Source: Aquisphaera giovannonii
Lineage (GTDB): Bacteria; Planctomycetota; Planctomycetia; Isosphaerales; Isosphaeraceae
Length of the DNA: 64,000 nt
Reading direction: 5' to 3'
Assembly: GCF_008087625.1 (NCBI RefSeq)
Contig: NZ_CP042997.1
Location: 7,874,001 to 7,938,000 of the forward strand
Position 1 is the first letter of the stretch, and the number at the start of each line of letters is the position of its first letter. The translations under genes and the position numbers were made by a program. The notes under the pieces are model-generated. The model saw only the letters and a program-made list of their open reading frames with translations. It had not been told where the DNA came from and did not search any database. Below are positions 1 through 64,000 of this stretch, piece after piece.

Positions 1-590
1 ATGAGCGGCGGCAGGCCGGAGGTCGGCAGGGTCTCCATGACCTTGCTGCGGTGGGAGTGCAGGCCCGTCTCGCGGCCCTGCCAGAACGGGCTGTTCGCCG
101 AGAGGGCCAGGAGCACCGGGAGGTAGGGGAGGATCCGGTCGCAGATCATGATGGCCTTGTCGCCCGAGTCGAGCCCCACGTGCACGTGCAGGCCGAAGGT
201 GATCAGCCGCCGGGCGGTCTCCTGGAGCAGGTCCACGAGCCCGAGGTAGCGTTCCGTCTGCGTGACCTCCTGGGCGTGCCAGGGGGAGAACGGGTGCGTG
301 CCGCTCCAGAAGAGCCTCATGCCCCGGTCGGCCGCCAGCCGCTCGAGGACGGCGAGCTTCGCCGAAAGGTCGCGCCCGACCTCCTCCACGTCCCGGCAGA
401 CCCCGGTGTTGATCTCCACGTAGCACTGGAAGAGCTCGGGCTTCACCGCGCCTTTCAGGTCGGGCGGGAGGGCCTCCAGGATGGGCGTCGCGCCGCTCCG
501 CAGGGCCATGGTCCGCGCGTCGACGAGGTTGAGCTCCAGCTCCACGCCGAGGGTGGGACCGTCGCTCTTCGCGAACACGTAAGGGCTCAC
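1..590 (-). CDS. Carboxylate-amine ligase, GCS2/YbdK family (partial)
   Basis: The gene runs off the left edge, so only about the first 196 codons are present. It starts at a GTG whose bases overlap the stop of the upstream M20 hydrolase (GTGA, 587-590), which suggests translational coupling. The visible protein begins VSPYVFAKSDGPTLGVELEL and contains LFQCYVEINTGVCRDVEEV and FGLHVHVG, the substrate and metal-binding signature of the glutamate-cysteine ligase type 2 fold. Family members make a gamma-glutamyl or similar amide bond with ATP. Pairing with an amidohydrolase suggests peptide or amide metabolism, but the substrate cannot be told. Confidence 0.85.
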   Translation of the reverse strand, partial: MSPYVFAKSDGPTLGVELELNLVDARTMALRSGATPILEALPPDLKGAVKPELFQCYVEINTGVCRDVEEVGRDLSAKLAVLERLAADRGMRLFWSGTHPFSPWHAQEVTQTERYLGLVDLLQETARRLITFGLHVHVGLDSGDKAIMICDRILPYLPVLLALSANSPFWQGRETGLHSHRSKVMETLPTSGLPPL

Positions 591-1792
591 GGCCGGTGGC
601 TCCTGGACGCGTCGGAGAGCAGGACCGTGCTGTGCGCCAGGACCTTCGCCCCGACGGTCAGCGCCCGCTCGTCGATGTCGAACTGGGGCGAGTGGAGGAA
701 CGGCGACGGCTTGCCGGGCCCGGCCACGCCCAGCCGGAGGAGGCAGCCCGGCGCGTGCTTGAGATACCCGGAGAAGTCCTCGCCGCCCATGCTCGGCAGC
801 GGGATCTCCTCGACGTTCGCCGGGCCGACGACCTCGCCGGCGGCGCGGATGCAGGCCCGAGTCACCTCCGGGTCGTTGACGACCGCGTCGGTCCCCCGGC
901 GGAACTCGACCTCGATCACGGCGCCGCTGGCCTCGGTCAGGCCGAAGGCGATCTGCTTGATCCGCTCGGCCACGCGGCCGGCCGAGGCCTCGCTGAGCGT
1001 CCGGATCGTCCCCTTCAGCACGACGTATTCCGGGATGATGTTGGCGCTCGTGCCCCCCTGGATCGAGCCGAAGGTCACGACCACCGGGTCGCGGGAGTCC
1101 ACCGAGCGGGGCACGAACTGGTAGACGCTCGTGATGAACTGGCTGGCCACGCCGATCGGGTCGATGGACTGGTGCGGCCGCGCAGCATGGCCGCCCATGC
1201 CCTGGATGATGACCTGGAGCTCCTGGCAGAACGCCGTGAGCACCCCCTGGCGGTAGGCGAGATAGCCGAGCCTGACCGTCGGGTCGACGTGGAGCGCGAC
1301 GACCGCCGAGACCCGCTCCATCGCGCCGGCCGCGACCATCTCCAGGGCCCCCGCGCCGATCTCCTCCGCGGGCTGGAAGATCGCCCGCCAGGGGATGTCG
1401 CCCGGCAGCAGGCCCCGGCACTCGTGCAGCGCGAGCGACGCGGCGAGCGCCATCGCGGTGTGGGCGTCGTGGCCGCAGGCGTGCATCACGCCTTCCCGCG
1501 TCGACCGGTACGGCGTCTCCTTGGCGTCGTGGATCCGCAGGGCGTCGATGTCGGCCCGGAAGGCGACGAGCGAATGGCCGTCCTCCGGCTGGGGCCCGGC
1601 GACGAGCCCCCGGCCCGTGGGGGCGATCTTCACGGGGATGCCGGCCTCTTGGAGCCTGTCGGCGAGGAACCGGGTCGTCTGGAACTCCTCCTTGCTCGGC
1701 TCGGGGTGGGCATGCAGCCGCCTCCGGACGTCGCGGATCTCGTCCCCGTGCCCGTCGATCCACGCGTCGATCGCCTCGCGCCAGTCCGCCAT
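587..1792 (-). CDS. M20 family metal-dependent amidohydrolase
   Basis: The 401-residue protein is full length for the M20D/hippurate hydrolase group, which hydrolyses N-acyl amino acids or similar amides with a two-metal centre. Visible motifs are AFRADIDALRI, HACGHDAHTAM (metal-binding Cys/His/Asp), FQPAEEIGAGA (Glu-Glu catalytic pair) and MGGEDFSGYL near the C-terminus. The central dimerisation domain includes GMGGHAARPH. There is no signal peptide, so it is cytoplasmic. It overlaps the downstream carboxylate-amine ligase by four bases, so the two are probably one operon. The exact acyl-amino-acid substrate is unknown. Confidence 0.92.
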   Translation of the reverse strand: MADWREAIDAWIDGHGDEIRDVRRRLHAHPEPSKEEFQTTRFLADRLQEAGIPVKIAPTGRGLVAGPQPEDGHSLVAFRADIDALRIHDAKETPYRSTREGVMHACGHDAHTAMALAASLALHECRGLLPGDIPWRAIFQPAEEIGAGALEMVAAGAMERVSAVVALHVDPTVRLGYLAYRQGVLTAFCQELQVIIQGMGGHAARPHQSIDPIGVASQFITSVYQFVPRSVDSRDPVVVTFGSIQGGTSANIIPEYVVLKGTIRTLSEASAGRVAERIKQIAFGLTEASGAVIEVEFRRGTDAVVNDPEVTRACIRAAGEVVGPANVEEIPLPSMGGEDFSGYLKHAPGCLLRLGVAGPGKPSPFLHSPQFDIDERALTVGAKVLAHSTVLLSDASRSHRP

Positions 1793-1883
1793 CGTCCCGA
1801 TTGCCCCCCTCGGCTCGGAGCCCCGTCTCCCCAGGGCCCAATTCTATGAAGTCATGGGAGCGCGCGGGAAGGACTCGCCTTCC

Positions 1884-2222
1884 TCATCCGTCGAGCCAAC
1901 GGTCCCAGAGGGGCTCGCCCCGGGGGTCCGAGGTGCGGCCCCGCCCGCCCGTCGCGGGAGGCATGGGCCCGCCCGCACCCAGCCAGGACGTGAGGCGGAG
2001 GGCCAGGCGCAAGGAGAACCAGCCGGCGACGAGGAGGATCGCGGAGCCCATGCCATACCCGATCGGTCCTGGTCGCTCACGCCGGGGGAAGATGAAGGGT
2101 GCCGCCAGCCCGCCGATGATCAGTCCCAGCCCGACGACGGGCAGGACCGCGGCGGCGATGGCCGCCCCGAGGCGGATCAGGGCTCGGGAGAACCAGCGGA
2201 TCAGGCGCGGGGATGAGCTCAT
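1884..2222 (-). CDS. Small two-helix membrane protein of unknown function
   Basis: The 112-residue protein has two clear hydrophobic segments, roughly residues 15-42 and 58-80, separated by a short basic loop (FPRRERPGP). The C-terminal 30 residues are polar and rich in Gly, Pro and Arg. I recognise no family. It lies in the same direction as the lipoprotein gene upstream at 2340-3152 and could be cotranscribed with it (gap about 117 bases). The main support is a hydrophobicity pattern typical of a real membrane protein; the opposite-strand ORFs here look like GC shadows. Confidence 0.6.
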   Translation of the reverse strand: MSSSPRLIRWFSRALIRLGAAIAAAVLPVVGLGLIIGGLAAPFIFPRRERPGPIGYGMGSAILLVAGWFSLRLALRLTSWLGAGGPMPPATGGRGRTSDPRGEPLWDRWLDG

Positions 2223-2339
2223 GAGCCGCGTTTCCGGCCTCTCGCCGTGGCACCGTCCTTCGGAGGGTCGACGTCCGGACGTTCGCCGCGATACGGTCGT
2301 TCGCCAGCCCCGATGGTCGGGCCAGCGCCTTCGCGGCCT

Positions 2340-3152
2340 TCACATGGTGATCTCCTGCCCAAGGTCGTCCGGCAATTCGACCCAGGCCCCGCCTTCTTTC
2401 TTGAGGACGTGCATCTGGCCTTGCCCGATGACCGGGGCTTGACCGACGTGTATGAAGAAGAGGGCCAAGGACCGGTCCCGATTCAGCCCGACGCGCGAGA
2501 CCTCGATCAGACCGCGCGCGCTCGGGAACTTCGCGTAGAAGCGCTTCCATCCCTCGACGCCACCGACCGCAAACAGGTTGGTCTTCTCTTCGCGCGACAG
2601 CAGGTCAATGGTCAGATGCCGGGCGATCTCGGGCCGGACCGGGCTCGAGCTTCGATTCTTCTCGCAGAAATCCCGGATCATGTCGGCGGGTATCTGGTCC
2701 GAGGCTTGCCTGAGCAGTTTGTCCACCAGATCCTGGTAGGGTTCTGGGAAGTGCAGGATCTCGACCTTGGTCCTGTCCTGGATAACCAGCCGGTGCCCGT
2801 CCTTGATCTCGTCCGCGAACGACGCCTTGAGGTAGGACACCAGCGGATCGAGCTCCGGGTCGCCGGTCTCGACGGCCGGGCAGCGGAGCGGCGCATCGAA
2901 GGAACGTCGGAATCCGGGAATCAAATGCGGCCCCTCCCTGGCCTCCAGCGCCGGAGCGGGCTGCGGGGCGACCGATTTCGGCATCGGTTGGATCCTCGCG
3001 ACCTCGGCGGCCGTCTCCTTCGTGAGGTCGTCCGATGGGACCTCGGCGGCCGCGGCTGGGGGAGGTACCTTCGCCGGGCTCGGCTGGGAGCCGCAGCCGC
3101 CGGCCGCGAGCAGAGTGACGAGGCCCAGCATACGCGACGGGAGATGGGGCAT
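2340..3152 (-). CDS. Hypothetical lipoprotein
   Basis: I chose the ATG at 3152, giving 270 residues. It places a lipoprotein signal (MPHLPSRMLGLVTLLAAGGC) at the very N-terminus; an in-frame extension upstream to 3467 would run across the divergent phosphatase start and has no signal. After the lipid-anchor Cys comes a Pro/Ala-rich linker of about 50 residues, then a folded domain of about 200 residues (from about DPELDPLVSYLKASFADEIKDG onwards) with many charged and aromatic residues. I do not recognise the domain. It is divergent from the PP2C gene at 3268, with 115 bases between them that should hold both promoters. Confidence 0.75.
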   Translation of the reverse strand: MPHLPSRMLGLVTLLAAGGCGSQPSPAKVPPPAAAAEVPSDDLTKETAAEVARIQPMPKSVAPQPAPALEAREGPHLIPGFRRSFDAPLRCPAVETGDPELDPLVSYLKASFADEIKDGHRLVIQDRTKVEILHFPEPYQDLVDKLLRQASDQIPADMIRDFCEKNRSSSPVRPEIARHLTIDLLSREEKTNLFAVGGVEGWKRFYAKFPSARGLIEVSRVGLNRDRSLALFFIHVGQAPVIGQGQMHVLKKEGGAWVELPDDLGQEITM

Positions 3153-3267
3153 GGCCGTCGAGCTCCGATTCGGACTGGTGCTGGGAGGATGGTATGCTCG
3201 CCGGGACGTAGGGTTCAAGTCCTGCGATTCCCCGGGAGAGCAGAGCGCGTAGGCGGGGAGTATCGCG

Positions 3268-3933
3268 ATGTGCATCGTCCTGAGCCACTCCGAGCCCGGT
3301 GGCCACGCGGAGAATGAGGACGCCCTCGAGATCCGGCGGCATCCCCAGGGTGGTTCCTGCTGGATCATCTCGATCGCGGACGGGCAGGGAGGCCAGGCCG
3401 GCGGGGCCGAGGCCACGCGGTTGGCCTGCCGCACCGTGATCGAGGTCGTGGCGTCCCTGCCGGCCACTCGCGCGACATCGAGTCGGACCTGGATCGATGC
3501 CCTGCGACGAGCCGATGAGGCCGTCCGGGCGGATCGCGATGCCGGCTACACCACCCTGATCGGGTTCGCGGTGCGGGACGGGCAGATCGTCGGCGCCTCG
3601 AATGGCGACAGCGCCCTCTGGGTAGCGGGCGACGAAGGCGAGGTCCTCGACCTGACCGAGGGACAGGCGCGGAATCCGCCGATCGGGTCGGGAGGCGCGG
3701 CGATCACCCCCTTCGCCGCGAAGCTAGCGGGCCCCTGGATGGTGCTCGGGATGACCGACGGGGTCTGGAAGTACGTCGGTCGAGAGGGCGTCCGCGCGGC
3801 GATGGCGGAATGCCGCGGGCAGGCCCTCCTGGACGCACTCCTGGCGCGGGCTCGCCTGCCTCGGGGCGGCGGATTGCAGGACGATTTCACGGCGGTCCTG
3901 CTTCAGGAGTCCGTCGGATCCCGGATGTCGTAG
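3268..3933 (+). CDS. PP2C-family Ser/Thr protein phosphatase
   Basis: The 221-residue protein is a compact PPM/PP2C phosphatase with no attached domain. The metal-binding motifs are in order: NED at residues 16-18, IADGQGG around residue 38, GDSALW in the middle, MTDGVWKY, and GLQDDFTAVLL at the C-terminus. The Asp residues of ADGxGG, TDG and DDF are the usual Mn/Mg ligands. It probably dephosphorylates phospho-Ser/Thr on cytoplasmic proteins. No kinase gene is adjacent, so its partner is elsewhere. Its 3' end overlaps the convergent DUF5808 gene by 31 bases. Confidence 0.88.
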   Translation: MCIVLSHSEPGGHAENEDALEIRRHPQGGSCWIISIADGQGGQAGGAEATRLACRTVIEVVASLPATRATSSRTWIDALRRADEAVRADRDAGYTTLIGFAVRDGQIVGASNGDSALWVAGDEGEVLDLTEGQARNPPIGSGGAAITPFAAKLAGPWMVLGMTDGVWKYVGREGVRAAMAECRGQALLDALLARARLPRGGGLQDDFTAVLLQESVGSRMS

Positions 3934-4232
3934 CGGGCCGTCGAGGACAGGTAGGCACAGACCAGGCACAGGACGATGCCGCTCCCCGCGGCGGTCAACA
4001 GCATCACCCCACGGTCGGCACCGCTGGCCGATACGATGGTCACGGGGGCTGTCAGGACGGCAAGAAGGAGCAGCATCACGGGGATGGCACTGGGCCGGGC
4101 GAAGTTCAACGTCCAGCCCATCCACCTCACTTGTTTCGGCACGATGACTCGCGGATCCGCCGGGCAGCGATAGAGGCCCCACCGCCGATTCCGAGGGTCT
4201 GCCCAGCACGCCTCGATTTCTTTCGCCGTCAT
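3903..4232 (-). CDS. DUF5808 membrane protein
   Basis: The start at 4232 is supported by GGAGGG seven bases upstream of the ATG; a longer in-frame ORF to 4388 lacks such a site. The 109-residue protein begins MTAKEIEACWADP and carries the DUF5808 signature: NRRWGLYRCPADPRVIVPKQ followed by WMGWTLNFARP. Two hydrophobic segments follow (PVMLLLLAVLTAPVTIV and VMLLTAAGSGIVLCLVCAY). The family is a small membrane-associated domain of unknown function. The gene converges on, and overlaps, the PP2C gene. Confidence 0.8.
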   Translation of the reverse strand: MTAKEIEACWADPRNRRWGLYRCPADPRVIVPKQVRWMGWTLNFARPSAIPVMLLLLAVLTAPVTIVSASGADRGVMLLTAAGSGIVLCLVCAYLSSTARYDIRDPTDS

Positions 4233-4619
4233 CGAGTGACCCTCCGTCCGGCTCATCGCGGCTCGCGGCAGGCCGCCTGGATGAGCCAGGCGATGCTTCG
4301 CCGCCGACACCCCGCCCCACCAGGCCGGAAAGCTTGCACCAGTCGAGGGTAAAGAAACGAACGGTCCGGAACAAGATTGCCCCTGCATCCCGGAGCAGCG
4401 AACCGCCCCACGGAGTTGCGAGGTACCGCCTGCATCTGGACGACCGAGTTGCGGACGACCTACGCATCCGGTTCAGCCCCGCACGGCGGGTCGTCGAGTC
4501 ACGTCCGGTGCGTCAAGACGCACCGTTCGACAGTCGGGCCGGCCCATCGCGGTCCAGGAGTCCGTCCGAAGAGCAAGGCTCCCTCGGATCCCCCTTCGGA
4601 AGGCGAGCCCATCCCGGTT

Positions 4620-4639
4620 CTCCCCCTTCGAAGGGGGAG
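4620..4639. repeat. Perfect 20-bp palindrome
   Basis: The sequence is CTCCCCCTTCGAAGGGGGAG, identical on both strands. It lies 388 bases beyond the start of the DUF5808 gene in non-coding DNA. It could be a cruciform, a degenerate dispersed repeat or a protein-binding site. No T-tract follows, so it is not a standard terminator. Confidence 0.7.
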
Positions 4640-4922
4640 TGAGAGGGGGTGTATTGGTCCGGGCCGAGGAGTTGGAACTCACCCTCCTGTGTCTCCCTTC
4701 GTAACCGGGGGAGCGGATCCGCTCCCTCGGGATACCCAGGGCACTCTGAGGGAGTCCGGGGACCTCGCCCCCGACTTACGAGCCAGGGACGAACCTGATG
4801 CCTATTGCGGCGGCGGTCGCGGATCGCAACAACGATGCGGAGCCGCGCGACCGTCGACACGGGATATTCGGGATCGTCCCAGATACTCGAGCCCCAAATT
4901 GTCACTTCGCCGGGCAATCCAT

Positions 4923-5131
4923 GAACACGTGACCACCCGCGTGAGCGGGTGGTTCGGACGGGCGAAGCCTCCAGCCTCCGGCGTCAGCCGGATCTGGGGA
5001 CCGGCCTCGCCCCGCGGGAGGAGCCTCGTCCTCGCCTCGATGCCCCGGCGTCCCGGGGCGCACTGCCGTGCGAGGCTGGCGGCTTCGCCCGTCCGCACCA
5101 TGGTCTGACGATCGTGGTCACCCGTGCATGC
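4923..5131. repeat. Near-palindromic element of about 210 bp (MITE-like)
   Basis: The arm at about 4923-4979 is the reverse complement of the arm at about 5073-5131. The inner ~28 bases of each arm (around GGACGGGCGAAGCC) match with two mismatches, and the outer part is about 70 percent identical. About 95 bases separate the arms. Because of the symmetry both strands can be read as similar peptides starting MVRTGEA. No transposase is inside. A non-autonomous mobile element or a large palindromic repeat is the simplest explanation; no target duplication is obvious. Confidence 0.6.
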
Positions 5132-5694
5132 GGGGCGGTGCCAACCGTCAACCTCCCCGCGATCGCTCCACAGTCATCCGGGACGATGCCGGAATTCTGT
5201 CGACCACCGACGAAAATCGGGAAACATGGCGCTAGTCAAGGATAGAGGACCATTCCGCGACGGGCGCATGCCGTCGGGCGGGCCGCAAACGGTGAGGCGC
5301 CATGATGCAGCCCGGCCCCGCGACCCGAGTGGAGAAGTGGATCAGCCGCCTCCGGGACATGGCAACTTCGGCCACCCTGGCGAAGGCGCGAGGAGCGGGG
5401 ACGGCCTGTGCCGACGGGCCACGGACGCTGGCAGCCCGAGCATTCGGCGACGAAAAGGCGCCATCAAAGCCAATCCCCACCGTTATCTCGAAAATCTTTT
5501 CCAGTCCTAATTTACGAAGCCGCGTCGGCCGAAGCGTCAAGGACAATCAGACCGGACTGCGGGCAACGCAACGGCCTATGCCGCCACGATGCCGGCCGGG
5601 CGGCGATCCCGGGCATCGGCTCCGCAGTCGCCGGCCGCCTTCGGCGTTCGTCGCCGGCGATCGGGCCGCGAGCTGCGGGCCCTGCTTGTTGCCA

Positions 5695-5722
5695 TTGACC
5701 GCACATGCCCCCTCCCTATAAT
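5695..5722 (+). promoter_or_regulatory. Sigma70-type promoter of the envelope operon
   Basis: TTGACC at 5695-5700 is followed after 16 bases by a perfect TATAAT at 5717-5722. It lies 79 bases upstream of the chosen start of the GT39-like gene (5801), which has AAGGAGG seven bases before its ATG. This is the best consensus promoter I see in the window and probably drives all five genes to 12270. Confidence 0.65.
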
Positions 5723-5800
5723 CCGAAGCCCGGCGCAGGGATTGCGCCGAGATGGCCGAGACTCACCGCAGGTTCTGGCCCATGGTCAAGGAGGATCAGG

Positions 5801-7411
5801 ATGGCCGGGCGCCGACCGCTGTTCGCGATCATCCTGGCCGCGGCGGCCCTGCACGCGATCGCCATCACGCGATCCACCCTGCCCGCCCAGGACGGCCTCA
5901 AGTTCATCCGGGTCGCCCGCCAGTTCCAGGTCGATGCGTGGCCGGACGTGGTCCGCGGCGCGGACGTGCATCCGCTCTACCCGGCGCTCGTCGCGGCGGC
6001 GGAGCCGATCATCGCATCCTGCATCGGCCGGGGCCCGGACGCCTGGCGGGTCGCGGCCCAGCTCGTCGCGGCGGTCGCCTCGCTCGGGCTGCTGGTCCCG
6101 ATCTACCGGCTCACGCGGAGCCTGTTCGACGACCGGATTGCGCTCATCGCGGCGGCCATCCTCGCCCTCCTGCCCGTCCCGGCCGAGGTGGGCCACGACA
6201 CCCTCAGCGACAGCCTGGGGCTGCTCGCCACCCTGACGGCGTTGCGGTTCGGGGCGGTCGCGGTGCGGACGAATGCCTGGCAACCCGCGATGGCCGCGGG
6301 GCTGGCGGGGGGCCTCGGCTATCTCGCCCGGCCGGAGGTGATCCTCGCGCCGCTGGCCGTGGGACTCGCCTGGGTGCTGCTCCACGCCCGTGTGTCCAAC
6401 GTCCGGGCCATCCTGGCCGCCCCCGGCCTGCCGGCGCTCGCCCTCTCGGCCATGGTGATGGTCGGAGGCTACGCCCTGACGAAGGGGCAGGTCTCGGAGA
6501 AGCTCGCGCTGCGGCACGGCGCCGCGATCGGGTCGCAGGCGATCCTGCATCGCCCCGTCCCGCAGCTCCTGCCGCGTGGCCTCGAGAAGTCCCATCTCGA
6601 CTTCTCCCCCAAGGAGGAGGGCGACCGGGCGACGATCCGAGGGCCCAGGAAGGCCCTCTCCTGGGCGTTCACGGAGTGGTCGGACGAGCTCTGCTGGGGC
6701 TTCGCCGCGATGACCCTCTGGGGCCTGGCCCGCCAGCGATTCATCCTCGGCCTCTGCAAGCGGGATGAGACGGAGGCCGGGGCGGAGGGCACCGGTCGGG
6801 CGGAGCGGCTCGTGGTCGGGATCTTCGCGGCGGTCTTCCTCGCCGCGCTCGTCCGCCATGCGACCTCCCTGGGCTACCTCTCGGGCCGTCACACGCTGCC
6901 GCTCGTCCTGGTCTCGGTCCCCTGGGCGGCCGCGGGGACGTTCGTCTGCCTGCGCGGCCTCGGACGCGTGCTGCGACTCAGCCCGGGGGCGGCGAGGTCG
7001 GCGTGCATCCTCGCCGTCTCGGCGGTCGTGGTGGTGCTGGCCGTCTACCAGGTCCGCCCCGGCCATCCCACTCGTCGCGGACATCACGCCGCCGGCCGAT
7101 GGCTGGCGGAGCACGCCGAGCCGGGCGAGGCGGTCCTGGACACCCGCGGCTGGGCCCGGTTCGTCTCGGGCGTGCCCGGCTACGACTACTGGCACGTCCG
7201 CCAGGCGCTCACGGACTCGCACCTCGCCTACGTCGTCGTCGGCGTCGAGGAGCTGGCCGCGGACACCTCCCGGGCGAAGACGCTTTCCGCCCTCCTCGCG
7301 TTCGCGGGCACGCCGCTCGTCGAGTTCCCCTCCTTCGCCGGGTCGAGGGACGTCGGGGCGCGCATCTATCGATTCCATCCGCCCGGGTCGTGGGAGGGGC
7401 TTGCGCCATGA
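5801..7411 (+). CDS. GT39-like membrane glycosyltransferase
   Basis: The start at 5801 has AAGGAGG at 5788-5794; an in-frame ATG at 5705 lies in the promoter and lacks a site. The 536-residue protein begins MAGRRPLFAIILAAAALHAI and has about ten membrane segments. An extracytoplasmic loop after TM1 (QDGLKFIRVARQFQVD, then ADVHPLYPAL) resembles the catalytic acidic loop of GT-C/PMT-type transferases that use lipid-linked sugars. The C-terminal ~110 residues are soluble (HAAGRWLAEHAEPGEAVLD). The stop overlaps the next ATG (ATGA). The likely role is adding a sugar to an envelope lipid or protein; the substrate is unknown. Confidence 0.8.
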   Translation: MAGRRPLFAIILAAAALHAIAITRSTLPAQDGLKFIRVARQFQVDAWPDVVRGADVHPLYPALVAAAEPIIASCIGRGPDAWRVAAQLVAAVASLGLLVPIYRLTRSLFDDRIALIAAAILALLPVPAEVGHDTLSDSLGLLATLTALRFGAVAVRTNAWQPAMAAGLAGGLGYLARPEVILAPLAVGLAWVLLHARVSNVRAILAAPGLPALALSAMVMVGGYALTKGQVSEKLALRHGAAIGSQAILHRPVPQLLPRGLEKSHLDFSPKEEGDRATIRGPRKALSWAFTEWSDELCWGFAAMTLWGLARQRFILGLCKRDETEAGAEGTGRAERLVVGIFAAVFLAALVRHATSLGYLSGRHTLPLVLVSVPWAAAGTFVCLRGLGRVLRLSPGAARSACILAVSAVVVVLAVYQVRPGHPTRRGHHAAGRWLAEHAEPGEAVLDTRGWARFVSGVPGYDYWHVRQALTDSHLAYVVVGVEELAADTSRAKTLSALLAFAGTPLVEFPSFAGSRDVGARIYRFHPPGSWEGLAP

Positions 7412-8268
7412 ATTACGGCTCGCTCTGGGAGCGGCTGGTCCGCGGCGTGCGATGGTCGTGGGTAGACCCGCGCTACCGCGCCGCGCTGCCGGAGGACCTT
7501 GACGCCTCGGTGATGACCCTGGAGAGCCGCGACCGCCTGCACGCCAAGCAGGGGCGGTCGACCGCCCGCGTCCGCTTCCACCCCGGCTCCGGGCCCGCGG
7601 TCACGGTCTACCTGAAGCGGCACTTCCGACTCCCCTGGCTCAGCGGCCTGGCGGCGCTCCTCCATCCCGGCGGCAGGCACTCGCCGGGTGCGTCCGAATG
7701 GGTCCACCTGGAGCGTGCCCGCGAGATCGGCGTGCCGGTCCCCGACGTGGTCGCCACGGGCGAGCGGATCGGGCCCTGGACGTCGCTCCAGAGCTACCTG
7801 ATGGTCGCCGAGCTGACCGGCAGCCGCGAGCTGAACGTCGCGATCCCGGACCTCTACGCCTCGATGGACCCGGGGTCGTTCGCGGCCCTCAAGCGGCGGA
7901 TCGTGGTCCGGATGGCCGAGATCACGGCCACGCTCCACGCGGCCCGCGCGTTCCACAAGGACCTGTACCTCTGCCACTTCTACCTCGACGAGGAGCGGCT
8001 GAGGGCGGCCCCCGGGGAGATCCGCCTGGCGCTCATCGACCTCCACCGTCTCGGGGTCCACGCCCTCTGGCCGGACCGGTGGCGATGGAAGGACCTGGGC
8101 CAATTGCTCTTCTCCACCGAGGGCATCGACGGCATCGACCGCCGGGACGTCCTGCGGTTCTGGAAGCACTACCGGCGGCGAGTGCGGATGGCCCGCCCCG
8201 CCTGGCAGGCCCGGATGATCCAGATGAAGGCCATGCGATACCGGGAGCACAACCTGAAGCACGGCTGA
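7408..8268 (+). CDS. WaaP/Kdo-type lipopolysaccharide kinase
   Basis: The ATG at 7408 overlaps the previous stop; longer in-frame ORFs extend into the GT39 gene in another frame and are not real. The 286-residue protein has the atypical kinase fold of the WaaP/RfaP/Kdo kinase family. Visible are ESRDRLHAKQGRSTARVRF, VYLKRHFRLPW (Lys of the N-lobe), FHKDLYLCHFYLD (catalytic loop His-x-Asp) and LALIDLHRL (metal-binding Asp). Family members phosphorylate lipid A-core sugars with ATP on the cytoplasmic face. Placement between two sugar transferases supports a role in glycolipid assembly. Confidence 0.85.
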   Translation: MNYGSLWERLVRGVRWSWVDPRYRAALPEDLDASVMTLESRDRLHAKQGRSTARVRFHPGSGPAVTVYLKRHFRLPWLSGLAALLHPGGRHSPGASEWVHLERAREIGVPVPDVVATGERIGPWTSLQSYLMVAELTGSRELNVAIPDLYASMDPGSFAALKRRIVVRMAEITATLHAARAFHKDLYLCHFYLDEERLRAAPGEIRLALIDLHRLGVHALWPDRWRWKDLGQLLFSTEGIDGIDRRDVLRFWKHYRRRVRMARPAWQARMIQMKAMRYREHNLKHG

Positions 8269-8408
8269 CGACCCGAGCGGCCCGGGGCGGCTCGCCGGCC
8301 CGTTCGCGGCGTCCGGCGGATTTCCTCCAGTCCGCGACGGCCGGCGAGCGAATCAGATAGGACGGGGCGAGCGAGACGCTCGGCCGGCCCTTGCAGGGGG
8401 ACAGGACC

Positions 8409-9692
8409 ATGCGGTTGGCCTTGAACTTCGCGCGGATCGATCCGTCGAAGGGCGGCGCGGAGACCTACGTCATCGACCTCTGCCGGAGCCTCGTGCGCGC
8501 CGGGCATGACGTGGACGTCTTCGCCGAGAGCTGGCAGCCGGGTGCGCTCCCCCCCGAGGTCCGCCCGATCCGCGTCGCCGCGACCGGCCGCACCCGCGGG
8601 TCGCGGATCTGGAGCTTCGCACGGAACTCCGAGGCCGCCATCCGGCGGTCCGACTACGACTGCACCGTCGGGTTCATCAACACCTACGCCCACGACGTGA
8701 TCATCCCCCAGGGGGGCGTCCACGCCGGCAGCCTGCGGGCGAACGCGCAGCGGTTCCGCAACCCGATCCTCCGCGGGCTCTACCTGCTGGGCAAGCGGCT
8801 CAACCCGAAGTACGCCCTGTATGGCGCCATCGAGCGTCGCCAGTACGCGGCGTCGCGGCGGGCCCGCGTCGTGGCCGTCAGCCACATGGTCCGCCGCCAC
8901 CTCCAGGAGCACCGGCACGTCCCCAGCGAGCGGATCCACGTGATCCCGAACGCAATCGACGTGGGCCGCGTGCGGCTCGAGCAGCCCGGCGCGGTCCGCT
9001 GCGCCTTCCGCAGCCGCCTGGGCCTGGAGCCGACGGACGTCGTCGGCCTGTTCGTCGGCCACAACTTCGCGCTCAAGGGGCTGCGGCCCCTCCTGAAGGC
9101 GCTCGCCGAACGGTCCGCGGCCGGCGGGAAGCCCATCCACCTGCTGGTCGGCGGTGGCGGCCGCGTGGAGGCGTACGGCCGCCATGCCCGGGCCCAGGGG
9201 CTGGGCGACGCGGTCCACTTCCTGGGATACCACCCGGACATCCGCGAGTGCTACGCGGCCAGCGACTTCTTCGTGCTCCCCTCGTACTACGACCCCTGCT
9301 CGCTCGTCGTCCTGGAGGCGCTCGCGTTCGGCCTCCCCGTGATCACCACCAAGCAGAACGGCGCGGGGGAGCTGATCGCCGACGGCCGGGAGGGCTACGT
9401 CCTCAACGCGCCGGACGCCCTCGGCGAGCTGGTCGCCGCGCTCGACCGCATGACCGAGGACGCCCACCGGGCGGCGATGGCGCGGGCCGCGGCCGAGCTC
9501 GGCGCGAAGCAGACGTTCGACCGCCACGTCGAGGCCCTCGTGCGGGTGTTCGAGGAGGTCGCCGCGACGCGCGACGGCCACGACTCGCACGGCCCTCGCG
9601 GGGGGTCGCGGCCGCACGGCCATCGATCGAAGGGCCGGACCGACACGAGTGGCTGTCCCGAGCGTCCCGTCGAACCAGGAAGGATGACATGA
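8409..9692 (+). CDS. GT4-family glycosyltransferase
   Basis: The start at 8409 (MRLALNFARIDPSKGGAETY) is preceded by a GGGGGACAGG stretch. The 427-residue protein has two Rossmann-like domains. The N-terminal domain holds SKGGAETYVIDLCRSLVRAG, and the C-terminal domain holds LFVGHNFALKGLRPLLKAL, VHFLGYHPDIRECYAASDFFVLPS and the EX7E-type motif in VVLEALAFGLPVITTKQNGAGE. These are the marks of retaining GT4 enzymes that use nucleotide sugars, such as LPS core transferases of the RfaG type. The last ~35 residues are polar and variable. It overlaps the nucleotidyltransferase gene by four bases (ATGA at 9689-9692). Confidence 0.9.
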   Translation: MRLALNFARIDPSKGGAETYVIDLCRSLVRAGHDVDVFAESWQPGALPPEVRPIRVAATGRTRGSRIWSFARNSEAAIRRSDYDCTVGFINTYAHDVIIPQGGVHAGSLRANAQRFRNPILRGLYLLGKRLNPKYALYGAIERRQYAASRRARVVAVSHMVRRHLQEHRHVPSERIHVIPNAIDVGRVRLEQPGAVRCAFRSRLGLEPTDVVGLFVGHNFALKGLRPLLKALAERSAAGGKPIHLLVGGGGRVEAYGRHARAQGLGDAVHFLGYHPDIRECYAASDFFVLPSYYDPCSLVVLEALAFGLPVITTKQNGAGELIADGREGYVLNAPDALGELVAALDRMTEDAHRAAMARAAAELGAKQTFDRHVEALVRVFEEVAATRDGHDSHGPRGGSRPHGHRSKGRTDTSGCPERPVEPGRMT

Positions 9693-10450
9693 GCAGGAAG
9701 GCAATACTGCTGGCCGGCGGCAAGGGCACTCGGCTGCGGCCCTACACCCACGTCCTCCCCAAGCCGCTCATGCCGCTGGGCGAGGAGGCCCCAATGCCCA
9801 TCATCGAGGTCGTCCTCCGCCAGCTGGCGCGGCACGGCTTCGACGACGTGACCATCATCACCGGCTACCTCACCGAGCTGATCGAGACGTTCTGCGGCGA
9901 CGGCCGCAAGTTCGGCACGCGGATCCGCTACCGCCGCGAGGTGGCCCCGCTGGGCACCGCCGGCGGGCTCACCCTGATCAAGCGGCCAACGCAGCCGGCG
10001 CTCGTCATCAACGGAGACATCCTGACGACGCTGAATTACGGGGCCATGTACGAGTTCCACACCTCCCGCGGCGCCGCGGCGACGATCGCCTCATACCCCC
10101 GCGAGGTGAAGATCGACTTCGGCGTTCTCGAGTTCGGCGACGACCCCCACGTCCTGACCGGATACCGCGAGAAGCCCGAGTATTCGTTCCAGGTGAGCAT
10201 GGGCGTCTACCTGCTGGACCCGATCGCGTGGGACTACCTCACGCCCGGCGAGGCCCTGCCGATGCCCGACCTGCTGGAGGCGATGCGGGGGAGCGGGCAC
10301 CCGGTCCACTGCTACAAGCAGAAGTGCTACTGGCTGGACATCGGCCGCCATGACGACTACGCGACGGCCAACGAGATCTTCGACGCCCGCCGCGCCGCGT
10401 TCCTGGGCGGGGCGGACCGGCCGACCCTGACCATGGGACGGGACCAGTGA
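9689..10450 (+). CDS. Sugar-phosphate nucleotidyltransferase
   Basis: The 253-residue protein is a stand-alone NTP_transferase domain. It begins MSRKAILLAGGKGTRLRPYT, the nucleotide-binding signature, with LPKPLMPLGE next. VINGDILTTLNY supplies the metal-binding Asp, and YREKPEYSFQVSMGVYLLD and KCYWLDIGRHDDYATAN follow. It is close to mannose-1-phosphate guanylyltransferase and glucose-1-phosphate thymidylyltransferase-like enzymes and probably makes the activated sugar for the transferases beside it. The base used cannot be read from sequence. Both ends overlap neighbouring genes by four bases. Confidence 0.88.
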   Translation: MSRKAILLAGGKGTRLRPYTHVLPKPLMPLGEEAPMPIIEVVLRQLARHGFDDVTIITGYLTELIETFCGDGRKFGTRIRYRREVAPLGTAGGLTLIKRPTQPALVINGDILTTLNYGAMYEFHTSRGAAATIASYPREVKIDFGVLEFGDDPHVLTGYREKPEYSFQVSMGVYLLDPIAWDYLTPGEALPMPDLLEAMRGSGHPVHCYKQKCYWLDIGRHDDYATANEIFDARRAAFLGGADRPTLTMGRDQ

Positions 10451-12270
10451 TCGGCGCGGACACTCCCTGGCTCCAGGACGCGCTGAGTGGGCTCGCCGGA
10501 TATCTGATCGGCGGGATCCCCTTCGGCTACCTCATCTTCAAGGCCATCCGGGGCGTCGACATCCGGACCGTCGGCTCCGGCAACATCGGCGCCACGAACG
10601 TCGGCCGGATGCTGGGCTTCCGCTACTTCCTGCTCGTCTTCACCCTGGACCTCCTCAAGGGCCTCTTGCCCACGCTGGGCATCCCCTGGGTGGTCGCCCG
10701 GGCCGGCGGCGAGCCCTCGCCGGACCTCGCGGTCTTCTCGGCCCTGGGGGCGATCCTCGGGCATAACTTCCCGGTCTATCTCGGGTTCCGGGGCGGCAAG
10801 GGCGTGGCCACCAGCCTGGGGGCGCTGCTCGCGCTCGACCCGGTCGCATCCGCCGCGGCGGCCGTCGCCTGGTTCGCGACCTTCGGGCTCACGCGGATCG
10901 TCTCAGCCTCCTCAATCGCGGGGGCGGTCGGATTCGTCGCGGCATACTTCGCCCGCACGCCCGAGCCGTGGAGCCGGGAGCGCCTCGCCATGAGCCTCTT
11001 CGCGATCGCCATCGCGATCCTGCTGATCGGGAGGCACCGCAAGAACCTGAAGCGACTGATGGACGGGACCGAACCCAGGGTGTCTTTGAGGAAGGGCCCG
11101 AAGGTGAACGACGAGAGCGACAAACAGCCTCCCGCCCGCATCGTGCCGGCAGGTCTCATCACGTCCGGCGCCCTCCTCGCGGCCGCGGCGATCGGCGCCG
11201 GCGCGTGGCTGGTCCGGCATGCATCCGCCCCCATCGAGGTCGCGGCGGGACCGCTATCCTTGCGGGAGGCCCACCGCGAGCTGACCGGGCAGCAGCGGAC
11301 CACGCGGGTCCGGTTCGCGAACGACGGCGAGATGCTCGCCGTGATGTGCCCTCGATACAACAAGGTCCTCGTCTATCGCGTGGACGAGTCGCTGAGGACG
11401 GAATCCGGGGTGGAGATCGCCCTCGACGGCCGCCCGGTCGCCATCGCCACCGAGGGGGACGTGCTCCGCGTCCTCCAGCGCCCGCCGGGCGACGACAAGC
11501 ACCTGGGCCCCGGCTGGTGGGAGTGCTTCGCGCTCGACGGTGCGAGGAGAGGACCGCGCGTCCCCGCCGGGTACTACCCCGACGACCTGGCGGTCACCCC
11601 CGACGGGCGCTTCGCCCTGGTCCTCAGCTCGGGCCGCGCCGAGGGCGATGCGACGAAGCCCTCGCCCCGCCTCGAGGTCTTCGACCTCGCCTCGAGGGCC
11701 GACCATGGCGACGCCCCCTCCCCGGCCGGCCGGCTCGACCTCGACCCGGCGGACGACCCCGATCGGCTGGTCCTGTCCGCGAGCGGCACCCGGGCCTTGA
11801 TCCGGCTGGCCCACGCCGACCAGGCGCTGGCCGTGGACCTGTCCCGGCCCGCCGAGCCGAAGCTCGTCGGACGGAGCGCCGTGAACACGAGCGGCGCCCC
11901 GTACCTCTCGAGGGGGCCGGACGGCGACTCGATCCTGATGCCGGGCTCGCCCGAATCCGAGGCCATCGCGATGGAAATCCCCGGCCTATCCGGCGGCGTG
12001 GCCAGGACTGGCCTGGGCGACGCCTCCGATTCCCCGTCCACGGCGACGCCCTTTCTCGCGATCGCCCGCCCGGAGGAGTCGTGCCTGGAGATCGTCCACG
12101 ACGGCAGCCCGCGCCAGACGCTCGGCCGCTTCCCCATGAAGGGCCCCTTCAACCTCGGCGGCACGCATCCCTCCGGCCTGGCCTATTCCCCGCATCGAGG
12201 CCTCCTCGCCGTCGCGACGAAGCCCGGGACGGTCCACCTGATCGAGGTCCGCTTGCGGACGGGCCGATGA
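10447..12270 (+). CDS. plsY: PlsY glycerol-3-phosphate acyltransferase fused to a propeller-like domain
   Basis: The gene starts at GTG 10447 within the GTGA overlap. Residues 1 to about 205 are a complete PlsY acyltransferase (acyl-phosphate to glycerol-3-phosphate, first step of phospholipid synthesis): GSGNIGATNVGR, LDLLKG, ILGHNFPVYLGFRGGKGVATS and GRHRKNLKRLMDGTEPR are all present. A polar linker and one further membrane segment follow (about 228-252, GLITSGALLAAAAIGAGAWLV). The remaining ~345 residues have repeated short beta-type units (VRFANDGEMLAVMC, LAVTPDGRFALVLSSG, LAYSPHRGLLAVATKPG) like an LVIVD/WD-type propeller. Typical PlsY is about 200 residues, so the tail of 400 is unusual. 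Confidence 0.88.
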   Translation: MIGADTPWLQDALSGLAGYLIGGIPFGYLIFKAIRGVDIRTVGSGNIGATNVGRMLGFRYFLLVFTLDLLKGLLPTLGIPWVVARAGGEPSPDLAVFSALGAILGHNFPVYLGFRGGKGVATSLGALLALDPVASAAAAVAWFATFGLTRIVSASSIAGAVGFVAAYFARTPEPWSRERLAMSLFAIAIAILLIGRHRKNLKRLMDGTEPRVSLRKGPKVNDESDKQPPARIVPAGLITSGALLAAAAIGAGAWLVRHASAPIEVAAGPLSLREAHRELTGQQRTTRVRFANDGEMLAVMCPRYNKVLVYRVDESLRTESGVEIALDGRPVAIATEGDVLRVLQRPPGDDKHLGPGWWECFALDGARRGPRVPAGYYPDDLAVTPDGRFALVLSSGRAEGDATKPSPRLEVFDLASRADHGDAPSPAGRLDLDPADDPDRLVLSASGTRALIRLAHADQALAVDLSRPAEPKLVGRSAVNTSGAPYLSRGPDGDSILMPGSPESEAIAMEIPGLSGGVARTGLGDASDSPSTATPFLAIARPEESCLEIVHDGSPRQTLGRFPMKGPFNLGGTHPSGLAYSPHRGLLAVATKPGTVHLIEVRLRTGR

Positions 12271-12359
12271 ACGGCCCCTCGGCCCGGCAGCCCTCGCGCG
12301 GCGCACCCCGACCGTTCCCGCCGATTGGGAATAAAAAACGGACTTCTTGAGAAAAATCA

Positions 12360-12388
12360 TTGACGATCCCGTAACCACTTCTCATGAT
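12360..12388 (+). promoter_or_regulatory. Candidate promoter of the DUF1559-DUF4198 cluster
   Basis: TTGACG (12360-12365) is separated by 17 bases from CATGAT (12383-12388). The expected transcription start falls at about 12395, directly at the Fur-like inverted repeat. The match to sigma70 consensus is five of six at -35 and four of six at -10. Confidence 0.45.
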
Positions 12389-12396
12389 GGTCTCTA

Positions 12397-12413
12397 CTGA
12401 GATTGAATCTCAG
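12397..12413. promoter_or_regulatory. Fur-like operator (7-1-7 inverted repeat)
   Basis: CTGAGATTGAATCTCAG is a perfect inverted repeat around a single central G. Its core TGAGATT-G-AATCTCA has the 7-1-7 layout of a Fur box and differs from TGAGAAT-n-ATTCTCA by one symmetric change. It overlaps the predicted transcription start, where a repressor would act. The downstream DUF1559 / DUF4198-Kelch cluster would then respond to iron or another metal. Regulation is inferred from sequence only. Confidence 0.5.
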
Positions 12414-12687
12414 TTGCAAACCTCGTCGCTCCGGCACTGGTCCTGCCGGCGTGGCCCCGCCCCCCTTTCGGGATGAGCCCTCGCTTCGAGCCGTCGGGAC
12501 ACGTCCCTCGTCGACCTTGACCGAGCCCGGGTGCGCCGAGCCCCGGACGTTTCCCCGCGTGAGATCCGGGCCTGCCATCGCGTGGCGATGAGCAGCGGAG
12601 GGCCCGCACGCACCTCGAGGCCGGTCGGGCCCGTCCTCGCCCCCGTGGCGCTCGAATGGCAAGGGTGGCTTCACCGGAGATGCTTCC

Positions 12688-13773
12688 ATGAGATTCACGA
12701 GGCGAGCCGGCTTCACGCTGATCGAGCTGCTGGTGGTGATCGCCATCATCGCCGTCCTGATCGCCCTGCTGCTGCCGGCCGTGCAGTCGGCCCGCGAGGC
12801 CGCCAGGCGGGTCCAGTGCACCAACAATCTCAAGCAGCTCGCGCTCGCGCTGCACAACTACGAGGGGGCCTGGGAATGTTTCCCGGCGGCCGCCCAGAGC
12901 AGCCCGGATTACGCGGCGTACTCGGTCTACTTCAACTTCACGGGCTACGCCCAGATGCTGCCGTTCCTGGAGCAGGCCAACCTGTTCAACGCGACGAACT
13001 TCTCGTCCGCGATCCCGGGCAATTTCTGGGGCTGGGATTCGTGGGACAACTCGACGGCCTTCGGAGTCCAAGTCTCGACCTTCCTCTGCCCGTCGAACCC
13101 GAGGGACGCCCGGCCGGCCTTCACCGGGCAATCGGGCCAATCTTGGCATGTCGATCAAGCGGGGGTAACCGATTACCTATTCAACGGCGGCGCGGACCCC
13201 TACGTCTCGGCCCCGTACGTCAACCCGGGGCTGCGCGGGCCCTTCGGCTTCGAGGCGAACGTCCGGCTGGCGGCCGTCACCGACGGGCTTTCCGGGACGA
13301 TCCTGCTCGGCGAGTCGGCGGGAGGGAACGCGGCCAACCCGCGGTATGCCGTCGGCTGGGGCACGACCCGCACCTGCGCCCCGCTCCAGGCCTTCAAGGG
13401 GGCCGGCGGCTCGAAGACGTATACGGGCGTCGTGTATGAGAACCTGATGTTCATGGGGTACGGCCGCGAGGTGGCGAGCGACGGCGTGGGGATCATGGGC
13501 GGCCTCATCGCCCGGACGGTGGACGCCTCCGGCGCCTTCTACGGGCCCAACGACTGCGGGACGTATTCCGGGACCGGCCTGTTCACCCCCCACCTGCCGT
13601 TCACGGGGGTCGGCCAGCTCACGCCGAACTTCCGCGGCCTGCACCCCGGCAGCGTCCAGTTCGCGATGGGGGACGGCTCCGTCCGCCTCATCCGCTCGAT
13701 CATCGACGGGGCGGCCTACGCCAGCCTCTCGACCATCGCGGGGGGCGAGGTCGTCTCGGCGGACTCCTACTGA
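12688..13773 (+). CDS. DUF1559 pseudopilin-like protein
   Basis: The 361-residue protein starts [19 protein letters not shown], a type IV prepilin leader with the expected Gly|Phe cleavage site and Glu+5, followed by a long hydrophobic helix and the conserved [11 protein letters not shown] and [14 protein letters not shown]. The large C-terminal DUF1559 (SBP_bac_10-type) domain ends with [17 protein letters not shown], the family's H-x9-DG tail motif. These proteins are hugely expanded in planctomycetes and are thought to be surface or periplasmic, exported by a type II/IV pilus-like machine. Here the gene leads a cluster with a lipoprotein and a DUF4198 protein. Confidence 0.93.
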
Positions 13774-13797
13774 ACCGTGCCCGTTGGAGACCCCGAG

Positions 13798-14025
13798 ATG
13801 CACACCAGACGACGGGCCTGCGCCCGGGCGGTCGCCCTGTACGCGGTCCTCCTGGCCGCGGCGGGCTGCGGGGGCGATGCCTCGCCGCATCGATCCCCGA
13901 CCTCCGAGGACGACCCCGCGCGGCACGAGGCCGCCGTGAAGGCCGCGCAGTCCAAGGCCATCGCCGACCGCGAGGCCGAGGCGAAGGCCATGCGAAGGTC
14001 GAGGCGAGCTGCGCCCAGCCTTTAG
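13798..14025 (+). CDS. Small lipoprotein
   Basis: The ATG at 13798 follows GGAGA and gives a 75-residue protein with a basic N-terminus, a hydrophobic core and a lipobox-like LLAAAGCGG. The mature part is about 50 residues, rich in Ala, Glu, Lys and Arg (KAAQSKAIADREAEAKAM), and probably helical. Short lipoproteins of this kind commonly follow DUF1559 genes in planctomycetes. It lies 24 bases after the DUF1559 stop and is probably cotranscribed with it. Confidence 0.72.
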   Translation: MHTRRRACARAVALYAVLLAAAGCGGDASPHRSPTSEDDPARHEAAVKAAQSKAIADREAEAKAMRRSRRAAPSL

Positions 14026-14092
14026 TCGCGCGCGACGATCCCGCTTCAACCAGACGAACACGACGAACACCCCGACGGGAGCATCTTCCGCG

Positions 14093-15781
14093 ATGAGACG
14101 CATCGACATGACCACTCCGCGGGCCGCGACGACCCTCGCCGGCATCCTGGGCTTCTTCCTGCTATCCCCGGCCGTGGCCCATGCCCATTTCCTGTGGCTG
14201 AAGGCCGGCCACGAGGGCGGGAAGCCGGCGGTCCGCGCCTTCCTGAGCGAGACGCCGGAGCCCGACGACCCGGCGCTACTGAGGGTCATCGAAGGGGCGA
14301 AGGTCACGGCGGCCGGCAAGCCTCTGAGCTGGACCAGGCAGGCCGACGCCTACCTCGTCGGCCTGGGCGGCGCCTCGCCCGGCTGCGTGGACGGCTCCGT
14401 GGACCTCGGCCTCAAGAGCCGCAACGGGACCTCATTCCTGCTGCTATACACCGCCCGCGCCCAGTTCGTCGCGTCCCCGGCCGCCGAGCCCGAGGCCGAC
14501 CCGGCGGGCCTCCGCCTCCGGCTGGTGGCCCGCGAGGGCAAGGCGCCGGCCGTCCTGGTCCTCCTCCACGGCAAGCCGCAGCCGGGCGTCGGCCTGAAGT
14601 CCCTCGTCGGCAACGACACCGCGGAGAGCAAGTCGGACGAGCACGGCCTGGCGGAGCTCCCGGACGTGGCCTCGGGCAAGGCCGGCCTCCTCGCCAAGTT
14701 CGTGGAGTCCGCCCCCGGGGAGCGCGACGGCCGGCGCTATTCCGAGGTCCGCCACTACGCCACGCTCACCGTGGCGCCCGCCGGGGCGGAGGCCGCGAGC
14801 GTCACCGGGCCCACGCCGACCGCGGGCCATCCCGGGCCCGCCCCGGCTCGCACCATCGCGACCATGCCCGAGGCCGTCAACAGCTTCGGCGGTGCCGTGT
14901 CCGGCGACTGGCTGTACGTCTACAGCGGCCACGCGGGGGAGACGCACAGGTACCATTGCGGGATGACCTCGGCGCACTTCCGCCGGCTCAACTTGAGGGA
15001 CTGCAAGACGTGGGAGGAGCTCCCGGTCGGTCCGTCGCTCCAGGGGGTGACGCTCGTGGCCCACGGCGGCTCCCTGTATCGCGCGGGCGGCATGGCCGCG
15101 AGGAATGAGCCGGACAAGCCGGAGGACCTCCTCTCGACCGCGTCGTTCGCGCGATTCGACCCGGCGACGAGGACCTGGACCGAGCTGCCCCCCCTGCCCT
15201 CGCCCCGGTCCACCCACGACGCCGTGGTCGTCGGCGACCTGCTCTACCTCGTCGGCGGGTGGACCATGCCCGGCGGCGCCGCGTCAAACGCCGAGTTCTG
15301 CGACGACGCACTGGTCATCGACCTGGCCCGGCCCTCGACCGGCTGGCAGTCGCTACCCACGCCGCCGTTCCGGCGTCGCGCCCTGGCGGTCGCCGAGCTG
15401 GACGGAAAGGTCTATGCGATAGGCGGGCTGGAGGAGGGCGGGACGGTCTCCCGCCGGGTGGATATCTTCGACCCCGCGGCCCGCAACTGGTCGCGCGGGC
15501 CCGAGATCCCGGGCGGCAAGTACCAGGGCTTCGCCCCGTCGGCCTTCTCGACCGGCGGTGCCCTCTACGTCTCGGGGGCCGACGGGACGGTCCGGCGGCT
15601 CTCCCCCGGCGGCGATCGCTGGGAGCTGGTCGGCAGGCTGTCGACGCCTCGGATGACCCACCGGATGCTGCCGGGCTTCGACGGCGAGCTCCTGGTCGTC
15701 GGCGGGACGGCCGCGCGAAGGTCGGTGGACTCGATCGAGGCCTTCTCGGTCGCCGGCAAGATGCCCCCGGCCGGGCGTTGA
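14093..15781 (+). CDS. Secreted DUF4198-Kelch repeat fusion protein
   Basis: The 562-residue protein has a signal peptide ending near AVAHAHFLWL. Residues of about 28-245 form a DUF4198 domain (HFLWLKAG, then LRLVAREGKAPAVLVLLHGKP and DEHGLAELPDV), a periplasmic domain related to nickel/cobalt-uptake accessory proteins. Residues of about 265-555 hold Kelch repeats: GGAVSGDWLYVYSGH, GGSLYRAGGMA, VVGDLLYLVGGW, LDGKVYAIGGLEEGG and FDGELLVVGGTA. The protein is probably extracytoplasmic. It is third in a cluster behind a Fur-like site, which fits metal handling. The join of the two domains in one chain is not one I know as common. Confidence 0.82.
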   Translation: MRRIDMTTPRAATTLAGILGFFLLSPAVAHAHFLWLKAGHEGGKPAVRAFLSETPEPDDPALLRVIEGAKVTAAGKPLSWTRQADAYLVGLGGASPGCVDGSVDLGLKSRNGTSFLLLYTARAQFVASPAAEPEADPAGLRLRLVAREGKAPAVLVLLHGKPQPGVGLKSLVGNDTAESKSDEHGLAELPDVASGKAGLLAKFVESAPGERDGRRYSEVRHYATLTVAPAGAEAASVTGPTPTAGHPGPAPARTIATMPEAVNSFGGAVSGDWLYVYSGHAGETHRYHCGMTSAHFRRLNLRDCKTWEELPVGPSLQGVTLVAHGGSLYRAGGMAARNEPDKPEDLLSTASFARFDPATRTWTELPPLPSPRSTHDAVVVGDLLYLVGGWTMPGGAASNAEFCDDALVIDLARPSTGWQSLPTPPFRRRALAVAELDGKVYAIGGLEEGGTVSRRVDIFDPAARNWSRGPEIPGGKYQGFAPSAFSTGGALYVSGADGTVRRLSPGGDRWELVGRLSTPRMTHRMLPGFDGELLVVGGTAARRSVDSIEAFSVAGKMPPAGR

Positions 15782-15967
15782 TCGGCGTGCCTCCGCGATG
15801 GCGTCGGATGAGTGCCGTCCGCCGGCGCCGGGCGATCCGCCCGGCCGCCGCCCGGCACCATTCCCGGCGCACTTGCCCCGGAGATAAAATGGGCGGGGGC
15901 CGTCGATCGGGCTCGACGTCCCGATGAACGCCCCCGCCCCTCCGCGATTCCCAGGCAGGCCCCCATC

Positions 15968-16648
15968 ATGAAGAGCATGGAAGGCGATCCGGCCGCCGTG
16001 CGGCCAAGCAGCGATCGGCCCACGTTCTGCGCCCGGTGCAAGAAATCGGCCACTCCCTCGCCTTCGGGGACCGCCTGCCCGGAATGCGGCGATGCGCTGC
16101 GGCCGAGGGGCTACTGCCAGGTCTGCGAAGACTACAGGCTGCTCCCCGTCGGCGCCACCTGCCCCAAGCACGAGATCGAGCTGGATGGGGAGGGCCCGCC
16201 TCGCGAGCATCCGGCCGTCGCCGGGGGCCCTTCGACGTGGGTGACGGTCATGACCCTCGCCGATGCCGTCGGCGTGGCCCCGGCCCGCATCCGCCTCGAG
16301 GCGGAGGGCATCCCGACGCTCGTCGAGGGCGAGCGCATGGGTTCGCGATCGATGTACCAGGTCGCGACCGGCGGCATCCGCCTGAAGGTCCCGGAGCCGC
16401 TCGCGGCCGAGGCCCGCGTCATCCTCTCCCAGACCTGGCGGGCCACCGCCGCGGAGCTCGGGATCGATGAGATCGACGGCGAGGAGAAGGACGACGTGGA
16501 CGACCACGACGAGCGTCCCAGGGAAATCCCCGCGGAGGAGCTCCCGGCGGAGGCGGCGCCGGTCCGGAATGCCCTGTTCCTCTTCCTCGCGGGCGGCGTG
16601 CCGTGCCTCCTCCTGCTCATCTACCTGGCCGTCCACGACTGGCTCTGA
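15968..16648 (+). CDS. Zinc-ribbon, DUF2007-like, tail-anchored protein
   Basis: The chosen start (MKSMEGD) gives 226 residues. Paired Cys motifs near the N-terminus (FCARCKKSA, CPECGDAL, GYCQVCEDYRL, CPKHEIEL) suggest zinc binding. Residues of about 88-165 (VTVMTLADAVGVAPARIRLEAEGIPT to RLKVPEPLAAEARVIL) fit the DUF2007 signal-transducing fold. An acidic stretch (EEKDDVDDHDE) and one C-terminal membrane helix (LFLFLAGGVPCLLLLIYLAV) follow. It converges on the isomerase gene with a ten-base gap. The function is unknown; it is probably a membrane-anchored adaptor. Confidence 0.75.
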   Translation: MKSMEGDPAAVRPSSDRPTFCARCKKSATPSPSGTACPECGDALRPRGYCQVCEDYRLLPVGATCPKHEIELDGEGPPREHPAVAGGPSTWVTVMTLADAVGVAPARIRLEAEGIPTLVEGERMGSRSMYQVATGGIRLKVPEPLAAEARVILSQTWRATAAELGIDEIDGEEKDDVDDHDERPREIPAEELPAEAAPVRNALFLFLAGGVPCLLLLIYLAVHDWL

Positions 16649-16658
16649 TCCGACGCGG

Positions 16659-17435
16659 TCATCGCCCGCCCGGGGCCGGCTGGTAGGCCTGCCAGAGGGC
16701 CTTGAAGTAGCGGAGGACGCGTTCCGGGTCGCCGCTCTCAGGGATCTCGGCCAGCGTGTAGCCCTCGTAATTCCGGGCGGACAGGAGGGAGAAAAGCTCG
16801 CGCCAGGGATAGGCCGAGTCGGTGAGGTCGCGGAGGTGGACCTCGCGGACCTTGCCCGCGATGGGCGCGAATCCCCCCTTGACCGACCCGTCCACGACGT
16901 CCGTGGGGTTGGAGTTCCAGCAGGCGAAGACGTTCGGGTGGTCCGCGTAGGCCATGATCCGGGCGAAGTGGGGCAGCTCCTGCGTGATGGCCCCGTGGAC
17001 CTCGACGCGGACCTCCACGCCGAAGCCGGCCGCATGCTCGCCCACCTCGTGCAGTGCACGGCCGATCTGCCGGAGCGTCCCGTCGAGGTTGGCCCCCCTG
17101 GGGATCCCGTTGGGCCGGACCTTCACCCCCGGCGAGCCGAGGTCGTGCGCCAACTCGACGTACTCCTTGGTCTCCTCGATGTTCTTGCGGACCACGGCCG
17201 GCTCCGCCGCCTGGTACTCGAACGCGGAGCCGAGCCCCGCGAGCTCCACGGGCGAGTCCTCGAACCGCTTGCGCACCTCCGCACGCTGGTCCTTCGTCAG
17301 GCCCACCTCGACCTTGTGGGCGTGGCCCGTCCTCAACTCCACCCCCTGGTAGCCGAGCTTCTCGAGCCGGGACAGGATCGTCGGGAGGTCCCAGTCCTTG
17401 GCGATGTTGTACGTGACGATGCCGAGTCGAGTCAT
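16659..17435 (-). CDS. Sugar phosphate isomerase/epimerase-like TIM barrel protein
   Basis: The 258-residue protein has the xylose isomerase-like (AP endonuclease 2) fold: LGIVTYNIAKDWDLPTIL at the start, GYQGVELRTGHAHKVEVG, VRVEVHGAITQELPHFARIM, FACWNSNPTDV, VREVHLRDLTD and LSARNYEGYTLAEIPESGDP. Conserved Glu, His and Asp at barrel-strand ends would bind a divalent metal. It has no signal peptide. Planctomycetes have many such proteins of unknown sugar specificity. It is convergent with the DUF2007 gene. Confidence 0.85.
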   Translation of the reverse strand: MTRLGIVTYNIAKDWDLPTILSRLEKLGYQGVELRTGHAHKVEVGLTKDQRAEVRKRFEDSPVELAGLGSAFEYQAAEPAVVRKNIEETKEYVELAHDLGSPGVKVRPNGIPRGANLDGTLRQIGRALHEVGEHAAGFGVEVRVEVHGAITQELPHFARIMAYADHPNVFACWNSNPTDVVDGSVKGGFAPIAGKVREVHLRDLTDSAYPWRELFSLLSARNYEGYTLAEIPESGDPERVLRYFKALWQAYQPAPGGR

Positions 17436-17619
17436 GGCGGCGATCCCCGGGCGTGACCTCGAGCCGGCCTCGCCGGCCGGCCACCGTCGTGCACTCTAGA
17501 CCCTCCCCGTCACCCCGATCAATCCCGCACCCTCCCCGGGCTTCCGCGGCTTTTGTCGCCGCATCAAGGCTGGACTGCCGCCCGGCATTCGCTTAGGCTA
17601 AACGTGTCTTTGAGAATTC

Positions 17620-18009
17620 GACCGGGTAGCTCAGTCGGTAGAGCAACGGACTTCGCGCGGCGATCGCGCCGCGAGGGAGCCTCGCGCGGGAAGACGCGGA
17701 ACCGCGACGAGTGGATGCCGCAGTATGCTGGGACGCCCTGAGAGCCCTCGCACCACAACGTGGCCGGCAACGGCGAGCGTGACGGTTTGAGAAGCGAGGG
17801 ATTGGGTGATCAGCAGGCAAGGGACCGGCGGATCGTCGGCCCCAGCCCCAGAGACTAGACGCGGCACGCCTGCGATGGCGAAGGGATAGTCCAGACCTTC
17901 AACGCCCCCCGAGACACCGGCCCCCAGGGGCCGACGGCCGAGGGCGGTCGGCGAGAGCCGATGAGGTACGTTAATCCGTTGGTCCTGGGTTCGAGTCCCA
18001 GCCCGGTCA
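17620..18009 (+). tRNA. tRNA-Lys(UUU) interrupted by a group I intron
   Basis: The 5' exon is 17620-17653 and the 3' exon 17971-18009, together 73 nt without an encoded CCA. The acceptor stem GACCGGG pairs with CCCGGTC, followed by discriminator A. The D-arm is GCTCAGTCGGTAGAGC, the anticodon stem ACGGA/TCCGT, and the T-arm CTGGG-TTCGAGT-CCCAG. Joining after U34 and before U35 gives the loop CUUUUAA, anticodon UUU. Splitting so that the intron ends in G, as group I introns must, gives Lys. The alternative Asn (GUU) would leave the intron ending in C. The variable region (TTGGTC) is also Lys-like. Confidence 0.9.
17654..17970 (+). ncRNA. Group I self-splicing intron in the anticodon loop
   Basis: The 317-nt intron follows U34 of the exon and ends in G (17970). 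The conserved P7 core strands are present: AGAGACTAGAC at 17850-17860 and GGGATAGTCCAG at 17883-17894, pairing GACUA with UAGUC. A hairpin of seven pairs (CGCGGCG/CGCCGCG) starts two bases into the intron and is followed by GAG, which can act as a three-base internal guide for exon CUU with the usual U-G wobble. This layout resembles the compact tRNA-Ile intron of Azoarcus. No homing endonuclease ORF is present. Confidence 0.9.
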
Positions 18010-18175
18010 TTCGCGAAGGGAGCCGCCGGGAGGCGGCTGCTTTCGTCCTCTCTCAGCCCCAATTGGCGAGACGTCCATCGTCCGAATGCTGGTTCAGTCC
18101 GATGGTTCGCCATCGGGAGTCGCCCCTCGAGGTGCGCCTATCCGCACGTCCCGTTTCGGGGCCTGAGCCGGGCAT

Positions 18176-18613
18176 TCATTCCGCCTCGGGCGACCGCGGT
18201 GCCTTCCTGCCAGTCCCGCCGCGGCCCCGCCCCTTCTTGGCGGGCTCCGGCTGGTTGACGACCGTGGCGAGCAGTTCCGCGAGGCGGCGGCCGGCGTCGC
18301 AGTCGCATGCGGCCAGCTCCGCCATCTCGGCGAAGCTAAGCTGCGGATCCGGGAACGGCAGCCGCCCCTCCGCCTGCCCGGCCGTGGACATCAGGGTGTA
18401 GAGCCTGGCCCGATGGCGGAGCTTCACGCCGCATCGCTTCAGCAGCTCGAGCTCGCGATAGAAGGTCCTCAGCCCGATGTTCAGGTGCGAGAGGATGACG
18501 TCGCGGGTCCGCGCCTCCTCCGCGACGAAGCGAACCAGCCGATGCAACCGGGCCGCGCGCTGGAGCGTGATGTGGACCGACGGGCGACGACGGGGGGTCG
18601 GGGGATTGCTCAT
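18176..18613 (-). CDS. Small HTH regulator, DeoR/YafY-like N-terminus
   Basis: I chose the ATG at 18613 (MSNPPTPRRRPSVHIT), which has GGAAGG nine bases upstream; a longer ORF to 18739 is Arg/Gly-rich filler. The 145-residue protein has a winged-helix-like segment at about residues 20-60: ARLHRLVRFVAEEARTRDVIL then LNIGLRTFYRELELLKRCGV, the layout of YafY/DeoR-type HTH domains. The rest contains a short helical region and a basic tail (KKGRGRGGTGRKA). No ligand-binding WYL domain is present, so it is shorter than usual. Its targets are unknown. Confidence 0.6.
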   Translation of the reverse strand: MSNPPTPRRRPSVHITLQRAARLHRLVRFVAEEARTRDVILSHLNIGLRTFYRELELLKRCGVKLRHRARLYTLMSTAGQAEGRLPFPDPQLSFAEMAELAACDCDAGRRLAELLATVVNQPEPAKKGRGRGGTGRKAPRSPEAE

Positions 18614-19060
18614 GCTCGACAGCCTTCCGATCCGTGGGCGATCCGAGACCCGGCCCTCCGGGCGGACCGGGAACCTACCGCCCCGCTCACCCTCGCCACC
18701 GAGCACGGGCGACGAATGAGGGGCCCTTATGACACGCATCCATGCCCTTCATCCATCGTATCGCCTCGCGGAGTCCGACCGGAAGGAATTTTCCGGCCGT
18801 GCGGACTGGGACCATTCTAACGAATTCCTCAAGCGTACCGCCCGGTCGGCCGATTAGGAGAGAAGGTTCGCCAAGTCTCCCCGCATTTCGACCGCGACGC
18901 CCGACTGCTCGGAACGAGGCCGCACACAAGTCTCGGTGCGGCAAGAGGATCATCGACGGGGGGCGGGGGGACCTGGCTCGGGTCGTGGCTCGCGAGGCGT
19001 TCGAGGTGTACGCCGCAGCAGTCGATCGGCCTTGCCTCCTGGATAAGGGGTGAGAGAATC
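18614..19060. other. Intergenic region upstream of the LEPR-XLL gene
   Basis: These 447 bases hold the divergent control region between the HTH gene and the secreted protein gene. I see no supported gene; the 103-codon ORF from 18742 is Arg/Pro-rich with no ribosome site. A slightly AT-richer stretch at 18810-18840 may hold promoters. AAGGGGTGAG just before 19061 is the likely ribosome site of the next gene. Confidence 0.45.
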
Positions 19061-20908
19061 ATGTCGCCGCGAATGCCCTCGCCATCGAGACGATCCTTCC
19101 GGCCTCGCGCCGAGGATCTGGAAACCCGGCAGTTGCTCTCGGCGCTGTCCACGAAGCCCACGGCCACCGTCTCGGGCACCGACACCAAGGGCGACCACTG
19201 GACCCTCACGCTCTACGGCCCGGGCACGATGAACGTGGTGGACACCGCCGGCATCGCCTTCACCAAGGCGAACCGCAACCAGGCCCGGGACATCGGCGCC
19301 ATCACCGTCTCCGGGACCGTGACCTCCCAGAGCCGGCTCATCGGCAAGGTGACCCCGGGGGCGAACTCCGACGGCCGCGTCTTCTTCCAGCAGATGAACA
19401 TCGAGGCCACCGGCGCGTTCAGCCGCCTCGATCCGACCCGGCCGCTCTCGCTCACCGACCCGACCGCCCAGAACGGCATCGCCGCGGTCAACATGCCGGA
19501 CTTCTGGCTCGGCAACACCAGCGGCACCAAGCCGACCCAGTCCTCGCCGCTCCACGCCGGCTTCTTCGTCGCCGGCTCGATCACGGCCACGGAGGGCATC
19601 AACGTCCTCCGCTTCGGCGGCGTCGACGCGACGTACACGCCGACCGGCGGCACCCCGCTGAACACGACCTCGCAGAACAACGAGTTCGTGGTCAGCATCG
19701 GGACGCCCGTCGCCGGCGGCGTCAGCGTCATCGTCAAGAAGTCGATCACGGACGCCCAGACCGTGGCCCCGACCGGCACCAACACCACCGGGCAGGTCTT
19801 CCAGCAGAGCGCGACGTTCCTCGCCACGGGCCGCCTGAACCTCTTCCAGGCGAACGAGATCGACGGCAACACCACGCCCTCGACCGCGACCCTGCCGGCC
19901 GCCAGCCCCTCCCAGTTCCTGCTCAATCCGCCCGCCCCGACGCCGACCACGACCGAGGCCGGCGGCACCTACGTCGTCTCCCAGGGCGGGGCCGTCACGG
20001 GGCAGATCGGCAACATCAAGGTCCTCGGCAACGCCACCAACTTCACGACCTTCACGATCGAGAACGACGTCTTCTCCACGCAGCAGGAGGGGGTGCTCGA
20101 CCCCCGCATCACCAACTTCTACATCGGCGGCGAGACCAACAACGTCGCCGTCGTCGCCCCCGGCGGCACCCGCAACGTGTCCTTCGGCCGCGGCATGGAC
20201 AACGTCAAGATCAACACCCAGTTCATCCAGTACCTCAAGGTGAACCGGGGGGCCGTGAACTCCTCCGTGACCTCGTCCCGCCAGATCGGCAACATGATCT
20301 TCGGCGGCGACGTCATCAACTCGCTCATCCAGTCCGGGTATAGCCAGACCCTGGCGACCTACGCCAACACTCCCTCCAGCGGCTTCACGTCCGGCGGCGG
20401 CGTCTTCAACGGCGTCCGGCCGCCCGACATCTCGGACCGGCAGCAGAACTCGCTCACGGGCGTCTTCGCCCCCACGGCGCACGGCGGCGGGGCGATCAAG
20501 GGGCGGATCGCCGGCAACGTCATCGACTCCGTCATCTCGACGTCCGTGGATCCGGATCCGAGCGGGATCAACGAGCCCGGCACGTTCTCGCCGGCCACCA
20601 CCAAGTTCTTCCCGTTCGGGACGCCCCAGAACATCGTCCTGCCCCGCGGCACCATCGACGTCAAGGTCGAGGGGGTCGTCGACAACTCCGGGGTCCAGTC
20701 GGGCGGCAACCCGCTGGTCTCGCCGGACGTCCCCGCGGACACCGCCTTCTTCGCCGCCCACGTCAAGGTGAAGCACGGGCCGGTCGTGCCGCCGAACGTG
20801 GACCAGCTCTCCAAGTCCGAGCCGATCCGGTTCGGCCACAGCCAGCGGTGGCTCAAGGGCCTCATCCGCCGCGACAACTCGATCAACTTCCCCGGCAGGA
20901 AGGCCTGA
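19061..20908 (+). CDS. Secreted beta-rich protein with LEPR-XLL-type N-terminus
   Basis: The 615-residue protein begins MSPRMPSPSRRSFRPRAEDL and continues ETRQLLSA, which matches the planctomycete LEPR-XLL motif that marks very varied exported proteins. The remainder is Thr, Ser, Asn and Gly-rich with short beta-strand-like units (GAITVSGTVTSQSRLIGKV, GQIGNIKVLGNATNFTTFTI, NNVAVVAPGGTRNVSFG, NRGAVNSSVTSSRQIGNMI), suggesting a beta-helix or similar surface protein. No enzyme motif is visible. Composition is uniform, without Cys. Confidence 0.82.
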   Translation: MSPRMPSPSRRSFRPRAEDLETRQLLSALSTKPTATVSGTDTKGDHWTLTLYGPGTMNVVDTAGIAFTKANRNQARDIGAITVSGTVTSQSRLIGKVTPGANSDGRVFFQQMNIEATGAFSRLDPTRPLSLTDPTAQNGIAAVNMPDFWLGNTSGTKPTQSSPLHAGFFVAGSITATEGINVLRFGGVDATYTPTGGTPLNTTSQNNEFVVSIGTPVAGGVSVIVKKSITDAQTVAPTGTNTTGQVFQQSATFLATGRLNLFQANEIDGNTTPSTATLPAASPSQFLLNPPAPTPTTTEAGGTYVVSQGGAVTGQIGNIKVLGNATNFTTFTIENDVFSTQQEGVLDPRITNFYIGGETNNVAVVAPGGTRNVSFGRGMDNVKINTQFIQYLKVNRGAVNSSVTSSRQIGNMIFGGDVINSLIQSGYSQTLATYANTPSSGFTSGGGVFNGVRPPDISDRQQNSLTGVFAPTAHGGGAIKGRIAGNVIDSVISTSVDPDPSGINEPGTFSPATTKFFPFGTPQNIVLPRGTIDVKVEGVVDNSGVQSGGNPLVSPDVPADTAFFAAHVKVKHGPVVPPNVDQLSKSEPIRFGHSQRWLKGLIRRDNSINFPGRKA

Positions 20909-20916
20909 CACGTCGC

Positions 20917-20944
20917 CCCGCCGCGGTCACTTCGCCGCGGCGGG
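20917..20944. terminator. Hairpin between convergent genes
   Basis: CCCGCCGCGG (20917-20926) and CCGCGGCGGG (20935-20944) form a perfect 10-bp stem with an 8-base loop. It sits between the ends of the LEPR-XLL gene and purD and overlaps the last codons of purD. There is no T-run, but position and stability suggest a bidirectional stop signal. Confidence 0.5.
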
Positions 20945-22435
20945 CACCTTCTCGGCGATGTCGCGGCGGTAGTAGCCGCGGGGGAACCGCACCGTGCGGA
21001 CGGCCTCGTAGGCGCGGTCGCGGGCCTGCTCCAGCGTCTCGCCCAGCGCGGTGACGTTCAGGACGCGGCCGCCGTCGCTGACCACCCTCGCCTCGCGGCC
21101 CTCCGCGGCCGCGGCGCGGAGCTTCGTGCCGGCGTGGAAGACCTTCACGTCCGGCAGCCGGTCCGCGGCGTCGAAGTTCTCGACGCGGTGGTCCCGCTCG
21201 TAGTGGCCGGGATACCCCTCGGCCGCCATCACAACCGTGACCGACGGCCGACGGTCCCACTCCATCCGCACCGAGTCCAGCCGCTCGTCCACGACCGCCT
21301 CCAGCGCGTCGAGCAGGTCGGTCTTCAGCCGCATCAGGATGACCTGCGTCTCCGGGTCGCCGAACCGGACGTTGAACTCCAGGACCTTCGGCCCCTGGTT
21401 CGTCAGCATCAGGCCGGCGTAGACGAGCCCGCGGAACGGCCGCCTCGCCCGCTTCAGGGCGTGGACGACCGGGACGAGGATCTCCCGCTCGATCTCCTCC
21501 ATCAGCTCCGGCGTCATCCGGGGGGTCGGGGAGAAGGCCCCCATGCCGCCGGTGTTCGGCCCCTCGTCGTGGTCGAACGCCCGCTTGTAGTCCTGGCTCG
21601 ACTCCAGCGGCACGATCGTCCGGCCGTCGGTCAGCGCCAGGACGCTCGTCTCGAAGCCGTCGAGCTTCTCCTCGATCAGCAGCGTGTCCCCCGCCTGGCC
21701 GTACACCCGCCGCACCATGATCTCGTCGATGGCCGCGAGCGCCTGCCGGAGGTTATTGCAGACGTAGACCCCCTTCCCCGCGGCCAGGCCGTCCGCCTTG
21801 ATCACAAGCCCGAGCGGCCGGCCCAGGACGTAGTCCCGCGCGTCGGCGACGGCGGAGAAGACGCGGCGGTTGCTCCGCTCCTCGATCTCAACCTGCACGC
21901 CGGGGGCCATCATCTCGCGGGGGTCGAGGATCCGGTCGATCGCCTCGAGCGCCTCGGCCGCGGTCCGGCAGTGGAGCGTGTGGCGGATCGTGGACCGGCC
22001 CCGCGACCGGATCACCAGGGAGACCTCGCGGGAGAGGATGTAGTGCTCGGCGTCCGGCGCCGAGCGGAAGATCCGGTAGTCGGCCGTCGGGATGCCCGCC
22101 TGCCGCATCAGCTCCTTGGCGAACGTCTTGGACCCCTCGAGCTCCGCCGCATCCTTCCGCGGCCCGAAGATCCGCAGCCCCTCGCGCTGGAAGATGTCCA
22201 CGATCCCCTTGACCAGCGGCTCCTCCGGCCCGACCACCGTCAGCCCGATCCCCTCCCGCCTGGCGAACTGGAGCAGGCCGCGATGGTCGTTCGCCTCGAT
22301 GGGCACGTTCTGCACGTCGAGCGCCGTGCCGGCGTTCCCCGGGGCGCAGTAGACAGCCGTCACCCTCGGCGACTGCTTGAGCTTCCAGCAGAGGGCGTGC
22401 TCCCTCCCCCCCTTGCCGATCACCAGGACTTTCAA
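20927..22435 (-). CDS. purD: Phosphoribosylamine-glycine ligase
   Basis: The 502-residue protein is the ATP-grasp enzyme of purine synthesis (phosphoribosylamine + glycine + ATP to GAR). It begins MKVLVIGKGGREHALCWKLK; VVGPEEPLVKGIVD, GSKTFAKELMRQAGIPTADY, VIKADGLAAGKGV and NTGGMGAFSP are present, as is VLEFNVRFGDPETQ with metal ligands. It is about 70 residues longer than the usual ~425-430. The extra block, about residues 128-197, looks like a diverged tandem copy of 198-267: DAEHYILSRE and LVIRSRG against DARDYVLGRP and LVIKADG, then C..., ALEAIDRIL against ALAAIDEIM. The second copy keeps the ATP-binding loop, so activity is expected. Confidence 0.93.
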   Translation of the reverse strand: MKVLVIGKGGREHALCWKLKQSPRVTAVYCAPGNAGTALDVQNVPIEANDHRGLLQFARREGIGLTVVGPEEPLVKGIVDIFQREGLRIFGPRKDAAELEGSKTFAKELMRQAGIPTADYRIFRSAPDAEHYILSREVSLVIRSRGRSTIRHTLHCRTAAEALEAIDRILDPREMMAPGVQVEIEERSNRRVFSAVADARDYVLGRPLGLVIKADGLAAGKGVYVCNNLRQALAAIDEIMVRRVYGQAGDTLLIEEKLDGFETSVLALTDGRTIVPLESSQDYKRAFDHDEGPNTGGMGAFSPTPRMTPELMEEIEREILVPVVHALKRARRPFRGLVYAGLMLTNQGPKVLEFNVRFGDPETQVILMRLKTDLLDALEAVVDERLDSVRMEWDRRPSVTVVMAAEGYPGHYERDHRVENFDAADRLPDVKVFHAGTKLRAAAAEGREARVVSDGGRVLNVTALGETLEQARDRAYEAVRTVRFPRGYYRRDIAEKVPAAAK

Positions 22436-22896
22436 GCTGCGGACTCCCGAGTGGCCCCTGGGTCAGATTCCTCCTCCATCTTAGATACCCCCCCGCCCGG
22501 AGAACAGAACAGTCTGCCGACCTCCGCGGCTGCGAGGCCCACCGAGTCGGCTCGGCCACAAGTCGGCAATCGGCGCGAGCCGGTTCACCGGCCAGGAGGC
22601 GACGAGACCTGGGACGCCCCAATCGCCGAAACCGTCTGATCTTCCACGACTCGATCGTAAGTCGATGCGGGCGGTTCCCCCGTTTATCACGGCATGCTCA
22701 CTCCCCGGGCGAACCTTACGTGGCCATCAAACTCCATTCGAGCCTGGCCGTTGACTCCTCTGGCCAGGTCGAGGAAAGTCGGGTGGGCTCCGTATTCGGC
22801 GACGCCCTGAACGGGTCGGTCTCGGAACGCTGAGGCGAGACATGAGTCACTCCCCCCGGTAGATTACGGCTCCTGGCCCCGCCGCCCGAGAGCCCG
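22436..22896. other. Intergenic region with a coding-like remnant
   Basis: This stretch upstream of purD and of the SUKH gene has no intact gene. At 22711-22833 there is an open stretch of 40 codons (reads EPYVAIKLHSSLAVD, SGQVEE, VGSVFGDALNGSVSER) ending in TGA eight bases before an ATG at 22842. It looks like the C-terminal end of a lost gene. Confidence 0.35.
22711..22833 (+). pseudogene. Remnant C-terminus of an unknown gene
   Basis: The 40 codons have no start and no identified family, but the composition is protein-like. The TGA at 22831-22833 lies eight bases before the ATG of the SUKH gene, the spacing of an operon. SUKH proteins are often immunity proteins encoded right after their toxin, so this may be the tail of a toxin gene. 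That link is inference only. Confidence 0.22.
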
Positions 22897-23339
22897 GTGG
22901 ACGTGGGCACCGCGTCGGGGTGGGCTCGCGTGGAATTTGAATTCGGGACGGCGCTCTCGGGCGACTACAAGTGGCTCATCGATACGTACGGCACAGGACA
23001 CTCCTGCGACCTGCCGGTCGTACTCAATCCATTCGCCATGGCCGAAGGGAGGAACCTCCTCGCCCAGATGAAGCCGCTGCTGGCTCATAATCGTTCGAGC
23101 CCAACGTATCGGCGTCCGTTCCTCCACTTTCCGGAGCCGGGCGGCTTACTGGCGGTGGCGCAGGACCTCAATGCCGGGTCGCTATTCTGGTTGACGGCGG
23201 GAGATGCCGGCAATTGGGCCCTCTTTCATTACGACGGGGGTGGCCGGCGACATCAGGCTCATCCAACGACACTCGTCGAGTTCCTTGTCGCCTGGATCGG
23301 AGGCCGATCACCGGAAAGTTTCTTCGGGGTGGGGAACAG

Positions 23340-24839
23340 CCAATAGTGTTCGGCCCGCCGATTGCTCTGCGGGGCTGGGCCCGCGGCGGGCCCCCTCCGG
23401 GGATCGCTGAGGCGACGTCCGGGCGGCCGATCGAGGCCCTCGGGGCGGGTGCATGGGCCACGGCGCGATCCTACCGCGCAGCGGCGAACGCCGCGGGCTC
23501 GGCATCGAGCCGCGTGCTCAGGAGGCCGCACGCTTCGCTTTTTCGGCCCGCTTCAGCCCCTCCAGGTGCGCCACCAACTCGTCCAGGTCCGCCAGCCCCG
23601 TGAAGTAGTGGCAGATCATCTCGTAGGTCCGCAGCGTCGGCTTCCGCTCCGTCCACAGGCTGATCAGCAGGCACGCGATGATGGCGCAGTACGCCTGGAT
23701 CTCGATCCCCGCCTCGTGCGTGCTCAGCAGCCGCCGGCAGCCGAGCACGTGCTTGAAGAACCGGAAGAACAGCTCGATCGTCAACATATGCTTGTATATA
23801 TTTGCGATAATCTCGGCCGGCACGTCGAGGAGGCTCGTGGCGATCCGCAGGATGCCGTCGCTGGACGGGCCCGCCGTGCCGCCCTTGCGGCCGCCGCGCT
23901 TCGTGTGCGGCGTCGTCCTCACCATCACGATCCGCACCGGGTGGCCCGGCCGCTCGCCTTCCTTCCGATCGCCGCCGAGGTTCACCACGACGTCGCGGAT
24001 CACCCCGGCGGCCTTCGCCGCCTCGGTGACCGGCCGCTCCTCGACCACGTCCATGAGGTTGGTGTTGTCGCGGACCCGGCAGACGTAGCTGCTGCCGGCC
24101 GCGACGATGTCGCGGAAGAGGGTGAACTGGGCGTACCACCGGTCCATGACGTAGCAATGGTCCGGCTCGAGGCGATCGCGGAGCCGGTTCTTCTCGTCGT
24201 CCTTGCCGCTGTTGGAGGCGCGGGTGACGTCGATCCGCACCGGCACGCCGCGGTCGATGTCGAAGTGGGTGTGCAGCCGCCAGCCGCTGTGCGAGCCGCC
24301 GTTCTTGTCGCCCATGAAGGCGGCCTCGGTGATCGACTTGAGCGTCTTGACGACGCTGCCGTCGACCGCCGTCAGCGCGTGCGCCAGGTGGCCCTGGCGG
24401 ACGTCGCGGACCGGCCCGGCGTCGGCGGCCAGGGCGTCGATGATCCCCAGGAGGCGGCCCGGCTCGAAGACCTCCACGGCCTCCGACAGCGAGCCCAGCG
24501 AGGCCCGCGAGCAGCCGAGCTTGCGCTGCACGTTGCGGAGCCCGCTGACCTGCTGGATGGCCCGCAGCGAGCGGACGACCGGGTTGAACATCGAGAGCAG
24601 GACGAGCATGCAGTACTGGTCATAGAACAGGCAGCGGTTGCCCGCCCTGTCGCGATCGCAGCCGACCTCGTGCAGCGAGTCGAGCAACGGCAGGAGCCGC
24701 TCGACGTACTTCACGCCCCGGATATCCCGGGATTTCAGAGGTTCGGCCGCGCGCTTCGCCATCCCCGAGCCCTCGCCGCCTGGAAGGCAACCTCAGCCCG
24801 GGTGATCTATCGCGCAAATCCTGTGCCGAACACTATTGG
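23340..24839 (-). mobile_element. IS4-family insertion sequence, 1500 bp, intact
   Basis: Terminal inverted repeats CCAATAGTGTTCGGC are identical at both ends (23340-23354 and the complement at 24825-24839). A perfect 7-bp target duplication GGAACAG flanks it (23333-23339 and 24840-24846). It contains one full-length transposase gene. It is inserted in a SUKH gene. Perfect repeats and duplication suggest a recent and possibly still active insertion. Confidence 0.93.
23518..24762 (-). CDS. IS4-family transposase
   Basis: The 414-residue protein has the DDE catalytic triad of IS4: LTAVDGSVVKTL (first Asp), CYVMDRWYAQFTLF (second Asp) and YKHMLTIELFFRFFKHVLG (Glu). The last segment fits the IS4 Y-(2)-R-(3)-E-(6)-K signature, with Met in place of Arg. 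The N-terminal part carries LLPLLDSLHEVGCDRDRAGN and QVSGLRNVQRKLG. No stop or frameshift interrupts it, and the inverted repeats lie outside it, so the element looks functional. Confidence 0.92.
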   Translation of the reverse strand: MAKRAAEPLKSRDIRGVKYVERLLPLLDSLHEVGCDRDRAGNRCLFYDQYCMLVLLSMFNPVVRSLRAIQQVSGLRNVQRKLGCSRASLGSLSEAVEVFEPGRLLGIIDALAADAGPVRDVRQGHLAHALTAVDGSVVKTLKSITEAAFMGDKNGGSHSGWRLHTHFDIDRGVPVRIDVTRASNSGKDDEKNRLRDRLEPDHCYVMDRWYAQFTLFRDIVAAGSSYVCRVRDNTNLMDVVEERPVTEAAKAAGVIRDVVVNLGGDRKEGERPGHPVRIVMVRTTPHTKRGGRKGGTAGPSSDGILRIATSLLDVPAEIIANIYKHMLTIELFFRFFKHVLGCRRLLSTHEAGIEIQAYCAIIACLLISLWTERKPTLRTYEMICHYFTGLADLDELVAHLEGLKRAEKAKRAAS

Positions 24840-24954
24840 GGAACAGCCCGTCTATCATCCGACGATCGCCCGTGTTCCGCCCCTTCGGCGGTATGGCCGG
24901 CGAGCGGCCGGGAGCGACCGTCGTCGATGCTTCCGGGCTTCCGGGGGGCGGTCG

Positions 24955-25239
24955 ATCCACACCCGGTCGGAGGCCATCGCGTGGTTCCTGTCGCGGGGGC
25001 ACTACGCGTTGGAGATGGACACGTTCGCGCCCGGGGAGTTCTTCGCGTGCACCTCGGCCGGTCAGGATGAATGGGGCGACCCATCGGTGCATGGGAAGTT
25101 GATCGTCATCCATCCTAGGGCGGACGCCTGGGTCGCGGAGTCCGTGCCAGGCATGAACGGAGAATCTCGATTCGATCCCTCGGCATTCGCGTCGTTTGAG
25201 GCTGCCGCAGAGGCAGGAGGGGCGATCATCGCGAAATGA
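24955..25239 (+). pseudogene. 5'-truncated ORF of unknown function
   Basis: The frame reads RSIHTRSEAIAWFLSRGHYALEMD, then FAPGEFFACTSAGQDEWGDP and FASFEAAAEAGGAIIAK before a stop at 25239. The composition (aromatic and acidic residues, few Arg/Pro runs) is like a real protein, unlike shadow frames. There is no start codon at a sensible place, so it is probably the C-terminal part of a lost gene. The family is not recognised. Confidence 0.35.
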
Positions 25240-25459
25240 TCTGCCAGAATTCGAAACGGTACCGGGAGTGGACAGACCGCATGGGCCCGTCTCGTGCCGA
25301 GGGCGTTCCCGGTCCGACCAGGGCACCCAGTGGCCGCATGCGGCGCTCCCCGGCCCTCGCCGGTGATCCGGGTCTGGTGGCCCGCCTCCTCAGGCCGATA
25401 TCCCGTAACTGGCCACGATCCCAGCTACAGGCGTCAACAAATAAGTCCCCCAAGCCACC

Positions 25460-26434
25460 TAGGCTCTGTTGAATAACCGCACTTGGAGGGCTCAGAGATG
25501 GCGAACGACGGTCGCGATGATCCGGAAGGCGATGTAGTTGACGGCGAGCTTCTCGAAGCGGGTCAGCAGGCGGCGGCACTCCTTGTACCAGCCGACGACG
25601 CGCTCGATGATGTTCCGCTTCCGATAGGTGTCCTTGTCGAAGTCGGCGGCGCGGGGCTGGTCCTTCCGGGTGGGGATGACCCGCCCGATCCGCCGGCGAG
25701 ACAGCCAGCGCCAGATCCCCGGGTAGCTGTACCCCTTGTCGCCGGCCAGCCGCCGCGGCCAGCGGGGCTGCCCCCGGCGCCCCGGCAGGTAGACCCGCCG
25801 CATGGTCGGCTCGAACGCCCGGCTCTCGTGCCGCTGCCCCGGCGTGGCGTAGATACCCAGTACCGTCCCGCGGCCGTCGCACAGCAGGTGGACCTAGGTG
25901 CCGAACCCGCCCCGCGAGTAGCCCAACGCATGGTCCTCCGGCTCATCGAGTCGCGTCGCGGAACTCGCACCCAGGCGGGGCCGGCGGCGGTTCCGCCTGC
26001 GGGCGCCGCCGGCGCAGCGGGCGGCTCGGACGACGGTGCCGTCGATGCACCAGAGGTCGTGATCGATCTCCCCCCGGGCATCGCGCCTGTCCAGCGTCTT
26101 GGAGAGGATGCGGGACCAGGTGCCGTCGCGGCGCCAGCGGTTGAAGCGCGCGTAGACGGAGTTCCACTTGCCGTAGCGCTCCGGCAGGTCGCGTCAGGGG
26201 GCGCCGGTCTTGAGCATCCAGAGGATGCCGTCGACCATGGCCCGGTGCGGCAGCCAGGCACGGCCCCCCTTGCCGTGATGACGCGGGTCGGGCAGCAGCG
26301 GCTTAAGCTCGGCGTACTGAGCGTCGGAGAGTTCGTGGCGACGCATGGGAAGCCTCCTTCCAGAGCCTCCCCATCTCCGGAGGTGGGTCTACCCCTCCTA
26401 CGCATCAGTCAATCTGGTTGTTCAACAGAGCCTA
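25460..26434 (-). mobile_element. IS5-family element (IS427-like), defective
   Basis: The ends carry near-identical inverted repeats, CTAGGCTCTGTTGAAYAACC (25459-25478 and the complement at 26416-26435), with one mismatch. CTAG at both edges fits the TA or CTAG target of the IS427 group. The single transposase gene has two in-frame stops, so the element is immobile unless helped in trans. Confidence 0.85.
25492..26346 (-). pseudogene. IS5-family transposase with two in-frame stops
   Basis: One frame of 285 codons begins MRRHELSDAQYAELKPLLPD. It meets TGA at codon 51 (26194-26196), in TGAP-stop-RDLPERYGKWNSVY, where family members have Trp. It meets TAG at codon 151 (25894-25896), in RGGFGT-stop-VHLLCDG, where Lys is usual. 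The DDE residues are present: LWCIDGTVV, LAGDKGYSYP and KRNIIERVVGWYKECRRL. The frame and length are preserved, so decay is recent. Only the C-terminal 103 residues form a clean ORF. Confidence 0.88.
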
Positions 26435-26522
26435 GTCGCGCCTCGGATCGGGACTGCACTTTCTGAGACTTCCCATCGCGAGGTTTGGATCGCATCGCGT
26501 CCGCCCGCACCGCCGGGCGAGG

Positions 26523-26804
26523 TCAGTCTTCGGATTCGACGGCGATGGTGAGCCCCGCCGCCGTGATGTAGTGTCGCACCTGCGGCCGGATGAAGCGATC
26601 GCGATTCGACCCCTCGCCTCGGATTCTCAATAGGCAGCCCGGCTCCATGTCCTCGGCCCGGACCTCGTAGGCGAGGAAGCCCTCCATGATGTAGTCGCGG
26701 AATCGCACCGGCCCGGGGAGGAGGTCATCGTGCCCCGCCGGGCGCAGGCAATGTCCGGACCATCCGAGGCGCAGGTGACCATCACGGTCCGCTTCGAACA
26801 GGCG
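26523..26804 (-). pseudogene. Coding-like remnant of unknown function
   Basis: The frame reads SRLFEADRDGHLRLGWSGHC, then LPGPVRFRDYIMEGFLAYEV, AEDMEPGCLLRIRGEGSNRD and FIRPQVRHYITAAGLTIAVE, ending in a stop at 26523. It is preceded by an in-frame TAG and lacks a ribosome site. A GTG at 26708 could start a 61-residue protein. The composition is protein-like, but I do not recognise a family. It lies between two IS elements and is probably part of a broken gene. Confidence 0.35.
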
Positions 26805-27130
26805 GGACTACGCCGCACGGCAATCCCCCTCGACCGAGAAGATAGGCATAGGAGCCGCTTGACACTCATCGTATAGACGGAGGCCGGCCCGACCGGGACG
26901 ATGGCGGTTACCACACTGCCTGACACCCCGAGCGGAGCCGGCCCCCGATGCCATCCTCGCATCCGACAACCGCACCGTGCCAGTGGTTCTCGTGGCTCGC
27001 CGCGTCCCTCGACCGCCGCTCGGCCCCACGGCTCGCCTTGCTGTTCCTCGGCGCCGTCCTGGCCCGGGGCCGGGGGACCGTCACGACCTGGATCCGGGCG
27101 GCCAAGCTCAGCGATCGGTTCCAGTCCTGC

Positions 27131-28307
27131 TAGTGTCCCGAGTTAGAAATCCGACAGCAAACCTGGAAACATCGCACAATTCATGATGTAGTTTAATCAT
27201 GAATTCCACGACGAGTAAGGGCGGCCGTCCCAAGCCCGTTCTGACCCTCACCGGCGACGAGTTGCAGAAGCTCCGATCCTGGGCCGACCGGCCCAACAGC
27301 ACCCGGCGGCTCGCGACCCGCTCGCGGATCATCCTCGCCTGCGCCGAGGGGCTCGACAACAAGGGCGTCGCGGCCCGACTGGGCGTCAACGGCGGCACCG
27401 TGAGCAAGTGGCGGCGGCGATTCCTCGACTCGCGCCTCGACGGGCTGGCCGACGAGCCCCGCCCCGGCGCCCCTCGGACGATCACCGACGAGCAGGTCGA
27501 GCGGGTCATCACCAGGACCCTGGAGGAGAAGCCCAGGGCCGGCACCCACTGGAGCACCCGCGGGATGGCCCAGGCCGCGGGCATCTCCCAGACGGCCGTC
27601 TCCCGCATCTGGCGGGCCTTCGGCCTCAAGCCGCACCTCAGCGAATCCTTCAAGCTCTCGACCGACCCGTTCTTCGTCGAGAAGGTCCGCGACGTCGTCG
27701 GGCTGTACATGAGCCCGCCGGAGAACGCCATCGTCCTGTCGGTCGACGAGAAGAGCCAGGTCCAGGCCCTGGACCGGACCCAGCCGCTGCTGCCGATGAC
27801 GCCGGGGCAGGCGGAGCGGGGCACGCACGACTACGTCCGCAACGGGACGACCTCGCTGTTCGCGGCCCTGGACGTGGCCACCGGCGCCGTCATCGGCAAG
27901 TGCTACCGGCGGCATCGGCAGCAGGAGTTCCTCAAGTTCCTCAACGAGATCGACCCCCGGCTCGCGATCGAGCCGGGGGTCGAGGTCCACATCATCCTGG
28001 ACAACTACGGGACGCATAAGACGGCGGCGGTGAAGCGGGGGTTCGAGCGGCATCCGGAGTACCGCCTCCATTTCACGCCCACCAGCGGGTCGTGACTCAA
28101 CCAGGTGGAGCGGTTCTTCGCGGCGATCACCGAGCGGCGGCTCCGCCGCGGGGTGTTCCGCAGCGTGGCGGCCTTGGAGAAGGCGATCATGGAATACCTG
28201 GCCGCCCATAACGAGAATCCCCGGCCGTTCGTGTGGACCGCCGACGCCGATCTGATCCTGAATCGGGTCAAAAAGGTTTGCGAGCGAATTTCCAACTCAG
28301 GACACTA
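27131..28307 (+). mobile_element. IS630-family element nested in another transposase gene
   Basis: The ends are flanked by TA (27131-27132 and 28306-28307), the IS630 target. Terminal repeats are about 31 bp with six mismatches, starting GTGTCCYGAGTTRGAAATYC and ending GCAAACC. The interior carries one transposase gene. It splits the DDE transposase gene described at 26948-29455. Confidence 0.9.
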
Positions 28308-28308
28308 G
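27199..28308 (+). pseudogene. IS630-family transposase with an in-frame TGA
   Basis: The frame starts MNSTTSKGGRPKPVLTLTGD and has an N-terminal helix-turn-helix (GVAARLGVNGGTVSKWRRRF) and a DDE domain: IVLSVDEKSQVQALDR (Asp), HIILDNYGTHKTAAVK (Asp) and LNQVERFFAAITERR (Glu). A TGA at 28093-28095 interrupts TPTSGS-stop-LNQVERFF, where the family has Trp. The clean 298-residue ORF therefore ends before the catalytic Glu and should be inactive. Reading through gives the full length to the TAG at 28306-28308. Confidence 0.88.
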
Positions 28309-29552
28309 ATCGCCGTCGCCGCCGCCGGCAAGCGGTCCGATCGCATCGCCAGGCGGCTCCTGACCGAGGTGGTCCGGCCGCTGCCCAAGGGGGCCACCCG
28401 GCTGACCCTGGCCCTGGATGACACCCCCACGAAGCGGTACGGTCCGCACGTCCAGGGGGCGGGCATCCATCACAACCCGACGCCCGGCCCAGCCGGCTCG
28501 CCCTACGTCTACGGCCACGTCTTCGTCGTCCTGGCCCTGCTCGTCGCCCACCCGGCGTGGGGCGTCGTCGCCCTTGCCGCTGCTGGCCCGGCTCTACGTC
28601 CGCAGAAAGGACCTGCCTGGCATCGACCCGAAGCACCGGCCGCCGTTCCGCACCAAGCTGGAGTTGGCCGTCGAACTGCTGCGGTGGGCCGCGCCCTGGC
28701 TGGGGCTGCTGAGCCTGCCGATCTGGGTGGTGGCCGACGGAGCCTGTGCCAAGGCGGACTTCCTCAAGCCGGCGAAGGCCGTGGGCATGACTGTCGTCAG
28801 CCGGCTCCGCAAGGATGCGGCGCTGCGGACGTTACCCGGCCCCAGGCCGGCGGGCAAGCGTGGCCGGCCGCGGACCTATGGGGAGGATAAGATCGACCTG
28901 GCCAAGCGGGGCAGCCAGCGGCGTGGGTGGTCGTCGGGCACGTTCGAGCTGTACGGGGAGGTGGTGGTCAAGCGATACAAGACGTTCCTGGCGACCTGGC
29001 GGCCGGCCGGGGGAGCGACCCGGGTGGTGCTTGTGGACGAGCCGACCGGCTGGCGGGCCTACTTCTGCACCGACACCGAGGCGAGCGTCGCCGACGTCCT
29101 GGGTGCGGTCGCCGACCGCTTCAGCCTGGAGATCACCTTCCGCGAGTGCAAGCAGGTCGTCGGGGCCGGGCAGCAGCAGGTCCGGTTCATCTGGGCGAAC
29201 ATCGGCGCGTTCCACGTCTGCCTGTGGACGTTCACGCTGACCGAGATATGGGCCTGGGTGCGGTCGGAGGAAGAGCTAGTGGACCGCACGGCCTCGCCGT
29301 GGGACAAGGAGCCGCGCTGCCCGAGCCACGCGGACAGGCGGCGGGCCTGGCGTCGGAAATTGCTGGCCGAGGAGATTCGTGCCGCTCGACGCCCCGGGGT
29401 CACCGACGCCGAAATTCGGGCCGTCGTCGAGCACCTATTGAGCTTGGCCGCATGAGATTGAATGGAATCGCGGAAAGTACAGATCGGGACGTAATCCGAG
29501 AACTCCCCCGGGTGGGCTGCGAAAACGGCCAATCGTAGCGCTGGTATCTAAT

Positions 29553-31411
29553 CCTGAACCAAGCGTGATATATACCTCGAATTGGGTCAGCTGAAGGACA
29601 AAGCTCGAAAACCCTCGGCATTCCTGGAATAATTGAGGTGTTTACACGTCCTCACTATTCCAGCAATGGAGGGCTTTCGAGTGAAGACCACTGTCCGCGA
29701 GAAGCTGCGGCGGAGCAAGAGGAGACTCGAGAGACGGCTGGAGAATCGTCCCGGGGAGGAACGCGAGTCCCCCATGTTCACGGCCACCGACGTCCACTAC
29801 GAGCTCTCCTCCCGAGCCCGCGGCATCGCCTGCGGCGGCGTCGGCGCCCTGATGATGGTCGCCCGCGCCTCCGGCCTGATCGGCGACATCGACTCCCGAC
29901 TCAAGCTCCTGAGGCGGCACCTCCCCTATCACGAGTCCGACCACGTCCTCAACGTCGCCCTGAACATCGCCGCCGGCGGCAGCCGCATCGAGCACATCGA
30001 GCTGCGACGCAACGACGAGGCCTTCCTCGACGCCCTCGGCGCCGGGCGGATCCCCGACCCCACCACCGAGGGCGACTTCTGCCGCCGCTTCGAGGGGCCC
30101 GACGTCCTGGACCTCATGGACGCCTTCAACGCGGCCCGGCTCCGCGTCTGGCGGCAGCAGCCCGCCGGCTTCTTCGAGCGGGCGATCATCGACGTCGACG
30201 GCACCCTCGTCGGCACCGGCGCCGAGTGCAAGGCGGGCATCGACATCGCCTACGACGGCACCTGGGGCTATCACCCGCTGGTCGTCTCGCTGGCCAACAC
30301 CTCCGAGCCGCCGTTCCTGGCCGACCGCCCCGGCAACCGGCCGTCGCACGACGAGGCGTGGGTCTACGAGGAGAAGGCCATCGCGCTGTGCCGCCGAGCC
30401 GGCTTCCGCGAGGTCCTGCTGCGCGGCGACACCGACTTCTCGCAGACGAGGCGGCTGGATCGCTGGGACGACGCCGGCCACGTCCGCTTCATCTTCGGCC
30501 TCGACGCGATGCCCAACCTGGTCGCCCTGGCCGAGGCCCTGCCCGAGGGCGCCTACGGCTACCTGGAGCGGCCCGAGCCGCCCATCGGGACCGTGCCCCG
30601 CGAGCGGCCCGAGCGGCACAAGGCGAAGGTCGTCGAGGCCCGCGAATTCGAGACGATCGGGACGCTCGAGGAGATGGTCGCGGAGTTCGACTATCGGCCC
30701 ACGGCCTGCGACCGCGCGTATCGGGTCGTGGTGCTCCGCAAGCGGCTGGCGAGGGACAAGGGCCAGATGCGCCTGTTCGAGGAGTACCGATACTTCTTCT
30801 TCATCACCAACGACCGCGAGCGGCCCGCCGAGGCGGTCGTCCTGGATGCGAACCGGCGGTGCAATCAGGAGAACCTGGTCGCGCAGCTGAAGGGCGGGGT
30901 GCACGCGCTGGCGACGCCGGTGGACGACCTGGTGAGCAACTGGGCGTACATGGTGATGGCGAGCCTGGCCTGGAGCCTGAAGGCGTGGTCGGCGCTGCTG
31001 CTGCCGATCTCGCCGCGGCACGCCGAGCGTCACGAGGCCCAGAAGCGGGCCCTGCTGGCGATGGAGTTCCGGACGTTCCGAGCGGCGATGATCGAGATGC
31101 CCTGCCAGATCATCCGAGGTGGCAGGAGGTTGATCTACCGGATCCTGTCGTGGAACCCGTAGCGCGGCGCCTTCCTGAGGCTGGTGGAGCGGCTCCGCGG
31201 CGCCCGGCTGACCTGAGCGAGGGCGAGACGAAGCCGGGGTCCGGATGCCCCGGTCCATATGGGCATCTTGACGCGAGAGCGGGGTGGGGCGTGAAACGAA
31301 TGGATGAACGGGTCGGCCAGCCGGGGCGACGCCCCGGCCCGGTCAGGGCTGCGCGCCCGCGGCGGCCCCGCGACTACAGGATTTCGACCTGTATATCACG
31401 CTTGTTTTAGG
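29553..31411 (+). mobile_element. IS1380-family element, 1859 bp
   Basis: The left end starts CCTGAACCAAGCGTGATATA and the right end is the complement of CCTAAAACAAGCGTGATATA, so inverted repeats of about 20 bases differ at two positions. A perfect 6-bp duplication TCTAAT flanks the element (29547-29552 and 31412-31417). Just inside the left end, 29606-29683, a further imperfect inverted repeat (around CTGGAATA/TATTCC) precedes the gene. The clean duplication suggests a fairly recent insertion. Confidence 0.9.
29666..31162 (+). CDS. IS1380-family transposase, probably C-terminally shortened
   Basis: I take the ATG at 29666 (MEGFRVKTTVREKL), giving 498 residues; TTG at 29633 would lie in the left-end hairpin. 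DDE residues are visible in RAIIDVDGTLVGTGAECKAG, EVLLRGDTDFSQTRRLDRW and ANRRCNQENLVAQLKGGVHA. The frame ends SWNP-TAG, then continues GAFLRLVERLRGARLT to a TGA at 31214-31216. Relatives normally have Trp after WNP, so the TAG is probably a recent nonsense change removing the last ~18 residues. All catalytic residues are kept, so activity may survive. Confidence 0.88.
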   Translation: MEGFRVKTTVREKLRRSKRRLERRLENRPGEERESPMFTATDVHYELSSRARGIACGGVGALMMVARASGLIGDIDSRLKLLRRHLPYHESDHVLNVALNIAAGGSRIEHIELRRNDEAFLDALGAGRIPDPTTEGDFCRRFEGPDVLDLMDAFNAARLRVWRQQPAGFFERAIIDVDGTLVGTGAECKAGIDIAYDGTWGYHPLVVSLANTSEPPFLADRPGNRPSHDEAWVYEEKAIALCRRAGFREVLLRGDTDFSQTRRLDRWDDAGHVRFIFGLDAMPNLVALAEALPEGAYGYLERPEPPIGTVPRERPERHKAKVVEAREFETIGTLEEMVAEFDYRPTACDRAYRVVVLRKRLARDKGQMRLFEEYRYFFFITNDRERPAEAVVLDANRRCNQENLVAQLKGGVHALATPVDDLVSNWAYMVMASLAWSLKAWSALLLPISPRHAERHEAQKRALLAMEFRTFRAAMIEMPCQIIRGGRRLIYRILSWNP

Positions 31412-31730
31412 TCTAATAGCGGGACACGGTCCCCCGCAGCCCTCAGGGCAAGGATCGCGGGTCATCCGAGTTGAAGGATGCGGGATTCGCGTTTTCCCTC
31501 GTGTCCCCTGGAACCGAGATTACCCCTCGCGTGGATCCTTTCTCGGTGGCGTCTCGCGCCCTCGGCGGACGGTCGCTTCACGACTTCCTTGGCAATTCGG
31601 TTTACGATGCGGCGAGGAGAATGCCGTCCGGTGCCGTCGGACGCTCCGGCCGGGAAATTCGGCCCACAACCGGGGGTGGCGAAGGGGGATGGTCCCACAT
31701 CATAACCTGTCGCCTTGACAGTGTTTGGGG
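31412..31730. other. Gap between the IS1380 element and the next transposase-like gene
   Basis: These 319 bases begin with the TCTAAT target duplication. I find no gene; the 124-codon ORF from 31471 runs into the antisense of the next gene and is not supported. The segment ends with a short TTGACAGT at 31715-31722 that has an inverted match in the opposite flank near 33440 and might be part of a short terminal repeat. Confidence 0.4.
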
Positions 31731-33335
31731 TCATGCGGCGGTGGCCCTGGCGATGAGACGGGCGCGGGCCTTCCGAGCGGCGACGGCCTTGGCCTCGGCC
31801 AGGGCGATGGCGAAGTCGTCCTCGATCAGCGCCCAGAAGTCGTAGGTCGGCAGCACCAGGCCCAGGTGCTCGTAGGGGCACTCCCCCTTGCGCTTGCCGC
31901 CGCGGAAGCGGCGCGTATTCCAGTACAGCCGCTTCAGGTCCAGCATCCCCGGGGTGATCGTCCGGTGCCGCGACTGGTGCATCCTCAGCACGCTGTTCAT
32001 GCACTCCACCGAACTGCTGGCCCGTACCACGCCGCGGAGGATCGCCGACACCGCCGCGTACCACTTCGCCCAGTCGTCGTCCAGCTTCGAGCAGTACACC
32101 CGCTGCACCAGGTGCGCCACGTGCCCCGCCCCGGCGGCGGGGCCGGTGCCCCGCGGCCGCCGGCGCCGCAGCCACCACAGCCTGACCAGCGCCTCGCGCA
32201 GCCCCGCGGCGATCGGCAGGGCCTCCAGGTCCGCGTGCAGCCGGTCCAGGAACGTGAAGCTCGTCGGGCCCTCCAGGTGGTTGGCCACCCCGTCCCACTC
32301 CTTGCCGGCCAGCTCGGGCAGGTGCTCGGCCACCCGCGCCTCGGCCCACGCCCGGTCGTTGAGCCGGCCGTCGGGCCGGAAGACCTCCAGGGCCTCGGAC
32401 AGCAACCCCCAGGTCGCCTCCATCGCCTCGGCGCGGCCGATGGCCGCCTCGACCTTCCGCCAGGCGGACTTGGCCTCCCCGGCGGCCGCCTGCGCGGGGA
32501 CGCCCCGCCGCCTGGCCTTCTCCACCTTGCGGTCGGCGGCCTCGTAGGCCTCGGCGGCCCGCCGCTCGCGGTGCCGCGCCGGGCCCAGGGCCTCGCGGGC
32601 GCGATGCACGGTGTGGAACACGTCGAGGGTCGAGTCCAGCGCCGCCCCGCCCCCGGCGGCGCGGAGCTCGCGGACCGTCGCGATGCCCGCCTGCAGGGCC
32701 CTGCCGGCGTCGGCGACGACGTGCCGCAGGGCGGGGAACTCCCCCAGGGCCTCGGCCCAGGTCCGGCCGTCGAGGCGGCCGGGCCTGCGGCCCAGGAACC
32801 ACGTCATGCTGGCCGGCTCGACGGCCACCAGCACGGGGCGGCCGCGGAAGAAGATCTCGTCGAGGCAGCCGGCGAGGATCAGGGGCCGGCAGAGGGCGTC
32901 GAGCCGGGCCAGGGCCGCGCCGGCGGCGACGCCGGCGGCGGCCGCCCAGCGGCCGAGGGCCGACCGCGAGGGGGCCGCGGCCTCGCCGAGGAAGAAGGCC
33001 AGGACCTCGCGGGTGTGGGCCAGGCTCAGCCCCATGCCGGCGGCCACGGCGGCGAACTCCCGCCGCTTCCCGAGCGGGACCTCGATGGCCCGGTCGAGGC
33101 GGCCGCGGAGGTCGGCGACCTCGCGGCGGAGGCGGCCGAGCTCCTCGCGGAGCCGCCGCGGGTCGCCGCCGCGGGGGTCGAGGCGGCGGACGGCGCCGAG
33201 GACCTTGCGGGCATGATCGTAGGCGGCCTGGCGGCTGCAGCCGACGAGCCGGGCCTGCCGCGAGACGGCGCCATAGGCCCCGGCGAGGCAGGCGGCGGCA
33301 TTGGCGATCGAGGCGACGACGGATATGGTACTCAT
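31731..33335 (-). CDS. Large DDE transposase-like protein
   Basis: The start at 33335 (MSTISVVASIANAAACLAGA) gives 534 residues; an upstream extension is low-complexity. A helix-turn-helix-like segment (RQARLVGCSRQAAYDHARKV) is followed by a coiled-coil-like stretch (PRRLREELGRLRREVADLRGR). A probable DDE set follows: ILAGCLDEIFFRGRPVLVAV, ALRHVVADAGRALQ and RASSSVECMNSVLRMHQSRH. Many charged helices (AWRKVEAAIGRAEAM) lie between. The C-terminus has RRFRGGKRKGECPYEHLGL. I cannot assign an IS family with confidence. Flanking repeats are weak (TTGACAGT only), and no stop interrupts the gene. Confidence 0.7.
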   Translation of the reverse strand: MSTISVVASIANAAACLAGAYGAVSRQARLVGCSRQAAYDHARKVLGAVRRLDPRGGDPRRLREELGRLRREVADLRGRLDRAIEVPLGKRREFAAVAAGMGLSLAHTREVLAFFLGEAAAPSRSALGRWAAAAGVAAGAALARLDALCRPLILAGCLDEIFFRGRPVLVAVEPASMTWFLGRRPGRLDGRTWAEALGEFPALRHVVADAGRALQAGIATVRELRAAGGGAALDSTLDVFHTVHRAREALGPARHRERRAAEAYEAADRKVEKARRRGVPAQAAAGEAKSAWRKVEAAIGRAEAMEATWGLLSEALEVFRPDGRLNDRAWAEARVAEHLPELAGKEWDGVANHLEGPTSFTFLDRLHADLEALPIAAGLREALVRLWWLRRRRPRGTGPAAGAGHVAHLVQRVYCSKLDDDWAKWYAAVSAILRGVVRASSSVECMNSVLRMHQSRHRTITPGMLDLKRLYWNTRRFRGGKRKGECPYEHLGLVLPTYDFWALIEDDFAIALAEAKAVAARKARARLIARATAA

Positions 33336-34391
33336 GGGGGCGGCTCCGCTGTGCGTGGTCTGTGGTGATTCCCACACTGCGGGCCGCCCCCCGCCCTCAT
33401 CAAGCCCCCCTCGCCGCCACGCCCGCAAACCCGCGCCAACTGTCAACCCCTCCCCACGCTCAAATCAGCCCTCTCGGGACGATGCCGGCGGATCCATTTT
33501 TTTTCGTCGCAAGCCTCATCCCTCAAAAAGGAAGCGGCGATAACGCCGCGACAGGCGGCGCGACAATTGGACCCACGAATTGGGCGGGCCTTGCCGCCGA
33601 TCGAAGCGTTGGGACGGCCGCCTTGGCGATCCCGGGATACCGCCCCCCCACCGCAGCGACGAGTCCCACGGAGCATCTCGCCCGCACCGGCCGTGGGGAG
33701 TAGCGGTCAATTTCGACGGGACGCGAGGACGGCGAATCGGCATCATTTCTAAGAGTCACACCGCGGCTTGACGGTCTGTAGAGGGCTCGGGGTTGCCGCG
33801 CTCGAGGTCAAGGCGCCCACGCGGGGGCGGGCCGTCAGTACGGTCGGGGCGTCGTCCCCACGCTACGGCGATCCCGCGGGATCGCCTGCGGCTTCACCGC
33901 GGCCACTCGGCTGCAAGGCCGTTCCGAACGTCAAGGACCGTGGAGGCCGAGGCTTCCATCTCGCCACGGCGTCGGCCAGGCCTATCGGAATGATGTCCAG
34001 GCTGCTAACCGGAAAAGACTTACGTTCAAACAGCAAAGATCGCTTATTCGACAACTAAATCCAAGGCGGGCCTGTCGGGGCCGCGAGAGATCGGGATAGC
34101 CTCGGTCCCTGTGCATGGGAGGAGGACTCGACAGCGGTGATACTCCGTCCACCGGTTGAATCCGTGCTTTTGATCACCAATCTCACTCGATTGAGGAGCC
34201 GTGTCGACCAACGCACGGGTGGGGCTCAGTACGGGCCCACCGGCCGATTCCGGCCGTGCGAGGCTCGGCCTGCGGAGCGGGTTTCCCGTTTGCGGCCGAA
34301 ACGGGGTATCATGTAGAGTAGCAAGGCGATAATCATCATTCCGGCGGCAGTGCACGTCGATCGGGCGCGTGCGAGGATCTCGGTCAGAACC
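33336..34391. other. Gene-free region of about 1.05 kb
   Basis: I find no supported coding sequence. It contains a T-run at 33495-33507, a perfect 20-base palindrome at 33867-33886, and AT-richer DNA at 33985-34060 and 34130-34200. A possible -10 element (TATCAT, 34307-34312) lies upstream of the kinase gene. The ORFs present have no motifs or start signals. It is probably the border of the IS-rich region plus the kinase promoter. Confidence 0.45.
33867..33886. repeat. Perfect 20-bp palindrome
   Basis: GGCGATCCCGCGGGATCGCC is identical on both strands. It lies in non-coding DNA and resembles the palindrome at 4620 in layout but not in sequence. Its role is unknown. Confidence 0.6.
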
Positions 34392-36149
34392 ATGGCGCAG
34401 AAGGCAGCCGGGAACGCTGAGGACACCATGGGCTGGGGCGACGATCCCGCGGAGGCCCCGGTCCGCGACCTCACCGGGGTCACGCTCGGCGACTTCCAGA
34501 TCCAGCGCATGCTCGGCCGGGGCGGGATGGGGGAGGTGTACCTGGCGACCCAGGTCAGCCTGAGCCGCCCCGTGGCCCTCAAGGTGCTGCATCGTCGCTA
34601 CCTCTCCAACCCGACCTACCTGAGCCGGTTCGAGGCCGAGGCGGCTGCGGTCGCCAAGCTCAACCACCCCAACATCGTCCACGTCTACATGCAGGGCTCG
34701 GTGGACCGGGTGCGGTTCATCGCCATGGAATACGTGGACGGGACCAACCTCCGCGACTACCTATCCAAGAAGGGGGCGCTCGACCTGCCCCTGGCCGTGT
34801 CGATCATGCGGCAGGCCGGCATGGCGATCGGGGCGGCGGGCGAGGTGGGGCTGGTCCATCGGGACATCAAGCCGGAGAACATCCTGCTGACGAAGAAGGG
34901 CCGCGTGAAGGTGGCCGACTTCGGCCTCTGCCGGGACCTCGAGGCGGACCGGATGCACGTGACGCAGCCGGGCACGACGATGGGGACGCCCCTGTACATG
35001 AGCCCGGAGCAGGCGCAAGGGAAGCACCTGGATCATCGGAGCGACCTCTATTCGCTCGGCGTGACCTTCTACCACATGCTCACGGGCGAGCCGCCCTTCC
35101 GGGCCGAGTCGGCGGTGGCCCTGGCGATGAAGCACGTGACCGAGCAGCCGATCGGCCTGCGGCTCCGCCGCGAGGAGATCCCGGTCGAGCTGGAACGCCT
35201 AGTCCTCAAGCTGATGGCCAAGTCGCCCGGCGACCGCTACCAGTCCGCGGCCGAGATGCTGGCGGACCTGGCGCGGATCCGCGGCCAGATCATGGGGTCC
35301 GCGCAGGTCACCGGCGCCGAGCTGAGCGTCGCGTCGCCGTCGCTCTCCAAGGGCGAGGATCCCCCGATCTCGATCAGCGGCGTCAAGGCGCTGGCCGCCG
35401 TCGGGCCGGCGTCGCCCCGCCGGGACGGCATCGGGGACCGGCTGGCGAGGCCGGCCGTCCTGGCGGCGCTGGCCGCCGCAGGGCTGGTGGCCGGCGCGGC
35501 ATCGGCCTGGATGGCCAGGCCCACGATCCGGTTCGCGGACGCGAAGCCGGGCACCGCCGCCCCGGGATTGAGGCTGGAGACCGCCTGGGCCGGCGTCCCC
35601 AGGCAGGAGAGCGCCGAGGCGCAGTTCCGCTACGCCCTGCTCCGGGCCCCGATGCTCGAGCTCCCGGCCGCGTGGGCGGCGGTCCCCGGCTATCATCCGA
35701 AGCCGTCGGAATGGGTCTCCTCAGCCTACCTCCACCTGGCCCGCCGGTACTTCCGGGAGGGGGACGTCCGCCGGCTCAACACGCTCCGCGACGAGCTGGC
35801 CGCCTGGGCGGCCGCCAGGACGGAGGACCGCGAGCTGGTGGAGCTGCTGGGCCCGGCGCTGAAGCTCCTCACGGGAGACCTGGACGGGGTGATCGCGGGC
35901 ATGTCGGGGCTGACCTTCGCGGTGGACCGGCCGGCGGCCCAGGGGCGGGAGGAGCTCCGCCTCTTCGACCCCGGCCTGCTCGAGTTCGGCGCTGAGATCG
36001 CGTCCCGGGCCATCAAGCTGACGGGCCAGGCCGGCGAGTCGGCGGGCCAGATCAAGAGGGACAAGCTGGTGGGCATCCAGCGCCGGCTGATGGTCTCGCT
36101 GAGGCGGGTGCGGGAGCTGGAATGGCGCAGGCAGTCGGGTCCGGTCTGA
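34392..36149 (+). CDS. Membrane-bound Ser/Thr protein kinase
   Basis: I chose ATG 34392 (585 residues); GTG 34350 and ATG 34428 are alternatives. The PknB-type kinase domain spans about residues 32-300: LGRGGMGEVYLATQ (glycine loop), PVALKVLHRRY (Lys), VGLVHRDIKPENILL (catalytic loop), VADFGLC (DFG) and TPLYMSPEQAQG (APE-like). One membrane helix follows at about 352-375 (VLAALAAAGLVAGAASAW), with an extracytoplasmic domain of about 200 residues at the C-terminus. The kinase faces the cytoplasm. It is 31 bases upstream of an FHA-phosphatase gene, so the two probably form one signalling unit. Confidence 0.93.
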   Translation: MAQKAAGNAEDTMGWGDDPAEAPVRDLTGVTLGDFQIQRMLGRGGMGEVYLATQVSLSRPVALKVLHRRYLSNPTYLSRFEAEAAAVAKLNHPNIVHVYMQGSVDRVRFIAMEYVDGTNLRDYLSKKGALDLPLAVSIMRQAGMAIGAAGEVGLVHRDIKPENILLTKKGRVKVADFGLCRDLEADRMHVTQPGTTMGTPLYMSPEQAQGKHLDHRSDLYSLGVTFYHMLTGEPPFRAESAVALAMKHVTEQPIGLRLRREEIPVELERLVLKLMAKSPGDRYQSAAEMLADLARIRGQIMGSAQVTGAELSVASPSLSKGEDPPISISGVKALAAVGPASPRRDGIGDRLARPAVLAALAAAGLVAGAASAWMARPTIRFADAKPGTAAPGLRLETAWAGVPRQESAEAQFRYALLRAPMLELPAAWAAVPGYHPKPSEWVSSAYLHLARRYFREGDVRRLNTLRDELAAWAAARTEDRELVELLGPALKLLTGDLDGVIAGMSGLTFAVDRPAAQGREELRLFDPGLLEFGAEIASRAIKLTGQAGESAGQIKRDKLVGIQRRLMVSLRRVRELEWRRQSGPV

Positions 36150-36180
36150 GGGTCACGGCGAAGGCACCGGAGCTACGGTC

Positions 36181-37899
36181 ATGGCATTGCTGAAACGGGC
36201 CAACGGCGAGGCCGCGGGCCAGATCATCGAGCTGAAGCAGGAGCGGACGGTGATCGGCAGGTCGCCGGAGCACTGCCAGATCATCCTCGACCCCAACGGG
36301 GTGAGCCGCCGCCACGCCGAGATCTACCGCTCCGGCGCCGACTACTTCATCGCCGATTTGAACTCGCGGAACCAGACCCGCGTCAACAACGTCAAGCTGC
36401 TGCCGGGAAACGACCACCTGCTGGCGCCCGGCGATCGGATCAACATCTGCGACGTCGAGTTCCTCTACTATCCCAAGCTGCCGATCGAGTCGGCCGCCAG
36501 GGACGCCGACGTCGTGATCGTCGCCGAGGGGGACGCCGCCGACGTCCCGCACCTGCACACGCTCGACGCCTCGCGGTCCAGCGCCATGGCGGCCATGGTG
36601 AAGCCCGAGCTGAAGCTCAAGGCGATCATCGAGATCAGCCGCAACCTCTCGACCGAGCTGAGGATCGACAAGGTCGCGCCGCGGATCCTCGACTCCCTGA
36701 TGGAGTCGTTCCCCCAGGCCGAGCGGCTCTTCCTCATCCTCGTCGACCCGGACACCAAGCGGCTGATCCGCAAGGCGTTCCGCTGCCGCCCCGGCCGCCG
36801 CTCCAGCTTCTCCTCGACCGTGCCGGCCGACGAGGCGCAGGTGAGCATCAGCCGGTCGATCGTCAACCAGGTGCTCGTGCAGAAGAAGGGCGTCCTGAGC
36901 CAGGACGCCAGCATGGACAAGAACCTGCCCACGAGCGCCTCGATCGCCGACCTGAAGATCCGCTCGGTCATGTGCGTCCCGCTGCTGACCCCCGACGGCC
37001 AGGCGCTGGGGATCCTGCAGCTCGACACCAGCGACCGCAAGCAGTTCGGCAACGACGACCTGGAGGTCCTGACCGCCGTGGCCTCGCAGGCGGCGATCGC
37101 GATCCAGAACGCCGAACTGCACGAGAAGTCGCTGGAGCGGGAGCGGCTCGACCGGGACCTGAAGATCGCCGAGCAGGTCCAGAAGCGGTTCCTGCCGCAG
37201 TCGGTGCCGGAGATCCCAGGCTACGAGTTCTTCGCGCACTACGAGCCGACTTATGAGGTCGGCGGCGATTACTACGACTTCGTCCCGCTGCCGGGGAATC
37301 GGTACGCGGTGGCCGTCGGCGACGTCTCCGGCAAGGGGGTGGCCGCGGCGCTGATGATGGCCAAGTTCTCCGGCGACACGCGCTACTGCATCCTCACGGA
37401 GAACTCCCCCGGCGAGGCCGCTCGCGAGCTCAACAGCCTGCTCTTCGCCGCGGGGATCGACGAGAAGTTCATCACCCTGAGCCTGAGCGTCCTGGACGTC
37501 GAGACGCGGACGCTGTCGCTCAGCTCCGCCGGCCACCCCGCCATCCTGATCCGCCGGGCCTCCGGCCGGGTGGAGGAGGTGGGCGAGGACATCGCCGGCT
37601 TCCCCCTGGGGATCATCCCGGGGACCGAGTATCAGCACACCGAGGTCTCGCTGGAGCCAGGGGACGTCGCCGTGGTCTATTCCGACGGCGTGACCGACGG
37701 CCGGAACACGCGCGAGGAGATCTACCACACGAAGGAGCATCCCCGGCTCAGCAAGCGGCTCCGCGAGACCACGGGCGGGCCGGACGTGGTGGGCCGGGCG
37801 ATCCTCCAGGACATCCGCGAGTACACGGCGGGCCACGCCCAGGTGGACGACATCACGCTCGTCTGCTTCGGCCCGGTCTCCCGGCCGGCCGGCCGCTGA
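36181..37899 (+). CDS. FHA-GAF-PP2C (SpoIIE/RsbU-type) phosphatase
   Basis: The 572-residue protein has three domains in order. An FHA domain covers about residues 5-98 (TVIGRSPEHCQIIL, GVSRRHAEIY, LNSRNQTRVN) and binds phosphothreonine. A GAF domain covers about 145-310 (IIEISRNLSTELRIDKVAPR, IRSVMCVPLLTPDGQALGIL). The PPM/SpoIIE phosphatase domain covers about 335-565 (EVGGDYYDFVPL, VAVGDVSGKGVAAALMMA, SSAGHPAILIRR, VVYSDGVTDGRN, QVDDITLVCFG). Such enzymes usually dephosphorylate STAS anti-anti-sigma proteins. The FHA domain could dock on the upstream kinase. A STAS protein is encoded about 4 kb downstream. Confidence 0.93.
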   Translation: MALLKRANGEAAGQIIELKQERTVIGRSPEHCQIILDPNGVSRRHAEIYRSGADYFIADLNSRNQTRVNNVKLLPGNDHLLAPGDRINICDVEFLYYPKLPIESAARDADVVIVAEGDAADVPHLHTLDASRSSAMAAMVKPELKLKAIIEISRNLSTELRIDKVAPRILDSLMESFPQAERLFLILVDPDTKRLIRKAFRCRPGRRSSFSSTVPADEAQVSISRSIVNQVLVQKKGVLSQDASMDKNLPTSASIADLKIRSVMCVPLLTPDGQALGILQLDTSDRKQFGNDDLEVLTAVASQAAIAIQNAELHEKSLERERLDRDLKIAEQVQKRFLPQSVPEIPGYEFFAHYEPTYEVGGDYYDFVPLPGNRYAVAVGDVSGKGVAAALMMAKFSGDTRYCILTENSPGEAARELNSLLFAAGIDEKFITLSLSVLDVETRTLSLSSAGHPAILIRRASGRVEEVGEDIAGFPLGIIPGTEYQHTEVSLEPGDVAVVYSDGVTDGRNTREEIYHTKEHPRLSKRLRETTGGPDVVGRAILQDIREYTAGHAQVDDITLVCFGPVSRPAGR

Positions 37900-37978
37900 T
37901 CGGCCGCGATGCCCGCCCCCGGCCCGGGCGGGGCCGTCCACGGTCTACCCGCCGCCAGCCCATGCACGGATCCGCACC

Positions 37979-39577
37979 ATGTCCCTGAAGATCAGCAACC
38001 TCCGCCTCGAGATCGACGATCGCGAGGAGGACCTCCCCCGACGCGTCGCCGGCCGGCTCGGCATCGCCCCCGGCGACCTCCTGCGCTGGAGGATCCTACG
38101 CAAGAGCCTGGACGCCCGTCGGCACGACGACCTCCATTTCATGTACGCGATGGAGGTGGACATCCCCCCCGACGCGGCCGGGCGGCTGGCCGCGGCCTCG
38201 GACCCCGACGTGCGGGCCTTCGAGCCGGAGCCGTTCTCCTGGCCGCCCCCCGGCGACCGCCCCCTGGAGCACCGGCCGGTGATCATCGGCGCCGGGCCCG
38301 CGGGGCTGCTGGCGGGCTACTTCCTGGCCGAGCAGGGCTACCGCCCCCTGATCCTGGAGCGCGGTCGCGCCGTCAAGGACCGCGTCGCCGACGTCCGCCG
38401 GTTCGACGCCGGCGGCCCGATCGACCCCGAGAGCAACTACCTCTTCGGCGAAGGCGGCGCGGGGACGTTCAGCGACGGCAAGCTGACCAGCCGCGCCACC
38501 GGCCCGGACGTGACGCGGATCCTCGAGGTCCTCGCCGAGTGCCACGGCAAGCCCTCGATCATCTACGAGCACCGCCCCCACCTGGGCTCCAACCGCCTGC
38601 CCCTGGTGGTCCGCACCCTCCGCCGCAAGCTCGAGGCGATGGGCGGCGAGGTGATCTTCTCGTGCCGGGCGGAGGACCTGGACGTCGCGGACGGCCGGAT
38701 GCGAGGCGTCGCGACCAGCTCCGGATACATCCCGGCCGAGGTCGTCATCCTGGCGGCGGGCCACAGCGCCCGGGACACCTACGGCCTCCTGCTGAGGCGC
38801 GGGATCCCGATCGCCGCGAAGCCCTTCCAGTTCGGCGTCCGGATCGAGCAGCCGCAGGAGCAGATCGACGCGGTGCGTTACGGCGGCCGGTCGGGCCACC
38901 CCGCGCTCGGCGCCGCCGACTACGGGCTGTCGGTCCGGGCGGGGGGCTGCGACCTGTTCACCTTCTGCATGTGCGCCGGCGGCTACGTCATGCCGAGCGT
39001 CAGCGAGCCCGGCTACTTCTGCACCAACGGCATGAGCGAGAGCCGGCACGACTCGCCGTATGCCAACAGCGGCCTGGTCGTGACGATCGACCCGGCGGAG
39101 ACCGGCAGCCGTCACCCGCTGGCCGGCGTCCACTTCCAGCAGCGGTTCGAGCGGATGGCCTACCTGGCGGCCGGGCGGTCCTACGCGGCCCCGATCCAGT
39201 GGGTCCGGGATTTCCTCCGGGCGCGGCCCAGCCGAGGCAAGCTCCCCTCGAGCTACAGCCGCGTCGACACCGTCCCCACCGACCTGAACGCCATCCTGCC
39301 CGCCAAGGTCTGCGAGGCCCTCGTCCGCGGCCTCCCCGCCATGGACCGGCGGCTCCAGGGCTCGTTCCTCAGGCATGCGACGCTCACCGGGCCGGAAGCC
39401 CGTGGCAGCTCGCCCGTCCGCATCCCCCGCGATCCGGAGAGCCGTCAGAGCCCCGCCGTCGCCGGGCTCTACCCCTGCGGCGAGGGGGCGGGCTTCGCGG
39501 GCGGCATCATCAGCGCGGCGGTCGATGGGCTCCGGACCGCCCGGGCGATCGCCGCCGCCTTCGCCCGCCCGGGATGA
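37979..39577 (+). CDS. COG2509-type FAD-dependent oxidoreductase
   Basis: The 532-residue protein starts MSLKISNLRLEIDDREEDLP, a short N-terminal domain typical of this family. A Rossmann FAD-binding motif follows (PVIIGAGPAGLLAGYFLAEQGY, then LILERG). GPIDPESNYLFGEGGAGTFS, GGEVIFSCRAEDL, VILAAGHSARDTYGLLLRRG and GLYPCGEGAGFAGGIISAAVDGLRTA complete the pattern. The reaction is not established for this group. It lies 79 bases after the phosphatase gene in the same direction, but no functional link is evident. Confidence 0.9.
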   Translation: MSLKISNLRLEIDDREEDLPRRVAGRLGIAPGDLLRWRILRKSLDARRHDDLHFMYAMEVDIPPDAAGRLAAASDPDVRAFEPEPFSWPPPGDRPLEHRPVIIGAGPAGLLAGYFLAEQGYRPLILERGRAVKDRVADVRRFDAGGPIDPESNYLFGEGGAGTFSDGKLTSRATGPDVTRILEVLAECHGKPSIIYEHRPHLGSNRLPLVVRTLRRKLEAMGGEVIFSCRAEDLDVADGRMRGVATSSGYIPAEVVILAAGHSARDTYGLLLRRGIPIAAKPFQFGVRIEQPQEQIDAVRYGGRSGHPALGAADYGLSVRAGGCDLFTFCMCAGGYVMPSVSEPGYFCTNGMSESRHDSPYANSGLVVTIDPAETGSRHPLAGVHFQQRFERMAYLAAGRSYAAPIQWVRDFLRARPSRGKLPSSYSRVDTVPTDLNAILPAKVCEALVRGLPAMDRRLQGSFLRHATLTGPEARGSSPVRIPRDPESRQSPAVAGLYPCGEGAGFAGGIISAAVDGLRTARAIAAAFARPG

Positions 39578-39817
39578 AGCGGCTGTAGGCAATCCGTGTC
39601 AATTCCATGCAATAGTTGATTCCGAAGATGTGCGTAACAGCATCAATGTGTCCTTCTCTACATCGATGGCATGGAGATTGTCTGGATACGCTGCGTTGAG
39701 CCGGTATTCGTGCTGCTTTTAGCAAACATCGCGGCGAATCGGTTGGACGATCCGGCGAGGGGTCCTTAGCATTGCGGTTCGCCAGAGCCGGCAGCAGACC
39801 CTCGCGGGCCCATCGTC

Positions 39818-40567
39818 ATGATCATTGAGTGTCCGAAGTGTCACTTTTCGGGCCGGATTCCCAGCTACGCACTGGACACGCCCTACAACGCGAGGTGTCC
39901 GCGCTGTCGCTTCCGGTTCGAGCTCAACACGCTGCTGGCCGGCGCTCCCGATGACGCGCTGGAGGCCCCGGGCATCGACGGCCTGGAGGCTGAGACCGGC
40001 GATGGTCCCGCCGGGGATCCGGGCGCGTCATCGTACGAATTGAAGGCGATCGCCGAAGAATTCGACGCGGGGCCCTCGGTCGCCGAGGACCTGGACTGGC
40101 GAGGCGACGGCCACTCCGCCGACCTCGCGGGCGTGGCGGCCTCGTCGGGGGCGCCGATCGACGACCGGGGAGACCCGACCGTCGCGGCCTCGGGCTTCCT
40201 GGGCCCGCGCTGGAGCGCGTCCGATCCCTGGTACAGTCGGGTGCTGCAGGCCTGGGGCGTCGCGTTCCTGATCTGGGCCGCGCTCATCCTGGGCAGGAGC
40301 CTGCAATGGATGTTCGCGGCCGACGGCGACGCATCCGGCCCGGGTCATCTCGTCGCGACGGTCTGCTGCGTCGTGCTCCTGGTGCCCGGTTCCGCCGCCC
40401 TCTTCCTGCTCGTGGACCTGAGCCGCTACCTCCGGAGGAGGACGCTCGCCCCGGAGCCCTCCGAGGACGCCCGTCGCCCGCCCGTATTCGACGGTCGCCT
40501 CTCCGGTCCGATGGGCCTCTGGGGCCGTGCCTCCCGGATCGCGAACGGCACGCGGCCGCAGGTTTGA
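39818..40567 (+). CDS. Zinc-finger and two-helix membrane protein
   Basis: The 249-residue protein starts with an MJ0042-type zinc finger: IIECPKCHFSGRIPSYALDT followed by ARCPRCRFRFEL (two CxxC pairs). An acidic, probably disordered stretch runs to about residue 120. Two membrane segments follow (VLQAWGVAFLIWAALILG and LVATVCCVVLLVPGSAALFLLV), then a basic tail. Proteins of this design are common in planctomycetes and delta-proteobacteria and have no known function. The 240 bases upstream hold no gene. Confidence 0.8.
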   Translation: MIIECPKCHFSGRIPSYALDTPYNARCPRCRFRFELNTLLAGAPDDALEAPGIDGLEAETGDGPAGDPGASSYELKAIAEEFDAGPSVAEDLDWRGDGHSADLAGVAASSGAPIDDRGDPTVAASGFLGPRWSASDPWYSRVLQAWGVAFLIWAALILGRSLQWMFAADGDASGPGHLVATVCCVVLLVPGSAALFLLVDLSRYLRRRTLAPEPSEDARRPPVFDGRLSGPMGLWGRASRIANGTRPQV

Positions 40568-40698
40568 ACCCGATAGCGCAGGCGACTCGGGCACCCTGAC
40601 TCCTTCGGAGTGGCAGCCGATGGGGATCCCGACTTGTCGCCGGAAGGGCACCGGGCCTCTGTGGATCTTCTTGGTGATCCGGAGCACGGACCGCAAGG

Positions 40699-41640
40699 CT
40701 ACGAGGGAGGCAGCGGATTAGGTCGGAAGTGTCGCTTCGGATAGTTCACGTGGGGAGGACGGCGGACTTCGCTCACCTTCCGCTGGAGGACGATGGCCTC
40801 GTCGAACTTCGCTTGGGACGCCTCGAAGAAGTGGCGTCCGATTGGTGCCGGCCAGTCCCCTTTTCGACGCTCGCCGGCCGGCATCCTGGGTCTGCCATCA
40901 AGCCGAGGGAACTGCTCTTCGACGCCCAGGACGTCGCAGTCCGGTAAGGTTAGGGCCCACTGAGAAAGGACGTCGTGCCCGCAATCCGCGACCAGGCTTT
41001 GTGATTCAAGCCTCTGTGTCCCGTGGTTCGCCGCACTGATAGACTTGTTGACATTCGCAGCCAGTTCATCCGGGTCCAGAGTCTCGTAGTCCTCGAGGCC
41101 CGGAAGTTTGGCTAGATCAGTCGCGATGTCTTGCCCCGGGCGCTCTTGATGAGAGAGTCGTTTCTCCGGTTGCTTGATCAGCTCATCCTTGCCGGCAAGC
41201 TCCTCGCCTTTCAGGCGGAACTCCTTCGCCAGGCGATGGCATGCGCCCTCACCATGTGCCTCGAGATTGCGAAATTGCGCCTCCGGACCTTTCGCATTCG
41301 CCTCGGACTATGGCGCCTCGAGCTGCGCTACCGCCTCACGATGGCGTGCCGATCTTTCGGCCTCCTCTGTTGCCGCATCCGCGTCCTCCATTATCGCCTC
41401 CGCGTCCTCCAGCTTCGCCGTAAGCTTCGCCTCGCAGAGGCGCGAGTACGCAAGCTCCGCCTCGGCCCCGTAAGCATTGACGTCGCGGAAGAGCAGTTAG
41501 GTGAGAGGGGTACAGCTGGCCAAAACCCCCGCCCAGACCTTTGAGGCGTCCCACCCGAAGGCCGTCAGGCCCCGTCGTTGCTCTTTCCTGGCGAAGTAGG
41601 CCGAAAAGTCATACCCCGAAGAGGTCTTTTGCCCGCCCAT
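40699..41640 (-). pseudogene. Coiled-coil protein gene with two in-frame stops
   Basis: One frame of 314 codons runs on the minus strand from ATG 41640 (MGGQKTSSGYDFSAYFARKE, then RGLTAFGWDASKVWAGVLAS) to TAG at 40699. It is broken only by TAA at 41497-41499 and TAG at 41308-41310. Between and after them the translation is protein-like: LFRDVNAYGAEAELAYSRLC, AKLEDAEAIMEDADAATEEA, HRLAKEFRLKGEELAGKDEL, DLAKLPGLEDYETLDPDELA and HDVLSQWALTLPDCDVLGVE. The middle ~100 residues are Glu/Ala-rich and probably coiled coil. The family is not recognised. Retained frame with two stops suggests a young pseudogene. Confidence 0.55.
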
Positions 41641-41974
41641 TACCGGAGCTCTTTCCGCTCCTTCGGCCGGCTGACTCAGCCGATGTACGTCCCTCTGACC
41701 TTCATGGCCTCAATTGCACGGGCCTGCTCGTTCCAGAGCCCGTTGCGGACACCTCCGTCCGCGTGGGCGTGAACTGGCCCACCGCGCCGTTGGCTCATGG
41801 GGCCCCTCGACGGTGTCGGGGAGAGCCGCCTGGCACCATGGAATGAGGCGGACGCCCACAGTCGGCCCAGGAAGGCCGTAACGTGAAAGCTAGTTCACCC
41901 CGCTCCCGTATGGATGTTGGGGCGGGCTTGGCCGCGGAAATGGTCTGGCCGGAGCTATGTGGAGGCTTGCTCAG
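41641..41974. other. Intergenic region between the decayed gene and tRNA-Arg
   Basis: These 334 bases lie upstream of the decayed minus-strand gene. GGAGCGGAAAGAGCTCC close to its ATG may be a ribosome site. I see nothing else I can support, although some minus-strand stretches (around 41690-41760) look weakly protein-like and could extend the decayed locus. Confidence 0.35.
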
Positions 41975-42048
41975 TACGCCCGACAGGATTTGAACCTGTA
42001 ACCTTCGGCTCCGGAGGCCGACGCTCTATCCAGTTGAGCCACGGGCGC
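41975..42048 (-). tRNA. tRNA-Arg(CCG)
   Basis: The minus strand folds as a standard 74-nt tRNA. The acceptor GCGCCCG pairs with CGGGCGT (one G-U at the end), with discriminator A. The D-arm is GCTCAACTGGATAGAGC, the anticodon stem TCGGC/GCCGA with loop CTCCGGA, and the T-arm ACAGG-TTCAAAT-CCTGT. The anticodon is CCG, reading CGG codons. CCA is not encoded. Confidence 0.93.
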
Positions 42049-42143
42049 TTCGATAAATCTATTCCAACGTGTCGCGGGCCGATTGTCAAGGGCCAGGATC
42101 CGGGGTCACGCGACGACGCCTGCGGGAGGGCATGGCGGCGGGC

Positions 42144-42512
42144 TCAGGGCCGGAATGCCTTGAGGGCGGATGCCCGATCGTCGTAGATCATGAAGAGCGA
42201 CTCGAAGTGGCTGATCCGGAACGTGTCCTTGAGGACCGGCCCCAGGCCGGTGATCTTGAGCTGGCCCTTGGCCTTCTGGACCTCCTTGGCCAGCCTCGCG
42301 AGCTGCGCGAGCATCGTGCTGGAGACGTACTGGACGTTCTTGAAATCGATGAGCAGCTTGTGCCTGGCCTGCTCCGTCAGAATGGCGATGAGCTCGTCCC
42401 CGATCGACTGGACGAGCCCGCTTTCGAACATGAGGCTGGAGTCGACGAAGTCGATCACGGCCACCCCGTCCACGTCCTCGAGCCTGAGGTGATTCGGCGT
42501 GGGCATCGACAT
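42144..42512 (-). CDS. STAS-domain anti-anti-sigma factor
   Basis: The start at 42512 ([20 protein letters not shown]) follows GAAAGGGA; a longer ORF to 42605 lacks a ribosome site. The 122-residue protein is a single STAS domain of the SpoIIAA/RsbV type: [39 protein letters not shown] (with the Ser that anti-sigma kinases phosphorylate) and [20 protein letters not shown]. Such proteins bind and inactivate anti-sigma kinases when unphosphorylated. The FHA-GAF-PP2C phosphatase at 36181 is a plausible but unproven partner. Confidence 0.88.
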
Positions 42513-42656
42513 GGCGGTCCCTTTCTCGCGGGTGTTCGCCGAGGGCGATCCGCCTGCCGGGGAAGGCCGGCATCGCACGCCTCGGTCGGGATCATCGATT
42601 AGCATACCGCAACGCGGCCGGGTGCGAAGCCGCGAATCCGGCCCGGGTGCGGCGCT

Positions 42657-43739
42657 TCACGGCCTGGGCCCATCCATAAGCCAGGGCTCATCGACCTCGG
42701 CGTGATTCACGACCTTGCGTCCGTCCGAGGTGTAGACGACGTGGATCCGGCCGTCGGCGGACTGGAAGGCGATCGGATAGCCGTAGTCGCCGTCGCCCGT
42801 GCAGAGGTCGCGGCGGATCGGCCAGGTGCGGTCCGCGTCGGCGGAGACGGCCAGCGACAGGGGCGTGCGGCGATTCATGCTGTGATTATAGGCCAGCAGC
42901 AGCCGGCCGCTCTTCAGCCGCAGCAGGTCCACCGCGGCGTTGGGATTGGGGAAAGACGAGTCCACGCCCTCGCTCCAGGTCCGGCCGCCGTCGCGGGACT
43001 CGGATCGCACGATGTATCCGATCGTGTCCGGCTTGTAGTCGCCGCCCCGGCGGCAGTAGGCGACGAGGCGGCCGTCGGAGAGCTCGGCGGGCGCCGGCTG
43101 GATGTTGCCCTTGGGGGAGCGGATCGGCCCCGTCTTCGTCCAGGCCTTCTCGCGGGCGGAATAGCGCAGGAAGAACGAGTAACTGTCCGGGCCCGTCGCC
43201 TCGGTGTCGTAGCCGCCCTCGTGGTAGAGCGGCAGGAGGTAGTCGCCGTCTCGGAGGACGATCGGCCGGTTCCGGACGAGCGTCCCCTCGTCCTGCACGA
43301 GGACCGAGGCGTCCGACCAGGTCTTCGCCCCGTCGCGGCTGATCTTCACCTGGACGCGCGACGTGGACCAGGTGTCGCCGTAGCGGACGACGTAGAAGAG
43401 CCAGAGAAGCCGGTCGGGGGCCTCCCAGACGACCGCGTTGCCGACCGACCGGAACGGGTCGTGGGCGATCCGCTCGGGGGGCGACCAATCCCGGCTGCCC
43501 TTCGCCCGCCGCGAGCCGAAGACGCCGGTGTCCACGGCGTACTCGCCCGCGCCGCCGTAGTAGACGAGATAGAGGTCGCCGTTGCCCAGCTCGGTCATGC
43601 ACGCCGGGTGCTTGTACGGCCCTGTCTTCACCTCCGGGCCGAAGATCCGCTCGAAGCGGGGCTCGGCGCCGGGGAGGCCGGCCGGCGCCGCCAGCATCGC
43701 GAGCAATCCGATGGGAATCCAGACTGCGAGGGTCTTCAT
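42657..43739 (-). CDS. Secreted sialidase/BNR-repeat protein
   Basis: The start at 43739 (MKTLAVWIPIGLLAMLAAPA) gives a signal peptide and 360 residues; the longer ORF to 43835 lacks one at its N-terminus. The body is a six-bladed sialidase-like propeller with Asp-box/BNR units: KISRDGAKTWSDASVL, ESRDGGRTWSEGVDSS and VSADADRTWPIRRD. LGNGDLYLVYYGGAGEYAVD and RNRPIVLRDGDYLLPLYHEG are typical of exo-alpha-sialidase-like proteins in planctomycetes. It probably acts on sugars outside the cytoplasm; true sialidase activity is not shown. Confidence 0.85.
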   Translation of the reverse strand: MKTLAVWIPIGLLAMLAAPAGLPGAEPRFERIFGPEVKTGPYKHPACMTELGNGDLYLVYYGGAGEYAVDTGVFGSRRAKGSRDWSPPERIAHDPFRSVGNAVVWEAPDRLLWLFYVVRYGDTWSTSRVQVKISRDGAKTWSDASVLVQDEGTLVRNRPIVLRDGDYLLPLYHEGGYDTEATGPDSYSFFLRYSAREKAWTKTGPIRSPKGNIQPAPAELSDGRLVAYCRRGGDYKPDTIGYIVRSESRDGGRTWSEGVDSSFPNPNAAVDLLRLKSGRLLLAYNHSMNRRTPLSLAVSADADRTWPIRRDLCTGDGDYGYPIAFQSADGRIHVVYTSDGRKVVNHAEVDEPWLMDGPRP

Positions 43740-43883
43740 CGACGTGGTCACTCCGATGCCGTGCTTGCGGGGGACGCCCGGGGGACGGACGCCCGGATGG
43801 CCCGTCATTCTGCGATAGCGCAGAGCGGCCGGCAAGGGACGTGACCGGCCCCCGCCCCTCCGCCCCGCCGTGCCTCGTCGCGA

Positions 43884-45218
43884 TCAGGCGTTCGCCGTCG
43901 CGCTCCCGGCGACGTCGGTCGAGGACGCCGGCAGGTCGATCGTGATCGCCAGGCCCGGGTCGGCGTTCGAGGCGCGGATGCGTCCCTGGTGCAGCCCGAC
44001 GGCCCGGCGGGCGATCGCCAGGCCCAGGCCGACCCCGCCGCTCTCGCGGTCCCGGTCGGCCTCGACCCGGAAGAACGGCTTGAAGAGGTCGTCGAGATGC
44101 TCCGGCGCGACGCCCGGCCCGCGGTCCCGGACCACGATCCGCGCCGAGCCGTCGACGCGGGAGACGCGGAGGTCCACGGCCTCGCCGTCGGGCGAGTGGC
44201 GGATGGCGTTGCGGAGGGCGTTCTCGACGGCACGCCGGATCAATTCCGGGTCGCCGAGCACGACGACGTCCGGGTCGGCGTCGAGGACGATCGAGCCGCC
44301 CCGACGCGCGGCCTCGAGGGAGCAATCCTCCGCGAGCCCCCGGACGAGCGGCCCCAGCGGCACGGGCTCTCGGACGCGGGCCGCGGGGTCGCCCTCGGTC
44401 CTCGTCAGGCTGAGAAGCTCGTCCACCAGCTCGGTCAGGCGGCCCGCCTCCTTGCTCGCCCGGGACAGGGCGGCCTCGCGGTCGGGCGCGGTGCGGGCCA
44501 GCTCCAGGGCGAAGATGAGGCGGGTCAGCGGGGACCTCAGCTCGTGCGAGACATCCTGAAGCAGCCGGCGTTCCGCCGTCAGCAGGGTCTCGATCCGCTC
44601 GGCCATGCGGTCGAAGGCCCTGCCCAGCTGGCCGATCTCGTCGCGGCGATCCGAGCGGAACCGCACCTCGAGGTCCCCCCGGCCGAACCGCTCGACCGCC
44701 GCCTTCAGCGCCCGCAGCGGCCGGGCCAGGTTGACGGCCAGCAGGTAGCCGAGGGCCACGATGACCGCGAGGAACCAGAGGAAGTAGGGCAGGAACTGGA
44801 GCGGGCCGAAGGGGGGCGGCAGCTCGATCAGAAGGCGATGGGCCCCGTCGTCGCTCGTCCGGACGATGACCAGCGGCCCGCGAGGCAGGAGGGGCGGCCA
44901 TGCGGGCGGGCCGGCGCGTGCGACCATCCTCGACCGGTCCGTCCCGTCCACCAGGTCGACGCCCCGACGATCCACCAGGAAGTGCCTCGCGTGGTAGTCG
45001 GAGTCCTGCCGCCTGAGGAAAGCGGCGAGGGCCCCGCGGCCGCCGCGCTCGTAGGCCTCGCGGGCCGCGTTGAGCTGCACCTTCTGGGCCCGTGCGAAGA
45101 AGTCCACCTTCCCCGGCAGGCGGGCCGAGACGAAGGCGGAGGTGGCCAGCAATCCGGCCAGCGAGACGAGGACCGTCGCCGCCACCCAGGTCAGGATCTT
45201 GGAGAAGATCGAGCTCAT
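43884..45218 (-). CDS. Sensor histidine kinase (CpxA/EnvZ class)
   Basis: The 444-residue protein has TM1 at about 8-30, an extracytoplasmic sensor of about 110 residues, TM2 at about 144-165, and a HAMP domain (RPLRALKAAVERFGRGDLEV). The HisKA helix LLQDVSHELRSPLTRL has the phospho-accepting His at about 225. The ATPase domain has ENALRNAIRHSPDGEAV (N box), VRDRGPGVAPEHLDDLFKPF and GGVGLGLAIARRAVGLH. It overlaps the regulator gene by four bases and is the last gene of the five-gene operon that starts at about 50996. Confidence 0.93.
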   Translation of the reverse strand: MSSIFSKILTWVAATVLVSLAGLLATSAFVSARLPGKVDFFARAQKVQLNAAREAYERGGRGALAAFLRRQDSDYHARHFLVDRRGVDLVDGTDRSRMVARAGPPAWPPLLPRGPLVIVRTSDDGAHRLLIELPPPFGPLQFLPYFLWFLAVIVALGYLLAVNLARPLRALKAAVERFGRGDLEVRFRSDRRDEIGQLGRAFDRMAERIETLLTAERRLLQDVSHELRSPLTRLIFALELARTAPDREAALSRASKEAGRLTELVDELLSLTRTEGDPAARVREPVPLGPLVRGLAEDCSLEAARRGGSIVLDADPDVVVLGDPELIRRAVENALRNAIRHSPDGEAVDLRVSRVDGSARIVVRDRGPGVAPEHLDDLFKPFFRVEADRDRESGGVGLGLAIARRAVGLHQGRIRASNADPGLAITIDLPASSTDVAGSATANA

Positions 45219-45949
45219 CGCTCGGCGGCCCCGCCCGCCTCGGCGCAGAAGAGGTAGCCGACGCCCCGGACCGTCCGGATCAGGTCGCCCCGGGGACCCA
45301 GCTTCTTCCGGATGTGGCTGACGTGGACGTCCAGCACCCGATCGAAGGGCGTCACCTGGCGCTGATAGAGCACGGCCGTCAGCTCCCGTCGCGAGACCGC
45401 CCGCCCGGCCGAGCGGACCAGCAGCTCGAGGAGGTCGAACTCCGTGGAGGTCGTCTCCAGCGGGTTGCCGTCCACGGTCACCTCGCGCCTGCCCGGCAGG
45501 AGGCGCACGCCGAGGGCCTCGATCGCCTGGGGGGCCGCCGCGAGGCCGCCGGAGCGTCGCAGGACCGCGCGGATGCGGGCGATGAGCTCCTCGGGGCCGA
45601 AGGGCTTGGGCAGGTAATCGTCCGCCCCGCCGTCGAGGCCCGCGACGCGGTCCTCCGGCGCGGTCCGGGCCGTCAGCATGATGACCGGCACGGCGCTGCG
45701 GCGGCGGAGCTGCCTGAGCAGCTCGAATCCGTCGAGCCCGGGGAGCATCACGTCCAGGAGGACCAGGTCATGCTCGCCGCCGAGGGCGCGGGCCAGGCCG
45801 AGGCGGCCGTCCCGCACGGCCTCCACCGCGAAGCCCCGGCCGACCAGGTATTCGCGCATCAGGTCGCATAGCTCGGCGTCATCATCGACGAGGAGGAGTC
45901 TCGTCGTCGGGGAGGCCGCCTGCCCCGCCTGGCTCGCCGGATCGGCCAT
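45215..45949 (-). CDS. OmpR-family response regulator
   Basis: The 244-residue protein has a receiver domain with the acidic pocket LLLVDDDAELCDLM, phospho-acceptor Asp66 in DLVLLDVMLPGLDGFE, and LTARTAPEDRV and ADDYLPKPFGPEEL (conserved Lys). The C-terminal winged helix follows: TEFDLLELLVRSAGRAVSRR, VLDVHVSHIRKKLGPRGDLI and IRTVRGVGYLF. It pairs with the overlapping histidine kinase. It lies 30 bases after an acyltransferase gene, so the pair may report on envelope changes made by the operon's own enzymes. Confidence 0.94.
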   Translation of the reverse strand: MADPASQAGQAASPTTRLLLVDDDAELCDLMREYLVGRGFAVEAVRDGRLGLARALGGEHDLVLLDVMLPGLDGFELLRQLRRRSAVPVIMLTARTAPEDRVAGLDGGADDYLPKPFGPEELIARIRAVLRRSGGLAAAPQAIEALGVRLLPGRREVTVDGNPLETTSTEFDLLELLVRSAGRAVSRRELTAVLYQRQVTPFDRVLDVHVSHIRKKLGPRGDLIRTVRGVGYLFCAEAGGAAER

Positions 45950-45979
45950 GGGTCTCCCCTCGCAGGTCGAGTGTCCCTG

Positions 45980-47608
45980 TCAGCCCAAGGATGCGCGGGC
46001 GCCCGCCTCGGGTTCGACGCCGAGCCGCTCCAGATTATACCCCGGATCGCCCTCGGCGATGGGAGGCGACCGGTCCTCGCCCGGCCCCTCGCCTTCGGCG
46101 CTGCCTCCGGACCGATCCGACGCGGACTCTGACGAGGCCTGGGCCAGTTTCGAGGCCCGCGCGGGGCCGAAGAGCGCGACCAGAGGCGTCGGCTTCACGA
46201 CCAGCTCGTAGAGGACGAGCGCCGCGGCCGAGGCCAGCGTCGAGGCGGCCAGGGCCTGGAGCCACCACGGCAGGCCGAGGGGCACGATCACCTTCAGCAC
46301 CGGGAGGAGCAGCGGCTGATGCACCAGGTAGATCCAGAAGGCCGTATCCGCCAGGTAGCGTCCGGCCCGGGTCGGCCGGTCCAGGTATCGCTGGAAGAAC
46401 CCGAGGAAGCCGAAGGCCGTGTAGGCCGAGCCCACGGCGTAGAGCGAGTATCCGGCCGCCTGGATGAAGGCATACGACGGGAGCGTCGTCCGCCTGCCGT
46501 AGGCCATCGAGAGGAAACCGGCGGCGGCGTGCGCGGCGGTGCCGATGGCCAGGCTCGGGAGCCATCGGGCCGCCACCTGGGCCAGTCCGGCCCTCTCCCG
46601 GTGGAGCCACCAGCCGACCAGGAAGTCGCACAGGTAGAAGGGCATGTCCCATTCCGGGTGGAACACGAAATCCGGGAATCCTCGGCCGATGCCCGCGGCC
46701 AGCCCCAGCGACCACCCGCCGAAGCCCCCGCCCGCGAGCCGGAGCGTCGGCGCGCCGACCAGGGCGAGCGCGAGCGGCAACAGGTCCAGGCGGAGCAGCG
46801 CCTCGCTTGCGCGATCCAGCAATCCCGGTACGCGCCGGCCGATAGCCCATTCCGCCAGCCCCGCCGCGGCCGGCGTGAAGGTGGCGAAGACCAGCAGATA
46901 CCAGAGGAACCACAGGTGCTGGAGCGTGAAGTAGCGCGCGTAGGCCCCGAAGAGCCACTGGCTCACCACTCCCGGCGGCCCGAAAGGGCCCCCGCCGAGA
47001 CCGCCGGGTGGTCCTCCGGGACCGCCCGGCGCGCCGGGCGGTTCGCCGGCACCACGAAGCGACTCGCTGGGGCCCGCTTCCATCCCCCAGGCCGGCGGCG
47101 GCCCCGGAGGCCGGCTCATGCCGGGCCCACCCGGACCTTCCCTTCCGCTTCTGCCGGGCATGTCGCGGCCGCCCGGCGGAGGTGCACCCGGGCCGGACCA
47201 GTCGGGCCCAGCCCCGCCGCGCGGGCCCGGGGGCGGCCCGCCCGGTCCGCCGCCGATGAGCTGCATGGTGACGAGGTAGAGCGGCACGAAGGTGAAGACG
47301 CCCACGAGCAGGGGCACGCCGATCCGCCACCACCGACGCTCCAGGTAACGCCTCGGGCCGTATTTCCGGTACATCATCCGGCAGAGGAAGCCGGAGACGA
47401 GGAAGAAGAGCGGCATCCGGAAACTATGGAGCCACTCCTGGAAGAGCATGGAGCCGGCGCCGCCGGCCATCCCGGGCGGGCCGAACGGCCCTCCGCCGCC
47501 GACCATCCCGGCGAAGAGGATGGCGTGATAATAGACGCCCAGGAGCATCGCGGATGCCCGGACGCAGTCCAGCGAGTGATGGCGAGACGAGGGAATGGTC
47601 TGGTTCAT
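45980..47608 (-). CDS. Acyltransferase-3 family membrane protein with a Gly/Pro-rich insert
   Basis: The 542-residue protein is an OPG/acyltransferase-3 type integral membrane enzyme with about ten helices: HHSLDCVRASAMLLGVYYHA (catalytic-type His), FRMPLFFLVSGFLC and RYLERRWWRIGVPLLVG at the start; later YLADTAFWIYLVHQPLLLPV. Such enzymes acylate sugars of exported glycans. Between TM3 and TM4, about residues 118-210, is a long Gly/Pro-rich stretch (GGGPGGPPPGPRGGAGPD and similar). It overlaps the GT2 gene by four bases. Confidence 0.9.
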   Translation of the reverse strand: MNQTIPSSRHHSLDCVRASAMLLGVYYHAILFAGMVGGGGPFGPPGMAGGAGSMLFQEWLHSFRMPLFFLVSGFLCRMMYRKYGPRRYLERRWWRIGVPLLVGVFTFVPLYLVTMQLIGGGPGGPPPGPRGGAGPDWSGPGAPPPGGRDMPGRSGREGPGGPGMSRPPGPPPAWGMEAGPSESLRGAGEPPGAPGGPGGPPGGLGGGPFGPPGVVSQWLFGAYARYFTLQHLWFLWYLLVFATFTPAAAGLAEWAIGRRVPGLLDRASEALLRLDLLPLALALVGAPTLRLAGGGFGGWSLGLAAGIGRGFPDFVFHPEWDMPFYLCDFLVGWWLHRERAGLAQVAARWLPSLAIGTAAHAAAGFLSMAYGRRTTLPSYAFIQAAGYSLYAVGSAYTAFGFLGFFQRYLDRPTRAGRYLADTAFWIYLVHQPLLLPVLKVIVPLGLPWWLQALAASTLASAAALVLYELVVKPTPLVALFGPARASKLAQASSESASDRSGGSAEGEGPGEDRSPPIAEGDPGYNLERLGVEPEAGARASLG

Positions 47609-48672
47609 CGCGCCACCCCCTGCACTGCCACCGTTCGCGGCAGCTTGGCCTCGCCGTTCGCCCCATTCGCCGCCCCGTCGACCCGGAGGTCGTCCTGGGG
47701 GCGGGCGAAGTCTTCGGGGCAGGCGGCCCGCGCGGGCCAGGCCGGCTCGCCTAGGTTCCTGCCGCCAGCGACGACGTAAAGGGGCCGGCCCTTCACCTCC
47801 TCATAGATCCTCGCGACGTAATCGCCGACCAGGCCGATGGCCGTCAGGATCGCTCCCGAGAAGAGGAGCTGGATGCAGACGAGCGACGCCCATCCCCGGA
47901 CCGTGGTCCGCAGCACGAACGTCTCGTAGAGGACCAGCACCGAATACACGACGCCCAGCAGGGTCAGCGCCATCCCTCCGTACAGGCTCAGCTTGAGGGG
48001 CAGCGCCGAGAACGACGAGATGGCCGTCCAGGCGAAGCGGAGCATCTTCCAGACGGGGTACTTCGTCGTGCCGGCCGCGCGGGCCCGGCGGTGGAACGGG
48101 ACGACGGCCTCCCTCAGGCCCAGCCAGGCGATCAGGCCGCGGACGAATCGGTGCTGCTCCCGGAGGCCGCCGAGGGCATCGACGGCCCGCCGGCTGAGCA
48201 GCCGGAAGTCCCCGACCTGCGGGCGGAGTCGCTCGTCCACGGCCTTCCGCATGATCGCGTAGAAGAGCGACGCGGTGGCGCGCTTGAAGGCGGTCTCGCC
48301 GTCACGCTGGACGCGCTGGGCGGAGACCACGTCGTAACCCTCCTCGTATTTCTGGACCATCGCGGGGAGGAGCTCGGGCGGGTCCTGCAGGTCCGCGTCC
48401 ATGACGACCACGGCGTCGCCGGTCGCGAAGTCGAGCCCCGCCGTGATCGCGGCCTGGTGGCCGAAGTTGCGGCTGAACTGCAACACCTTGATCCTGGAGT
48501 CGGCCCGGGCCGCCGCGTCCAGGATCGTCGGCGAATCGTCCCGGCTGCCGTCTTCCACGAAGAGGACTTCGAAGACGCAGCCGAGCCCCTCCAGCACCGG
48601 ATGCAGGGCTGCGAGGAGCGAAGGGAGGACCTCCGCCTCGTTGAAGATCGGGATGACGACGGACAGCTTCAC
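47605..48672 (-). CDS. GT2-family polyprenyl-phosphate glycosyltransferase
   Basis: The 355-residue protein starts MKLSVVIPIFNEAEVLPSLL and has the GT-A fold: VLFVEDGSRDDSPTIL, FGHQAAITAGLDFATGDAVV, VMDADLQDPPELLPAMV (DxD-like metal site) and DFRLLSRRAVDAL. Two C-terminal membrane helices follow (LKLSLYGGMALTLLGVVYSV and LLFSGAILTAIGLVGDYVA). This is the GtrB/DPM1 type that loads a sugar onto polyprenyl phosphate in the cytoplasmic leaflet. The overlapping GT39 gene upstream would use the product on the other side. Confidence 0.93.
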   Translation of the reverse strand: MKLSVVIPIFNEAEVLPSLLAALHPVLEGLGCVFEVLFVEDGSRDDSPTILDAAARADSRIKVLQFSRNFGHQAAITAGLDFATGDAVVVMDADLQDPPELLPAMVQKYEEGYDVVSAQRVQRDGETAFKRATASLFYAIMRKAVDERLRPQVGDFRLLSRRAVDALGGLREQHRFVRGLIAWLGLREAVVPFHRRARAAGTTKYPVWKMLRFAWTAISSFSALPLKLSLYGGMALTLLGVVYSVLVLYETFVLRTTVRGWASLVCIQLLFSGAILTAIGLVGDYVARIYEEVKGRPLYVVAGGRNLGEPAWPARAACPEDFARPQDDLRVDGAANGANGEAKLPRTVAVQGVAR

Positions 48673-50996
48673 GGCCGCACCCCCTTCCCTTTGCCCGCCG
48701 CGGCGACCCGGCCGGGCACCGGCCCGACCCTCACCAGCCCGCGCTCCGGATGCAGGTCGTAGACCCGCAGCCGCATCCGCCTTCCGGGGAACCCCGGGGG
48801 GCCTCCGTTGAGTCCGTCATCGGGCTCATCGGGCACGCCCCGGTCATCTCCCCATACTTCGGGACCCACGAGCTTGCCGTGCTTGCGGATCCATTCGTTG
48901 ATCTCACGGTTCTCTACCCCGGGGCCTCCGGGCCCCCCGGGCCCGCGGCCGAGACGGCCACCACCCGGGCCGCCCGGGCCGGGGCCGCCCGGGCCGCGTG
49001 GATCCTCCACCGCGAAGCGCAACTCGCCGGCCTCGACGATCGACGCGAACTGGTCCGTCGTGAGGATCGGATCCTGGCCGCTGAAGCCCCCCACCGCCAT
49101 CACCGGAAGCCCGGACCGGATGATCAAGGGAGCGGCCGGCATCGAGGAAGATGTGGCCACGAAGTACCGCTCGCCGCGGTGATTCGCCGCCAGGAAATCG
49201 GCAAGGCCCTCCTGGCCCATGAGTTCCATCCCCGGGCCGCCTCGCATCCCCGGGGGCCGCCAGCCGGGCCCCGGGCCCGCCATGCCGTCGACCGACTCGA
49301 GCAGGAAGGGGTCCGCCGCCGGCATCATCCCCATGCCCGGTGCGGCGACGGCCATGAGCGACCACGCCGCCGGCACGACCATCAGGGCCGCGAGGCCGGC
49401 GCACAGCGTGATCAGGGCCGGCGCCGGACCTCGCCCCCATTGCCAACGCGTTCCCCCGGTGCCCCACGCGGCGAGTCCGCCCGCGGCGGCCAGGCACGCC
49501 GCCGCCACGAGGGCCGGCTCGAGCCTGCTCTGCCACTCCGCGAATGGTGCGAGCAGGGCATACTGCCAGGCCGCCGTAGAGACGATGGCCGCCGAGAGCA
49601 GGAGGGCACGCAGGTTGCCCCACCCGGCCGCCGCCTGCCACTGCCACTGCCACATGCTGACGACGCACAGGCCGACCATCGCGGCCAGCGGCGCCGCCAG
49701 TTCCACGGTGTAGTAGGAGTGGGTGATGCCCCGAGAAAAGCTGAATATCAAGGCATATGTGAGGAACCACCCGCTCCAGATGAAGATCGAAGTGGCCCGG
49801 CGATCGAGCGGCCGACGCCAGGTGCTGCCCCGGCAGGCCGAGAGCCCGCCGAGGACGGCCAGCGGGAGGAGCCACGCGAACTGGCCCGCCATCTCGCGAC
49901 CGAGAAGGCGCAGCGGCCCCGGCGGTCCCCCGAACCCCGGAGGCCCGTTGGGCCCCCCGGGCCCCATGGGACCGCCCGGGAACGGCCCGCCCGGCCCTCC
50001 CGGAAATGGCCCTCCCGGAAATGGACCGCCCGGCCCCGGCATGCCAGCCATGTCGGCGGGCGGGCCGCCCGGCCCCTGGTCGTCGTCGGCGTCGAGCGCC
50101 GGCCCTCCTGGAGGGGGTCCGCCCCCGCCCGGGCCCATGTTTCCCATCCCGCCGAAGACCCGGCCCAGGCCGTTGTAGCCCAGGGCGAGCCCGAGGGCCG
50201 AATTGTTCGTCGAGCCCCCCATGTAGGGTCGCCTCGAGGCCGGCGTCAGGTCCACCGCAACGGTCCACGATAAGGCCACGACCACCAGCACGCACGAGGC
50301 GAGGGCGAGTTGCTTCGCCCGCTCGATCGGGCTGCCCGGCGCGAACAGCAGGTAGGCCAGGTAGAACGTCGGCAGGACGACGAACGCGGCGAGCATCTTG
50401 GCGTTGAAGCCCAGGCCGATCAGCGCCATGGACGCGACCAGCCATCGCCCCTTTCCGGTCTCGATCGCCCGGAAGGCCGCCCCGGCCGCCAGAACCTGGA
50501 GCAGCACGAGGATCGTGTCCGGCATGTTGTCCCGGTCGATGGCCACGCTGATCGGGAAGAGGGCCAGCACCAGCCCGGCGATCAGCCCGGCCGCATCGCC
50601 GCCGGCACGCCGCACCAGCAGGCCGACCGCCAGGACCGTCGAGGCCCCCATGATGGCCTGGGGGACGATGAGGCTCGTCCCACCGTAGCCAAACAGCCCC
50701 GCGCTCGCCGCCTGGATCCAGAGGGCGAGCGGCGGCTTGTCCACCGTCACGAACCCGCCCGGGTCGAAGGACGCGAAGAAGAAGTTGGTCGGGTTGACGA
50801 GCATCGATCGCGCCGCGGCCGCGTAGTACGGATTGCCGTAACCGTTCTTCTCCAGACCCCACAGGCGGATGCCCGCGGCGACGAGGAGGACCGCCGCCCA
50901 GCCGGCCAGCACCGCCGCGCCGGGCCGGCCGCGGCCGCTCCCTATCCGTTCCGCCCGATCTCGTCCATCGCCCTTCATCGAGAGTTGCATGAGCAT
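48669..50996 (-). CDS. GT39/ArnT-like membrane glycosyltransferase with Gly/Pro-rich inserts
   Basis: I chose ATG 50996 (MLMQLSMKG); 50990 and 50978 are close alternatives, and the ORF to 51197 has no further domain. The ~775-residue protein resembles YkcB-type GT39 enzymes: GLEKNGYGNPYYAAAARSML, FASFDPGGFVTVDKPPLALW (acidic catalytic loop), ALFPISVAIDRDNMPDTILV and FSRGITHSYYTVELAAPLAA. About a dozen membrane helices are visible. A ~100-residue Gly/Pro-rich segment (GGPFPGGPFPGGPGGPFPGG and neighbours) interrupts the helices, and shorter ones lie in the C-terminal domain. It is the first gene of the operon, overlapping the GT2 gene. Confidence 0.9.
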   Translation of the reverse strand: MLMQLSMKGDGRDRAERIGSGRGRPGAAVLAGWAAVLLVAAGIRLWGLEKNGYGNPYYAAAARSMLVNPTNFFFASFDPGGFVTVDKPPLALWIQAASAGLFGYGGTSLIVPQAIMGASTVLAVGLLVRRAGGDAAGLIAGLVLALFPISVAIDRDNMPDTILVLLQVLAAGAAFRAIETGKGRWLVASMALIGLGFNAKMLAAFVVLPTFYLAYLLFAPGSPIERAKQLALASCVLVVVALSWTVAVDLTPASRRPYMGGSTNNSALGLALGYNGLGRVFGGMGNMGPGGGGPPPGGPALDADDDQGPGGPPADMAGMPGPGGPFPGGPFPGGPGGPFPGGPMGPGGPNGPPGFGGPPGPLRLLGREMAGQFAWLLPLAVLGGLSACRGSTWRRPLDRRATSIFIWSGWFLTYALIFSFSRGITHSYYTVELAAPLAAMVGLCVVSMWQWQWQAAAGWGNLRALLLSAAIVSTAAWQYALLAPFAEWQSRLEPALVAAACLAAAGGLAAWGTGGTRWQWGRGPAPALITLCAGLAALMVVPAAWSLMAVAAPGMGMMPAADPFLLESVDGMAGPGPGWRPPGMRGGPGMELMGQEGLADFLAANHRGERYFVATSSSMPAAPLIIRSGLPVMAVGGFSGQDPILTTDQFASIVEAGELRFAVEDPRGPGGPGPGGPGGGRLGRGPGGPGGPGVENREINEWIRKHGKLVGPEVWGDDRGVPDEPDDGLNGGPPGFPGRRMRLRVYDLHPERGLVRVGPVPGRVAAAGKGKGVRP

Positions 50997-51300
50997 CGCG
51001 CGCACCGCCTTCCGGGCCGCCGCGGTCGATGGCACTTCGACCGCACCAGTCTGTCTCTTGTCCGGCCGGGGCGACGTCCCTCGCCCAGGCGTCTCCACGG
51101 AGACACTAACGCAAGCCAGCCGGCCTCCGCTCTTAACGAATGTAAATTCGCGGCCGCCTCCCGCCCGGACGCGAATCCGGCATCGCGGGGACGCCACGAT
51201 GCGGGGCTCCGCCTCGGCACGCCGGGCCCTCTTGCGTTATGCTGGGGTCGACTCGAGGGCCGTCGCGGGGTCGACGCCTCCCACCAAGCGGGATCGAACC

Positions 51301-52158
51301 ATGATTCAGCCCGGGACTGTCCGCGTCGCCGCCGTCCAGATGGAGCCCGCGCTCGGCCGCGTCGCCGAGAACCTCGCCCGCATCGAGGCCGACCTCGCCC
51401 GGGCCGCGGAGTCCGGCGCACGGCTCGCCGTCTTCCCGGAGTGTGCCCTCAGCGGGTACGGCTTCGGCTCGCGCGAGGAGGGCCTGGCCCACTCGGTGCC
51501 GATCGACGGCGAGGAGCTCGCCCGGGTCGCCCGGGCCGTCGCGAGGACCGGCTGCGCCTGCATCTTCGGGCTCCTCGAGCGGGACGGGTCGCGGCTCTAC
51601 AACGCCTGCACCCTGGTCGGCCCGCGGGGCGTGGTCGGGACGTACCGCAAGGTCCACCTGCCGTTCCTCGGCATCGACATGTTCGTCGATCCCGGCGACC
51701 GGCCGTTCGCCGTCCACGAGGTCCCCGGGCTGGACCTGCGGGTCGGCATGCACATCTGCTACGACGGCACCTTCCCCGAGACGCCGCGCATCCTGGCCTT
51801 ACAGGGGGCCGACCTGCTCGTGCTGCCGACGAACTGGCCCACGCACTCGGAAGCCGCCGCCGATCACATGGTGGCGACCCGTGCCCTGGAGAACACCGTC
51901 TATTACATGGCCGTCAACCGGGTCGGCGTGGAGAGCGGCTTCCGGTTCATCGGCACGAGCTCCATCGCCGACCCCGGCGGCCGGATCCTGGCCCGGGCCT
52001 CGGCAGACTCCGCGGAGATGCTGTTCGCCGACATCGAGCCCGAACGCGCCCGCCGCAAGCTCCTCGTCCGCGTGCCGGGCAAGCACGAGGTCAATCGGAT
52101 CGCCGACCGCCGCCCCGCCTTCTACGGGCCGCTCGTCGAGCCGAACGGCCGGGACTGA
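51301..52158 (+). CDS. Carbon-nitrogen hydrolase (nitrilase superfamily)
   Basis: The start at 51301 (MIQPGTVRVAAVQMEPALGR) gives 285 residues. The catalytic triad is Glu47 (AVFPECALSGYGF), Lys117 (GTYRKVHLPFLG) and Cys152 (GMHICYDGTFPETPR). MVATRALENTVYYMAVNRVG and GTSSIADPGGRILA complete the fold. Family members hydrolyse amides, nitriles or carbamoyl groups in the cytoplasm. The neighbours do not reveal the substrate. In-frame extensions upstream run into the promoter region of the divergent operon. Confidence 0.9.
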   Translation: MIQPGTVRVAAVQMEPALGRVAENLARIEADLARAAESGARLAVFPECALSGYGFGSREEGLAHSVPIDGEELARVARAVARTGCACIFGLLERDGSRLYNACTLVGPRGVVGTYRKVHLPFLGIDMFVDPGDRPFAVHEVPGLDLRVGMHICYDGTFPETPRILALQGADLLVLPTNWPTHSEAAADHMVATRALENTVYYMAVNRVGVESGFRFIGTSSIADPGGRILARASADSAEMLFADIEPERARRKLLVRVPGKHEVNRIADRRPAFYGPLVEPNGRD

Positions 52159-52331
52159 AATGCCCGACGCGATTCCCGGCACCGGCGAGTAGAAACTCCC
52201 CAGGCCCCCGAGACTCCCCGGCCGGTGCAGCGAGATTGAGCGCCGGGGGAGATCGTGCCGATAGGAAGCATGGTCGAGGACGAGCGCGCAGGATGCCGCG
52301 CCGACTCGGGAATCGAAGGCAGGAGGCCACG

Positions 52332-53345
52332 ATGAACGTGCGGAGGACTTTCCGGGCACTCGGGGGCTTGTTCGTGATCGCGTGCGCCGCGGGCAACGCG
52401 GCGGCGGCGGGCTGGGCGGATTCGCTCTTCCAGGAGCGGACGCACGACTTCGGCGCCGTGCCTCGCGGGGCGAAGGTGAAGCATGACTTCATGCTCGTGA
52501 ACCGGCTGGCGGAGCCGATCACCATCTTGAGTCTCCGGCCGTCGTGCGGCTGCACCAGCGGCAAGGCCAGCGCCGGGACGGTGAACCCCGGGCAGGCCGC
52601 GGTGATCGAGGCCCAGATGGACACGCGGAATTTCCTCGGCCTGAAGGCGACCACCCTGTTCGTGACCCTCGTCACCGCGAGCGGGAAGGAGGCCGAGGTC
52701 CGGCTCGGCGTCTCGTCCAACATCCTCGCGGACATCGTCCTCAATCCCGGCTCGGCCGACTTCGGGACCGTCCTGAAGGGGCAGGCCCCGTCCCAGGTCA
52801 TCACGATCGACCGGATCGGGGGCGCGTCGTGGAGGTTCGAGCGGATGGTGTCGGCCAGCCGGGTCCTGACCGCGAAGCTCGTTGAGACCAAGCGGGACGC
52901 GGGCGGCTCGGTGAGCTACGCCCTGACCGTGGGCATCCGACCCGACGCCCCGGCCGGGCCGGTCCGCGACGAGATCCGGCTCATCAGCAACGACCGCGAG
53001 ACGCCGAGCATCCCCGTGCTGGTCACCGGATACGTCCGCGGCGACCTGACGGCCGCGCCCTCGGTTCTCACCATGGGCGAGGTCAGCTCGGCGGCCGGCA
53101 AGCAGGGGCGATTCGTCGTCCGGAGCACGCGGCCCTTCTCCATCACCAAAGTGGAGGGCGCCGGCGACGGCTTCTCGGTGGCCGCGGCCGAGGCCGACCG
53201 CAAGAACACCCACGTGATCACGGTCGCCTACCGGCCCGGCGAGGGGAACATGCGGGGCGACCTCAAGCGGGTCTTCCGCGTGCACACGGACCTGCCCGAC
53301 GAGCCCCCGCTGGACCTGACGGCCACGCTCCACGTCAATCCGTGA
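52332..53345 (+). CDS. Secreted DUF1573 protein
   Basis: AGGAGG at 52321-52326 fixes the ATG at 52332. The 337-residue protein has a signal peptide (LGGLFVIACAAGNAAAAG). Residues of about 36-130 are a DUF1573 domain: QERTHDFGAVPRGAKVKHDF, LSLRPSCGCTSGKAS and VNPGQAAVIEAQMDT. A second immunoglobulin-like repeat follows (NPGSADFGTVLKGQAPSQVI), then a third weaker one (PSVLTMGEVSS). These beta-sandwich domains are frequent in Bacteroidetes and planctomycete exported proteins. The function is unknown. Confidence 0.88.
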   Translation: MNVRRTFRALGGLFVIACAAGNAAAAGWADSLFQERTHDFGAVPRGAKVKHDFMLVNRLAEPITILSLRPSCGCTSGKASAGTVNPGQAAVIEAQMDTRNFLGLKATTLFVTLVTASGKEAEVRLGVSSNILADIVLNPGSADFGTVLKGQAPSQVITIDRIGGASWRFERMVSASRVLTAKLVETKRDAGGSVSYALTVGIRPDAPAGPVRDEIRLISNDRETPSIPVLVTGYVRGDLTAAPSVLTMGEVSSAAGKQGRFVVRSTRPFSITKVEGAGDGFSVAAAEADRKNTHVITVAYRPGEGNMRGDLKRVFRVHTDLPDEPPLDLTATLHVNP

Positions 53346-53455
53346 CGGGACGACGGGCCCTCGGTATTCCTCGGCCGGCGCGCACAATCTACAATCGTCC
53401 ACGGCCGCCGGCGTCGTGGCGATGGCCGGCCTCCACCGAGTGACGGAAATCAACC

Positions 53456-54370
53456 ATGCCGGCAATCCGATCGGGGCCCCTGCTCGCCTTGCTCCTGCTT
53501 GCCTTGATGCGCCAGCCGATCGCCGCCCTCGCCGGCGACGACGCGTACAGGGCGGAGGTGGAGCAGTTCCGCCGCCGACGGGAGGGCGACCTGAAATCCG
53601 CGGACGGGTGGCTCAGCGTCGTGGGCCTGCACTGGCTCTCTCCCGGGAGGACTCGGCTGGGGAGCGACCCGTCCTCGGACATCCTGCTCCCGCCCGGAGC
53701 CCCCTCGAGCGTCGGCACCATCGACCTGGACGGGGACCGGGCGACCTTCCGGGCCGCCCCCGGGGTGAAGGTCTCGAAGGCCGGTGCGCCTTTCGAGTCG
53801 GGGGAGATCCGCTCCGACGCGGGGGGCAAGCCCGACGTCCTGGCCGCCGGGGACATCCGGCTGATCCTCCTCCGACGCGGCAGGCGATTCGCGATCCGCG
53901 TCAAGGATCCGGGCAGCGAGGCCCGCCGCCGCTTCGCCGGCCTGCGTTGGTACCCCGTCGATCCGTCCTGGAAGGTCGAGGCGCGGTTCGTCCCGGCGCC
54001 GGAGAACACGCGGCTCGTCTTCGACACGATCGTCGGGGAGCAGGAGACCGCGGAGAGCCCGGGATTCGTGGTCTTCGAGCGTGACGGGAAGTCGTACAGG
54101 CTCCAGGCCGCGGCCGAGCGGGACGGCTCGCTCTGGATCGTCTTCCGCGACGGCACCAGCGGCCGGACGACCGCCGGGGGGGCCAGGCAGCTCGAGGCCG
54201 CGCGGCCGGGACCCGACGGTGCGGTGGTGCTGGACTTCAACCGGGCGACGAACCTGCCTTGCGCCTACATCCCGTTCGCCACCTGCCCCCTCGCCCCGCC
54301 CCAGAACCGGCTCCCCCTGCCGATCGCCGCCGGCGAGTTGAAGTACGAGGCGGATTCGTCACGCCCCTGA
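53456..54370 (+). CDS. Secreted DUF1684 protein
   Basis: The 304-residue protein has a signal peptide (GPLLALLLLALMRQPIAALA) and a DUF1684 domain: YRAEVEQFRRRREGDLKSAD, GWLSVVGLHWLSPGRTRLGS, RFAGLRWYPVDPSWKVEARF, and at the end VVLDFNRATNLPCAYIPFAT with CPLAPPQNRLPLPIAAGE. The conserved Cys near the C-terminus fits the family. DUF1684 proteins are widespread in environmental bacteria and have no proven role. A TACAAT at 53390-53395 may be its -10 element. Confidence 0.88.
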   Translation: MPAIRSGPLLALLLLALMRQPIAALAGDDAYRAEVEQFRRRREGDLKSADGWLSVVGLHWLSPGRTRLGSDPSSDILLPPGAPSSVGTIDLDGDRATFRAAPGVKVSKAGAPFESGEIRSDAGGKPDVLAAGDIRLILLRRGRRFAIRVKDPGSEARRRFAGLRWYPVDPSWKVEARFVPAPENTRLVFDTIVGEQETAESPGFVVFERDGKSYRLQAAAERDGSLWIVFRDGTSGRTTAGGARQLEAARPGPDGAVVLDFNRATNLPCAYIPFATCPLAPPQNRLPLPIAAGELKYEADSSRP

Positions 54371-54453
54371 GCACGCACCGCGACGCGACGGGCACGCCGC
54401 GAAGGCCGCCCGGCGACATCCGGAAAGTCCGAAATCGAGAGGCACATCGAGAC

Positions 54454-55410
54454 ATGCGATTGATCGTGACCGGAGGCGCCGGCTTCATCGGGTCCAACCT
54501 GGTCGACCGGCTCCTCGCCGACGGCTCCGATGTCGTCGTCGTGGACAACTTCGACCCCTTCTACGACAGGGCGGCCAAGGAGCGGAACCTCGCCGCCGCC
54601 CTGGCCAACCCGCGCTGCCGCCTGGTCGAGATGGACATCCGCGACGCGGAAGGCACGGACCGGCTCGTCGCGGACGTGCGCCCGGATGCGATCGTCCACC
54701 TCGCCGCCCGCGCCGGGGTCCGCCCCAGCATCGAGGCCCCCGCGCTCTACGCCGACGTCAACGTCCTGGCCACGGTCCGCTGGCTGGAGGCCGCCTGCCG
54801 GATCGAGCCCCGGCCGCGGTTCGTGTACGCGTCCAGCTCCAGCGTCTACGGCGACCGCCCGGACGCCCCGTTCCGCGAGACCGACCCGGTGGACCACCCG
54901 GTCAGCCCCTACGCGGCGACGAAGAAGGCGTGCGAGCTCGTCGCCTACACCTTCCACCACCTCCACGGCCTGCCCGTCACGGGCCTCCGCTTCTTCACCG
55001 CCTACGGCCCGCGGAATCGGCCGGACCTCGCCATCGCCAAGTTCACCCGCCTGATCGACCGGGGCGAGCCCGTCCCCATGTTCGGCGACGGCACAACCCG
55101 GCGGGATTACACCTACGTCGCGGACATCGTTGACGGGATCGTCCGGGCCGTCGAACGCTGCACGGGCCACCACCTCTACAACCTCGGGAATTCCTCGCCG
55201 ACCGAGCTGCGCGAGCTGATCGCCCTGATCGCCGAGGCCCTGGGCAAGGAGGCCCGCATCGACCGTCTCCCGGAGCAGCCCGGGGACGTGCGGCAGACCT
55301 ACGCGGACGTCACGCGGGGCGCGACCGAGCTGGGGTACAGCCCGAAGACGACGTTCCGCCAGGGGCTCGCCGAGTACGTCGCCTGGTATCGCTCGCGATC
55401 GGGGGCCTGA
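54454..55410 (+). CDS. NAD-dependent nucleotide-sugar epimerase
   Basis: The start at 54454 (MRLIVTGGAGFIGSNLVDRL) has GAGAGG upstream and gives 318 residues. The extended SDR signature is complete: TGGAGFIG for NAD, VHLAARAGVRPSIEAP, the active-site FVYASSSSVYGD, and SPYAATKKACELVAY (Tyr and Lys of YxxxK). RFFTAYGPRNRPDLAIAKFT and FGDGTTRRDYTYVADIVDGI are typical of UDP-glucuronate/UDP-glucose 4-epimerases. The product would feed polysaccharide synthesis; a GT4 gene follows after 212 bases. Confidence 0.93.
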   Translation: MRLIVTGGAGFIGSNLVDRLLADGSDVVVVDNFDPFYDRAAKERNLAAALANPRCRLVEMDIRDAEGTDRLVADVRPDAIVHLAARAGVRPSIEAPALYADVNVLATVRWLEAACRIEPRPRFVYASSSSVYGDRPDAPFRETDPVDHPVSPYAATKKACELVAYTFHHLHGLPVTGLRFFTAYGPRNRPDLAIAKFTRLIDRGEPVPMFGDGTTRRDYTYVADIVDGIVRAVERCTGHHLYNLGNSSPTELRELIALIAEALGKEARIDRLPEQPGDVRQTYADVTRGATELGYSPKTTFRQGLAEYVAWYRSRSGA

Positions 55411-55439
55411 GCGGCCGCCCGCGGCGGGGCGGCGGCCGC
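55411..55439 (+). terminator. GC-rich hairpin after the epimerase gene
   Basis: GCGGCCGCC (55411-55419) and GGCGGCCGC (55431-55439) form a perfect 9-bp stem with an 11-base loop starting at the base after the stop codon. No T-run follows, so intrinsic termination is uncertain. Confidence 0.4.
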
Positions 55440-55622
55440 GCCGATGCCCGGACGCGACGCCTCGGCCGGAATAGCCCGGCGAATCTGGACTGCGGCTCCC
55501 GCCCCGCCCTATGATCATGGGAATTCTCCCCCCCGGCCCGCCGAGCGCCGCACGCGCCCCGCGTCCATCCCGGCCCGAAGCCCGGCGGGATCCGGCCCGC
55601 CGCGTCGAACCCGAGGAGCACC

Positions 55623-56921
55623 ATGTCCCACACCTCCGAAGCCCAGCCCCTCGCTTCCGACGAGAACTCGGGCCCACGCCGGCGTGGCGAGGATGCGTCG
55701 ATCCTCCTGGTGCTGCCCCTGGCATTCCGACGCGACGACGACGGCTCGCTGATGATCGAGAGCCAGGCGGCCAACGGCCTCATGCGCTGGGCCGAGAACT
55801 TCGACCGCGTGACGGTGGCCTGCGTGGAATGGCCGCGGGGCCAGGACAGGGGCAGCGCGAGCTGGACCTGGCGGCGCATCGACGAGCTCCCCTGCGCCGA
55901 CCGAATCCGGCCCGTCCCGCTGCCCGAGGCCTTCAAGCCCCTGGAGTTCGCCCGCGAGTATCGCCGCGTCCGCAAGTTGCTCGGCGACCTGATCCGCGAT
56001 TCCCGATACCTCTTCTTCGGCATCTCCTACACGTGGGGAGACTGGGCCGCCCTGGGATGCGTCGAGGCGCTGAGGCAGAAGCGTCCCTATGCCGTCTGGA
56101 CGGACCTCGTCGACTACCAGGTGATCCGGTTCGCGGCCCGGCAGAAGTCGCTGCCGCGGCGCCTCCACAAGCAATACGTCCAGGCCTCCCTCGTCAAGCA
56201 TTATCATCATTATCTGATCAAGCGATCCGGCCTCGGCCTGTTCCACGGGCGGGACTGCTTCGACGCCTACGCGCCGCTCTGCCGGAATCCGTTCGTCGTC
56301 CACAACATCCACCTCAAGCCCGAGGATGCGATCGATCCCGGGCGCCTCGAGGAGAAGGCCAGGGAGGTGCAGTCCGGCTCCCCGCTGAGGCTCGGCTACG
56401 TCGGCCGCGCCGACCCCGTGAAGGGCGGGATGGACTGGCTCGACTGCCTGAAGGCGGTCGTGGACCGGGGCCACGACGTCCGGGCGACGTGGCTGGGCGA
56501 CGGCCCCATCCTGGACGCCATGCGGGCCCGCGCCGCGGAGCTCGGGCTGACGGACCGGGTTTCGCTGCCGGGGTTCGTCTCGGGCCGCGGCGAGCTGCTG
56601 GAGTTCCTCAGGGGCTGCCACGCGTTCCTCTTCTGCCACAAGGTACCGGAGTCGCCGCGGAACCTGATCGAGGCCATGGTCTCCGGCGCCCCCATCGTCG
56701 GCTACGACAGCCCCTACCCGAGGGACCTGCTCGCCGACCACGACTGCGGGCTGCTGACCCCGGCGAACGACGTCGCCACACTCGCCGGGGCGATCTCGGG
56801 CCTGGACCGGGACCGCGAGAGGCTGGCCTCGATGATCCGCAAGACCGCGGCGTTCGCGGCCCACTACAACGACGAGGCCGTGTTCCGCCACCGCGGCGAC
56901 CTGATCAAGCAATACCTCTGA
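55623..56921 (+). CDS. GT4-family glycosyltransferase
   Basis: The 432-residue protein (MSHTSEAQPLASDENSGPRR start) has a GT-B layout. The N-terminal half contains ILLVLPLAFRRDDDGSLMIE and WTDLVDYQVIRFAARQ. The C-terminal half contains LRLGYVGRADPVKGGMDWLD, GDGPILDAMRARAAELGL, SLPGFVSGRGELLEFLRGCH and SPRNLIEAMVSGAPIVGYDS (nucleotide-sugar-binding Glu region). It is cytoplasmic and uses an unknown sugar donor. Placement after the epimerase suggests polysaccharide synthesis. It differs clearly in sequence from the GT4 gene at 8409. Confidence 0.88.
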   Translation: MSHTSEAQPLASDENSGPRRRGEDASILLVLPLAFRRDDDGSLMIESQAANGLMRWAENFDRVTVACVEWPRGQDRGSASWTWRRIDELPCADRIRPVPLPEAFKPLEFAREYRRVRKLLGDLIRDSRYLFFGISYTWGDWAALGCVEALRQKRPYAVWTDLVDYQVIRFAARQKSLPRRLHKQYVQASLVKHYHHYLIKRSGLGLFHGRDCFDAYAPLCRNPFVVHNIHLKPEDAIDPGRLEEKAREVQSGSPLRLGYVGRADPVKGGMDWLDCLKAVVDRGHDVRATWLGDGPILDAMRARAAELGLTDRVSLPGFVSGRGELLEFLRGCHAFLFCHKVPESPRNLIEAMVSGAPIVGYDSPYPRDLLADHDCGLLTPANDVATLAGAISGLDRDRERLASMIRKTAAFAAHYNDEAVFRHRGDLIKQYL

Positions 56922-56941
56922 CGCTCGCGCCGGGGCGAGTC

Positions 56942-56959
56942 CGGGGGAGGGCTCCCCCG
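56942..56959 (+). terminator. Short GC hairpin after the GT4 gene
   Basis: CGGGGGAG (56942-56949) and CTCCCCCG (56952-56959) can pair 20 bases after the GT4 stop. The loop is only two bases if fully paired, so the real stem is likely five or six pairs. No T-run is present. Confidence 0.35.
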
Positions 56960-56989
56960 CGGCAACAGCCGCCGGCCCGTCGATTCTGG

Positions 56990-57019
56990 TTGCCAGGCCA
57001 TCCGGCCATCTGCGATAAC
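56990..57019 (+). promoter_or_regulatory. Candidate promoter of the arginine/kynurenine operon
   Basis: TTGCCA (56990-56995) and GATAAC (57014-57019) are 18 bases apart, about 80 bases before the ORF at 57101. Both hexamers match sigma70 consensus at four positions or more. The region follows a hairpin and precedes four closely spaced genes. Confidence 0.4.
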
Positions 57020-57100
57020 CGGGGATGTACCGCCGTGGGATGCGGGGGCATGCCCCCGCCGCCGCGGCACGCCCAGGCCCGCCGCTGAGGAGGAGATTCC

Positions 57101-58393
57101 ATGGCAGGGCAAGGCCACGAGCACGGCCCGACTTCGCCCGCGATCGCGGCCCCCGCGGCCCGGCAGGCGGCCGACGAGGTGGAGGTCCGCGGGCACATCG
57201 TCGATTCCCTGCTGCTGCCCAAGATCCTCGACCGCATCCTCCAGATGGGGGGCAGCTTCGAGATCCGCGATTGCAAGATCGGCATGCGCCGGACCGACCC
57301 CAGCTACGCGCGGATCGGCATCCGGGCGGAGAGCCCGGAGGCCATCGACGCCATCCTCGCGGACCTCGTCGAGCACGGGGCCTCCCCCGTCCACCCGGAG
57401 GACGCCAAGGTCGTCCCGGCCGACATCGCCGGCGCCTTCCCCGAGGGGTTCTACAGCACCACCAACCAGCAGACGCAGGTCCGCTTCAAGGGACGCTGGA
57501 TCGACGTGCAGGACCAGGAGATGGACTGCGGGATCGTCCTCGACCCGGCGGCCGGCGTCGCGCGGTGCGTGCCGATGGTCCGGGTCGTCGTCGGGATGCC
57601 GATCGTCGTGGGGCACGCCGGGGTCCGCGTCATCCCGATGGAGCGGCCCCGCGAGTCGACGCTCTTCGGGTTCATGAGCTCCAACGTCTCCAGCGAGAAG
57701 CCCAAATCCGTCAGCCTGAGGAGCGTGGCGGAGGCCGTCCGATCCACCCGCGCCGCCGGCAAGAAGGTGCTGCTCGTGGGCGGCCCGGCGATCGTCCATA
57801 CGGGCTCCGCGCCGCACGTCGCGGCCATGATCCGCGAGGGCTGGATCCAGGCCCTCTTCGCCGGGAACGCCCTGGCGACGCACGACATCGAGCAGTCCCT
57901 CTACGGGACCAGCCTGGGCGTCTCCATCGAGCGCGGGGAGCCCATCGAGCACGGCCACGAGCACCACCTCCGGGCCATCAACGCCATCCGCCGGGCAGGC
58001 GGCATCCGCCGGGCGGTGGAATCCGGCCTGCTGACCTCCGGGATCATGTACGAGTGCGTCCGGCACGACGTCGACCTCGTCCTCGCCGGGTCGATCCGCG
58101 ACGACGGGCCCCTGCCCGAGGTCATCACGGACACCCTGGCGGCGCAGGACCGGATGCGCGAGGCGATCCGGGACGTCGGATTCGCCCTGCTGATCGCCAC
58201 GGCGCTCCACTCGATCGCCACCGGCAACCTGCTGCCGGCGTGGGTGAAGGTCGTCTGCGTGGACATCAACCCGGCGACCGTGACGAAGCTGAGCGACCGG
58301 GGTACCTTCCAGACCATCGGACTGGTCACCGACGTCGAGCCGTTCGTCCGCGCCCTGGCCGCGGAGCTGGCGACGGCGCCGGCGGCCGGCTGA
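57101..58393 (+). CDS. TIGR00300 / LOR-SDH family protein, probable ornithine cyclodeaminase
   Basis: The 430-residue protein follows GAGGAG and starts MAGQGHEHGPTSPAIA. The N-terminal domain EVRGHIVDSLLLPKILDRIL, MGGSFEIRDCKIGMRRTDPS and YARIGIRAESPEAIDAILAD is the LOR/SDH bifunctional-enzyme conserved region. The C-terminal domain includes VGGPAIVHTGSAPHVAAMIR and ALFAGNALATHDIEQSLYGT, with VCVDINPATVTKLSDRGTFQ near the end. The family corresponds to the C-terminal half of cyanobacterial ArgZ/AgrE, which turns ornithine into proline and ammonia with NAD. The next gene encodes the counterpart of the N-terminal half, 20 bases downstream. Confidence 0.88.
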   Translation: MAGQGHEHGPTSPAIAAPAARQAADEVEVRGHIVDSLLLPKILDRILQMGGSFEIRDCKIGMRRTDPSYARIGIRAESPEAIDAILADLVEHGASPVHPEDAKVVPADIAGAFPEGFYSTTNQQTQVRFKGRWIDVQDQEMDCGIVLDPAAGVARCVPMVRVVVGMPIVVGHAGVRVIPMERPRESTLFGFMSSNVSSEKPKSVSLRSVAEAVRSTRAAGKKVLLVGGPAIVHTGSAPHVAAMIREGWIQALFAGNALATHDIEQSLYGTSLGVSIERGEPIEHGHEHHLRAINAIRRAGGIRRAVESGLLTSGIMYECVRHDVDLVLAGSIRDDGPLPEVITDTLAAQDRMREAIRDVGFALLIATALHSIATGNLLPAWVKVVCVDINPATVTKLSDRGTFQTIGLVTDVEPFVRALAAELATAPAAG

Positions 58394-58413
58394 CGCACCC
58401 GGGAGGGATCCTC

Positions 58414-59286
58414 ATGGCAACTCCCACCATGCCCCCCGACCCGCGCGGGCCCCGGCCCCGGCTCCTCATGTGCCCGCCGGACCACTTCGGGATCGAGTAC
58501 GAGATCAACCCCTGGATGGACGTGACCCAGGGGAGCGACGCGGCGATCGCCCGCCGCCAGTGGCAGGCCCTGCGGGAGGCCGTCGTCGCGCTCGGGGCCG
58601 AGGTGGAGCTCCTGGAGCCGGCCGCCGGGCTGCCCGACCTGGTCTTCACGGCCAACGCCGGGCTCGTCTTCCGCGGCCTCTTCCTGCCGTCGCGGTTCCG
58701 GTTCGGCGTCCGCCAGGGGGAGAGCCCGCTCTTCGAGCGTTGGGCACGGGAGCACGGCTTCGAGGTGGTCCCGCTGCCGGAGGGGATGTACTTCGAGGGC
58801 GCCGGCGACGCCCTCTTCTGCGGCGAGACCCTCTTCGCCGGCTATCGGTTCCGCAGCGACGTCCGAGGCCATCAGTGGGTCGGCGAGCGGCTGGGCGTCT
58901 CCGTGCTGCCGCTGGAGCTGGTCGACCCTCGCTTCTACCACCTGGACACCTGCTTCTGCCCGATCGCCCCGGACGCGGCGATCTACTACCCGGGCGCCTT
59001 CGACGAGTACGGCCGTTCCGTCATCAGGGACCAGGTGCCCCGGCTCGCGGAGGTCTCCGCCGAGGAGGCCGCCTCGTTCAGTTGCAATGCGGTTGTCGTC
59101 GGGCGTACCGTGGTGCTGAACCGGGGCGCCCCCAAGCTCGCGGCGACGCTCGGGGCGATGGGATTCGACACTCGCCCGCTCGAGTTCTCCGAGTTCATCA
59201 AGTCCGGCGGCAGCGCGAAGTGCCTGACCCTGCGGCTCGACGGCGAGGAGGCGGCGGCGTGGAAATCCTCACCGGCCGCCGGATGA
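58414..59286 (+). CDS. Guanidino-group-modifying hydrolase (arginine dihydrolase/DDAH-like)
   Basis: GGGAGGG before ATG 58414 fixes the start; 290 residues. It has the five-bladed beta/alpha fold of amidinotransferases: MCPPDHFGIEYEINPWMDVT, LPDLVFTANAGLVFRGLFLP, PEGMYFEGAGDALFCGETLF, RFYHLDTCFCPIAPDAA (catalytic His) and SGGSAKCLTLRLDGEE (catalytic Cys, about residue 270). The Asn-containing FTANAG matches the region that separates arginine dihydrolases from deiminases in cyanobacterial ArgZ. Next to an ornithine cyclodeaminase-like gene, arginine to ornithine, ammonia and CO2 is the most likely reaction; dimethylarginine or citrulline-forming activity is possible. Confidence 0.87.
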   Translation: MATPTMPPDPRGPRPRLLMCPPDHFGIEYEINPWMDVTQGSDAAIARRQWQALREAVVALGAEVELLEPAAGLPDLVFTANAGLVFRGLFLPSRFRFGVRQGESPLFERWAREHGFEVVPLPEGMYFEGAGDALFCGETLFAGYRFRSDVRGHQWVGERLGVSVLPLELVDPRFYHLDTCFCPIAPDAAIYYPGAFDEYGRSVIRDQVPRLAEVSAEEAASFSCNAVVVGRTVVLNRGAPKLAATLGAMGFDTRPLEFSEFIKSGGSAKCLTLRLDGEEAAAWKSSPAAG

Positions 59287-59326
59287 CCCGCCGATTGCGC
59301 ATGCGTCCCGAGCCATGGAGGCCCGA

Positions 59327-59959
59327 ATGGGCACGACCAGGATCCTCGACATCTCGCCGCCGATCCGCGAGGACCTTGCGGTCTTCCCCGGCGACCAGCC
59401 GTTCCGCCGCGAGATCAACATGCACCTGGACCGCGGGGATAGCGTGACGCTCTCGGCCATCCACGCGACGGTCCACCTCGGGGCCCACGTGGACGGGCCC
59501 TGCCACTACGGCAAGGACGCGCCGGGCGTGGATGAATGGCCCCTGGATACTTTCATCGGGCTCTGCCGGGTCATCGCCGTCCGCGTGCCGGCGGGCGGGA
59601 CGATCGGCCTCAAGGACTTGTACTCCGAGTACGACGAGCCGCGGATCCTCTTCCGGACGGATTCCAACCCGGATCCGAGGCGGTTCCGCGAGGATTTCGT
59701 CGCCATCGACCCGGCGGTCGTGGACCACCTGCACAGGCGCAAGGTGCGGCTCGTCGGGATCGACACGCCCAGCGTCGACCCGATGCGATCGACCGAGCTG
59801 CCCGCCCACCGCCGGTTCCTGGCGAACGGGATGGCCATCCTCGAGGGGCTCGACCTGTCGGGGGTCGAGCCGGGCCGGTACGAGTTGATCGCCTTCCCCT
59901 TGCGCCTGGTCGGCCTCGACGCCAGCCCCGTCCGCGCCGTCCTGAGGACCCTGGCATGA
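59327..59959 (+). CDS. kynB: Kynurenine formamidase-type cyclase family protein
   Basis: GGAGG seven bases upstream favours ATG 59327 over the in-frame ATG at 59315; 210 residues. It starts MGTTRILDISPPIREDLAVF and has the zinc-binding motif in VHLGAHVDGPCHYGKDAPGV (HxxxHxDxPxH). LVGIDTPSVDPMRSTELPAH and GMAILEGLDLSGVEPGRYEL are typical of bacterial KynB, which hydrolyses N-formylkynurenine to kynurenine and formate. The stop overlaps the kynureninase start, which strongly supports the assignment. Confidence 0.9.
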   Translation: MGTTRILDISPPIREDLAVFPGDQPFRREINMHLDRGDSVTLSAIHATVHLGAHVDGPCHYGKDAPGVDEWPLDTFIGLCRVIAVRVPAGGTIGLKDLYSEYDEPRILFRTDSNPDPRRFREDFVAIDPAVVDHLHRRKVRLVGIDTPSVDPMRSTELPAHRRFLANGMAILEGLDLSGVEPGRYELIAFPLRLVGLDASPVRAVLRTLA

Positions 59960-61161
59960 CGCCGGATCAGGGCGCGACCGATCCCTTGCTGAGGTGGCGA
60001 GGCGAGTTCCCGATCCTCGCCGAGACGAACTACCTGATCAGCAACTCCCTCGGCGCCGCGCCCGCCGCGGCGGCGGGCTCGCTCCAGGACTATCACCGCA
60101 CCTGGGCCACGCGCGGCGTGAGGGCCTGGGAGGAGACCTGGTGGACGATGTCCGCGGAGCTGGGCGACCGCCTGGCGCCCCTCCTGGGCGCCGGGCCCGG
60201 CGAGGTCGTCTTCCAGCCGAGCGTCACGATCGCGCACGCCGTGGTCCTGAGCGGGCTCGAGTACCGGCCGGCCCGCGACGGCATCGTCACGGATGCGATG
60301 CACTTCCCGTCCATCCTGTACCTCCTGGACGGCCTCCGGCACGAGGGGGCCCGCGTCCGCGTGGTCCCCTCTCGGGACGGCATCGAGGTGGAGACTTCGC
60401 GGCTGGTCGAGGCGATCGACGAGCGGACCGCCGCGGTGTGCCTCTCCCACGTGCTCTTCAAGTCGTCCTACGTCCACGAGGTGGAGGAGATCGCCGCGAA
60501 GGCCCGCCGCGTGGGGGCGCTGACGGTCGTGGACGGCTACCAGGCGGTCGGGACCATCCCGGTGGACGTCCGGGCGCTCGGCGTGGACGTCTACATTGGC
60601 GGCTGCCTGAAGTGGCTCTGCGGCGGCCCCGGCGCGGCGTTCGTCTGGGTGGCCCCGGAGCTCCGGGCCCGGCTCCGCCCGAGGCTCACCGGCTGGATGG
60701 CCCACCGCAGCCCGTTCGCCTTCGAGCCGGGCCTGGACCGGCGCGAGGATGCCTGGCGGTTCCTCCACGGGACGCCCTCGATCCCGTCGCTGTACGCGGC
60801 CGCTCCGGGCATCGAGATCGTCCGCCGCGCCGAGGCCGAGGCGATCCGCGCGAAGTCGATCCGGCAGACGAGCCGCCTCGTCGAGCTGGCGGACGCCCGG
60901 GGATTCCCGTGCACCACGCCCCGCGACCCCGGCCGGCGCGGGGGGACCGTCGCGATCGACGTGGAGCACGGCTACGAGGTCTCGCGGAGCCTCAAGGCCC
61001 TGGACATCCTCTGCGACTACCGCCCCGGCGCGGGCATCCGCCTGTCCCCCCACTTCTACACGAGGGACGACGAGCTCGAGAAGGCCATCGACGCCGTCGA
61101 GGAGATCCTGCGCACCGGCACCTGGCGGGCCTTCGCCGAGGGGCGCTCGACCGTCACATGA
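59956..61161 (+). CDS. kynU: Kynureninase
   Basis: The ATG at 59956 overlaps the kynB stop (ATGA); 401 residues. It is a PLP fold-type I, aminotransferase class V enzyme: NYLISNSLGAAPAAAAGSLQ, VVFQPSVTIAHAVVLSGLEY, ALTVVDGYQAVGTIPVDVRA (PLP Asp), VYIGGCLKWLCGGPGAAFVW (PLP Lys) and DYRPGAGIRLSPHFYTRDDE. With KynB it would convert formylkynurenine to anthranilate and alanine. A tryptophan dioxygenase gene is not in the window. Some relatives are annotated only as class V aminotransferases. Confidence 0.88.
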   Translation: MTPDQGATDPLLRWRGEFPILAETNYLISNSLGAAPAAAAGSLQDYHRTWATRGVRAWEETWWTMSAELGDRLAPLLGAGPGEVVFQPSVTIAHAVVLSGLEYRPARDGIVTDAMHFPSILYLLDGLRHEGARVRVVPSRDGIEVETSRLVEAIDERTAAVCLSHVLFKSSYVHEVEEIAAKARRVGALTVVDGYQAVGTIPVDVRALGVDVYIGGCLKWLCGGPGAAFVWVAPELRARLRPRLTGWMAHRSPFAFEPGLDRREDAWRFLHGTPSIPSLYAAAPGIEIVRRAEAEAIRAKSIRQTSRLVELADARGFPCTTPRDPGRRGGTVAIDVEHGYEVSRSLKALDILCDYRPGAGIRLSPHFYTRDDELEKAIDAVEEILRTGTWRAFAEGRSTVT

Positions 61162-61276
61162 GCCGGCCCCCGGCCCCCGCGATTCGCCGCGGTGCGGCCG
61201 GATTTCGCTCGCCGGGCCGGCACGCCCGTCGCTACTATGGCATCATCACCCTTCCATCCCCGCTGCGGAGCGGATC

Positions 61277-61876
61277 ATGCCCGGCGATGATCATTCGGTC
61301 ACTCTCTGGCTCAGCGACCTGAAGGGAGGGAAGACCCAGGACGCGGTCTCCCGGCTCTGGAATCGCTACTTCCATCGCCTGGCGAGGGTGGCCGAGAGCC
61401 GCCTACGCTCCACCTCCGCGGGCAACCTCGTCGACGGCGAGGACATCGCCGCCAGCGCGCTCGAGGCCTTCTGCCGCGGGGCCTCGGAGGGACGCTATGC
61501 GGGAGTCGCCGGCCGTGACGACCTGGAGAGGCTCCTCTATACCATCACGGTCCGCAAGGCGCTCAAGCAGCGACGCCGCGAGCATCAGTTGAAGCGAGGA
61601 GGGGGCCGGATCCTCGCCAGCGGCGGCGCCGACTCGGACGGCCCGCTGGACGAGCTGGCGGATCAGGACCCGGGGCCCGCGCTGACCGCCGCCGTCGAGG
61701 ACGAGATCCGCCACCTGTTCGCGAGCCTGGCGGACGAGTCCCTTCGGATCGTCGCCCTCCTCCGCATGGAGGGCTTCTCGAACAACCAGATCGCCAGGGC
61801 CCTGGATTGCAGCCTCCGCTCCGTCGAGCGAAAGGTCGAGACCATCCGCCAGGCCTGGGAGCCCCAGGTGCGCTGA
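61277..61876 (+). CDS. ECF-type RNA polymerase sigma factor
   Basis: The 199-residue protein starts MPGDDHSVTLWLSDLKGGKT. Region 2 is WNRYFHRLARVAESRLRSTS to DGEDIAASALEAFCRGASEG, with LERLLYTITVRKALKQRRRE following. Region 4 is a helix-turn-helix: FSNNQIARALDCSLRSVERK followed by VETIRQAW. The pattern matches the planctomycete-type ECF group, often paired with Ser/Thr kinases. No anti-sigma gene is next to it. It is convergent with the permease genes. Confidence 0.9.
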   Translation: MPGDDHSVTLWLSDLKGGKTQDAVSRLWNRYFHRLARVAESRLRSTSAGNLVDGEDIAASALEAFCRGASEGRYAGVAGRDDLERLLYTITVRKALKQRRREHQLKRGGGRILASGGADSDGPLDELADQDPGPALTAAVEDEIRHLFASLADESLRIVALLRMEGFSNNQIARALDCSLRSVERKVETIRQAWEPQVR

Positions 61877-62044
61877 TCCGATGGGACTCGCGGACCGCCC
61901 GGCCGCCACCGGCAACATCGACCCGCGGGCCGCCGCTCGTCCCGGCCGGCGAGGACGGCCTCCTGGGCCTCCGGGGCCCGTCGCGAAGGCGGGGGAAGCC
62001 CGCGCCACGTCGCGGTGCGTGCGGGCTCGACGTGGCGGGGGCCG

Positions 62045-63208
62045 TCAGAGTTCCCGGAGGGCTGAGATGACCTCCTGGCGGACGGCCCGCAGGGCCGGGA
62101 GGATCCCCCCGAAGAGGCCCATGGCGATGGTCATGGTCATGGCGACGGCGGCCACGAACCATCCGAACCGGAAGGTGATCGAGACCGACGAGAACGTGCT
62201 GAAGTTGCTCGTCTCGATCGTCAGCAGGTTCAGCGGCAGCGTGAGGAGCAGGCCGAGCAGCCCGCCCAGCGTGCACAGGAGGAGCGACTCGCCCATGAAG
62301 CAGAGGAGCACGTCCCACTGCGAGAAGCCGAGCGCCCGCATCGTGCCGATCTCCCGGGTCCGCGACTTGACCGCCGCGAACATGGTGTTGGCCGCGGCGA
62401 ACATCGCCCCGAACGTCAGCAGGACCGCGATCAGCGAGCCGGCCACCTTGAGGAAGAGGCTGGACCGGGCCTGAGTCTCGTAGTACGTCGATTCCGGCAT
62501 CGCGGCCAGCTTGAACTGCGAGTCCTCGGTGAGGGTCTTCTGGATGGCCTCGAAGGCCTCCGGGCTGGCCGCGCGGAGCTGGACGCACGAGACCGAGCCG
62601 TCGCGGCCGGTGTTCTTCTCCACGTCCTTCAGGTCGGCCCAGATCTCGCTCTCCGCGGCGCTGCCCCCGGCGGTGAAGATGCCCACGACCTGGTAGCGCT
62701 CCTTCTCGCCGAAATTGAGCTGGCCCCCGACCTGCGCCCCCTTGTAGACGCGCGCGAGGCTGCGGCTGACGATGCACTCGCCGCGCCCCTCCACGAGGTC
62801 GCGGCCGGCCACGATCCGGAAGTCGGGCCGGAGCTTCCGGGAGGCGGGCTGCCCGCCCCGGATGATGACGTTGTTGTGGGTCCCGTTGTCCCGCTCGGCG
62901 ATGGCGATGTTCAGCAGCTCCTTGGCCGCCAGCGGCTTGCCCTCCTCGTCCCGCGCGATCCCGTTGACGTTCAGCACCTCGTCCGCCTTCGCCGCCTCGA
63001 AGCCGCCGGATGTCTCGCTCGACGACCCCTTCCGCAGGACGATGATGTCGAGCGGGTCGCCGGACACCTTCAGGCTGTATTCCAGGCCGTCCACGAGGCC
63101 GAAGAGGATGCACGACGAGCCGACCAGCAGCGCCGTGCCGGCCATCGTCATGAGGGTCGTCTTCCAGCGGACGCGGAGGTTGCGGACGTTGTACTTGATC
63201 GGGATCAT
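62045..63208 (-). CDS. ABC transporter permease, FtsX/MacB type
   Basis: The 387-residue protein has the four-helix MacB/FtsX layout: one helix at the N-terminus (TLMTMAGTALLVGSSCILFG), a large extracytoplasmic domain of about 210 residues (MacB_PCD; SRSLARVYKGAQVGGQLNFG), then three helices (SLFLKVAGSLIAVLLTFGAM, LLLCTLGGLLGLLLTLPLNL, WFVAAVAMTMTIAMGLFGGI). TREIGTMRALGFSQWDVLLC is the coupling helix that meets the ATPase. It exports or releases substrates or acts mechanically on the envelope. The ATPase gene is not in the window. Confidence 0.9.
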   Translation of the reverse strand: MIPIKYNVRNLRVRWKTTLMTMAGTALLVGSSCILFGLVDGLEYSLKVSGDPLDIIVLRKGSSSETSGGFEAAKADEVLNVNGIARDEEGKPLAAKELLNIAIAERDNGTHNNVIIRGGQPASRKLRPDFRIVAGRDLVEGRGECIVSRSLARVYKGAQVGGQLNFGEKERYQVVGIFTAGGSAAESEIWADLKDVEKNTGRDGSVSCVQLRAASPEAFEAIQKTLTEDSQFKLAAMPESTYYETQARSSLFLKVAGSLIAVLLTFGAMFAAANTMFAAVKSRTREIGTMRALGFSQWDVLLCFMGESLLLCTLGGLLGLLLTLPLNLLTIETSNFSTFSSVSITFRFGWFVAAVAMTMTIAMGLFGGILPALRAVRQEVISALREL

Positions 63209-63248
63209 GGGCCCCTCGCGAGACGAGGCCGGGCCGTCGCGGCCCGCC

Positions 63249-64000
63249 TCAGACGACCTTCCGCAGGCCGTCGATGACCGACGAGTTGGCGGCGATCACC
63301 GCCGGGAAGACGCCGCTGACGAAGCCGATGAACAGCGACACCGCCACGCCGAACAGCGCGATGTTCCACGGGATGTAGAAGAACGGCAGGAACCCCGCGG
63401 TGAACCGGGCGATGTCCACGTAGTCGCAGAGGAACTTGCACCCGAGCGCCCCGAGGGCGCCGCCGAGCCCGGCGACGAGGATCGCCTCGGTCAGCACGAG
63501 GTAGAGCACCCGCCCCTTGCTGAAGCCGATCGCCTTCAGGACCGCCACCTCCGAGGTCCGCTCGCGCATCGCCATGGCCATCGCGTTGCCGGCCACGAAG
63601 AGGAGCGACACCACGACCGCCGCGCCGATGCCGTAGATCGCGTTCTTGAGGTCGCCGAGCATGTCCGCGAACATCTTGCCGAACGCCTCCTCGGTCTGCG
63701 TCCGCGTGGGATACTCGCTGTTGCGGTACTCGTCGTCGATCTTCTTGCAGAGGCTCGCCATGGCGTCGGCGGACTTGCACTTGATGAAGATCGACCCGGC
63801 GTTGCCGGAGTTGCGGGCGCTCGACGTGGCCAGCGAGCCGCCCGACCCCGCGCCCATCGTGACCCGCTTCATCGCCTCGTCGAAGTAGTCGTAGTGGAAC
63901 AGGCACATCCGCAGGTCGCGGTTGGAAGCCCCGTCGTAGATGGCCCGGACGGTGAGGTTCATGTCCACCGGGTAGATGTCGCCCTTCAGGGGCAGCGGGT
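63249..64000 (-). CDS. ABC transporter permease, FtsX/MacB type (partial)
   Basis: The gene runs off the right edge. The frame stays open to position 64000 (PLPLKGDIYPVDMNLTVRAI), so the Met at 63968 is internal and the N-terminal helix is missing. The extracytoplasmic domain includes IFIKCKSADAMASLCKKIDD. Three helices follow (AIYGIGAAVVVSLLFVAGNA, EAILVAGLGGALGALGCKFL, AVSLFIGFVSGVFPAVIAAN) with the coupling segment TSEVAVLKAIGFSKGRVLYL. It lies 40 bases upstream of the other permease gene, so the two probably form a heterodimer. Confidence 0.88.
   Translation of the reverse strand, partial: PLPLKGDIYPVDMNLTVRAIYDGASNRDLRMCLFHYDYFDEAMKRVTMGAGSGGSLATSSARNSGNAGSIFIKCKSADAMASLCKKIDDEYRNSEYPTRTQTEEAFGKMFADMLGDLKNAIYGIGAAVVVSLLFVAGNAMAMAMRERTSEVAVLKAIGFSKGRVLYLVLTEAILVAGLGGALGALGCKFLCDYVDIARFTAGFLPFFYIPWNIALFGVAVSLFIGFVSGVFPAVIAANSSVIDGLRKVV

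Follow-up and report, generated by a model that had tools for sequence, protein, structure and literature searches.

An ORF-less group I intron in the anticodon loop of tRNA-Lys(UUU) of Aquisphaera giovannonii and other Isosphaeraceae

The 64,000-nt stretch of the Aquisphaera giovannonii genome analysed here, hereafter called the window, carries a tRNA-Lys(UUU) gene whose two halves are separated by 317 nt, and this insert is almost certainly a group I intron without an ORF that removes itself from the tRNA precursor. Reading the insert as a group I intron, as the initial annotation did, was supported by the fold of 35 sequences, by same-site homologues that match the Rfam group I family RF00028, and by an empty site. 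The mechanism is known; the novelty lies in the host tRNA, in its breadth of occurrence, and in a P5a-d arm that sets the intron apart from the IC3 introns of tRNAs. With this intron, an essential tRNA, the AAA-reading tRNA-Lys, joins the hosts of bacterial self-splicing introns.

The interrupted tRNA-Lys(UUU) gene and its distribution in Isosphaeraceae

The two tRNA halves lie on the plus strand of the window on either side of the insert (Table 1), the 5′ half reading GACCGGGTAGCTCAGTCGGTAGAGCAACGGACTT and the 3′ half TTAATCCGTTGGTCCTGGGTTCGAGTCCCAGCCCGGTCA. When the exons are joined, ARAGORN calls the resulting 73-mer tRNA-Lys(ttt) with full stems, and this spliced product is a canonical tRNA with the anticodon UUU, the same as in the intact orthologues; the complete tRNA-Lys(UUU) that had been proposed from the two halves was therefore confirmed, and its coordinates were right. 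The 5′ half is the same 34 nt with which the intact tRNA-Lys begins in the intronless relatives (loci L069-L072). These loci belong to four Isosphaeraceae genomes of one genus (G018, G031, G037, and G043), in which an identical but uninterrupted tRNA contains the segment ...GGACTTTTAATCC... and the empty-site junction reads ...GGACTT on its 5′ side and TTAATCC on its 3′ side. The downstream neighbour gene is common to the window locus and two of the empty-site loci, and the upstream neighbour to one; because of these common neighbours, the empty-site locus is orthologous and fixes the insertion exactly between U34 and U35. The intronless orthologues thus place the junction where the initial annotation had set a 317-nt insert with a last base G, between positions 34 and 35, and a terminal G (omega-G) precedes the 3′ exon in all intron copies read.

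A search of related genomes for the same site found homologous introns in 36 of 45 Isosphaeraceae genomes, so the insert is not a product of chance. Singulisphaera acidiphila, Tautonia sociabilis, Paludisphaera soli, and Aquisphaera insulae are among the named carriers. By the genome set used, some contigs that bear the title Candidatus Kuenenia also count as Isosphaeraceae. In many Isosphaeraceae genera the interrupted tRNA has the same downstream neighbour gene, which also adjoins the empty site. Because this neighbour is kept beside the intron-bearing tRNA in so many genera, the pattern fits vertical inheritance, with loss (or initial absence) in one genus. In Isosphaeraceae the intron is an old resident of a conserved chromosomal locus; a search of plasmids returned no match to it. 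Occupied and exactly empty sites occur within this one family, whose cultured genera include Singulisphaera, Tautonia, Paludisphaera, and Aquisphaera, and the family offers a means of asking whether the splicing of a single tRNA is under regulation or sets a limit to growth.

Intact tRNA-Lys(UUU) genes were sought with the pattern AGAGC-N6-CTTTTAA, which would overlook tRNAs of atypical sequence and genes left out of the assemblies. The pattern occurs in all four empty-site genomes and in only two of the 36 carriers: in the window genome it belongs to a tRNA of an array, and in G032 ARAGORN calls no tRNA there. By pattern search and ARAGORN, no intact canonical tRNA-Lys(UUU) was found in 35 of the 36 carriers. 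Since no intact canonical copy is found there, decoding of AAA appears, from gene content, to depend on splicing in most carriers. The earlier argument, that a sole UUU tRNA gene would make AAA decoding depend on splicing, agrees with these 35 carriers, but its premise of a single gene fails in the window genome. There the intron-bearing gene is the only canonical one, yet two dense tRNA arrays, with 23 and 20 genes, contain two further UUU tRNAs, one meeting the AGAGC pattern and one without the AGAGC motif (by an anticodon census of the retrieved tRNA loci). The two arrays (L084, C1:3084400-3087800; L085, C1:6718100-6721200) span ~3 kb each, cover most amino acids with tRNAs of atypical sequence, and hold one UUU tRNA each.

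The array tRNAs could be taken to mean that the insertion has inactivated the interrupted gene for good and that decoding is left to other UUU tRNAs. We consider this very improbable, given that the exons are almost unchanged over the 36 carrier genomes, that the pairs of the intron core are kept through compensatory change, and that no intact canonical copy was found in 35 of the 36 carriers. Still less probable is that the spliced product is a tRNA-Asn(GUU). This is what ARAGORN with introns allowed (-i) returns, as tRNA-Asn(gtt) with a junction between positions 33 and 34, one base too early, and the program run without introns does not see the interrupted tRNA in the window at all. Against it, the intronless orthologues have CTTTTAA and hence the anticodon UUU, only a junction between 34 and 35 agrees with the group I rules of a terminal G and a U.G pair at the 5′ site, and the window genome has separate tRNA-Asn genes. 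Standard tools thus miss or misname the intron-bearing tRNA-Lys, with ARAGORN reporting nothing or Asn and RF00028 matching nothing in the window copy, so that Isosphaeraceae genomes may seem to be without a tRNA-Lys(UUU).

Group I fold, membership and subtype

Even with E=10 as the threshold, the RF00028 (Intron_gpI) model gave no match to the window copy, and homologues and covariation were used for this reason. In an alignment of 35 homologous genes (A1), a group I structure was assigned manually, comprising P1, P2, P3, P4, P5, P5a-d, P6, P6a, P7, P8, P9.0, P9.2, and P10 (Table 1). Across helices P1-P9, with the pseudoknot of P3 and P7 counted in, pairing extends to 95.5% of cells in the 35 sequences, a value biased upward by a structure partly derived from the same sequences; the two-sided changes, found at 28 pairs, are the stronger evidence. 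None of 500 shuffles reached the observed structure support, and when the partners were slid as a control, pairing fell to 31-44%. For the P3/P7/P8 core alone, 99.8% of cells are paired, with two-sided changes in each helix. Both P7 strands that had been picked out in the initial annotation (17850-17860 and 17884-17895) are present and keep their pairing throughout, and the three-base guide GAG that it had matched to exon CUU is conserved in every homologue. The single-sequence minimum-energy fold of the window copy gave a modest z-score of -2.1; such a fold contains no pseudoknots, and hence does not display the core.

Table 1. Features of the interrupted tRNA-Lys(UUU) gene in the window (positions 1 to 64,000)
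Feature	Position	Strand	Observation
tRNA-Lys(UUU) 5′ half	17620-17653	+	tRNA positions 1-34; last bases C32 U33 U34
Group I intron	17654-17970	+	317 nt; final base G (omega-G)
Possible P10 strand	17674-17676	+	Faces 3′ exon U35-A37 (17971-17973); first pair 35/35, weaker beyond; 78% of cells paired
GAG internal guide sequence (P1)	17677-17679	+	Pairs with exon CUU (17651-17653); U.G at splice site; invariant 35/35
P2 hairpin	17681-17711 (17681-17689/17702-17711)	+	5 of 9 pairs with two-sided changes
P3 5′ strand	17716-17721	+	Partner 17861-17866; 3 of 6 pairs with two-sided changes
P4 5′ strand	17726-17731	+	Partner 17810-17815; invariant, paired 35/35
P5 and P5a-d extension	17735-17807 (P5 17735-17738/17804-17807)	+	Two-sided changes in P5a, b, c, d
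P5d	17763-17766/17771-17774	+	Capped by GNRA loop
P6/P6a	17816-17847	+	Structure of alignment A1
P7 5′ strand GACUA, guanosine-binding helix	17853-17857	+	Pairs with UAGUC (17887-17891); 35/35 paired; two-sided A-U to C-G in 10 sequences
P3 3′ strand	17861-17866	+	Core test of P3/P7/P8
P8 hairpin	17867-17880	+	G-C to A-U in 8 sequences
P7 3′ strand	17887-17891	+	Core test of P3/P7/P8
P9.0 enclosing variable P9.1 and P9.2	17895-17967 (P9.0 17895-17899/17963-17967; P9.2 17948-17952/17957-17961)	+	P9.2 with GNRA loop
tRNA-Lys(UUU) 3′ half	17971-18009	+	Begins with U35; CCA not encoded

The Rfam check that failed on the window copy succeeded on its relatives. Among the same-site Isosphaeraceae homologues, RF00028 scored 57.2 bits (E 6e-12; cut-off 50) for L066, 42 for L057, and 38 for L063, and among tRNA-Lys introns elsewhere, 54.9 bits for the Microbacterium locus L167 and 48.7 for L176, against the same cut-off. 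Reciprocally, a covariance model built from the Isosphaeraceae tRNA-Lys introns (R1) detects planctomycete introns that RF00028 recognises independently (L117, 4.7e-15; L118, 5.9e-9; L122, 1.7e-8). Because of the RF00028-positive same-site homologues and these R1 matches, membership in group I is secure. The intron has the P3/P7 pseudoknotted core with P4, P6, and P8, the P1 guide with its U.G pair, and the omega-G. In plastids, the anticodon loop of trnK(UUU) is interrupted by a group II intron, but a group II intron, or a protein-spliced bulge-helix-bulge intron, is scarcely conceivable here, as group II RNA families have no match in the window or in the intron, a complete group I core with P3/P7 stands in their place, and bulge-helix-bulge splicing uses an archaeal or eukaryotic endonuclease.

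In the proposed pathway, which is the standard one of group I introns with two guanosine-dependent steps, GAG would pair with C32-U33-U34 to form P1 and so bring the U.G splice site into the core formed by P3 and P7; an exogenous guanosine held in P7 would cut after U34; and omega-G (17970) would then replace this guanosine, whereupon U34 would be joined to U35 to give the anticodon UUU. We infer both this chemistry and splicing in vivo from the sequence.

The subtype is less secure than the group. A 2025 survey (PMC11835236) describes the P5a-d arm as absent from IC3, and because of the covarying P5a-d arm found here we do not assign the intron to IC3; its P4-P6 region resembles that of phage introns. 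Subtype IA was not assigned because, on reading the sequence, P7 and P3 lie too close together to accommodate an insertion. No intron-encoded endonuclease was found in the 317 nt, in which the only overlapping ORFs of at least 80 aa run out through the exons, and the window intron was likewise not assigned to the mobile (homing) class, which is marked by an endonuclease.

Relatives in other lineages and phage

Searching 392 Planctomycetota genomes with R1 revealed one more clear tRNA-Lys case, in another family (G075, 223 nt), and the P7-P8 motif, sought in ~85,000 species genomes, turned up in 57 stretches. Elsewhere, tRNA-Lys(UUU) is the host in Microbacteriaceae (many Microbacterium and Agromyces), in an alphaproteobacterial MAG, and in a Berkelbacteria (CPR) MAG, the same position being judged from flanks or representatives and the MAG taxa being as labelled. 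In MAGs labelled as Chloroflexi (two) and Schekmanbacteria (one), an intron of the same type lies in tRNA-Arg(UCU), where it again follows CUU and occupies the same position. Besides its tRNA-Arg(UCU) intron, one Chloroflexi MAG has a group I intron (L178, 6985-7670, minus strand) that overlaps a match to tmRNA at the end of that match.

Relatives were also found in phage. On a 184-kb IMG/VR contig (L223), tRNA-Leu(UAA) and tRNA-Thr(UGU) are split after CUU by introns (8870-9703 and 10973-11718), and these tRNA introns encode HNH and PD-(D/E)XK ORFs; in a 2014 review (PMC3984707), phage introns were known only in protein-coding genes. Streptococcus phage Javan129 has a group I intron next to its lysin gene that matches R1 (E 8.9e-28). 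The P4-P6 region of this intron, including the P5 arm, is ~75% identical to that of the window intron over 96 nt, but the phage intron differs in its location in the lysin region, a putative intron ORF, and another 3′ core. Another IMG/VR contig (L224), which has an Isosphaeraceae-like tRNA-Lys intron, was not accepted as proof of a virus.

The exon triplet CUU is common to the wider relatives, in tRNA-Lys(UUU), tRNA-Arg(UCU), and the phage tRNA-Thr(UGU) and tRNA-Leu(UAA). Together with the endonuclease ORFs of the phage introns, this suggests that the lineage once spread into U34 anticodon loops by homing or reverse splicing. The pattern between phyla fits transfer, but the routes of spread are conjecture because the tree built from the intron cores (43 rows of 189 columns) is poorly resolved, with 5 of 40 inner branches starred. 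A broader proposal, to which we give an even chance, is that these introns form an unrecognised multi-phylum lineage with a P5a-d arm unlike IC3 and a P4-P6 akin to that of phage, specialised on CUU-bearing U34 loops, and fixed in most Isosphaeraceae as an essential step for the AAA-decoding tRNA.

Comparison with known tRNA introns

In the Azoarcus tRNA-Ile(CAU) intron, the insertion follows position 36, the exon triplet is CAU, the guide is GUG, and there is no P5a-d arm. It resembles the window intron in its compactness, its guide of three bases, and P7 strands of closely similar sequence, but differs in the tRNA, the insertion position, the exon and guide triplets, and the lack of the arm. 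The likeness to the compact Azoarcus intron that the initial annotation drew is only partial, since the window intron carries a P5a-d arm. The window genome has a second group I intron, which is of Azoarcus type (L116, 1456-1788, minus strand; C1:8672527-8672792; RF00028 55.7 bits); after correct splicing its host tRNA reads CAU (Ile-type, exon CUCAU joined to AAUCC) and is misnamed tRNA-Gln by ARAGORN. An intron of this type also occurs in G014 (L119).

Group I introns between anticodon positions 34 and 35, with the exon triplet CUU, are known in another tRNA. They share the site and CUU with the window intron, as does the phage tRNA-Leu(UAA) intron of L223, but sit in a different tRNA and are IC3-type without the P5a-d arm (PMC11835236), whereas the window intron has this arm. 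The tRNA-fMet introns, of Synechocystis and of a planctomycete (L122, found by both RF00028 and R1), are likewise group I introns of the anticodon loop; they differ in the tRNA, and that of L122 is much longer. This planctomycete locus (1431-2160, minus strand) has a 654-nt intron with a putative endonuclease-like ORF.

Published accounts mention tRNA hosts in general terms (PMC3984707), name fMet and Ile2 tRNAs as intron hosts (PMC8450103), and place archaeal group I introns in rRNA (PMC6125680). One paper (PMC5733544) describes inserts of 22-49 nt in cyanobacterial tRNAs, namely Lys(CTT), Gly, and Arg, as group I introns; they too include a tRNA-Lys host, but with another anticodon, and we do not accept them as group I introns, 22-49 nt being too short for any group I core. 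A search of the open-access literature brought up no previous description of bacterial tRNA-Lys(UUU) as host of a genuine group I intron, though a paywalled one is possible; the initial annotation, too, did not count Lys(UUU) among the known standard hosts.

Other planctomycete introns were also observed. A ~353-nt RF00028-positive intron (44.8 bits; L121, 1455-1888, minus strand) interrupts a tRNA that resembles tRNA-His(GUG) and that ARAGORN calls Pro, and group I introns are present in the 23S rRNA of several Planctomycetota (L120, L124, L125, and L128).
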